Assembly: GCA_015064785.1 (NCBI GenBank)
Contig: SVRM01000030.1
Coordinates: 1 to 39,705 of the forward strand
Reading direction: 5' to 3'
Source: Oscillospiraceae bacterium
Lineage (GTDB): Bacteria > Bacillota > Clostridia > Oscillospirales > CAG-272
Length of the DNA stretch: 39,705 nucleotides
Positions within the stretch are counted from its first letter, which is position 1. Each line of letters starts with the position of its first letter. This document shows positions 1 through 39,705 of this stretch, one piece after another. The notes below the pieces were generated by a model, which worked only from the letters and a program-made list of their open reading frames with translations, searched no databases and was not told where the DNA came from. The translations under genes were made by a program, and so were the position numbers.

Positions 1-29
1 CATTGTTCTGAGAAAAACGAGGAAAGAAA

Positions 30-674
30 ATGCGTAAAGGATTTGGTATTTGCTGCATCATATTGGGCGTATGCTGTTTGATCTCATCACTCGGATTGAT
101 CGCTTACAATCGGTGGGAAGAAGAAAAAGCACAGGATGTTTCAAAGAATATCCTGCAGGATGTCCAGGAAGACATTCAGGATAACACACGCGAAGAAAGC
201 ACTTCGGAAGAAAGCACTTCAGAAGAAAGTAACCAATATAAACCTGAAGAAATCTCTGTGGATATTCCGAAGGAAATGCTTACCACACAAATAGACAGCT
301 ATGACTGTATCGGCGTGCTTTCAATTCCTGTTCTGGAACTTGAATTGCCGGTGCTGACGAACTGGAGCTATGCAAAACTGAAAATTGCACCGTGCCATTA
401 TTTCGGTTCTTATTATGAAAAGGATTTTGTGATTGCAGCTCATAACTATCAGTCTCATTTCGGAAGATTGTCAGAACTGCAGCCAAAGGATCTGATTTTG
501 TTCACGGATATCTCCGGCACAGTGTATTGCTATGAAGTCGTGCTTTTGGAAACGCTTCCTGCTAATGCAACAGAAGAAATGATCACAAGCGGCTTTGATT
601 TATCGCTCTACACCTGTACCCCAGGTGGAGCCAGCCGTGTAACCGTTCGGTGCAGCTCCATTGCTAATGAATAA
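30..674 (+). CDS. Sortase family protein (N-terminal TM anchor)
   Basis: N-terminal hydrophobic segment, acidic/Ser-Thr linker (TSEESTSEESN), then IPVLELELPV...VIAAHNYQSHFGRL (catalytic His) and LYTCTPGGASRVTVRC (catalytic Cys/Arg) typical of sortases. Confidence 0.88.
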   Translation: MRKGFGICCIILGVCCLISSLGLIAYNRWEEEKAQDVSKNILQDVQEDIQDNTREESTSEESTSEESNQYKPEEISVDIPKEMLTTQIDSYDCIGVLSIPVLELELPVLTNWSYAKLKIAPCHYFGSYYEKDFVIAAHNYQSHFGRLSELQPKDLILFTDISGTVYCYEVVLLETLPANATEEMITSGFDLSLYTCTPGGASRVTVRCSSIANE

Positions 675-736
675 TCACCTACAACAAACTCAAGTAAAGG
701 ATATTGATACATTGCACTCAAACAGGAGGTATGCAT

Positions 737-1444
737 TTGAGAATAAGTATTTTAATCATCAATGAAAATGTTGATGAAGCGGAAAAAATAAAAGAACGAC
801 TTGTGTCCGCCTACAATGATGTTGAGTGCGTTACCTCCATTCGTGATGCTGTCAGCAGATTTGTGAGCATGGACTTTACATTGGTAATTCTGGATGCAAA
901 TATGTCCATGGAAGATGACCACAAGTTGTTAAAGGTCATGCGACAAGCTAAACGAACTCCGATATTACTGTTATCATCGCAAGCAGATCATTCTGAACGC
1001 CTAAGAGCACTTCGAGCCGGTGCTCATGCCTATATGGGGCAGCCATACTCTCTTGAGGAATGTCTGGCTCAGGCAGAGGCTTTGATGCAACTTTACATAG
1101 AGGCTCACCCCGATAGCAACCTGTGTTATACTCTTGTTTTTGGCAAAGAATTAGTTATAGACCCTTCTACACGGCAAGTGTTCCTGAAAGGCAAAGAGTT
1201 AAATATTACCCGACAAGAATTTGATCTGTTATTCTGTTTGGCAAGCAATGCGGGACGAGTTATATCTTGTGAACAACTGTATGAACAAGTCTGGAGCGAA
1301 GATACCGTCTATGATGTAGACGGCTTGGTTAAAACACACATAAAAACTCTGCGAAGAAAACTTGCGGATTCAGACACGGAGTATATCAAGAATGTTTGGG
1401 GCGTAGGTTATCGGTTTTCAAAAGAGCAACAGGATGGGGAGTAA
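737..1444 (+). CDS. OmpR/PhoB-family response regulator with atypical receiver domain
   Basis: Receiver-like N-terminus (LVILDANM) plus winged-helix C-terminus (LTRQEF-like NITRQEFDLLFCLASNAGRVISCEQLYEQVW...VKTHIKTLRRKL...VWGVGYRF). SD aggaggt at about 724-730 favours the TTG at 737 over the ATG at 731. Confidence 0.88.
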   Translation: MRISILIINENVDEAEKIKERLVSAYNDVECVTSIRDAVSRFVSMDFTLVILDANMSMEDDHKLLKVMRQAKRTPILLLSSQADHSERLRALRAGAHAYMGQPYSLEECLAQAEALMQLYIEAHPDSNLCYTLVFGKELVIDPSTRQVFLKGKELNITRQEFDLLFCLASNAGRVISCEQLYEQVWSEDTVYDVDGLVKTHIKTLRRKLADSDTEYIKNVWGVGYRFSKEQQDGE

Positions 1445-1460
1445 TTCCCATCCTGTTTTT
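1430..1460 (+). terminator. Intrinsic terminator overlapping the response regulator stop codon
   Basis: caggatggg-gagtaatt-cccatcctg followed by ttttt. Confidence 0.8.
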
Positions 1461-1581
1461 CCACCCTAATTCCGCCCTAATTCTTCTCCATATTTACCCT
1501 GTTTCTTTCCTAAAATTCCCCTATGTAACCGTGACAAAACATTTCTTTTCCTCACAAACTTCCCGTATTTGTTCATTCCAC

Positions 1582-1610
1582 TTGCAATTCCTGCCCTATT
1601 ATGGTATAAT
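1582..1610 (+). promoter_or_regulatory. Sigma-70-type promoter for AGCS symporter
   Basis: TTGCAA - 17 nt - TATAAT. Confidence 0.7.
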
Positions 1611-1641
1611 ATAACAAATTCACGCAGGAGGACGCAATCTC

Positions 1642-3042
1642 ATGATAGAAATCATCACTCTGATTAACGCAAAACTGAACGACTTTGTCTGGGGCGTGCC
1701 GGCAATGGTTCTGATTTTGGGTGTCGGACTGTGGCTCAGCTGCCGCAGTAAATTTATCCAGCTCCGGAAATTCGGTACCGCCATGCGCTGTACCGTCGGT
1801 CGGATGTTCAAAAAAGAAGAAGCACAGGCAGGTGCAGTCACTCCGTTCCAGGCGGTCTGTACCGCACTGGCAGCAACGGTCGGTACCGGCAACATCGCAG
1901 GTGTCGCAGGTGCCATCGCACTCGGCGGTCCCGGCGCTGTTTTCTGGATGTGGATCAGCGCACTGCTCGGTATGTGTACGAAGTTTGCCGAGGTCACGCT
2001 GGCAGTCCACTTCCGCGAACGCAATGTCCACGGTGACTGGGTCGGCGGTCCGATGTATTACATCAAGAACGGTCTTAAAAAACATTGGCATTTCCTCGGT
2101 TATCTGTATGCTGCACTCGGTGTTCTGACCGTCTTTGGTACCGGCAACGCAACACAGGTCAATACGATCACCGCATCCATCAGCACAGCATTGCAAAACT
2201 TTGATCTGCTCTCCGAGGATTCCGTGTTCGGTGTCAATCTGGTCGTCGGTATTCTGATTGCCATCATGGTTGCAATGGTGCTTCTGGGCGGTGTCAAGCG
2301 CATCGGACGCTTCACCGAAAAGCTCATTCCCTTCATGGCAGTCCTATATGTCATTCTCAGTCTTGGCGTCATTGTGCTGAACATCGGCGCGGTTCCCGCC
2401 GTTTTTAAGAGCATTTTCGTCGGCGCGTTCACACCGGCAGGTTTTACCGGCGGTGTCGTCGGCAGTCTGTTTATCAGTATGCGCCGCGGTGTCTCGCGAG
2501 GCATCTTCTCCAATGAAGCAGGCCTCGGTACCGGTTCCATTGCCCATGCCGCATCGGATATCAAATCTCCTGTGGAACAGGGATACTTCGGTATTTTTGA
2601 AGTCTTCTGCGATACCATCATCATCTGCACCCTGACCGCACTCACGGTGCTTCTCGGTGCACCTGCCATCACCTACGGTGCTGCTGCCGGTGCAGAGCTG
2701 ACCATCAGCGGTTTTGTCAACACCTACGGAAACTGGGTTTCCATCTTTACTGCGGTTGCACTGTGCTGTTTTGCATTTTCCACCATCATCGGCTGGGGAC
2801 TGTACGGTGTTCGCTGTCTTGAATTCATCGTCGGCAGCAAGGCCAATACTGTCTTCATGGTGCTATATTCTCTGGTCGCCATTCCCGGTGCGATTCTCAA
2901 CCTTGATCTGCTGTGGAGCATTGCAGAAACCTGCAACGGTATGATGGCAATCCCAAACCTGATCGCGCTGTTCCTTTTGAGCGGAACACTCGTCAAGCTG
3001 GTGCGGGAACACGCCAACAGCAAAAACGATCTGATGAAATAA
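1642..3042 (+). CDS. Alanine/glycine:cation symporter (AGCS family)
   Basis: Multi-TM protein with AGCS signatures (TALAATVGTGNIAGVAGAIALGGPGAVFWMW, NEAGLGTGSIAHAAS). Confidence 0.95.
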   Translation: MIEIITLINAKLNDFVWGVPAMVLILGVGLWLSCRSKFIQLRKFGTAMRCTVGRMFKKEEAQAGAVTPFQAVCTALAATVGTGNIAGVAGAIALGGPGAVFWMWISALLGMCTKFAEVTLAVHFRERNVHGDWVGGPMYYIKNGLKKHWHFLGYLYAALGVLTVFGTGNATQVNTITASISTALQNFDLLSEDSVFGVNLVVGILIAIMVAMVLLGGVKRIGRFTEKLIPFMAVLYVILSLGVIVLNIGAVPAVFKSIFVGAFTPAGFTGGVVGSLFISMRRGVSRGIFSNEAGLGTGSIAHAASDIKSPVEQGYFGIFEVFCDTIIICTLTALTVLLGAPAITYGAAAGAELTISGFVNTYGNWVSIFTAVALCCFAFSTIIGWGLYGVRCLEFIVGSKANTVFMVLYSLVAIPGAILNLDLLWSIAETCNGMMAIPNLIALFLLSGTLVKLVREHANSKNDLMK

Positions 3043-3060
3043 TGCTTACATCATTTCTTC

Positions 3061-3097
3061 AAGAGCCAACTGTTCCGTGCAGTCGGCTCTTTTCTTT
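3061..3097 (+). terminator. Intrinsic terminator after AGCS gene
   Basis: agagcc...ggctct stem followed by tttctttt. Confidence 0.7.
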
Positions 3098-3206
3098 TCG
3101 TCCCCGTCTGCCCAGAAGGATATCGAATGTCCTTTATGAAAAAACAGTATCCGGGTTTCCAGATCCGTTGATTCTGATCAAAAATTCAATGAAATTCCGC
3201 TGCCTA

Positions 3207-3235
3207 TTGCATTTTGAGTGCAAATATGGTATACT
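3207..3235 (+). promoter_or_regulatory. Promoter for metallophosphoesterase gene
   Basis: TTGCAT - 17 nt - TATACT. Confidence 0.55.
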
Positions 3236-3264
3236 GTACAAAACCATTTTAACGGAGGAAATAC

Positions 3265-4413
3265 ATGATGACAACCGATCTCCGCGTTGCAAACGAATTT
3301 CTGGAATCGCTGATTCTGCACCCCAAAACACCCGAAGAAGTTCGTTTCGGCAGCACACTGTTTTACGATTGGGACGAATCCCTTCCCTATTCATCCGAGC
3401 TCTACGCCGCAGAAATTGAGAAGGACCCCGACCGCGATTTCGTGATTCTGAATTTTGCAGACATCCAGTGTCACGACGGCGAAGCCTTTTCCGAGGTTGG
3501 AGAATTCGCCGAGGAAACCATGGATAAGCTCATCCGTCAGACCAATCCCGATCTGATCACACTGTCCGGCGACAATGCATTTGACGCATTTGCCTATCTG
3601 CGTCTGATTCGCTTCATCGACAGCTACGGCATTCCGTGGGCAGCAGTCATGGGCAATGCCGACCATACCGGTCTGGTCAGCGAGTTCTGGGGCGCGTATC
3701 AGCTTGCTGAAGCGAAGAACAGTCTCTTTGATTACGGTCCGCGCGGCATGGGCTACGGCAATTATATCATCAACATCACCGAGAACGGCCGCCCGATCCA
3801 CACGCTGTTCATGATGGATACCCATCATGAAGAAGAGATGCAGAAAGGCAGCTACGATCACTTATACGACAACCAGATCGCGTGGTACGCATGGGCTGTC
3901 AAAGGCATCGCAGCCGAAGCCGGCCATACTGTTGAAAGCACAGTGATTACGCATATTCCGGTTCCGGAATACCAGAATGCATGGGACAGCGTATACGATG
4001 CGGATACCAAAACCCTGCGCGCGCCGTACTGCGATCATGCCTTCTGCCGTGTACAGGAAAAAATGGGACCGCCGGAATTCAACAACGGATTCTTTGCGCT
4101 GTGCAAATCCCTTGGCAGTACGAAAAACATGGTCTGCGGTCATGACCATGTCAACTGCTTCTCGATTGATTATGAGGGTATCACGCTCACCTATGCACTC
4201 AAAACCGGCTACGGCTGTTACTGGAAGCCGGACACCCACGGCGGCACCACACTGACGATATCCTCGGACGGGCACGTCAGAACCACGCATCATTATATCG
4301 ATCCGACTGCGTCGCAGGTCAAAAAGTTTGTTCTCGAATATTTCGGCATCAACCGTTATGCTGACAGCATCACGCCGAAATTCCCGGACTTCCCCAAAAA
4401 TTCATCCGATTGA
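3265..4413 (+). CDS. Metallophosphoesterase (calcineurin-like) family protein
   Basis: Motifs NFADIQCHDG, TLSGDNAFD, VMGNADHT, MDTHHEE, ITHIPVPEY, CGHDHVNCF fit the dimetal phosphoesterase fold. Confidence 0.85.
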   Translation: MMTTDLRVANEFLESLILHPKTPEEVRFGSTLFYDWDESLPYSSELYAAEIEKDPDRDFVILNFADIQCHDGEAFSEVGEFAEETMDKLIRQTNPDLITLSGDNAFDAFAYLRLIRFIDSYGIPWAAVMGNADHTGLVSEFWGAYQLAEAKNSLFDYGPRGMGYGNYIINITENGRPIHTLFMMDTHHEEEMQKGSYDHLYDNQIAWYAWAVKGIAAEAGHTVESTVITHIPVPEYQNAWDSVYDADTKTLRAPYCDHAFCRVQEKMGPPEFNNGFFALCKSLGSTKNMVCGHDHVNCFSIDYEGITLTYALKTGYGCYWKPDTHGGTTLTISSDGHVRTTHHYIDPTASQVKKFVLEYFGINRYADSITPKFPDFPKNSSD

Positions 4414-4547
4414 TACGGGTTTTGGTATAGAACGATCCGGATAATTCATATCCGGTCAAATCATGCACCAAACCCTGCCATCCGGCGTATGTAAGGGTAT
4501 CTACCGTTCATTTCCCGGCATCAGTATTTAGAAACGGAGGCATTCAT

Positions 4548-5249
4548 ATGCAGCTTTTCCACCACATTTTATATTCCTCTCCACTCGCGTTCCAGACAGT
4601 GCTGTTCCGTCTGCTGTTGTCGACAATTTTATCCGGCATCATCGGATTTGAACGCGGCTTTCGCGGCAGAGCAGCAGGCTTGCGTACACATATCCTCGTC
4701 GGTATCGGTGCAACACTGATTGTGATGACCGGCGTCTACGGTGTCGAAAATCTCGGTTATTCCGCTGACCCGATGCGTATGGCGGCACAGGTCATCTCCG
4801 GCATCGGTTTTCTTGGAGCAGGTACCATTCTGATCCGCGGTAAAACCATGGTAACCGGTCTGACAACAGCGGCCGGTCTGTGGGCAACCGCTGCCATCGG
4901 TATTGCCATCGGTGTCGGTTTCTATGCCGCCGCCGCAATCACAGCAATCATTTCTCTGTTTACATTCATTTGTCTGACCACATTTGAGCGCGGCGGCACC
5001 TACGGAAAATACAACATCCGCATCTATGTGGAATGTACCGATGCTTCCGCTCTGAATTCGCTCGTCAACACCTTATCCTCCGACGAATTTGAACTGCGTG
5101 AATTTGAAATCACGCCTGCGCGTTCCGGTCTTCCCAATCACATCGGCATCGTCGCCATCGTCATCATGCACAATCAGGACGACAAAAAGGAGCGCCTTGC
5201 AAAAATTGCCGCTTTGGAATCGGTGCTGATTGCGATTGAGTCGGTATAA
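4548..5249 (+). CDS. MgtC/SapB family protein
   Basis: [66 protein letters not shown] are MgtC-family motifs. Confidence 0.93.
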
Positions 5250-5286
5250 TCAACCATCTGTATCCCTTCATTTCTTACATTTAACC

Positions 5287-5454
5287 GATTGCAAAATTGC
5301 ATTTTGCAATCGTTCTCATCGGGCTGACGCAGCCCGATGGCTCCCTTCGGTCGCTTTGAAGGAGTCTTTTTGGGCGGGAGACCCGCCCAAGCGACGCAAT
5401 TTGTTTATATATCGCCCATTGGGCGATAAAGGTAGGCAATTTTGCAATTGCCTA
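5287..5454. repeat. Array of six consecutive near-perfect palindromes (array C)
   Basis: gattgcaaaa-ttgca-ttttgcaatc; catcgggct-gacgc-agcccgatg; ctcccttc...gaaggag; tgggcggg-aga-cccgccca; tatcgccca-t-tgggcgata; taggcaatt-ttgc-aattgccta. Confidence 0.75.
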
Positions 5455-5499
5455 TTTCTTACATTACAAAGGAGCTGTCTTTCAGACAGATATGACATC

Positions 5500-7131
5500 A
5501 TGATGAAAAAGACAAAAAACAAGCTTTCGCTGATCCTTGTCGGCGTTGTTCTGATACTCGCCGTTCTGCTCGCACTGTTTCTCCCCTCACTGTCAAAAAG
5601 GATGGAGATTGACCGCCAATTTGAAATTGCACAGCAATACCTCAATGATCTCGACTATGAATCCGCAATGCTCGCGTTCAACAAAATCCTGGAAATCGAC
5701 CCGAACAACGTCGCTGTTTACCGCGGCATGGCAGAGGCTTATATCGGAATGGGAGACAGAAATGCCGCATTCGCCATCCTCGAAGAAGGTATTGCACTGA
5801 CAGGCAGCGAAGAACTGGCAGCATATCTGGAACAGCTGCGCGCAGAGGATGAAGAAGCAGCACCGGCGGAAATCGTCTTTCAAAACGAGGAGCTGGACAC
5901 CGCAATCCGCACATTCCTCGGCATTGACGGTCAAGCCCCCATCACCGGAGCCCTTCTGGAAACCGTCAACAGGTTTTCTATCACGCCGACAACACTGGAA
6001 ATTGAAAAGGATTTCGAGCGGCAGCCGGTCCTCGAATCACCCGATATGATTTCCCTGCTTGCCTCTGACCCGGGGTTCATTGAATTCGTCAATGCCTGCC
6101 CCGATGGATATGGATATGTATTTATCGATCTGTACGGATACGAAGGCACAGCACCCGATCTGTCGCCGTTTGCAAAGCTGCTGCGGCTGAGCGAACTGAA
6201 TCTGTATGACATCCAATTCCCGAATCTTGAATTTTTACGGCTGTTCCCCGACATCACGTATCTTAACCTCGTGCTTGACGGATATGATCTGGAGCCTCTG
6301 CGCGACCTGAAAATGGAATGGGGACAGCTGACTGTTACCGCCAATGAGCAGAAAACACTGGATGCATTTCTCGCAATCGCCAAAGACTATACAAATCTGT
6401 CATCCCTTTGGATCTATTCCAGATACGCGGATGATATCTCCGGCATTTCTGCGCTGTCCGATCATAAAGACCTGTGGCAGCTGAGCCTCCACATGGACGT
6501 TCTCGCAGATGTTTCCCCTGTTGCATCTTTGCCGCAGTTAACATATTTCGGTCTGTTTTCTATAGAATGCGAAAGCATCGCGCCGCTCTCCACACTCGTC
6601 AATCTTGAATATCTTGATCTGCGCGGTTATAGTTCATTTGATGATAAACCATACAATGGAGTTCCTGACGGTAAGCTGTCAGATATTTCTGCCATTGCAT
6701 ACATGCCGAAACTGCGCTCTATCAATATTCAGGAATGCGCCGTTACGGACGTATCTGTGATTAATGGGTTACAGGAGCTGCGTGGTCTTGATCTCCCCGA
6801 ATGCATGATCTCTGACATTTCCATGCTGACCGATCTGCCGAACGTCAAAACAATCCGTCTTGATCGCAACAAAAGCATCCGCGATATTTCCGTTGTTGCA
6901 AATTATCCGAATCTTGAGGGATTGGACATCACCGAGAATCTGATCACGGACATTTCTGCCGTCAGCAATCTGACCAATTTAAGATATTTTTATTTTAGTG
7001 AAAATCCGATCTCAGACCTGACGCCCCTTTCCGGATTTTCACCCGATGTTCAGATGGACGCCCATGATTGTCCCATCAAAGACTGGTCTCCCGTTGCACA
7101 CATCGATTATGTCTACGGTCGTCCCGAATAA
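5500..7131 (+). CDS. Membrane-anchored TPR + internalin-type leucine-rich repeat protein
   Basis: Start reassigned to ATGATGAAAAAG at 5500 after an SD; TM helix, TPR (AMLAFNKILEIDPNNVAVYRGMAEAYIGMGD), then repeated LRR units (LxxLxxLDxxxxxIxDIS). Confidence 0.85.
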   Translation: MMKKTKNKLSLILVGVVLILAVLLALFLPSLSKRMEIDRQFEIAQQYLNDLDYESAMLAFNKILEIDPNNVAVYRGMAEAYIGMGDRNAAFAILEEGIALTGSEELAAYLEQLRAEDEEAAPAEIVFQNEELDTAIRTFLGIDGQAPITGALLETVNRFSITPTTLEIEKDFERQPVLESPDMISLLASDPGFIEFVNACPDGYGYVFIDLYGYEGTAPDLSPFAKLLRLSELNLYDIQFPNLEFLRLFPDITYLNLVLDGYDLEPLRDLKMEWGQLTVTANEQKTLDAFLAIAKDYTNLSSLWIYSRYADDISGISALSDHKDLWQLSLHMDVLADVSPVASLPQLTYFGLFSIECESIAPLSTLVNLEYLDLRGYSSFDDKPYNGVPDGKLSDISAIAYMPKLRSINIQECAVTDVSVINGLQELRGLDLPECMISDISMLTDLPNVKTIRLDRNKSIRDISVVANYPNLEGLDITENLITDISAVSNLTNLRYFYFSENPISDLTPLSGFSPDVQMDAHDCPIKDWSPVAHIDYVYGRPE

Positions 7132-7143
7132 CCGATTCCAAAA

Positions 7144-7183
7144 CAATCGCCCCGCCGTTTTACCGCGGCAGGGCGATTTTTCC
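7144..7183. terminator. Bidirectional terminator between convergent genes
   Basis: aatcgccccgccg...cgcggcagggcgatttttcc. Confidence 0.75.
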
Positions 7184-7185
7184 TG

Positions 7186-8676
7186 TTATTCAATCTCTTC
7201 CTGATATTTTTCAATAATCTGCTCAATCCGCTTGCTGAAGCCCTTGATCTTCTTTTCAATACGGGAAACATAGTCCGATCGGTTGTCCTTGACATAGTCG
7301 CGCAGGTCATTGAGAATCGTAATGCCGGAGGAACCGGTCATAAAGCCGATGTCACTGTAATACGAATCAAACATGATCTCCAGAGTCACAAGCGATTCCT
7401 CATCACGCAGGAACTTGCCTTCCAGAAGCACATCGATGTAAGCAGGCTTGACATCGCGCATCGACAGATAGGACATATCCTCCAGCACGCGGCCGACCAT
7501 ATCCGGATTGGATACCGTCACCGGTACACTCATTGCACCGCCGATGTTCGCCTGATAATGAATCTTGTAGTCTTCCTGTGCCTCGTTCAGCTTCGGGATC
7601 GGCAGAATACCAAACGCGGATTCCATATTTCTCATGCGCTCTACACCCTTGAGGTTGGCAATCCAGAACAGCGCACGGTCCTGCTCGAGCGCATCCATCG
7701 GCGCGTATTCACGGTCGACACCGCTGTAGCGGTCACAGATATAGGAGCCGTTGTCAGCGGAACAGATTTCCTGAATCGCACCGACAATGTTGTAATATTC
7801 CTCGGACTGGATGTTGAGAATCGGCAGATCATCCGCATCCTTGGTGATCGTCTGATAACCGGTACCGGACAAAAAGCAGTCGATGACAAAGGTATTGCCG
7901 ATGAAGCCGTGCATGTCAAGCTCTGTGATCTTTCCGTCACCGTCGAGATCACGTGTGATCATCTTGATGTACTCGCCCATTTTATCAAAAGTCCACTTGC
8001 CGTCGACAACCAGCTGATACAGATCGTCGATATCATGCTGCTCCGCAACGGGTTTGTTGAACAGCACGCACGGTGTCGCACCGAGCGCATGGATATTGAT
8101 ATCACTGTAGACAAAGTAGTTCCGCCCGTTGATGGAAGCACCGGCAAGCATACCGTCATTCCAGTACGGCTTGGAAAAGTCCAGATGCGGAACCTCATCC
8201 AGCTGAAGGCTGTAACCCTGTGTTGCCAGCTGGAACGAATAGACACCGTTGTTGATCGTCATGTCATACACATCATCTCCGGCCTTCACCGACTGAATCA
8301 GCTTGGACGATGCATCGCCGTAGTTAAACCGTTCCCATGTGAAATCAATGTTATATTTTTCCTTGATGGCAAGATTACGGTTGAAGATCGCATCATTGAG
8401 CGGTTCACCGTTCGTTTCTGCGGCACAGACATCGAGATTCGGTTCAAAATCATTGTCGCCATAGATGATATTGAAGACATCACCGCCGAAATCGACCGCA
8501 TCCAGCTTAGGATCGTATATGGCAGTCGGATCGACATCTTCGGTTTCCATGGTTACACTGCCCGCCGCGGTTTCTGTGACTGCCTGTGTACTGACAGGTG
8601 TCGATCCGGCATCACCGCAGGATGCCAAAAGCAGCAGAAGTGCCAGTGCCGGGAGGATGCATTTTGTGGAATTCAT
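7186..8676 (-). CDS. Extracellular solute-binding lipoprotein
   Basis: Lipobox LLLLASCGD; DGKWTFDKMGEYIKMITRDLDGDGKITELDMHGF resembles carbohydrate-type ABC substrate-binding proteins; related to the ORF at 29978. Confidence 0.83.
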   Translation of the reverse strand: MNSTKCILPALALLLLLASCGDAGSTPVSTQAVTETAAGSVTMETEDVDPTAIYDPKLDAVDFGGDVFNIIYGDNDFEPNLDVCAAETNGEPLNDAIFNRNLAIKEKYNIDFTWERFNYGDASSKLIQSVKAGDDVYDMTINNGVYSFQLATQGYSLQLDEVPHLDFSKPYWNDGMLAGASINGRNYFVYSDINIHALGATPCVLFNKPVAEQHDIDDLYQLVVDGKWTFDKMGEYIKMITRDLDGDGKITELDMHGFIGNTFVIDCFLSGTGYQTITKDADDLPILNIQSEEYYNIVGAIQEICSADNGSYICDRYSGVDREYAPMDALEQDRALFWIANLKGVERMRNMESAFGILPIPKLNEAQEDYKIHYQANIGGAMSVPVTVSNPDMVGRVLEDMSYLSMRDVKPAYIDVLLEGKFLRDEESLVTLEIMFDSYYSDIGFMTGSSGITILNDLRDYVKDNRSDYVSRIEKKIKGFSKRIEQIIEKYQEEIE

Positions 8677-8779
8677 AAAATTGCTCCTTTGATCTGTAAA
8701 CTATGTGTATAGTATACTTGATTTTTTGTGATTTGTCAACAGAATCTGTGTGATTTTCCTCGAATTTTCGCAGAACAGA

Positions 8780-9607
8780 TCAGAATTCGAGCGTTCCAGT
8801 TACGGTCGTATCACCGATTGCCGCCCACTCACAAGCGCGTACAAATAGCTTGCGCAGCTGCTTTGGTTTCCAGGACAGCATCGTGTCCTCACCCATACCG
8901 TGTCCGGTATAGAACGGCCATACATGACCGAGCAGGAGATTCAGGGTTCTTCCCTGTCCATACTGTCCGATTGCAACCATCGGCTCCCATGCGCCCGTAC
9001 CGTGCAGTCCGTGACGGGAAATTACATCAGGGTCAGAATAGGCAGACGCCAGAACCTGCAGCGGAACATTATGTACATTGGCACAGGTACAGAAAATCTC
9101 ATCCCGCGTGACAAAATCGGTGAGCCCGCGCGTTACAGGATGTTCCGTGTCGTCAATGTGAATCTTTGCATCCGCATAATCGCCATGCCTGGTTGGTTCA
9201 CGCCACATCAGACCTGCCATTTTTTCAATCTCCGCCCATGGCTTCATGCCGACTTCAGCCCAGTAACACGGATGGTCGCCGTGCATGAAGACAAAACCGG
9301 CGCCATTTGCCACCGCACGTTCCAGGAGGACCTGTTCTTCTTTGATATTGAACCGATAGTTGCCGCAGTTGAAAACAAAGACATCCGCTTCGTCAATCTT
9401 GCCTGAAGCAAAATACGCATCAAAGGTGATGTCGGACAGCCTCGGCTCATCACAGACACAGGTAATGTCAAATGCATCCGTCCCGTGCAGAAGTCCGATC
9501 AGAAATTCCGCAACACGATGGACATCATGTCCGCCCCAGTGAACATCACCGAGCAGATAATGCAGTTTTATTTTCTTGTTTTCCTGTTTCATACCGTCAC
9601 CCCTCAT
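8780..9607 (-). CDS. ThuA-like domain protein
   Basis: VFNCGNYRFNIKEEQVLLERAVANGAGFVFMHG...W...GLMWREPTRHGDYADAKIHIDDTEHPVTRGLTDFVTRDEIF...PMVAIGQYGQGRTLNLLLGH. Confidence 0.85.
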   Translation of the reverse strand: MRGDGMKQENKKIKLHYLLGDVHWGGHDVHRVAEFLIGLLHGTDAFDITCVCDEPRLSDITFDAYFASGKIDEADVFVFNCGNYRFNIKEEQVLLERAVANGAGFVFMHGDHPCYWAEVGMKPWAEIEKMAGLMWREPTRHGDYADAKIHIDDTEHPVTRGLTDFVTRDEIFCTCANVHNVPLQVLASAYSDPDVISRHGLHGTGAWEPMVAIGQYGQGRTLNLLLGHVWPFYTGHGMGEDTMLSWKPKQLRKLFVRACEWAAIGDTTVTGTLEF

Positions 9608-10470
9608 CTGAAATCATGCATCGAAAGCCATGTGTCGGGTACATTGCGTGCCGCACGCACCGCATCGATCAGCGCAAGTACTTCCAGTGTTTCCTCCGCA
9701 GGTACCGGTGAAATTCCGGTCACAAAAAAGTCCAGAATCGCCTTCATTGTCGGAATATAGAAGTCCTCACTTGCCAGACGCGCACCGTTGGTGCCATCGG
9801 ACACCATGAAGTTGAACTCTGCCCAGGGGTTCGGCGATTGCAGAAAGCTCGCCATCCGTCCCCCGCCCCAGTCAATCATCATCTGCGTGACATTGTCGCC
9901 GGCAGAAAACGCCTTGACCCGCTGTGCACCAATGCCCATCAGCGCGACAATCGGTTCAAACTGATGCACCGCATAATTGTCAAGTGAGTGCGGTCCGACC
10001 GTTGATACAAACCGCGGCTTCGGATGCGATTCCAGATACGCGGTAATACTCGGGCAATAGCGCTGTGCCGAGGTGGACAGTACAGGCGTGTGATGCTGTT
10101 CTGCCAGAGCAAACAGACGCTTGCCCGATGCGGTATCCGCCGCAAAGGTTTTGTCAACGAACGTCGGTTTTCCGCTTTGCAGGGGCAACACGGCAATTTC
10201 ATTGTGCAGACGTGCATCATCCGCACCGATGACCATGATGGCGTCCACTGCGTCCAGAAACGCCGCAGGATCGGTATGTCGGCGAATATCACGCTGTGCA
10301 CACCAGTCCGCCGTCGTTGTTCCGCCCGGCAGATCATAGAACGCGTAAGCATCGGTCACAGCGGCATCAAAGCCGAACTGCGCAATCGCCTCCCGCAGAA
10401 AACCGGGATAGTAATTTGCGTGCCAGTTGTCAAGATAAGCGTCCCAGAATCCGATTTTCAGCACGTTCAC
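9604..10470 (-). CDS. Gfo/Idh/MocA-like oxidoreductase
   Basis: Rossmann-type N-terminus with DAVDAIMVIGADDARLHNEIAVLPLQSGKPTFVDKTFAADTASGKRLFALAEQHHTPVLSTSAQRYCP; 4-nt overlap with the downstream ThuA gene. Confidence 0.75.
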   Translation of the reverse strand: MNVLKIGFWDAYLDNWHANYYPGFLREAIAQFGFDAAVTDAYAFYDLPGGTTTADWCAQRDIRRHTDPAAFLDAVDAIMVIGADDARLHNEIAVLPLQSGKPTFVDKTFAADTASGKRLFALAEQHHTPVLSTSAQRYCPSITAYLESHPKPRFVSTVGPHSLDNYAVHQFEPIVALMGIGAQRVKAFSAGDNVTQMMIDWGGGRMASFLQSPNPWAEFNFMVSDGTNGARLASEDFYIPTMKAILDFFVTGISPVPAEETLEVLALIDAVRAARNVPDTWLSMHDFR

Positions 10471-10706
10471 CCCTCCTTCGGCGCATGGACCTCTTCGTCA
10501 TAACGCATGGCATACGCCATCTTCGTCTGACGTGAATAATAGCGATCCGCCGCCATCAGTGCGATTGCCGCGACACAGCGCAGCTCGCCAAGCTCTTCTT
10601 CCGTTTTCGCTCCGAACGTGTCACGAAATGTTCCGTTCTCTTCCTTCAGCTCATGCATGATTTCATCAAGCAAACTCATATAATCCGCACGGTTCATAAA
10701 TTGCAT
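10467..10706 (-). CDS. Small hypothetical protein (79 aa)
   Basis: ORF overlapping both flanking operon genes; no recognised family. Confidence 0.55.
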   Translation of the reverse strand: MQFMNRADYMSLLDEIMHELKEENGTFRDTFGAKTEEELGELRCVAAIALMAADRYYSRQTKMAYAMRYDEEVHAPKEG

Positions 10707-11209
10707 CTCCCAAACTGTGTAATATAGCTGTACAAATAGCTGTCGTGGTAACTGCCGCCGAAAAAGCGGTATGCGCGCATGGTTCCCTCACAGACAAAGC
10801 CGTTCATTTCAAGAATCCGCTGACCGGCAATGTTCTCCGTGTCCGTATCGGCTTCGATGCGCGCAATGGGGTAATTTTCGCAGAGATAGTCCCGCAGCAT
10901 CCCAAGTACCTGCGTACCGATGCCGCATCCGCGATTGTCGGGCAGAAGAATCATACCCACACGTGCAAGACCTTCACGGACAAAGGTCACCTGTGCAAGG
11001 CCAACCGGTTCTCCCTGCTCCTCGATGAGCAGAAATCCTCCCCCCTCCGACCAGAATCCATCCTCTCCGAACGCCTGAATCACCGCGGTCGGTGACTGAA
11101 AGCGGAAGCCCTGATAGGAGCCATATACCGTCGGGCTTGCGCAGAAGCAGACAAATTCAAGATCGGTATCCTCAATGCAGCGGATACAGATGTCTCCGTG
11201 TTCCAGCAT
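10694..11209 (-). CDS. GNAT family N-acetyltransferase
   Basis: VGMILLPDNRGCGIGTQVLGMLRDYLCENYPIARIEADTDTENIAGQRILEMNGFVCEGTMRAYRFFGGSYHDSYLYS. Confidence 0.88.
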   Translation of the reverse strand: MLEHGDICIRCIEDTDLEFVCFCASPTVYGSYQGFRFQSPTAVIQAFGEDGFWSEGGGFLLIEEQGEPVGLAQVTFVREGLARVGMILLPDNRGCGIGTQVLGMLRDYLCENYPIARIEADTDTENIAGQRILEMNGFVCEGTMRAYRFFGGSYHDSYLYSYITQFGRCNL

Positions 11210-11367
11210 AAGCCAACCTCCTTTTTTCTATCATTATACAGGATTTTTCATCACAGCGCAAGGGGTTTACGAAGAATTTACGAAAAAGACTTGCACTTTC
11301 TCAAAAGATGTGTTACAATATTCTCACGGCGTATGCCGGGCAATCCCAACGGAAGGCAGGTACGGTT

Positions 11368-11949
11368 ATGACAGAAACATTGCAGGCGCCTCTGCGTGAA
11401 ATGAGCGACATCAAAATATTCATTCTGTTCCTCATGGACGGGATCGGTCGTCCGATGGACTTCATCGAAATCAACGACATCGTGATTCAGAACGGTGTTG
11501 TCCGTCCGTTTGATTTCTGTGTCGCGTTTCCCGATCTTCTGGAAACCGGACACATTGTCATGGAGGAAACGCCGCAGGGCGAACGGTATTCCGTCACCAA
11601 CATCGGACGCGAGGCGGCACACAGCCTCGGTGGGAAAATTTTACACACCACCATGGACAAAGCATTGCAGAATGCCATTCTGCTGCTGAATCTCCGCAAA
11701 ACCGGCGGCGGGTATCGCTACTCCATCGAAGCCCTCCCGACAGGAAAGTTCTTGTTCCACCTGTACTATTCGGAAAACGGTACGGATACCATAACGCTGT
11801 CGGTTCTTACAGACACTGCGAAGGAAGCCGAGAACATGGAGATTGAATTTGAGCAGCATCCGGAGCTGTTCCGTCGTGCACTTCTCTCCCTTCTGACCAA
11901 CAGTGCCGCTCCGATTGACGAATATAAGCCCTATCATCTGATTCCATAA
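11368..11949 (+). CDS. DUF4364 family protein
   Basis: MSDIKIFILFLMDGIGRPMDFIEINDIVIQNGVVRPFDFCVAFPDLLETGHI... matches the DUF4364 pattern; start moved to MTETLQ. Confidence 0.8.
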   Translation: MTETLQAPLREMSDIKIFILFLMDGIGRPMDFIEINDIVIQNGVVRPFDFCVAFPDLLETGHIVMEETPQGERYSVTNIGREAAHSLGGKILHTTMDKALQNAILLLNLRKTGGGYRYSIEALPTGKFLFHLYYSENGTDTITLSVLTDTAKEAENMEIEFEQHPELFRRALLSLLTNSAAPIDEYKPYHLIP

Positions 11950-11956
11950 AAAACAC

Positions 11957-12002
11957 GGGGATATTGCATCTGCACATGCTTGTTTGCAGATACAATATCC
12001 CC
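11957..12002. terminator. Bidirectional terminator
   Basis: Long hairpin ggggatattg-c-atctgca...tgcagat-a-caatatcccc with flanking A and T tracts, between convergent genes. Confidence 0.8.
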
Positions 12003-12011
12003 ATTTCTTTT

Positions 12012-12548
12012 TTATTGCCGGAACAGAAGTGCACCAAAATAGGTGACAGTGTCCGCGCCGTTGATATAGCGAATCCCGGCATTCTGTGCAAGCTCGCTGA
12101 CAACAAACCCATACCCCTCCAGCGAAGGATGCAGCTTTGACGGAAACCGGCACGGTGCCGATGGATACGTACATGTCTCACACCGTCCGCAGCCCTCGTT
12201 GGACAGCAGATGATAATCGGACAGCAGCGGTTTCAATTCAGCATCGAATGCATCCACCGTTTTTTTGAATGCCTGAAGTCCCGCCGTCATTCCTTCAAAA
12301 TCGAAGGAGTCTTCAAGATCATATTTACAGGAGAACAGCAGCATGGTATGATACTGCTCCACACGCCGCTGACACTCCGCCAATGTACCAACCGCCGGCG
12401 GACATGCCCATGTTTTCCCATAATTGCAGCAGGTATTCTGCTCGCAGATGCGACGGACCTCCGGATAGTACCGCAGGTGATTCATATCAACAGATCCAAT
12501 CTCCCAGAACCCGATACGCCGGGCAATGTCAATAATCTTATTCTTCAT
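12012..12548 (-). CDS. DUF2284 family (predicted metal-binding, Cys-rich) protein
   Basis: CNYGKTWACPPAVGT...GCGRCETCTYPSAPCRFPSKLHPSLEGYG; start at MKNKIID because the longer ORF runs into the tRNA. Confidence 0.82.
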   Translation of the reverse strand: MKNKIIDIARRIGFWEIGSVDMNHLRYYPEVRRICEQNTCCNYGKTWACPPAVGTLAECQRRVEQYHTMLLFSCKYDLEDSFDFEGMTAGLQAFKKTVDAFDAELKPLLSDYHLLSNEGCGRCETCTYPSAPCRFPSKLHPSLEGYGFVVSELAQNAGIRYINGADTVTYFGALLFRQ

Positions 12549-12566
12549 ATCTGTTTTCCTTTTCTG

Positions 12567-12602
12567 ATAAAACAAAAATCCGCCTTTTGTAAGACGGATT
12601 TC
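12567..12602 (-). terminator. Terminator of the tRNA cluster
   Basis: Minus strand aaatccgtc-ttacaaaa-ggcggatttttt. Confidence 0.7.
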
Positions 12603-12605
12603 ATG

Positions 12606-12683
12606 TGGGGTGAGTAATGGGGTTCGAACCCACGACCTCCAGGGCCACAACCTGGCGCTCTAACCAACTGAGCTATACCCACC
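12606..12683 (-). tRNA. tRNA-His(GTG), CCA encoded
   Basis: Cloverleaf on minus strand; anticodon stem ccagg-ttgtggc-cctgg; extra 5' G and C73; encoded CCA. Confidence 0.95.
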
Positions 12684-12686
12684 ATA

Positions 12687-12763
12687 TGGCGCACCCTGGG
12701 AGACTCGAACTCTCGACCTACTGCTTAGAAGGCAGTTGCTCTATCCAGCTGAGCTAAGGGTGC
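12687..12763 (-). tRNA. tRNA-Arg(TCT), CCA encoded
   Basis: Minus strand gcacccttagctcagctggatagagcaactgccttctaagcagtaggtcgagagttcgagtctcccagggtgcgcca; anticodon TCT. Confidence 0.95.
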
Positions 12764-12809
12764 TTTTTTGAATATCCTTATCCGTTGCTGAAAATCGAAT
12801 AAAGATGTA

Positions 12810-12883
<74 letters not shown>

Positions 12884-13001
12884 ATGTCGGAGTTCGTACG
12901 CAGTGTTTTCTCTCGACTGCTTTTATATTATACCACAAGCCCATGGTTTTGTCAATAGGTTTCTTCAAAATTTTTCTTTTTTTCGCAGGTTTCCAATCAT
13001 C

Positions 13002-13030
13002 TTGACGGGACTATGAATCCATGATATAAT
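13002..13030 (+). promoter_or_regulatory. Promoter upstream of ORF 13057
   Basis: TTGACG - 17 nt - TATAAT. Confidence 0.75.
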
Positions 13031-13056
13031 ATAACCATAATATACAGGAGGATGTC

Positions 13057-13887
13057 ATGACACTTTATGAATTGATGCTGCGCACCAATCACCATCTGCT
13101 CTGTAATCGGAAACCGTATTTAACCGACACACAGAAAATCTACATTGTCAAACGATTCCTTTCCGCGCAGTCTTCCCGTGAGGAATGTCAACGCTTCTGG
13201 CGCAGCGTTCGATTTCCCGGAAATCGGGACAGCTCCGGTCGCCGGATGTACCCGGAGTTCTTCATTCCACCGTACAATGACGGAAAGAAATACCGTTCCA
13301 TTCTCGGTCAGATGCCGGCAACACATATTTTCTCCTCCAATCTCTATGAGCTTGAGATCATCCGATTACTTGCCTGTTTCGCCCCCGACAGCAAAGACGT
13401 TCAAACCATCCTCAATTCCACCCTAGCGCGGTTGAAAACGACCTGCTTCGGTTATCAGGATGACGGACTTGGCGAATGTTTTGACACCTCACTCGTCGTG
13501 CTTCGTTTCCTTGCCGCGGCAGCACCGGATCAGACCGACTGGATACAGTCGCGCATTGACGTCTATCACAAATATTTCGCCCAGAAGCGCCGCCCGTGGC
13601 AAACAGAATGGTATTTCCGTCTTTGCCTATCCGAGCTGCCGGATGAAATTGCAATCCCCGAATTATGGAAACAGCAAAACGAGCTGTACCGTCTCCGCAC
13701 ACAAATACAAATAAAAGCTGACCATGACAACACAGAACAGTGTGCGCTGAAAGCTGCCATTTTGGACCGTTGTATTGCCCGCATCACCTATTTACAATCC
13801 ATAGGAGTTCCCATATGCAAACCATCATATCCATCTGCCAAAGCATCCTCACCGTCTGGCAATTCCCCGCACTTGCCATTCTCATAA
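13057..13887 (+). CDS. Hypothetical protein
   Basis: 276-aa ORF with SD caggaggatgtc before ATG and a clear promoter; no recognised domain; C-terminal ~24 aa overlaps the DUF1294 gene in another frame. Confidence 0.7.
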   Translation: MTLYELMLRTNHHLLCNRKPYLTDTQKIYIVKRFLSAQSSREECQRFWRSVRFPGNRDSSGRRMYPEFFIPPYNDGKKYRSILGQMPATHIFSSNLYELEIIRLLACFAPDSKDVQTILNSTLARLKTTCFGYQDDGLGECFDTSLVVLRFLAAAAPDQTDWIQSRIDVYHKYFAQKRRPWQTEWYFRLCLSELPDEIAIPELWKQQNELYRLRTQIQIKADHDNTEQCALKAAILDRCIARITYLQSIGVPICKPSYPSAKASSPSGNSPHLPFS

Positions 13888-14132
13888 TCTCCTTCATCAC
13901 CTTCTGCCTCTACGGCATCGACAAGTGGAAGGCGCAGCACAACCGATACCGCATCTCCGAAAAAACACTTCTGCTGACCGCGGCGTGCTTCGGCGGACTT
14001 GGTGCATTTCTCGGAATGCGCGTTTTCCGGCACAAGACAAAGCATTGGTATTTTCAGGTGTTTGTCCCGCTGTTCATGATATTGCAGATGGCATTGATTG
14101 CCGCTGTGATCATTCTCGGGTGTCTGCTTTGA
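13815..14132 (+). CDS. DUF1294 family small membrane protein
   Basis: FCLYGIDKWKAQHNRYRISEKTLLLTAACFGGLGAFLGMRVFRHKTKHWYFQVFVPL is characteristic of DUF1294; SD ataggag. Confidence 0.9.
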   Translation: MQTIISICQSILTVWQFPALAILIISFITFCLYGIDKWKAQHNRYRISEKTLLLTAACFGGLGAFLGMRVFRHKTKHWYFQVFVPLFMILQMALIAAVIILGCLL

Positions 14133-14260
14133 CGGATTTCGTCTTCTCAATTCCGGATTGTTTTTTTCTCGCAAAATCATAGATGGACATGCAGCAACAT
14201 CTGTGCTATAATAATACCAACGGAACGGTACCGCCGGAATACATCAACAGGAGAACCCAC

Positions 14261-15361
14261 ATGTCAATCGGACAAACCATCAAACAGCTTCGCCGTCAGG
14301 CGAATATCACACAGGAAACCCTCGCAGAACAGCTGTCGATCTCCCCGCAGGCAGTCAGCCGCTGGGAAACAGATGCCGCTGTTCCCGATCTTTCGCTGAT
14401 ACCGGCACTCTGCGGCATTTTCAATGTGACATCCGATGAGCTGCTCGGCATTGATCTGTCGCGTCGGAATGCAGAGGTTGAAACGTTGCTGGCACAGGGT
14501 TATGAAATCCTCTGCAGCGGAGACTTTGCGGCAGCAGCATTCTTTTTTGCCGATGCACACCGAAAATTCCCGCGCGCCCACGCCATCACCCAGCGCTATG
14601 CCGATGCGCTGATCAATGTATACAGCCGCCGGGGCGAGAAGAATTATGACGATGTCATCTCCATGTGCGAGCAGGTTCTCGCGGAATGCACGGATGATGC
14701 TATCCGCCGCGAAACCGTGCTGACGCTCGGTACTGCTTACAACTACGCCGGCAAACAGGAGGAATACGACCGACTGACCGACGCAATGACCCCGCACTGC
14801 TTTTGCCGCGAACATTTCCTGATGTGGAACTGGACGGGCATGGGGACAAAAGGTTATGAACAGCGCCGCGAGTACATCTTTGCGCTGATTCACGATCTCA
14901 TCACCGCGCTGATGCTGAATACCGAGCAGTTTGACGATGACGGAAAGCGCTTCTATTCCGCCGAAGAACGTGATATACTCCGTCGACAAACGCTTTCCGC
15001 AGCGGATGTACTCTACCCGGACGGTGACTATCAGAGCCTTGCCCAGATTTTGCAGAACGTCAGCGACTGGCTCTGTCAGGATGCCCTGAGAAGAAAGGAT
15101 TTTGATGCCGCGCTGGACGCATTGGAACGCTCCTGTGATTTTGTGATTCATTTCGACACCTATGATTTTGATACAGCACACACGTCCCTGCCCCTGCGCG
15201 GATTCTCCGACGGCGGATGGATCATGGAGGCAGACGGCAACCGGTCAGCCGTCATGCTGGAAATACTCCAAACCGATCACGATCTTGACCCCATCCGCGA
15301 TGATCCGCGCTTTGCGGCGATCATCGAACGGCTCGAACAAACGGCCCAAAAGCCATCATAA
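14261..15361 (+). CDS. XRE-family transcriptional regulator with C-terminal TPR-like region
   Basis: IGQTIKQLRRQANITQETLAEQLSISPQAVSRWETDAAVPDLSLIPALCGIFNVTSDELLGI. Confidence 0.88.
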   Translation: MSIGQTIKQLRRQANITQETLAEQLSISPQAVSRWETDAAVPDLSLIPALCGIFNVTSDELLGIDLSRRNAEVETLLAQGYEILCSGDFAAAAFFFADAHRKFPRAHAITQRYADALINVYSRRGEKNYDDVISMCEQVLAECTDDAIRRETVLTLGTAYNYAGKQEEYDRLTDAMTPHCFCREHFLMWNWTGMGTKGYEQRREYIFALIHDLITALMLNTEQFDDDGKRFYSAEERDILRRQTLSAADVLYPDGDYQSLAQILQNVSDWLCQDALRRKDFDAALDALERSCDFVIHFDTYDFDTAHTSLPLRGFSDGGWIMEADGNRSAVMLEILQTDHDLDPIRDDPRFAAIIERLEQTAQKPS

Positions 15362-15365
15362 CAGC

Positions 15366-15404
15366 CAAAACCCGCTCCGATCACGGAACGGGTTTTGCTT
15401 TTTT
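15366..15404. terminator. Terminator between convergent genes
   Basis: aaaacccgctccgatcacggaacgggttttgctttttttt. Confidence 0.75.
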
Positions 15405-15421
15405 TTGCAATATTTGATCTG

Positions 15422-16633
15422 TTATGAAAGAATTGTACAGAGGACATCCACCATCGTCTCCATGTCCTCAACACAGGCATACTCAAAGCGGGAATGGTAA
15501 TTCTCTCCGCCGGTGGACAGGTTCGGACACGGCAGTCCCTCAAAGGACAGACGCGCACCGTCCGTACCGCCGCGGATCGGAACAAATTCCGGCTCCACAC
15601 CGTTGGCTCGCATTGCCTCTGCCGCACGCTCGACGATGAACATCTTGTCCGCAAGCATTTCTTTCATGTTGTAATAGGAATCGCGCATCACAAGCTCACA
15701 CGGATCGGAACCTGCAATTGCACGCCACTTGGCATTGACCGCTTCCACCGCTGCTGCAAGGACCTGTTTCTTTTCCTCAAACAATGTCTTGTCATGATCT
15801 CGTATGATATACCGCAGCTCGGCATGTTCGCAGTCACCAGACAGATCGGTCAGATGGAAGAAGCCTTCGTACCCTTCCGTGCAGGCGGGAATCTGTTCTG
15901 CCGGCAGAAGTGCATTGATCTCACAGGCAAGCAGTGCCGCATTGACCATCTTATTTTTGGAGTCGCCCGGATGAATCGAACGTCCCGTGATCACAATCTC
16001 CGCGCCTGCCGCGTTGAAGTTCTCATATTCAATACCGCCAAGAGAACCGCCGTCCACGGTATACGCAAAATCAGCGCCGAAACCGGCAACATCAAACAGA
16101 TCTGCACCGCGGCCGATCTCCTCGTCGGGCGTAAATGCGACCTTGACAACGCCGTGCGGTTTGCCGGATGCAATCAGCCGCTCCAGCGCACAGACAATCT
16201 CTGCACACCCCGCCTTATCGTCCGCACCAAGCAGCGTGGTACCGTCGGTCACGATCAGATGCTTACCGCGGTATTTTGCCATCCCCGGGTAATCACGCTC
16301 TGACAGAACGATGTTCTGCTCAGGATGCAGAACGATATCCGTACCGTCATAGTACACCTCTCTTGCGCGAATCGGCGCATCGGCACACGCATCGGAGGTA
16401 TCCATATGCGCAATCAAACCGATCACAGGTCGTGCTTCATCGGTGTTTGCGGCAAGGGTCGCGTAGACATAACAATGCTCGTCACAGAACACCTCCAGGC
16501 CCAGCGCACGGAGATCACGGTACAGCCGTTTTGCAAGCTCCCACTGCTTGTCGGACGACGGGCAATTCTCCGACGCTTCAATGGACATCGTTGGATAGGA
16601 CACATAATCAAGGAATAACTCTTTTACATTCAT
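15422..16633 (-). CDS. pepT: Peptidase T (tripeptide aminopeptidase)
   Basis: IGLIAHMDTSDA, GTTLLGADDKAGCAEIV, FTPDEEIGRGADLFD, PIRGGTDGARLSFEGLPCPNLSTGGENYHSRFEY. Confidence 0.93.
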   Translation of the reverse strand: MNVKELFLDYVSYPTMSIEASENCPSSDKQWELAKRLYRDLRALGLEVFCDEHCYVYATLAANTDEARPVIGLIAHMDTSDACADAPIRAREVYYDGTDIVLHPEQNIVLSERDYPGMAKYRGKHLIVTDGTTLLGADDKAGCAEIVCALERLIASGKPHGVVKVAFTPDEEIGRGADLFDVAGFGADFAYTVDGGSLGGIEYENFNAAGAEIVITGRSIHPGDSKNKMVNAALLACEINALLPAEQIPACTEGYEGFFHLTDLSGDCEHAELRYIIRDHDKTLFEEKKQVLAAAVEAVNAKWRAIAGSDPCELVMRDSYYNMKEMLADKMFIVERAAEAMRANGVEPEFVPIRGGTDGARLSFEGLPCPNLSTGGENYHSRFEYACVEDMETMVDVLCTILS

Positions 16634-16660
16634 TTTTCTTCTCCGTTTTCAGTCAGAAAA

Positions 16661-16687
16661 CCGTGCAGTACGGTCAGCACTGCACGG
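16661..16687 (-). terminator. Terminator downstream of the SseB-domain gene
   Basis: Minus strand ccgtgcagt-...-actgcacgg followed by ttttc. Confidence 0.6.
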
Positions 16688-16696
16688 TCATGTTCC

Positions 16697-18055
16697 TTAT
16701 TTGTTGTTCTTGTTGACAATCGGAACGAAGGGCGTATCTGCCGGAGCTTCGTCACCGCCGACTTCAGCCGGTGCCTCAAGCGTTTCCGGAACGTCACTGT
16801 TCTGTTCCGCATCGGGCATATGCTCAGCCTTCCATTCGCGGAACTTTTCAACCTGAGCAAAACGCTCTTCGCCGCAAGGCATTGCGCACTTGGACTTCAT
16901 GTTGATGAGAATACCGTCGAGCTTGACCTCACGTACCATCTTGATGATGTCATCCAGCGGAACAACCGCAGCCTTGAACTGATCCTTGTCGGAAACAAAT
17001 TCCATACCGTTTGTGAAAACAGGCAGGAAGTTCTTTTCGATGGTTTCCTCGGCAGCCTCTGTCTTTGCCGCTTCCTCAGCGCCTTCCGCCGCCGGTGCAG
17101 CAGGCTTCTTCTGGGACATCTTAATCATTGCGGGAATCACCTTGCCGTCGGGCATGGTCTTGGTGGGAACCAGGAAGCGCGTATCGGACAGCGCTTCAAC
17201 GACACGGCTTTCCATGAAGGACAGCGTCTTTGCAACCGCTTCCTTGAACTTTTCGGGATCGGAACGGTCCATGTTGTTGGGCGTACGCAGGAACTGGTAC
17301 AGGTTGGTAATGGCGAAGTCCAGTCTCGGGTTGCCGTAGATGAGATTGTTCTTCTGACCGATATAAGCACTGTGCTTGACGATTTCTTTGATCGGAATCA
17401 TGCCCTGACGCTTTTCCGCATCAAAGAACATGATGATCGGGTAACCGAGCACCTGCAGCTCCTGGAATACGGACTTTTCGTTTTCACGGTTGAACTGGTC
17501 ACGGGTAAAGGTAGAAACGAGCAGCGGAATGTTTCTCTTTCTGTATTCGTTTGCAAGCTCCATGGCGACAGCCTTGTCCTCAAACATCTGCAAGAAGCTG
17601 TACTGGAAGACATACGGCTTGTTGGTTTCGCCGCAGTACATGCAGTAAAGCTCTTCCGCACCGAGCATACGGGCGATCAGCTCATCGCGGCGGCGTTCGT
17701 TGCGTTCCTTGCGGTAGCGAACATATTTGCCGTAGTCGATGGATTCCACACGGTCCTTTTTGCGGACACCGTCACGTTCTGCAAGCAGACGGTCGGTCGG
17801 GATGTCGGTACGGAGCTTCTGTGCAAGCTCATCGAGCTTTTCCAGATCGGTATCCTTCCAGTTGTATTCTTCTTCCGTAATGCCGAACAGAGCGGACGGA
17901 TCGGTACCGGGCGTCCAGGTTTCCGGATCGGTCATGATGATGTGGGTGGGGTCGATGACACGCATTGCGAATTCTTCCGCACCGTTGGGACCGACAAGAC
18001 CGACAGCATATTTCAGCTCGTCATTGACGTATGTTGTTTTGAATCTGAGTTCCAT
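16697..18055 (-). CDS. SseB-domain-containing protein with uncharacterised N-terminal region
   Basis: C-terminal RFLVPTKTMPDGKVIPAMIKM...FLPVFTNGMEFVSDKDQFKAAVVPLDDIIKMVREVKLDGILINMKS fits SseB; N-terminal region contains CMYCG; good SD. Confidence 0.72.
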   Translation of the reverse strand: MELRFKTTYVNDELKYAVGLVGPNGAEEFAMRVIDPTHIIMTDPETWTPGTDPSALFGITEEEYNWKDTDLEKLDELAQKLRTDIPTDRLLAERDGVRKKDRVESIDYGKYVRYRKERNERRRDELIARMLGAEELYCMYCGETNKPYVFQYSFLQMFEDKAVAMELANEYRKRNIPLLVSTFTRDQFNRENEKSVFQELQVLGYPIIMFFDAEKRQGMIPIKEIVKHSAYIGQKNNLIYGNPRLDFAITNLYQFLRTPNNMDRSDPEKFKEAVAKTLSFMESRVVEALSDTRFLVPTKTMPDGKVIPAMIKMSQKKPAAPAAEGAEEAAKTEAAEETIEKNFLPVFTNGMEFVSDKDQFKAAVVPLDDIIKMVREVKLDGILINMKSKCAMPCGEERFAQVEKFREWKAEHMPDAEQNSDVPETLEAPAEVGGDEAPADTPFVPIVNKNNK

Positions 18056-18180
18056 GTTGTGATGTATCCTTTCGGGGTATATTCCTCAATATTTGCTTTT
18101 TATTATACCATAGTTTTGCTGAAATTGCAAATGGTTTTGTGAATATTTTTCGTTTTTTCGTGAAAATTTACGGATTATTT

Positions 18181-18741
18181 TTATTTTTCCCGCATAGAGA
18201 GCAGGGTTTGCGTCAGTTTTTCAGGCATATCGCCGAAATTGCGCTCATTGTTGACAATGACATCCGCCCATTTCTGCGACGGGACAGAATATTCCGCTTC
18301 TCTGTAACGTACACAGGCAAGGTAATAACCGCCGATAAATTCGGGGGTCTGTCTCTTCAGCGTGATATTGCGGCAGATTCTGCGGTAAATGCGCGTTTCA
18401 ATCTCTGCCCACACAAAAATCTTATAATCCAGCCGTTCCCTGACCGCGTCGATGCAGAAGATGAAAGCGCCGTCCGCAATGATAAAGTCAAGATCATCCC
18501 GCGCACGCAGTGCATCCAGCTCGGCGCACATGCCGTCGGCGTCAATGGAGGTCGGGTGGTTCCAGTCCGGATATTCCTCCCCGTCCAGAGGAGATACAAT
18601 TTTGGGCAGTTCTTTTTTGTAATACTTATCCGCGTTGACAACCACAGCATTCGGCAGTGTCTTGGCAAGATTGTCCGCCAGCGTCGATTTGCCCGAACCG
18701 GACGGACCGGAAATGCCGATGACGATCGGTTTACGACTCAT
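18181..18741 (-). CDS. Uridine kinase-like P-loop kinase
   Basis: MSRKPIVIGISGPSGSGKSTLADNLAK (Walker A), VVNADKYYKKE, DFIIADGAFIFC. Confidence 0.82.
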   Translation of the reverse strand: MSRKPIVIGISGPSGSGKSTLADNLAKTLPNAVVVNADKYYKKELPKIVSPLDGEEYPDWNHPTSIDADGMCAELDALRARDDLDFIIADGAFIFCIDAVRERLDYKIFVWAEIETRIYRRICRNITLKRQTPEFIGGYYLACVRYREAEYSVPSQKWADVIVNNERNFGDMPEKLTQTLLSMREK

Positions 18742-19201
18742 GCGCAGGTTCCCCCTCTCCCTCACCGTGCGCATGTTCCTGTTCATGCTCGTGGTGATGA
18801 TGTCCGGAACGCGCATGGATGGATTGCATCTTTTCACGTACCATGATGCGCTCCTCCGCCAGCTGCTCGTATAATCCGAGCGGTGTCCAGTTACGGTTGG
18901 TTTCCGTCAGCATCGCCATCAGCGACGGACGGGAAAACTTTGCGGCCTTTGCTTCATTGAGGAACTTCTGCACCGCCGCCATCGTCATATTGGCAAACAG
19001 CAGCATCGGTTCCGAAAGGGCTGCATCAGCCACGGCTCCGGTCGGCTCATCCATACCGCAGAGAACACCGATGGTTTCGCCGTACTGTGCCGGATCCGCC
19101 TTCACCAACTGAATACCGTGGCGGATACAGAGAATGCGGAGCGCGGCAGTCTGTTTCTGCTGTAATTCAAACGCCAAAAGAATCGGCAGATTGGGATTCA
19201 T
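18731..19201 (-). CDS. DUF3783-like protein with His/Glu-rich C-terminal tail
   Basis: PSLMAMLTETNRNWTPLGLYEQLAEER motif; tail HHHHEHEQEHAHGEGEGEPAHES. Confidence 0.68.
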   Translation of the reverse strand: MNPNLPILLAFELQQKQTAALRILCIRHGIQLVKADPAQYGETIGVLCGMDEPTGAVADAALSEPMLLFANMTMAAVQKFLNEAKAAKFSRPSLMAMLTETNRNWTPLGLYEQLAEERIMVREKMQSIHARSGHHHHEHEQEHAHGEGEGEPAHES

Positions 19202-20295
19202 AGAGATTCTTCCTCCTTATGTGCATTATCGATATTCCCGTGTGTGGCAAGATAATCCGCCTTTGCATGGACCGCTTCATCATCTGCGGGGAAAACGATG
19301 CCGTTTTGGCGGCGCACTTCGTCGATGATTTCCAGTTCAATGACGGAATTCTCAAGATACTCGTTTTCGTAAAGACCTTCTCTGCACAGGCGCGCAAATT
19401 CGGTCAGCTCATAGATCATGTTGTTGTCAACCGCGGCAAACGGAATTTCTTCTTCCCATTTGCCCTGATTGCCGAGATTCGGTGAACCCTTGTGATAAAT
19501 GATGCGCATATCGGTCGGCATCGTGATCTTGCCGACTGCCAGTGTGGCATCCTCACCGACAAACAGATTGGGCGTGACCGATTCCGTAATCTTGGAATAG
19601 GACAGCTCCGCCTTCATATCGCCGTAATCGAGCAGAACATGCCCCGATCCTTCAAAACCGTTGTGAAGGAGTGTGGACATGGACAAAATACGGCGCGGTC
19701 TGCCAAACAGCTTTGCCGCAATGTGCACGATGTATACGCCGATGTCCATAATCGCCGCATTGGAATATGCGGGATTGAACGCATTCTGAATCTCTCCCGC
19801 CTTGAACTTATCATAACGGGACGAATACTGATTGAAATCAAGAACGACGCGGCGCAGCCGGCCAAGCTTCGGCAGCTGTTCCCGCACCAGTGCAATGCAC
19901 GGGTCAAAGGACGGACGCATCGCCTCCAGCAGGACACAGCGGTTTGTCCGTGCGGCATCAATCATTTCGGAAAGCTCGCGGGAATTGGTGGCAATGACCT
20001 TTTCGCACAGGACATGCCGTCCGGCATTCAGCGCACGGACCGCCTGCGCTGCATGTGCGAAATTCGGACTTGCGATGTAAACGGCATCGATGCAGTCAGA
20101 TGCCAGAAACGCATCGTAATCGGTAAATACATGCGGGATGCCGTGCTTTTGTGCAAAAGTATCCCCTGTCTGTTGGGCGCGGGAATACACGGCGGTAATT
20201 TCCACGCAGTCAAGCGATGCGGCAGCTTCTGCCAGCCAGTCACTGACGAAATTGGTACCGACAATACCGATACGGATGGGAGTGATCTTTGACAT
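19198..20295 (-). CDS. Gfo/Idh/MocA family oxidoreductase
   Basis: IGIVGTNFVSDWLAEAAASL...DAVYIASPNFAHAAQAVRALNAGRHVLCEKVIATNSRELSEMIDAA. Confidence 0.93.
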   Translation of the reverse strand: MSKITPIRIGIVGTNFVSDWLAEAAASLDCVEITAVYSRAQQTGDTFAQKHGIPHVFTDYDAFLASDCIDAVYIASPNFAHAAQAVRALNAGRHVLCEKVIATNSRELSEMIDAARTNRCVLLEAMRPSFDPCIALVREQLPKLGRLRRVVLDFNQYSSRYDKFKAGEIQNAFNPAYSNAAIMDIGVYIVHIAAKLFGRPRRILSMSTLLHNGFEGSGHVLLDYGDMKAELSYSKITESVTPNLFVGEDATLAVGKITMPTDMRIIYHKGSPNLGNQGKWEEEIPFAAVDNNMIYELTEFARLCREGLYENEYLENSVIELEIIDEVRRQNGIVFPADDEAVHAKADYLATHGNIDNAHKEEESL

Positions 20296-20516
20296 AACGG
20301 ATTTCTCCTTTGTTTATACAATATTCTTTATTATATCCCAAATCACGCAGAAAATCAAGCGTCGGCTGTGAATATCCGCATGTTTTTGCCCGTCAATCCC
20401 GATTTTCGGCATATTGCTGAAATACACCACTGAAATTTCGTACACTTTGCCGATAGAAAATCAGCGGTTTTCGCGTTATAATAATGAAAAAATCCATATT
20501 TGAGGAGGATTACCCG

Positions 20517-22370
20517 ATGGGAGCTGTCTTTTCCCCGCGCGGCATCACCGCAGATACCGTTGTGTCCAGAGCCGCATTCCGCCCATTTCTTGCCGAATCC
20601 TTTGATATCCGCCGGATGCTCAGTCCCTACGGTGCGGATTTTGTCCGCCGCGCCGAAGAACTGGCTGCGGAGCCATATCCGCAGCTGTGCGCTTCCGTAT
20701 ATATGCAGTTTGTCAGAAACGGCAACCGATCCAACTATGAGGAGCTGTATTTCCGCCGCCGCTCCATGCTGACCACATTTGTGATGGCTGAGCTGTATGA
20801 GGGCAAGGGGCGCTTTGTCGACCGCATCATCGACGGCATGTGGTTTATCATGGAGGAGTCGTCCTGGATCATCCCGGCACACAACTGGTCGGGCAAGCCC
20901 GTCACCGGCGGCGTCGTTTCCCTGCCCGATACGTTTTCCACGTCAGACGCCGGCGACGACATGAAACACATTGATCTGTTTTCGGCAGGAACCGGCGGGC
21001 AGATGGCATGGCTGTGGTATCTCACGGGTGAGATTCTCGACCGCGAAAATCCCGTGATCCGCACACGCCTGTATTCTCAGCTGCACCAGCGCATTCTGCA
21101 TCCATTCTATACCTATAACCATGACGGGTGGATGGGTACCCGCGGCAACACGCTGAACAACTGGACACCGTGGATTGTCTCCAATGTTCTGACCGTCATC
21201 GCACTCTGTGAAGACAAGGACGAAAACCGCCGTGCCGGTGTCGCAAAATGTCTGGAGATTCTTGACCGATACATCGCATTTCTGCCGGAGGACGGCGGCT
21301 GTGATGAAGGTCCCGGCTACTGGAGTGTTGCGGGCGGTTCCCTGTTTGACTGTCTGGAGCTGCTGTATGATATCACAAAAGGCGAAATCAATGTTTTTGA
21401 CGAACCTGTCATCCGCCGCTTCTGCGAATACATCATGAATGTCTGCATTAAGGAGGATCAGTACATCAACTTTGCCGATGCCGCATCGCGTCTGCATCCC
21501 GACTTCCGCATGATTTCCCGTATGGGCAGAAAGATCGGTTCCCCGCGTCTGTCCGCATTTGCATCCACCATTGTCCGCTCCCCCGATGTCTGCCCGCTGA
21601 CCGACGCACAGTCCTACCGTTTTTATGCGAATCTTGTGGAGCCGATTCCGCAGCCGCAGACACACCTTCCCGCACAGCATACGTTCTTTGGGGACCTGCA
21701 AATCGCCGTTTCCCGCGAGATCACCGATGACGGTGTCGGTATGTTCTTAGCACTCAAAGGCGGCAATAACGCAGAGTCGCACAACCACAACGACGTCGGT
21801 CAGTTCATTCTCTTTGACCGCGGTACTCCGATCATCATGGATGCCGGTGTCGAGCGCTACTGCCGCGACACCTTCAGCGACAAGCGCTATACCCTGTGGG
21901 CTATGCGCGGCAATTACCATAACATCGCAAACATCAATGACATCGAGCAGCAGCCGGGCGGCAAATATCACGCAAAAGTGCTCTCTTACTGCGAGGAAAC
22001 CGGTGCAATGGCACTCGATCTCACCGAAGCCTATCCGACCGAGGCCGGCATTGCAGCCTATACACGCGACGCAGTGCTCACTGGCAGTACCGTAACCGTA
22101 CATGACCGACTGGAGCTGAAAGCCCCCGGACATGCGTGCTTCCGGTATCTGACGCCGGACAAACCCACCATCAGCGGAAATGAAATCCGCTTTGCATCGG
22201 GACACACCGCAGTGTTTGATCCCGCACTGACCGCATCTGTGGACGCAGTCGATCTCGGCGGCGGAAAAATTGCCAGAGAATGGCACCGCGAAACACTCTG
22301 GCGCATCACCATCTCCACCGCAGACGGCATCACCATATGTGACCACACGCTGACCTTTGACAGAATGTAA
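20517..22370 (+). CDS. Heparinase II/III family protein (alginate-lyase-like)
   Basis: ESHNHNDVGQFILFDRGTPIIMDAGVERYCRDTFSDKRYTLWAMRGNYHNIANIN; toroid-like N-terminus; start at MGAVFSP after gaggagg. Confidence 0.85.
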   Translation: MGAVFSPRGITADTVVSRAAFRPFLAESFDIRRMLSPYGADFVRRAEELAAEPYPQLCASVYMQFVRNGNRSNYEELYFRRRSMLTTFVMAELYEGKGRFVDRIIDGMWFIMEESSWIIPAHNWSGKPVTGGVVSLPDTFSTSDAGDDMKHIDLFSAGTGGQMAWLWYLTGEILDRENPVIRTRLYSQLHQRILHPFYTYNHDGWMGTRGNTLNNWTPWIVSNVLTVIALCEDKDENRRAGVAKCLEILDRYIAFLPEDGGCDEGPGYWSVAGGSLFDCLELLYDITKGEINVFDEPVIRRFCEYIMNVCIKEDQYINFADAASRLHPDFRMISRMGRKIGSPRLSAFASTIVRSPDVCPLTDAQSYRFYANLVEPIPQPQTHLPAQHTFFGDLQIAVSREITDDGVGMFLALKGGNNAESHNHNDVGQFILFDRGTPIIMDAGVERYCRDTFSDKRYTLWAMRGNYHNIANINDIEQQPGGKYHAKVLSYCEETGAMALDLTEAYPTEAGIAAYTRDAVLTGSTVTVHDRLELKAPGHACFRYLTPDKPTISGNEIRFASGHTAVFDPALTASVDAVDLGGGKIAREWHRETLWRITISTADGITICDHTLTFDRM

Positions 22371-22395
22371 TACAACAAGAAAGAGAATACCACCT

Positions 22396-23340
22396 ATGAA
22401 CTACACCGAATTTGTCACAGAAGTGTGCAAAACACTGTCCTTCCCCGCCGTAGCTGCCACATGTTTTTCCGGACTTGAATGGAATCTTTCCCAAAATTCC
22501 GCCTTTGCCGATGCACTCGAGGAGCAGGTTACCCGATTCTGCGGTGATGCCTCACAGCATCTGAGCGAAATCATTCCCGTGATTGAAGCGCTTGCCACGG
22601 AATACAGCGAAAATCCGTATACGCTCGATCTTGTTTATATCATGCACTGCGCATACCATACCCGCATCCGTTACAGAGAAGCCGGACTATCCGAGAAACT
22701 GTTCTGGGACGGCATGGCGGACCTGCGGTATAAACTACTGGAATGCATGGCGTGCAAAAACGTCCCCGGTACGTTTGTTGCGCCGTGGAACGAAGGTTTT
22801 CTGCGGCTCGGACGGTTTACACTGGGGCGGTTCCAATATGAACCCACCGGCTGCTATCACGGAGAGGACATGACGCTGGAATGCGGATATACGGTCACGG
22901 ATGGCACCCGCTATCTGAACTTCCACATTCCGAGCAGCGGAGTACCGCTGACAGACGAAGTACGTATGGACTCCTACCGACAGGCATACAATTACTTCCG
23001 CGACTGGGTCGGCGGAGATGTTGTCCTGCTTCATACCGGAAGCTGGCTTCTGTATCCGGAGCATCGCAGAATCCTGCCGCCGCACTCCAACATCCTGCGC
23101 TTTATGGATGATTTTGAGATTTATGCCTCCTCCGAAACAGATCACTTCGGCAATGCATGGCGTGTCTTCGGCGCTTATGCCAATCTGCCTGCATCGGAAT
23201 GGCCGGAGGACACCTCCCTGCGTCGTGCGTTCAAAGCACACATTCTCGCAGGCGGCAAGAGTGGTCACGGCTCCGGCTTCATTGTGATGCACAACGGAGA
23301 AAATGTCACCCACCGCAAAGGGTATTTTGAAAAACAGTAA
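22396..23340 (+). CDS. Putative acyltransferase-like protein (possibly NAT_N/GNAT_C type)
   Basis: Architecture YIMHCAYHTRIRYREAGLSEKLFWDGMADLRYKL...FRLGR...LNFHIPSSGVPLTDEVRMDSYRQAYNYFRD. Family recollection only moderately certain. Confidence 0.5.
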   Translation: MNYTEFVTEVCKTLSFPAVAATCFSGLEWNLSQNSAFADALEEQVTRFCGDASQHLSEIIPVIEALATEYSENPYTLDLVYIMHCAYHTRIRYREAGLSEKLFWDGMADLRYKLLECMACKNVPGTFVAPWNEGFLRLGRFTLGRFQYEPTGCYHGEDMTLECGYTVTDGTRYLNFHIPSSGVPLTDEVRMDSYRQAYNYFRDWVGGDVVLLHTGSWLLYPEHRRILPPHSNILRFMDDFEIYASSETDHFGNAWRVFGAYANLPASEWPEDTSLRRAFKAHILAGGKSGHGSGFIVMHNGENVTHRKGYFEKQ

Positions 23341-23353
23341 ACGCCCAAAACAG

Positions 23354-23395
23354 AGCAAGGACACATCGGTATCCACACCGGATGTGTCCTTGAAT
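23354..23395. terminator. Bidirectional terminator between convergent genes
   Basis: caaggacacatc...ggatgtgtccttg followed by aatttt. Confidence 0.75.
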
Positions 23396-23396
23396 T

Positions 23397-24191
23397 TTAT
23401 ATACCGATATCGATTCTGCTCAGCTTCTCAAAGAGGATATCGTCCTCATCCTCGGTATCCGCCGCGGCTTCAATTCTGCGCCGGATACCGAGCATCCGCT
23501 CATCTGTCTGGCGGATCGTCTCAGCACACAGCCGCAGCTCCTCGGCAATCGCTTCCTGATCGGGAATCTCCTGCTTGTATTTCATCTGATGCTCCAGTGA
23601 AGCCCAGAAATCCATGGCAATGGTGCGAATCTGCACCTCGACCTTCATGTCCAGTCTGTGATCGGCAAAGAAAACCGGCACTGTGACAATCAGATGCAGA
23701 GAGCGGTATCCATTGGGCTTCGGCTCAGCGATATAGTCCTTGCGGCGCAGAAGCGTGATGTCGTCCTGCGCAAGAAAGGCATCGGCAATCAGATAAATAT
23801 CGTCTATATACGAGCAGATGACGCGCACGCCGCCGACATCGTGAATGTATTTTTCGATGTTTTCTACAGACAGCCCGCAGTTGTACCGTGCGAGCTTTTC
23901 TGTAATGCTTGCGGTCGTCTTCAGTCTTGTGGAAATCGATGCAATCGGATTGCGGCGGTTGCGCACCTTGAACTCCGTGTTCAGAATATCAAATTTTGTC
24001 TCTACTTCCTTCATGGCGCAGGTGTACATCATCATCAGCTCTTTGTAATTGACAATGGTTTCCATCATACGGCGTGCACGTGCCTGCATCTTTTCCACAG
24101 ACGAATCCGACAGGGTTGTCAGACCCGCTTCCATTGCACCGTAAATCCGCCCGACAGCAGGTTCCTTTTCCGGTATTTCCAGTTTCGGCAT
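23397..24191 (-). CDS. RelA/SpoT-domain protein (small alarmone synthetase, RelQ/YjbM-like)
   Basis: RNPIASISTRLKTTASITEKLARY...DVGGVRVICSYIDDIYLIAD...PKPNGYRSLHLIVTVPV...VEVQIRTIAMDFWASLEHQMKYK. Confidence 0.92.
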   Translation of the reverse strand: MPKLEIPEKEPAVGRIYGAMEAGLTTLSDSSVEKMQARARRMMETIVNYKELMMMYTCAMKEVETKFDILNTEFKVRNRRNPIASISTRLKTTASITEKLARYNCGLSVENIEKYIHDVGGVRVICSYIDDIYLIADAFLAQDDITLLRRKDYIAEPKPNGYRSLHLIVTVPVFFADHRLDMKVEVQIRTIAMDFWASLEHQMKYKQEIPDQEAIAEELRLCAETIRQTDERMLGIRRRIEAAADTEDEDDILFEKLSRIDIGI

Positions 24192-24379
24192 GATTTGTTT
24201 CCTTCCTTTTTGTTTTTTTCAGTATACCACAGATTTGTGGAATTGGCAAAAACGGAGTATGAAAAAAATCGCAACAGGCTGTAAACTTTTTATTGTGCGG
24301 ATTTCTGTCAGATTCTGGACAAATGCCGCAGAGTATGGTATAATGATGTAAAGTTCACACAACGGAGGAATTCCAAACA

Positions 24380-24799
24380 ATGCAGGTTACAGTCATTGAC
24401 GGACAGGGTGGACAGCTCGGCGCACAGCTTGTCCGCGAAATCAACGCCCAGCTGCCGCAGCTGACCCTCACCGCCGTCGGCACCAACGCCGCTGCTACCG
24501 CCGCCATGCTCAAAGCCGGAGCCAAACAGGCAGCAACCGGCGAAAACCCGGTTATCGTTGCCTGCCGCCGCGCCGATATCATCATCGGTCCCATCGGCAT
24601 TGTGATTGCTGACGCCATGCTCGGCGAGGTTACCCCGAAAATGGCCGCCGCTGTCGGTCAATCCGATGCCAAGCGCATTTTGATTCCGATGAATAAATGC
24701 GACACACAGATTGCCGGTGTTCCGGACATGACCACCGCTGCGCTGATGGAAGATGTTCTGGATCGCCTGCGCAAGCTCACAGAAAAAAACGCAGATTGA
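24380..24799 (+). CDS. DUF3842 family protein
   Basis: MQVTVIDGQGGQLGAQLVREI...GTNAAATAAMLKAGA...ADIIIGPIGIVIADAMLGEVTPKMA. Confidence 0.88.
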   Translation: MQVTVIDGQGGQLGAQLVREINAQLPQLTLTAVGTNAAATAAMLKAGAKQAATGENPVIVACRRADIIIGPIGIVIADAMLGEVTPKMAAAVGQSDAKRILIPMNKCDTQIAGVPDMTTAALMEDVLDRLRKLTEKNAD

Positions 24800-24830
24800 T
24801 CGGCAGGTGAGACGGAATTTCCGCTGCCCC

Positions 24831-24859
24831 TTGACAAATCTGCGAACCCATGGTATAAT
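24831..24859 (+). promoter_or_regulatory. Promoter upstream of the ECF S-component leader
   Basis: Perfect TTGACA - 17 nt - TATAAT. Confidence 0.9.
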
Positions 24860-24954
24860 ATTTCCGCGATTCAGAAGAACCGCACGGAAACAGAAGTTTC
24901 CCGCATTCCCAATGCACGCCAAACATAGATACATATTCAGAACAGATACACAGA

Positions 24955-24997
24955 AGGTGTCATGTTCCCAGAAGGGGACACGATGCCTTTTATTTTT
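24955..24997 (+). terminator. Leader terminator/attenuator upstream of ECF S-component
   Basis: aggtgtcatgttccc-agaa-ggggacacgatgcct followed by tttattttttt, located before the start codon at 25017. Confidence 0.65.
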
Positions 24998-25016
24998 TCA
25001 AACCGAGGACACTGAT

Positions 25017-25556
25017 ATGAGGTATTCAAAAAGCATCAAAAAACTCGTTCTTTCTGCCATGTTTTGCGCACTGGCGTATCTTCTGCCGTTTCTCACAGGA
25101 CAGATCCCGGAAATCGGCGCGATGCTATGCCCGATGCACATCCCGGTCCTGCTCTGCGGTTTTCTCTGCGGTTGGCAATGGGGACTTGCCGTCGGCTTTA
25201 CGGTGCCGCTGTTCCGCTCCGTAACGCTGGGTATGCCGCCGCCGTTCCCGACTGCTTTCTGCATGGCATTTGAGCTTGCCTGCTACGGTGCGGTCTGCGG
25301 TCTTCTCTATCGGCTTCTTCCGCACAGACGCTGGAGCTGTTATGCGGCTCTCATTGGCGCTATGCTTGCAGGACGCATTGTCTGGGGTACAGCCATGTTT
25401 CTCTGCATGGGTCTGACTGGCGGCAGCTTTGGGATTGCGGCGTTTCTTGCAGGTGCTGTGACCAATGCCATCCCAGGCATCATCGTACAGATTGTGCTTG
25501 TCCCGGTGCTTGTGATGATCGCAGAGGGGATCACCTCAAAGGGACAGATCCGATGA
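25017..25556 (+). CDS. ECF transporter S component (substrate unknown)
   Basis: Small multi-TM protein: LVLSAMFCALAYLLPFLTGQIPEIGAMLCPMHIPVLLCGFLCGWQWGLAVGFTVPLFRSVTLGMPPPFPTAFCMAFELACYGAVCGLLY. Confidence 0.82.
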   Translation: MRYSKSIKKLVLSAMFCALAYLLPFLTGQIPEIGAMLCPMHIPVLLCGFLCGWQWGLAVGFTVPLFRSVTLGMPPPFPTAFCMAFELACYGAVCGLLYRLLPHRRWSCYAALIGAMLAGRIVWGTAMFLCMGLTGGSFGIAAFLAGAVTNAIPGIIVQIVLVPVLVMIAEGITSKGQIR

Positions 25557-26069
25557 CCGCTCCAGAGACCAGATGACCAGGTCGGACACAGTGCCGTCGT
25601 ATTCCTGTTTTGTCTTGTACAGAATCCCCTCGCATGAAAATCCGCACCGCGCAAGAACCTTGCCGGACCGCGGATTTTCTGTTTTATGAAATGCAGTCAG
25701 CAGCTCAACACCACACATATCAAATGCATACCGGATGACAGCACGCACCGCCTCCGTCATGTATCCCTTGCCCCAGTCAGACGGCGACAGGACATAGGAA
25801 AGCGATTTTGCAAAATATTTGCCGCGGTTTTCGTCCGGATTGAGTTTTACTGCGCCGATCACGCGATTTTCATCCCGCAGGACAATCGCAAAATGATGTT
25901 CCTGCGTCATGTATGCACGCAGCGCTTCGGCAGCTTTCTCTCGTGTCTCATGCGGAGCCCATCCCGCCATCGGACCGACCTGCGGACTGGCGGAATAGGC
26001 AAACAGATCGTCTATGTCATCCTCCTGCCAGGGACGAAGCGTAAGACGGGCTGTTGTCAGTGTAACCAT
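25536..26069 (-). CDS. GNAT family N-acetyltransferase (RimJ-like)
   Basis: TARLTLRPWQEDDIDDLFAYSASPQVG...GYMTEAVRAVIRYAFDMCGVELLTAFHKTENPRSGKVLARCGFSCEG. Confidence 0.92.
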   Translation of the reverse strand: MVTLTTARLTLRPWQEDDIDDLFAYSASPQVGPMAGWAPHETREKAAEALRAYMTQEHHFAIVLRDENRVIGAVKLNPDENRGKYFAKSLSYVLSPSDWGKGYMTEAVRAVIRYAFDMCGVELLTAFHKTENPRSGKVLARCGFSCEGILYKTKQEYDGTVSDLVIWSLERSSDLSL

Positions 26070-26083
26070 GGGGGAGTCCTTTC

Positions 26084-26899
26084 TCAGTGATTGTTCGTAT
26101 GTGTCCGATAAAACCGCCGCCGCAGTTCCGTCGGTGTCATATCCTCGTGATAGGTAAAGTATTTCAGAAAGGCCTTGTAATCGTCAAAACCGGTCTGCGA
26201 TGCGATCCGTTTCAGCGGCAGATCTGTGGAAAGAAGCAAATTCCGGATGTGCGCCATCCGCATACGGTCAATATAGCTTTTGATTCCCACCCCATGGATG
26301 CGGCGGAACAAACGGGTCAGGTAATCTTCGTTATAACCGAAATGCGCGGCAATGTCGGAGGTGTGAACGGTGTGACCCGCATTGATGCGGATGTATTCCG
26401 CGATGTCGTTGACCAGACGGTCTTCCGCTGGTTCATGCGCAGGAGCCGGTTTTGAATGAATGGCATACTCAGTCAGCAATATCCCCAGCAGCGCATGAAA
26501 AACGGACTCCGAATAATGCGGCACAGGTGCATAATTGAGCAGCTGCCTGCATAACAGCGGAATCTGCGTATGATGCAGTGACGCAGTATGCAGCGGCAGA
26601 TGTTCCAGTGCCGCATTGGCTTCCGCAGAGTCTGTTTTTCCGTGTATCCAGAAAAACGATACCGCTTCCTCGCTTTCCGCATATCCTCCATGTTCTCTGC
26701 CGGGTCGGAAAAAGACAACATCACCGGCGCAGGCAATCAATCGCTGATCACCTTCATACAGATAAGCACAGCCCTGTATCATATATATGATTTCCCATGT
26801 TTCATAACAGCCGACCGGATGAATCCATGTCCCCTGCGAGGTGAATTTTCCTCCGTGTACATACTGTACTCCGTATTGCAGATAGTCTTCCTGCTTCAT
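26084..26899 (-). CDS. AraC family transcriptional regulator
   Basis: Cupin-like N-terminus and C-terminal HTH: VHTSDIAAHFGYNEDYLTRLFRRIHGVGIKSYIDRMRMAHIRNLLLSTDLPLKRIASQTGFDDYKAFLKYFTYHEDMTPTELRR. Confidence 0.94.
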   Translation of the reverse strand: MKQEDYLQYGVQYVHGGKFTSQGTWIHPVGCYETWEIIYMIQGCAYLYEGDQRLIACAGDVVFFRPGREHGGYAESEEAVSFFWIHGKTDSAEANAALEHLPLHTASLHHTQIPLLCRQLLNYAPVPHYSESVFHALLGILLTEYAIHSKPAPAHEPAEDRLVNDIAEYIRINAGHTVHTSDIAAHFGYNEDYLTRLFRRIHGVGIKSYIDRMRMAHIRNLLLSTDLPLKRIASQTGFDDYKAFLKYFTYHEDMTPTELRRRFYRTHTNNH

Positions 26900-27075
26900 G
26901 TCGGATTTTCACTCCTTTTTTCGGGTTTTTGCGGTTGTATTCGGAAACCGATTTATTATATAATATTATTATACAGGATAACCGTTGTTTTTTCAAGTTT
27001 TTTCTGCACATTCTCTGATTTTTCGACTTCAACAACCGATAAACACAACCACCATATGATTACAGGAGGTTCCAT

Positions 27076-28899
27076 ATGAAGCAGATTCCCTTTTATCACA
27101 CCCGATTGAACGGCGCATTCTGGGGAGAAAAACAGCGCATTTCAAAAGAAGTGACCGTCGATGCGGTCTACGACCGTTTTGCGGAAACCAAACGATTTGA
27201 AGCTCTGAAATGCGATGCCGAACAGCAGGCACGCGAAGGCTGGCACACGCACTTTTTCTGGGATTCCGACATTGCAAAATGGATTGAAGGTGCGGCTTAC
27301 ATTCTGGAGCGCGGACGCAATGATGCACTGGAAGCAAAGGTGGATGCCATCATCGACGATATGTGCGCAAATCAGATGGCAGACGGCTATTACAACTGCT
27401 TTTTCAAAATCTACGATACGGAAAAACGCTTCACCATCCGTGACCGGCATGAGCTGTACTGTCTCGGTCATCTGATCGAAGCGGCCATTGCGTATCGCCA
27501 TGCAACCGGCAAGGACAAGCTGCTCTGCATGGTTGAACGCTATGTCGATTATGTCATCCGCGTTTTCACCGTCGAAAAAACCGCAAAGTTTATGACTCCG
27601 GGACACGAGGAAATCGAGCTGGCGCTTGTCAAGCTGTACCGCGCAACCGGAAAGCAGAAGTATCTTGAGCTTGCGAAGTTCTTTGTTGACAAGCGCGGTG
27701 CCAATGCGCTTGACCCCGACGGCTACTGCGGTTTTGCTACGGCACACTACGCACAGGACCATTTGCCCGTCCGCGAGATGACAACAGCAGAAGGTCATTC
27801 CGTGCGTGCCATGTATCTGTATATCGCCATGGCAGATCTGGCACTGGAATGCGGAGATGAAGCACTGTTCCATGCCTGCGAAGCAATTCTCAAAAACGTC
27901 GCCCACAAGCGTATGTATGTCACCGGCGGTATCGGTTCCTCACACATCGGCGAGGCTTTCACCGTCGACTATGACTTAAAGAACGAGCCGGCTTATACAG
28001 AAACCTGCGCGACACTCGCGCTTGCGCTGTTCTGTCAGAGAATGACAAAGATCAAGCCGATGGGCTGGTATGCCGACACGGCAGAGCTTGCCATGTACAA
28101 CGGCTCCATTTCCGGTGTTTCGATGGCGGGTGATGAATTCTTCTACGAAAATCCGCTGGCCATCGACCTTGCCGACCACAACAAGAACCCAGCGACCAAG
28201 GACAAGGAACGCTATCCGATTACCCAGCGTCTCAAGGTCTTCGGCTGCTCCTGCTGCCCGCCCAACATTCTCCGCTTCATCAACGCCATCGGCGATTTCA
28301 TGTATACCGAGGACGGCGACACGCTGTATGTCCATCACTACATGAACGGCGAAACCGAATATGAAGGCAAGACCATCCGTCAGACAACGGCTTATCCTTC
28401 TTGCGGCAAGGTCAAGCTGGAAGTGGACGGCTACAAGAAGCTCGCTGTCCGCGTTCCCGGTTGGTGCACTGCATTTGAAGCATCCGCACCGTATGAAGTG
28501 CGTGACGGTTATGCGTATTTCGATGCAGTCGATGTTCTTGACCTTGATTTCCATATTCAGCCGCGCCTTGTCGTTTCCGCACCCGGGGTTCATGACAATG
28601 CCGGCAGAGTTGCGCTGCTGTACGGTCCCGTTGTTTACTGCATGGAGGGTGTGGACAACAAGGATGATATTTTCGCCCTCTCCATCGACCCGAATACCGC
28701 ATTTACGCTGACACCGGACGAATACTTCGGTATGCCCCGCATCACGGCAGACGGTTATCTGAAGGTCGATTGCGGTCAACTGTATACGGCAATCAATGCT
28801 GTACAGTATGAAAACCGCTGTCTGAACTTTATCCCGTATTACGCCATGGAAAACCGCGGCGAGACCGATATGCAGGTCTGGATTCCGCTAAAGGCCTGA
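27076..28899 (+). CDS. Glycoside hydrolase family 127-like (beta-L-arabinofuranosidase, former DUF1680)
   Basis: HFFWDSDIAKWIEGAAYIL, LYCLGHLIEAAIAYRHATGK, YAQDHLPVREMTTAEGHSVRAMYLYIAMADLA, RMYVTGGIGSSHIGEAFTVDYDLKNEPAYTETCATLAL, CSCCPPNILRF. Confidence 0.93.
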   Translation: MKQIPFYHTRLNGAFWGEKQRISKEVTVDAVYDRFAETKRFEALKCDAEQQAREGWHTHFFWDSDIAKWIEGAAYILERGRNDALEAKVDAIIDDMCANQMADGYYNCFFKIYDTEKRFTIRDRHELYCLGHLIEAAIAYRHATGKDKLLCMVERYVDYVIRVFTVEKTAKFMTPGHEEIELALVKLYRATGKQKYLELAKFFVDKRGANALDPDGYCGFATAHYAQDHLPVREMTTAEGHSVRAMYLYIAMADLALECGDEALFHACEAILKNVAHKRMYVTGGIGSSHIGEAFTVDYDLKNEPAYTETCATLALALFCQRMTKIKPMGWYADTAELAMYNGSISGVSMAGDEFFYENPLAIDLADHNKNPATKDKERYPITQRLKVFGCSCCPPNILRFINAIGDFMYTEDGDTLYVHHYMNGETEYEGKTIRQTTAYPSCGKVKLEVDGYKKLAVRVPGWCTAFEASAPYEVRDGYAYFDAVDVLDLDFHIQPRLVVSAPGVHDNAGRVALLYGPVVYCMEGVDNKDDIFALSIDPNTAFTLTPDEYFGMPRITADGYLKVDCGQLYTAINAVQYENRCLNFIPYYAMENRGETDMQVWIPLKA

Positions 28900-28925
28900 T
28901 CATCGCCATACAGGAGAACCCGATT

Positions 28926-29939
28926 ATGATTCCGTTCAGACACTCCGATGCGCCGCATGTAACGCAGGCGGAAATGCAGGCAATCTATCAGCGCCTCCGT
29001 ACGCCGAACAAGCGCGGCGCCGTCGTCAAGTGGGAAAATGATTACACGGACAGCCCGACGGTATTCTGCCATGAGGGCAGGTTCTATATGTATTTCATCG
29101 CCATTTCCAAGGACACCTCGATATCCGGCTACGAAACGCATCTGTCCGTATCCGATGACCTTGTCCACTGGTCGTATGTCGGTCCGATTTTCCGTCGGAA
29201 CGATCTCAATCGCTGGGACAGCCGTCAGTGTGCAGGATACGCCGCGTTTCTTGATACGCGCTTTGACGGCGGTTATACGCTCGGAAAGCCCGGCGGCTCG
29301 TACTACATTTCTTATCTTGCCGGCAACAGCAACGGCTACGAGCCGGACCCGCTGTACATGGGTCTTGCAAAAAGCACCGACCCGACCGACCCGAACGGGT
29401 TTACCCGTTTCCCCGATCCGATTCTCACCCCGCACGATCATGATACACGTCCCTACGAGGAAAAAACGCTTTACAAAAGCTTTCTTTTTGAGGACACAGA
29501 GGGCGTGACAGGTCACCGTTACGTCAATGCTTACAACGCAAAGGACAAAAACAACAAGGAACGCATCTACCTGGCTGTATCCGACGATGCCGAGCATTGG
29601 GAACGGTACGGTGACCGTGCGGTCATCGACCGCATTACGGATGACCCGGCAGGCATCATCACAGGAGACCCGCAGATTGTCCGCATGGGGGATATCTACA
29701 TCATGCACTACTTCCACTTCCGTGCAGGAGCCGGCGCATACGACACCTTTGCCTGCTCGCGCGACCTTGTGAACTGGACGCTGTGGGATGGGGAGCCGTT
29801 GATTGCACCGACGGAACCCTGGGAAAATGTCCACGCACACAAACCGTGGTGTATCTTCCATAACGGCAAATATTACCACTTCTACTGCGCTGTCAATGAC
29901 AAAAATGAGCGCTTCATTGCGCTGGCTGTTTCAGACTGA
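28926..29939 (+). CDS. GH43-like beta-propeller glycosidase
   Basis: YTDSPTVFCHEGRFYMYFIAI...HLSVSDDLVHWSYVGPIF...GDPQIVRMGDIYIMHYFHFRAGAGAYDTFACSRDLVNWTLWDGEPLI...WENVHAHKPWCIFHNGKYYHFYCAVND. Confidence 0.8.
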   Translation: MIPFRHSDAPHVTQAEMQAIYQRLRTPNKRGAVVKWENDYTDSPTVFCHEGRFYMYFIAISKDTSISGYETHLSVSDDLVHWSYVGPIFRRNDLNRWDSRQCAGYAAFLDTRFDGGYTLGKPGGSYYISYLAGNSNGYEPDPLYMGLAKSTDPTDPNGFTRFPDPILTPHDHDTRPYEEKTLYKSFLFEDTEGVTGHRYVNAYNAKDKNNKERIYLAVSDDAEHWERYGDRAVIDRITDDPAGIITGDPQIVRMGDIYIMHYFHFRAGAGAYDTFACSRDLVNWTLWDGEPLIAPTEPWENVHAHKPWCIFHNGKYYHFYCAVNDKNERFIALAVSD

Positions 29940-29977
29940 CGATCTCCAATATTCTAAAAAAAAGAAAGAGGTATCCC

Positions 29978-31423
29978 ATGAAACTGAATATCATAACTGC
30001 ATTTCTGCTCCTCTGCGCAGCACTGACCGCCTGCGGAGAAGCCGCACAAACCCCCGCTGACACCTCAGCTGTTACCGCTGCTCCCGACATCACGGAAACG
30101 ACCGCCCAGGAAACCGAATTTCTGTATAAAGACGATCTTGGTGACATGACCTTCGGCGGTGCCGAATTCCGCATTCGTACCATCCAAAATGCAAATGTAC
30201 ACAGTTATGTCGATGTGGCGGAGGAATCCGGTGATGTATACGACGATTCTCTGTATAAGCGCAACCGCATCATCGAGGAACGGTTTGATATCGATATTAT
30301 CGAAACCATTGCAGAAGACAAAAGTGCGCCGGTCAGGACACTGATTCAGGCAGGCGACGATGCATTTGATCTCGGCGTTCTCCGCTGTGACGATGCAATG
30401 TATTTCTATACAGACGGTCTGACCTACAGCATTTCGGATATTCCGAATATCGATCTGTCAAAGCCCTATTGGGCCGGTAAGCTCAACGAATCACTGACCA
30501 TCGACGGAAAGCAATACGTTGCAATCGGCGATTATGATATCAATGTGCTCGACCTGACCTATGCGCTGGCATTCAATAAACAGTTGGTAACAGACTTTGA
30601 TATGGAAAGCCCGTATCAGCTGGTTGGCGACGGAAAATGGACAATGGATGCAATGCTGTCCATGATGACAGAGGTTCTCTCCGATATCAACGGTGACGGT
30701 GTCATGGACATCAATGACCGTTGGGGCTTTTTGTCACATTCCAAACAGGTTTCCCCGAACTTCTGGATCGGTGCAGGAGAAATGAGTATTCTCAAGGATG
30801 AAAATGATATTCCATATATCAATATGACAAGCGAGCGCTTTGTCAACGTCTTCGACAAGTTCTATACGATTACATGGGACGCTGAAACATGGTTTTCCAA
30901 GACCAGCGGTGATTACGATGTTCCCACAGATAATATTCAGATTTTCTCTGAGGGCAGATCGATGTTTATGGACGTTTCATTCTTCCATATCAACAATTTG
31001 CGTGATATGGAAACCGATTTCGGTATTCTGCCGTATCCGAAATATGATGAGGCACAGAGTGAGTATTATTCCCGTGTATCCTATTATTGGGCAAATATCA
31101 TCCCGGTTACCAATACCAAGCTGGAAATGACAGGTGCAATTCTGGAAGCACTCAACTGCGAATCTGCAAATTATGTCGTTCCCGCCTATTATGATATCGC
31201 ACTGAAGACCAAATATTCCCGCGATGAAGAATCCGCGGCAATGCTTGATCTGATTTTTGAAAACCGCGTGGTCGACCTCGGTGACACAGTACTGTGCGCT
31301 ACCATCCGTGATGGTTTCATTGCACAGATGTTCAAGAGCAATAATCGCGATATTGCTTCCCAGGTCGCCAAAAAGGAAAAGACAATTCAAAAGTGGTTAG
31401 CAAAAATGCCGATCGATGATTGA
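29978..31423 (+). CDS. Extracellular solute-binding lipoprotein
   Basis: Lipobox CAALTACGE; GDGKWTMDAMLSMMTEVLSDINGDGVMDINDRWGF; related to ORF 7186-8676. Confidence 0.85.
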   Translation: MKLNIITAFLLLCAALTACGEAAQTPADTSAVTAAPDITETTAQETEFLYKDDLGDMTFGGAEFRIRTIQNANVHSYVDVAEESGDVYDDSLYKRNRIIEERFDIDIIETIAEDKSAPVRTLIQAGDDAFDLGVLRCDDAMYFYTDGLTYSISDIPNIDLSKPYWAGKLNESLTIDGKQYVAIGDYDINVLDLTYALAFNKQLVTDFDMESPYQLVGDGKWTMDAMLSMMTEVLSDINGDGVMDINDRWGFLSHSKQVSPNFWIGAGEMSILKDENDIPYINMTSERFVNVFDKFYTITWDAETWFSKTSGDYDVPTDNIQIFSEGRSMFMDVSFFHINNLRDMETDFGILPYPKYDEAQSEYYSRVSYYWANIIPVTNTKLEMTGAILEALNCESANYVVPAYYDIALKTKYSRDEESAAMLDLIFENRVVDLGDTVLCATIRDGFIAQMFKSNNRDIASQVAKKEKTIQKWLAKMPIDD

Positions 31424-31524
31424 TGTTCCTTCGTGCCAGCCGTTTTGCTGTATGCGCGTGTAAAAAAACAAATTCAAATACCCAAGCAGACACAGGCTGC
31501 TGCATTTACGTGCCTCAGCCCAAG

Positions 31525-31710
31525 GGACTGCATGAAATACAGTCCGGAAGCTCTCCCTTGCCCCTCATCCGAGGGGCATTTTCATATGCGAAGACCCGCA
31601 GTCAGACTGCGGGTCGGCATGAAAACCGGGAATTCGGGTCACTTCGTGACCCCGTGGTTGTCGCAGGTTGAATACCTGCCGCAAGTTTTCAACTTGCAAC
31701 AACCCCTGTT
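31525..31710 (+). repeat. Array of consecutive palindromes (array A)
   Basis: ggactg..cagtcc; cccctc..gagggg; gacccgcagt-c-agactgcgggtc; gggtcac-ttc-gtgaccc; gcaggt..acctgc; gcaagtt-ttc-aacttgc. Confidence 0.8.
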
Positions 31711-31816
31711 GTCTTTTTCCCGTATCAGCCCGTTCATGCAAACAAAACAAACACCGCTCACTCACGCTGATGCATCTATGTTCCCTCAAATTTTCCGATC
31801 AGATTTCTGCATCATC

Positions 31817-31845
31817 TTGTAATGAAGCAGCAGATATGATATAAT
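31817..31845 (+). promoter_or_regulatory. Promoter upstream of oxidoreductase gene
   Basis: TTGTAA - 17 nt - TATAAT. Confidence 0.6.
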
Positions 31846-31908
31846 ATGGACAAATCAAAAGCGCAGTCATCCTGCGCATCATTTTTCAAAAGAACAGGAG
31901 AATCCCTT

Positions 31909-32922
31909 ATGAATCTTGCATTTGTCGGCTTCAAGCACCGCCATACCGGCGCAATTTACGAGGAAGCTATGAAAAACCCGCAGATCACCGTTCTCGGTGC
32001 ATGGGAAGACACAGACGCCGGCCGCGCACTCGCCGACGGACTGGGGCTGGAGTTTCATTATCCGACACTGCAGTCGGTGCTGGATGATGACCGTGTGGAT
32101 GCCGTTTGTCTTGGCGGTTCGTTCGGAGAACGCGGCGGAGAGGCCATTGCCGCGCTGCGCGCTGGAAAACACGTTTATGCAGACAAGCCGATCTGTACTT
32201 CCCTATCCGAGCTTGATGAAATCGAAGCGCTGGCAGCCCAAAAGGACCTCTGTGTCGGCTGCTATCTGACCCTGCGCTTTTCTGCCGGCATCCGCAATCT
32301 CCGTGAAATGATTGCAGACGGCACGCTCGGCGAGATCGGCTGTATCAATATGACGGCACAGCACCCGCTCCAATACGGAAGCCGTCCGATGTGGTATTTT
32401 GAGGAAGGCAAGCACGGCGGAACGATCAATGATATTGCCATCCACGGTGTTGACCTTGTCCGCTTTATCACCGGCATGGGCGTCAAAAACGTCACAGGCG
32501 CGCGTACATGGAATCATTTTGCCGCAGAAAAGCCCAATTTCCGTGACTGCGGTCAGTTCATGGCAGAGCTTGACAACGGCGCAGGCTTTACCGCTGATGT
32601 ATCCTATGCGGCACCCGCAAGCTGCGGCTTCAACCTTGAAACCTATTGGCGCATGACATTCTGGGGCACAAAAGGTGTTGCGGAATACAAGATGAAGGGT
32701 ACCGGAACCGCCGGCATCGATGCGGATACCGGTGTGCTTTTGCAGGTCGCGTGCAACGGCAGCCGCGGATTTGTCCCTGTGGAGTTAAAATCCTACGATG
32801 TCACCGGTCTTGGCGAATTTCTGCGCGAGATCAACGGTGAAACCGATCTGCTCATCAATACCGCTGAGGTCATCCGTTCCTCCCGCGAGGTTCTGACCAT
32901 TCAGGCAGCAGCGGATGCGTAA
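31909..32922 (+). CDS. Gfo/Idh/MocA family oxidoreductase
   Basis: LAFVGFKHRHTGAIYEEAMK...DAVCLGGSFGERGGEAIAALRAGKHVYADKPICTSLSELDEIEALA...GGTINDIAIHGVDLVRFITGM; start at MNLAFV after acaggag. Confidence 0.92.
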   Translation: MNLAFVGFKHRHTGAIYEEAMKNPQITVLGAWEDTDAGRALADGLGLEFHYPTLQSVLDDDRVDAVCLGGSFGERGGEAIAALRAGKHVYADKPICTSLSELDEIEALAAQKDLCVGCYLTLRFSAGIRNLREMIADGTLGEIGCINMTAQHPLQYGSRPMWYFEEGKHGGTINDIAIHGVDLVRFITGMGVKNVTGARTWNHFAAEKPNFRDCGQFMAELDNGAGFTADVSYAAPASCGFNLETYWRMTFWGTKGVAEYKMKGTGTAGIDADTGVLLQVACNGSRGFVPVELKSYDVTGLGEFLREINGETDLLINTAEVIRSSREVLTIQAAADA

Positions 32923-32939
32923 AAGCGCAGCACATATCA

Positions 32940-33575
32940 GACAAGTCATACGAATATTCCGAAGCTGGTCGGTAAATCCGGAAGAAATACATTTCAAATA
33001 ACCTCATTTTCGGTCACGATCGCGGCTGAGGTTGAATTGTTCCGGGCTCCACCGGTAGATGCTCTGCCGCAGCAGATACAATTTCAGATCCGCAATGCTG
33101 ACAGCCTGATCGTAGCAGAACAGACTTTCGCAGGTTTTAACAAAGATGTTTTTGAAGCTTTCAACAAAAGGCAGTGGGGAAATTGAGGGCTTGCCGATCG
33201 GCCAATATACCGTCCGTGTTTCCAAAGCTCCCGATGACTATGCCATTCCCGATGACATTGCGTTCACACTTGGTGCAGACAGCATCGTGGAAACAGCCTG
33301 GCAGCAAGGTGAATATCGAGGTAACCTTTAAGGAAGTTGTCACAGTTTGTCCCGGCGACACTGCCTACCCGATGCACGGTTATACCGATCTTGACAGCAC
33401 CTCATGGTACCATGACGGCGTTCACTTCTGTATTGAAACCGGTCTGATGACCAGCATTACAGCAGATATCTTTGTACCCGATATAACCACCAGCCACACA
33501 ATGGTTGTTACAATCCTGTGGCGTCTGGAAGGCAGTCCTGTTGTGAATGCTGCAATATGTTATTGCAGCAGTTCC
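32940..33575 (+). pseudogene. Frameshifted remnant of a SpaA-like/SLH-domain surface protein
   Basis: Three consecutive pieces in different frames: NTFQITSFSVTIAAEVELFRAPP...QIRNADSLIVAEQTFAGFNKDVFEAFNKRQWGN*; GEIEGLPIGQYTVRVSKAPDDYAIPDDIAFTLGADSIVE; KVNIEVTFKEVVTVCPGD...YTDLDSTSWYHDGVHFCIETGLMTSITADIFVPDITTSHTMVVTILWRLEGSPVVN (SLH-like). Confidence 0.72.
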
Positions 33576-33760
33576 GCTATCTCTCCCTGCGGTTGTTGCA
33601 ATTTGCAACATGCGACTCCCCGGAGTCACGAAGTGACCCGAATTTCCCAGTTTTCATCCCGACCCGCAGTCTGACTGCGGGTCTTCGCATATGAAAATGC
33701 CCCTCCGCTGCAGGGCAAAGGAAATTTCCAAGGAGGTGTTGCAAGAACTTGCAACACCTC
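33548..33760 (-). repeat. Array of consecutive palindromes (array B), inverted relative to array A
   Basis: tgctgcaat..attgcagca; gttgcaatttgcaac; gactcc-cc-ggagtc; gtcacgaagtgac; gacccgcagtctgactgcgggtc; gcccc..gggc; aggtgttgcaag-aa-cttgcaacacct. Core is the reverse complement of array A. Confidence 0.82.
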
Positions 33761-33810
33761 GATTTTCATGCAGATTTCACATAAAACCAGAAAATTCGGG
33801 TAAAAAAGAA

Positions 33811-33839
33811 TTGATATTTTCACATGATTATGGTATAAT
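33811..33839 (+). promoter_or_regulatory. Promoter for lipoprotein gene
   Basis: TTGATA - 17 nt - TATAAT. Confidence 0.7.
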
Positions 33840-33872
33840 TAGATAAATAGAAACACTGGAGGTGTTGATTTG

Positions 33873-34784
33873 ATGAATTGGATGCGACTTTTGGCAGTGC
33901 TGTTGTGCGCATTTCTCCTGACAGCCTGCACAGAACCTGAGGCTGTAACGGAGGAGACGGAACCTCCGACTCCTGCGTATGTCAACATTACAAGTGCGGG
34001 TGCCAGCGATTATTATGTAATCCGAAGCGACGCCACAAACGACAGGTCCGAGATCAATGCCGCGGTGAAGGTCAGGACTACGATTAATGATGCAACCGGC
34101 GCCGAGATCGGCATTTCCACAGACTGGGAAAAGAATCCTGTTTATGACCACGAAATCATCGTTGGCAATACCCTGCGCGACGGTCTTGAAATCGACATCA
34201 CTTCACTTGGCGAGACCGGATACATCATCAAAGAAGTGGACGGCGATATATACATCTGCGGCGGTGCGTCAGCCGGCATCCGAATGGCAGTGGATTATTT
34301 TTTGCAGGAATTTGTCAAAGATGGTCAGGATGTCGCGGTTCCGACCGGCTATGAGCACATTGTGTACCATCAGTTTGACATTCCGGCGCTTTACATCGAC
34401 ATGAACCGTGTAGACAAAAACTGGAAGATCGTCATTCCCGAAAAAGCATACTCGAAGGAAAAGCAGGCAGCAGAAGCGCTGCAGGAGACGATTGCCCGAA
34501 AGTGCGGTTTTCTGCTTGACATCATCACCGGTGATGAAAATGTTCCGAACGCCTTCATTCTGTCCGATGTGAAACCAGAGATGAACGGGCTTCATACCAT
34601 GCATATAGACGGTACCAGTTTCATTTTCCGCAGCTCTGCCGGCACCGGAATCGCAGGCTGCACACAGAGATTCATTGATCTGTATTTCTCGCGCGGAACC
34701 CGCGGCAAATTCAACTTCCCGGGTGACTTTGAATATCTCGATCTGGGTGATCTCATGATGGTCACATACCCGGATACAAAATGA
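33873..34784 (+). CDS. Lipoprotein with two apparently homologous alpha/beta domains (glycosidase N-terminal-like)
   Basis: Lipobox AFLLTACTE; two units each with substrate-like pattern (EINAAVKVRTTINDATGAEIGISTDW...EIIVGNT...GYIIKEVDGDIYICGGASAGIRMAVDYFLQEF and QAAEALQETIARKCGFLLDIITGDE...FILSD...SFIFRSSAGTGIAGCTQRFIDLYF). Confidence 0.75.
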   Translation: MNWMRLLAVLLCAFLLTACTEPEAVTEETEPPTPAYVNITSAGASDYYVIRSDATNDRSEINAAVKVRTTINDATGAEIGISTDWEKNPVYDHEIIVGNTLRDGLEIDITSLGETGYIIKEVDGDIYICGGASAGIRMAVDYFLQEFVKDGQDVAVPTGYEHIVYHQFDIPALYIDMNRVDKNWKIVIPEKAYSKEKQAAEALQETIARKCGFLLDIITGDENVPNAFILSDVKPEMNGLHTMHIDGTSFIFRSSAGTGIAGCTQRFIDLYFSRGTRGKFNFPGDFEYLDLGDLMMVTYPDTK

Positions 34785-34823
34785 TGTTTGCGGCAGAATC
34801 AAGTCATATTTTGGAGAGTTATT

Positions 34824-36665
34824 ATGCGAAAATTTTCATTATTCCTTGCGATCCTTATGGTCATTTCCACGATCGTCTCATGCAGTGGAAATGCGGCAGC
34901 AGCGGCAAACGTTCCTGTAAAAGAGCTTCTTGCGGCGGCATTGGAATGCTACACCGAGGACATGACCAAGAAGCCCGATATCTTCTATTCGGATGCGGAA
35001 GAAGGCAGTAACAATGCACTCGACTACGGCACCATGGGCTTTTTGTTCTACGGTGAATACGACTATGAAATCACATTGCTTGCACATGTGGAAGAATATG
35101 CGTTGGCAATGCCCTCCGGCCTGTATTCCTTTGAGATCGACATCATGAAAGCAAAAACCTATACGGATGCCGATCAGGTCAAGACACTGCTTCAGTCACG
35201 CTTTGATGTACGCGAAGCTATGCGCGACGACATGATTGCCTATGAAGAAGATCAGATACCCGTTCTTGATTCCAGTGAGATCTGGGTCGTGGGTCGATAT
35301 GTCATCCTTATGGCAACCGGTGACAATACACCTGCAAAGGAAGCCATCACTGCCCTGCTCGGTGCCGATGCGGCAGAATCAGACAAAGAGGAAACCGACA
35401 AGGCAGCCGATGCAATTCCTCAGGACACAATCGACGATGAAGTTGTCAACATTCCATCCAGCGTAAATGACGCGCTGATCAACGGAATCCCGGATATCTC
35501 CGATGCTGCTGACACAACCCTTGAAAAAAGCGTGCTTCCCGACATGACCGTCAGTACGCACGGCGGTGACGATCTTGTGATTTTCGGCGGAAAGTGTACT
35601 GTCGGCGCAAAGATTCACGTCCGCGGTCATCTGCATGAGCATCAGGTGTTCGGAACCGATGACGACAACTGGTTTGTTGAGGTGCAGATTCCGTCCGGTG
35701 TCAGCACACTGACCATCACCCAGGAGGAACCAGGCAAGGCAGAATCCGACCCCATTATCGTCACCACACAGCCCAACTACGCACTCGATTTCGAGCGGTA
35801 CGGTGTCTACCGCTCCGCGCTCGGCGACAACATGCAGGGACATTATTACGGTCAGTTTGACGACTGGATGGGCACAAATATTCTGTCTGATGACCAGGTG
35901 GAAGGCTTGATCTCCCGTCTGAAGTCCCGCGTGGAGTTTCTTGCGGAAAACGACTGTGAGCTGATTTATCTCATCGTCCCCAATCCAATCACCATTTATC
36001 CCGAAACAGCGCCGATCCGCTATCCGAAATCCACGGCAGATACTTCCCGTACTGAGCAGTTCTATGCAGCTGCCAGAGAAGCCGGTGCAACGGTCATCGA
36101 GCTTGAGGATCTGCTCTGGGCGCACAGAGAAGACGAGTTCAAGATTTACAACAAGCTGGACTCCCACTGGACACCTTACGGCACCTTTCTTGCATATGAT
36201 GCGCTGATGGACTATCTCTCCCCCAACTGGCCCGCACTGAAGCCTGTCGTTCCCGGAGAAGATGTGGAATTCTACAATCAGGTGGTCAACGGAGGCGATA
36301 TCGTCACAGCTTACGATCTGGATTGTACGCTCATCCAGGAAAATGCGACGTTTGTGCGTTGGTTGGTCGATGCGGTTGACAGTCCGTACACCTTCTATGA
36401 AGGCACCAACCGTCCTTATTACCCGCCGGTCAATGAGGAAAAGACGGTCAAAAACCATCTGGCAGCCGGAAAGGATGTGCCGACCGCAATGATTGTCCGT
36501 GACAGCTTTGCAACGAACATGTACCAGTTCTTCAACCAGACCTTCCGCGAAATATACTGGCAGGGTCAGTCTGACTATGTGTTCAACAAGAAATGGATCA
36601 CCGAATGCAAGCCCGACTATTACATTGTTCTTATCACTGAGCGTAATATTGAAAGCATTTCCTGA
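34824..36665 (+). CDS. Lipoprotein: DUF4358-like N-terminus fused to AlgX/AlgJ-type SGNH (DHHW) domain
   Basis: VISTIVSCSG lipobox; MPSGLYSFEIDIMKAKTYTDADQVKTLLQSRFDVREAM...VLDSSEIWVVGRYVILMATGDNTPAKEAITALL; then YNKLDSHWTPYGTFLAYDALMDYL and MIVRDSFATNMYQFFNQTFREIYW. Confidence 0.8.
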   Translation: MRKFSLFLAILMVISTIVSCSGNAAAAANVPVKELLAAALECYTEDMTKKPDIFYSDAEEGSNNALDYGTMGFLFYGEYDYEITLLAHVEEYALAMPSGLYSFEIDIMKAKTYTDADQVKTLLQSRFDVREAMRDDMIAYEEDQIPVLDSSEIWVVGRYVILMATGDNTPAKEAITALLGADAAESDKEETDKAADAIPQDTIDDEVVNIPSSVNDALINGIPDISDAADTTLEKSVLPDMTVSTHGGDDLVIFGGKCTVGAKIHVRGHLHEHQVFGTDDDNWFVEVQIPSGVSTLTITQEEPGKAESDPIIVTTQPNYALDFERYGVYRSALGDNMQGHYYGQFDDWMGTNILSDDQVEGLISRLKSRVEFLAENDCELIYLIVPNPITIYPETAPIRYPKSTADTSRTEQFYAAAREAGATVIELEDLLWAHREDEFKIYNKLDSHWTPYGTFLAYDALMDYLSPNWPALKPVVPGEDVEFYNQVVNGGDIVTAYDLDCTLIQENATFVRWLVDAVDSPYTFYEGTNRPYYPPVNEEKTVKNHLAAGKDVPTAMIVRDSFATNMYQFFNQTFREIYWQGQSDYVFNKKWITECKPDYYIVLITERNIESIS

Positions 36666-36685
36666 GTGTCTCCGATGGGAACAGA

Positions 36686-36727
36686 AAAGCCTCCCGAACT
36701 CCGCTTTGATGCGGTTCGGGAGGCTTT
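36686..36727. terminator. Bidirectional terminator between convergent genes
   Basis: aaagcctcccgaac...gttcgggaggcttt. Confidence 0.85.
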
Positions 36728-36782
36728 GCATTTCATCGTTTTCAAATGACAAAGTTATTTCATTTTGTTCAAACCACAGATA

Positions 36783-38882
36783 TCACGCCACTTCGGTGCG
36801 GATGACCGCGAGACTGTGGGGTGGCAGTACAATTTTCACCGTGCCGTTTTCACTGACTGCGGCAAGCGTACTGACAGAAAACTCCGTACCCGGCACAACA
36901 TCGTCGGCGCTGTACAGCTCGGCAGAAAGAACAGCACCGGTGTTGTTCAGACAAAACGTTTTCGGCAGATCGAAGGAACGGTTGAGGAGTGTTGTGGTTA
37001 CCACATCCTGTTTTCTGGTTGAGGTCACATCTTCCTCGAGCGCACAGATCATACCGTTCGCGTGCGCTTTCATGACAGAGAACACCTGGCCTGTGGGCGA
37101 CAGCCGGACACCGTTCGGATAGACCTTGATGGCCCCCTCGTTAACCGATTCAAAGTGGCACGCCATGATTACACCGTACTTATCTGCGTTGCGGAACAGC
37201 ATATTCTGGAACGCAGCCGTCATGATACCCTCGCTGACACTGCCGCACCGGTACCATGCATACCATGCATTCCATTCATCGTAAGAAATCTTAACTTTGC
37301 TGTCCCCAAGCTGTTCACGGAGAATCCGGATGCGGGGCTGGAATTCCGTATCCACCTTGCGAATGAAGCCTTCATACTCTTCCCTGCGCATTTCGGGATC
37401 AATGTATTGCGGGAATCCGGCATAGTGATGCAGAGAAACGACAGATGCAACATCGGCAAGCGCCTGTGCAGAATATTCCGCCCATTCCTGATTGGGATAC
37501 GGACCGGAGGAGCAGATCGTCAGACCGGGCGAAACCACCAGCATCTGTTCAGCATGTTCACGGACAACTTTGGCATAGGCATCCGCTGTATTCGCCCCTT
37601 CCATATGACCGTATCCCATTTCGTTGCCAAGAGACCAGAACTGCACATTGTACGGTTCCGGATGTCCGTTTTCCGCCCTCAGCTTACCGTATGGCGTTGT
37701 TTCATCACCGTTGCAGTATTCCACCCACTGCGCGCTTTCTTCCGGTGTATTCCATGTCGGATTGAGCGTGATGAAGGGTTCTGCGCCAATTTCACGGCAG
37801 AGCGCAATAAAATCATCGGTGTTGATTTCGTGGAAATCGTATCCACTGGAATGCGGCTGTGTTTCCAGCCATTGATAGGATTGCAGAGGAGAACGCATAT
37901 TACGCGGCAGAAGTCCGTCCTTCCAGTGGTATTCTCCCGCAAAGTTGCCGCCGGGCCAGCGAAGCAACTTGATTCCCACTTCCTTGATTTTTTCGATCAC
38001 ATCTACACGCATCCCGCGGAAGTTTTTGGACGGCATCAGAGATATGGCACCGATCATGACAGTACCGATCGAATCAAAGGTGATCTCCAGCCGCGCTTCG
38101 GGGTCTTCCTTCGGAGAATGCAGCGTTACAGCAACCTCACGGTAATCGCCGGACTCTGCCATCAGCGTTTTGCTGTCATACACCGTTTTATCCGAACCGA
38201 TCAGCGAAACAGTGAGCTGATTTCCGGAAAAGGAGCGAACAGCAGCGCAAAAATCGTAATCGGTATCAGCCATCAGATAAAGGTCCTTCTGCCCCATACC
38301 GGTCAGCCCGGCATGATAATTGGTGATGTACTGCGCATTCCGCTCATGATTGCGGCGCATTTTATAGCCATCTCCGTGTCTTGTATATGGAGCGCCGAAC
38401 GCCATAATCGGATTTTCACCGACCGCATACCACTCATGTGCGCATCCGTACCGTCCGGGCTTACTGACAAATTTCCGGTTTCTGAGCATTTCAGCGGAAA
38501 GACCGCTGTAAATACATCCGCGGGTATGCTCAAGATTGTCCCCGAACAGCAGAGACGAAATGGATTGTGCGGATGTATAATCGAGTGTTACCGTTACATC
38601 CTCCGAGGGAGACTTTGGTACATCGATTTCTTTGGGAAGATCCATGGGAAGATTGCTGGAATGGGAGTCATCATGCTGTACACCGTTGACAATATCGGAA
38701 ATACTGCATCGGAACAGCAGTGCCATATTCTTGAGATTTTCGATATCCGGACATGCCAGCCCCCGCTCCCACTTGGAAACAGCTTTATCTGTGACCGAAA
38801 GATACTCACCCAGTGCCTGCTGGGAAAGATTCAGCCGTTTTCGGTTTTCTTTGATAAAGCTGCCTGTTTTCTGCATATTCAT
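36783..38882 (-). CDS. XRE helix-turn-helix domain fused to GH51-like alpha-L-arabinofuranosidase
   Basis: N-terminus FIKENRKRLNLSQQALGEYLSVTDKAVSKWERGLACPDIENLKNMALLFRCSISDIVNG (HTH_3); rest SSLLFGDNLEHTRGCIYSGLSAEMLRNRKF...LLRWPGGNFAGEYHWKDGLLPR...FWSLGNEMGYGHMEG...VKISYDEWNAWYAWY (GH51 motifs). Start chosen at ATG 38882 with SD aaggtg. Confidence 0.92.
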   Translation of the reverse strand: MNMQKTGSFIKENRKRLNLSQQALGEYLSVTDKAVSKWERGLACPDIENLKNMALLFRCSISDIVNGVQHDDSHSSNLPMDLPKEIDVPKSPSEDVTVTLDYTSAQSISSLLFGDNLEHTRGCIYSGLSAEMLRNRKFVSKPGRYGCAHEWYAVGENPIMAFGAPYTRHGDGYKMRRNHERNAQYITNYHAGLTGMGQKDLYLMADTDYDFCAAVRSFSGNQLTVSLIGSDKTVYDSKTLMAESGDYREVAVTLHSPKEDPEARLEITFDSIGTVMIGAISLMPSKNFRGMRVDVIEKIKEVGIKLLRWPGGNFAGEYHWKDGLLPRNMRSPLQSYQWLETQPHSSGYDFHEINTDDFIALCREIGAEPFITLNPTWNTPEESAQWVEYCNGDETTPYGKLRAENGHPEPYNVQFWSLGNEMGYGHMEGANTADAYAKVVREHAEQMLVVSPGLTICSSGPYPNQEWAEYSAQALADVASVVSLHHYAGFPQYIDPEMRREEYEGFIRKVDTEFQPRIRILREQLGDSKVKISYDEWNAWYAWYRCGSVSEGIMTAAFQNMLFRNADKYGVIMACHFESVNEGAIKVYPNGVRLSPTGQVFSVMKAHANGMICALEEDVTSTRKQDVVTTTLLNRSFDLPKTFCLNNTGAVLSAELYSADDVVPGTEFSVSTLAAVSENGTVKIVLPPHSLAVIRTEVA

Positions 38883-38895
38883 AGAAATCACCTTG

Positions 38896-38913
38896 GCTTT
38901 CGTTTACGAAAGC
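38896..38913. promoter_or_regulatory. Candidate operator: perfect inverted repeat GCTTTCGT-TT-ACGAAAGC
   Basis: Two perfect 8-nt arms, 2-nt spacer, immediately upstream of the SD of the HTH-GH51 gene. Confidence 0.55.
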
Positions 38914-39023
38914 TTACCTTTTAAGAATTTCGTCCCGAAATCCGGGAATTGTGGGTGTGGTTTGAATGCGATGTAATGGCAGGCAAAAATGTTGTTGTAA
39001 AAACAACAAAAGCCACAAAATTC

Positions 39024-39046
39024 GCGTGAAAAAGTGTTTTTCACGC
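39024..39046. terminator. Perfect hairpin gcgtgaaaaa-gtg-tttttcacgc (terminator-like)
   Basis: 10-bp perfect stem with A/T tracts inside the stem; upstream leader of the HTH-GH51 gene. Confidence 0.4.
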
Positions 39047-39145
39047 TATCATCTCTTTCTTTGTTTTTGTTTGACAGATCCAGCGTGATCGATCAATCAT
39101 CACATGCTGTCAAATCGTGGTACTTCTATTATACCATATAATTCA

Positions 39146-39274
39146 TCAAAATACCACCGACTTCTGGTTTACTTTTACTTTTTTGTGTCGATAAGCAAAG
39201 AAAATCAAGGACATGATATTGTAAATAGCGAATGCAACTGTAAAGACAAAACCAAAGCATTCCCAAAACTTCAT
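39146..39274 (-). CDS. Possible 42-aa single-TM small protein
   Basis: ATG-to-stop reading MKFWECFGFVFTVAFAIYNIMSLIFFAYRHKKVKVNQKSVVF*; agga-like SD upstream. Below the length cut-off of the supplied ORF track. Confidence 0.35.
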   Translation of the reverse strand: MKFWECFGFVFTVAFAIYNIMSLIFFAYRHKKVKVNQKSVVF

Positions 39275-39373
39275 ATTCTTTTCCTATCGATTGACAGCAT
39301 TCTGAAACTTCTCTGCCGGATTGTACCGAATCAGCAATTATTTAGAAAAACGCAAAAAACTTTCCGAAATCTA

Positions 39374-39402
39374 TTGACAAAACAGAATTAATGTGTTATA
39401 AT
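39374..39402 (+). promoter_or_regulatory. Promoter for tRNA-Pro
   Basis: Perfect TTGACA - 17 nt - TATAAT. Confidence 0.92.
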
Positions 39403-39447
39403 ATTATACGTTGAGCGGGAAACCGACAACATACCCCAAAAAGATGT

Positions 39448-39523
39448 CTGGGTGTAGCGCAGTTGGTAGCGCGCTACCTTGGGGTGGTAGAGGCCGCAAG
39501 TTCAAGTCTTGTCACTCAGACCA
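39448..39523 (+). tRNA. tRNA-Pro(GGG), CCA encoded
   Basis: ctgggtgtagcgcagttggtagcgcgctacc-ttggggt-ggtagaggccgcaagttcaagtcttgtcactcagacca; anticodon GGG. Confidence 0.94.
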
Positions 39524-39527
39524 GGAA

Positions 39528-39562
39528 AACGGGAGATGCAAAAATCTCCCGTTTTTCCTTTA
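39528..39562 (+). terminator. Terminator of tRNA-Pro
   Basis: acgggaga...tctcccgtttttcc. Confidence 0.85.
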
Positions 39563-39705
39563 ATATCAAGCTTTTTCCGCACTTTTCGGGTGCGGATTTT
39601 TTTGTTTTTTGCTCGCAAAAATGTACCGGAAAATACGCTGAAAATGAAGTTGGTACATAATTTGGTACATAGTTTCATTTGGCACTTTTCAAAGGTCGGT
39701 AGAGG

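Follow-up and report, generated by a model that had tools for sequence, protein, structure and literature searches.

The window analysed here is the whole stretch of 39,705 nucleotides of contig SVRM01000030.1 from an Oscillospiraceae bacterium of the gut (assembly GCA_015064785.1). Its reverse strand carries a gene for a protein in which an XRE-type helix-turn-helix (HTH) domain is followed by an enzyme domain of glycoside hydrolase family 51 (GH51). The fusion gene stands alone, and its features are collected in Table 1. A tRNA gene is located at 39448-39520 (+), directly 5' of the promoter region of the fusion gene. An arabinose-type cluster lies about 7-10 kb from the fusion gene, at 27076-31423 (+), and encodes in a row a GH127 beta-L-arabinofuranosidase, a GH43-like protein and a putative solute-binding lipoprotein.

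Table 1. Features of the HTH-GH51 fusion gene and its flanks, in positions of the window (aa, amino acids)
Feature	Position	Strand	Evidence
HTH-GH51 fusion gene, 699 aa plus stop	36783..38882	-	open frame; fused homologues elsewhere
XRE/HTH_3 domain, aa 10-63, recognition helix VTDKAVSKWERG	38694..38855	-	Pfam HTH_3, E 4e-12; five helices, pLDDT mostly >90
Linker, aa 69-97	38592..38678	-	pLDDT 50-56 at about aa 71-90; length varies among fused homologues
N-terminal beta-sandwich of the GH51 part, about aa 97-284	38031..38594	-	AlphaFold strands; corresponds to the N-terminal region of MgGH51 (6zps)
GH51 catalytic barrel and C-terminal beta domain, about aa 285-699	36786..38030	-	GH51 crystal structures: sequence E 1e-51, profile E 4e-68; Foldseek E about 1e-30
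E421, predicted acid/base (GNE motif)	37620..37622	-	invariant in 54 homologues; lines up with the GNE of GH51 enzymes of solved structure
E536, predicted nucleophile (DEW motif)	37275..37277	-	invariant in 54 homologues; lines up with the DEW of GH51 enzymes of solved structure
Predicted operator GTAAACCAGAAGTCGGTGG	39154..39172	-	leave-one-out matrix score 20.8; conserved 5' of fused homologues, absent 5' of HTH-less ones
Extended -10 box (TATAAT with TGG), at a distance of 20 bp from the operator	39128..39133	-	promoter spacing analysis
Structured leader element between promoter and start codon	38880..39047	-	one of 41 copies in the own genome
Shine-Dalgarno sequence AAGGTGA	38888..38894	-	read from the sequence
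Hairpin with perfect 10-bp stem, CCTCCCGAAC...GTTCGGGAGG, likely terminator, between the fusion gene and the convergent gene	36690..36723	.	read from the sequence

The fusion gene and its enzyme half

The frame is uninterrupted from the ATG at 38882, preceded by a good Shine-Dalgarno sequence, to the stop codon at 36783-36785. The earlier note had described one open frame leading from an XRE/HTH_3 domain through a linker into a GH51 enzyme without a signal peptide; the frame, its coordinates and its domains were borne out by Pfam and by the matches to GH51 structures, and no hydrophobic signal sequence was seen at the N-terminus. The HTH_3 domain scored 46 bits against the Pfam cut-off of 23 and is a complete five-helix HTH of the Cro/C1 type, which resembles the HTH of the P22 c2 repressor (1adr, E 4e-7). 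The GH51-type Pfam domains extend from about aa 386 to 690; ASD1_dom was above the Pfam cut-off (E 1e-7), and Alpha-L-AF_C on the C-terminus reached 24 bits, just under its cut-off of 27. The NCBIfam model ArfA matches aa 287-544 (E 2e-42) with 146 bits against an equivalog cut-off of 625, and the protein is therefore not ArfA itself.

In a sequence search the solved GH51 arabinofuranosidases matched aa 283-610 of the fusion protein, and the profile of 54 homologues also matched the GH51 crystal structures (Table 1). The full-length structure, which the earlier note had proposed to predict, was modelled with AlphaFold on the alignment of the 54 homologues (mean pLDDT 90.3, pTM 0.84). The predicted architecture comprises, in order, the five HTH helices, a flexible linker, a beta-sandwich, a barrel and a C-terminal beta domain; all 46 of the best solved matches of the model found by Foldseek are GH51 enzymes.

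The motifs WSLGNEMG and YDEWNAWY, in which the earlier note had placed both catalytic glutamates, contain E421 and E536, and these align with the GNE and DEW glutamates of the solved enzymes. Eight residues (E118, R308, N313, N420, E421, H485, Y487 and E536), some of which we take to be equivalent to named GH51 residues, are unchanged across all 54 homologues, whether fused or HTH-less. The barrel with its C-terminal beta domain, and the catalytic glutamate pair with the sugar-binding residues around it, place the enzyme half in GH51. The fold, the catalytic glutamates and the sugar-binding residues are shared with the GH51 alpha-L-arabinofuranosidases of Thermotoga (3ug4) and Geobacillus (1pz3) and with MgGH51 (6zps); however, no HTH has been described in these enzymes, and their overall identity to the fusion protein is 16-27%. 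Judged from its sequence, the fusion protein apparently holds a whole GH51-type arabinofuranosidase with an intact-looking active site.

Recurrence of the fusion and a conserved promoter element

A homologue scan covered 85,462 species genomes, and the best 80 loci were taken. The full-length fusion is present in 26 of these 80 loci, all from Clostridia (43-83% identity), including two isolates, Anaeromassilibacillus senegalensis An867 and Oscillospiraceae MH27-2; thus the search for this architecture across Clostridia, suggested in the earlier note, had a positive outcome. The own genome also encodes a second fused paralogue with 64% identity (L035). An assembly error joining the HTH to the GH51 part, which the note had named as a possible refutation, is excluded by the 26 independent full-length loci with their two isolates and by this paralogue, and the fusion is genuine. 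The HTH-less loci among the best 80 are from Bacteroidota, Clostridia, Lentisphaerota, Verrucomicrobiota and Planctomycetota, and many of the Bacteroidota members have, by eye, an apparent signal peptide at the N-terminus.

The family is sparse: within the order 12 of 396 genomes have a member, which is fused in about half of the cases, and a sample of 388 genomes from the class yielded 2. When presence of the HTH is mapped onto a tree built from the GH51 part, 10 changes are needed, at least 7 of them on well-supported branches; the HTH has therefore been gained or lost repeatedly. HTH-less members sit within fused clades, and in one close relative (L106) the HTH is visibly decayed. A simple motif search for a separate XRE gene within 1.5 kb upstream or just downstream of the HTH-less relatives revealed none, apart from one seemingly spurious match.

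Reading of the upstream regions revealed a common element 5' of the fused genes, GTAAACCAACAGTCGATTG or a near variant. The predicted operator is an imperfect dyad, GTAAACC-NNN-RGTCGRTTG, centred on the ninth base; at one fused locus (L104) the two halves are perfectly palindromic around the odd centre, AATCGACC-GCA-GGTCGATT. With a leave-one-out matrix the operator was found at 25 of 29 fused genes with scores of 12.4-28.7, the consensus having been drawn by eye from the same gene set beforehand; 99% of shuffled sequences scored below 10.9. None of 48 HTH-less relatives has the operator (top score 7.9), and the fair control among them is the HTH-less Clostridia (about 22 loci), because Bacteroidota promoters differ. 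One fused gene (L108) has a weaker site with the correct spacing (score 8.4). The operator is missing from L102 and L105, where the recognition helix is rewritten (VDEKDINAWENG and VDEKDVCAWEKG, respectively), and from L106 with its decayed HTH. Across six independent pairs on the tree the operator tracks the HTH in five and opposes it in none (p 0.06).

The position of the element in the promoter is also conserved. Of 30 promoters, 24 have 20 bp between operator and -10 box and 29 have 19-21 bp, with a slight bias in this count from ties in the -10 search, which were resolved towards 20 bp. An extended -10 is present in 21 of the 30 operator promoters, and the -35 boxes are frequently poor. 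At the fusion gene's own promoter the operator is centred about 43 bp upstream of the predicted transcription start. This position, ahead of a -35 box that is often poor, is reminiscent of lambda cI at PRM. The fixed spacing to an often extended -10, together with the poor -35, leans towards activation rather than repression. These comparisons give strong support to the dyad as the predicted operator of the fusion HTH.

In the window 290 bp separate the operator from the ATG, owing to a leader element in between. This stretch of 168 bp is one copy of a structured 5' leader element of about 150 nt with several hairpins and 31 consensus pairs, five of which show changes on both sides. The element occurs in 41 copies in the own genome and in 1-50 copies in seven of eight congeners, and is nearly confined to the genus. 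Of the 20 copies that were read (L230-L249), most reach the start codon of unrelated genes, often ending in GCTTTCGTAAACGAAAGCCATGGTNATNNNNATG. No match to the element was found in Rfam, and a mobile leader, a MITE or a regulatory RNA are the candidates for its identity. An 18-bp palindrome just 5' of the Shine-Dalgarno sequence, GCTTTCGTAAACGAAAGC, was rejected as an operator, since the fused homologues lack it in their upstream regions and it forms the final hairpin of this leader element.

The HTH-operator pair at other genes

The operator is a rare sequence. In the own genome, with up to one mismatch, it is found only at the fused genes and in a few chance-like matches. The recognition helix VTDKAVSKWERG occurs in three genes of this genome, namely both GH51 fusions and one further gene in which the XRE domain is joined to an uncharacterised domain, and the operator precedes exactly these three. 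The third gene (L035:2-1570 (-)) is cut by the contig end and has the operator GTAAACTTTAAGTCGATTG; its partner domain had no Pfam match beyond the HTH and, by eye, looks like an alpha/alpha-toroid glycosidase. The HTH-less homologues of this protein (L221-L227, frames of 624-709 aa) are without the operator. Two further XRE-HTH fusions were noticed in the own genome, one to a Gfo/Idh/MocA oxidoreductase (L047:1432-3024 (+), frame of 531 aa) and one to an apparent SAM-dependent methyltransferase, assigned by eye (L048:977-1822 (+)).

The exact operator pattern gave five matches in the 396 genomes of the order and none with the reversed control. Three of the five lie ahead of other XRE genes, which share the recognition helix and are fused to HisKA-REC or to a membrane domain. 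The HTH and its operator are therefore a module broader than the GH51 fusion family, and the two could travel as one DNA segment. Since unrelated partners share the helix and the site, the operator is proof of an HTH-operator pair and not of sensing by GH51. At L217:1560-2453 (+) and L218:252-1157 (-), for example, the XRE-HTH, a HisKA-like stretch and a response-regulator receiver domain are contained in one short protein, and the same operator lies at the promoter.

Putative targets were sought in the relatives, with neighbouring genes assigned by hand reading. The operator precedes a gene for a secreted GH127 (beta-L-arabinofuranosidase) with lectin-like domains in two genomes (L079 and L210). 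At L211/L091 it is located before an ABC uptake operon directly behind the fusion gene; the L211 operon encodes a DUF3502 solute-binding protein, a permease, a sugar isomerase-like protein and a Gfo/Idh protein. Control of the GH127 gene and the ABC operon by the GH51 fusion may be inferred from the site alone. A canonical GH51 gene follows 26 bp behind the fusion gene in L079, and in L207 the operator lies ahead of a sensor kinase gene. A second strong operator (score 23.6) with the correct -10 spacing is found in A. senegalensis (L208, 6357-6375 (-)) near an ABC sugar-uptake operon; no recognisable gene was seen downstream of it when the neighbourhood was read. Some genomes have no strong operator beyond the fused or other XRE genes. 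Other candidate sites were rejected. The best match by the GH127 and GH43 genes of the window scored 12.9, is within coding sequence and is near chance; the matches in G425 (L209) and G293 (L215) look incidental, the former with no promoter-proximal gene and the latter inside a coding frame.

A glycosidase as the putative sensor of a regulator

Taken together, the fusion protein is probably an autoregulated one-component regulator that uses a GH51 glycosidase, intact in its active site, as the sensor and governs the use of arabinofuranosides. The same site is present at the promoter of nearly every copy of the fusion, and therefore the enzyme probably senses sugars that contain arabinose and regulates its own gene together with nearby genes for sugar uptake and digestion. 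The XRE-HTH, probably as a dimer, would bind the dyad at its own promoter, and in some relatives the fusion protein would also bind the promoters of arabinofuranosidase and ABC sugar-uptake genes. An arabinofuranosyl oligosaccharide, the presumed ligand, may occupy the GH51 cleft and alter DNA binding through a putative coupling of cleft and HTH, and its hydrolysis, if the enzyme does catalyse, would reset the switch. If the cleft is active, the protein would thus consume its own inducer, and induction would be self-limiting. Both catalysis and ligand-dependent DNA binding by one protein would fit the sequence. The fuller version, in which GH51 is at once the receptor and the hydrolase of the inducer and HTH binding reports ongoing turnover of the substrate, is put forward tentatively, and we lean slightly against it.

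The earlier note had proposed that the protein senses arabinosyl oligosaccharides in the cytoplasm, by binding or hydrolysing them, and adjusts transcription. The DNA-binding part of this proposal gained strong comparative support from the co-occurrence of operator and HTH, the fixed promoter position, the absence of the site where the recognition helix is changed, and the putative targets among arabinofuranosidase and sugar-uptake genes. The enzyme part is supported by the fold and by the complete conservation of the active site. Arabinosyl oligosaccharides are a candidate signal, and hydrolysis may be part of the switch.

Instead, the protein might simply work as an arabinofuranosidase in the cytoplasm, having acquired an XRE cassette of promoter, operator and HTH that regulates itself; the HTH would then steady the enzyme level and GH51 would sense nothing. 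The same HTH-operator pair does stand ahead of unrelated partners (the X domain, HisKA-REC and the membrane domain), some genomes have no strong site beyond the fused or other XRE genes, and the catalytic residues are fully conserved, as in a working enzyme. However, the strong sites before the GH127 gene in two genomes and the ABC uptake operon in a third concern genes for arabinose or sugar use, and the repeated, long-kept fusion to one GH51 subfamily suggests coupling; this explanation, although the main alternative, is considered unlikely.

A comparison with known systems bears on a second alternative. BzdR consists of an HTH-XRE domain fused to a shikimate-kinase-like domain and controls catabolic genes (PMC3602430). 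As in the fusion protein, a single chain runs from an XRE-HTH at the N-terminus through a linker to an effector domain derived from an enzyme. Its effector is kinase-like and its proposed origin includes loss of enzyme activity (PMC3602430), whereas the glycosidase site of the fusion is intact. The C-terminal domain of the fusion protein is GH51 rather than shikimate-kinase-like, which places it outside the BzdR subfamily. In the NrtR family a Nudix domain is joined to a winged HTH, and its member BtAraR senses free L-arabinose and controls arabinose-use genes (PMC4666351). The use of an enzyme-derived domain as a sensor over arabinose-use genes is similar to the role proposed here; but the fold and the HTH type are different, and the catalytic Nudix residues are lost (PMC4666351). 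In Pfam the fusion protein had no Nudix match and its HTH is of the XRE type, unlike the NrtR/AraR proteins. The GH51 fold might likewise be a pure sensor, which binds arabinofuranosides without turnover as in BtAraR and BzdR, and this is the known fate of other enzyme-derived regulators (PMC4666351, PMC3602430). It is rather improbable for the fusion protein, since the eight active-site residues checked are invariant in fused and HTH-less homologues; BtAraR, by contrast, lost its Nudix signature (PMC4666351).

A vestigial HTH, or an assembly or annotation artefact in a protein that is merely an enzyme, is hardly credible, although the HTH of L106 is decayed and HTH-less members occur within fused clades, because the HTH is in frame with GH51 in the 26 full-length loci, two isolates among them, of the best 80, and the operator is conserved alongside it.

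The proposed regulator with a glycosidase sensor also differs from other known proteins. The lambda/P22-type XRE repressors, such as P22 c2 (1adr), resemble it in the HTH match and, given the predicted operator, in the general arrangement of a dyad near the promoter; however, the fusion is not phage-borne and its C-terminal partner is an enzyme. PutA, BirA and NadR are bifunctional enzyme-regulators that combine catalysis and DNA binding in one polypeptide. To our knowledge there is no glycosidase among them, and their enzymes and binding domains differ from those of the fusion. In the literature searched, with subscription papers mostly outside its scope, neither an HTH fused to GH51 nor an enzyme-derived regulator with an intact glycosidase was found. 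The fusion protein probably belongs with the enzyme-derived one-component regulators, and, as far as found, an apparently working glycosidase as the sensor is new in that literature.

Gut Clostridia have to choose among plant sugars for uptake and digestion, through regulators of which many are still to be described. A glycosidase that also acts as a transcription factor would couple expression directly to whether its own substrate is present and being turned over. The predicted operator offers a quick and cheap test, and the protein is carried by two cultured isolates. Should the regulator prove to destroy its own sugar signal, it would be the first glycosidase-based one-component regulator, built from a re-usable HTH-operator module that in Clostridia has also been joined to various other, unrelated enzymes and signalling domains. 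Where this module recurs, the ligands of the other fused enzymes might be guessed from the partner domain.
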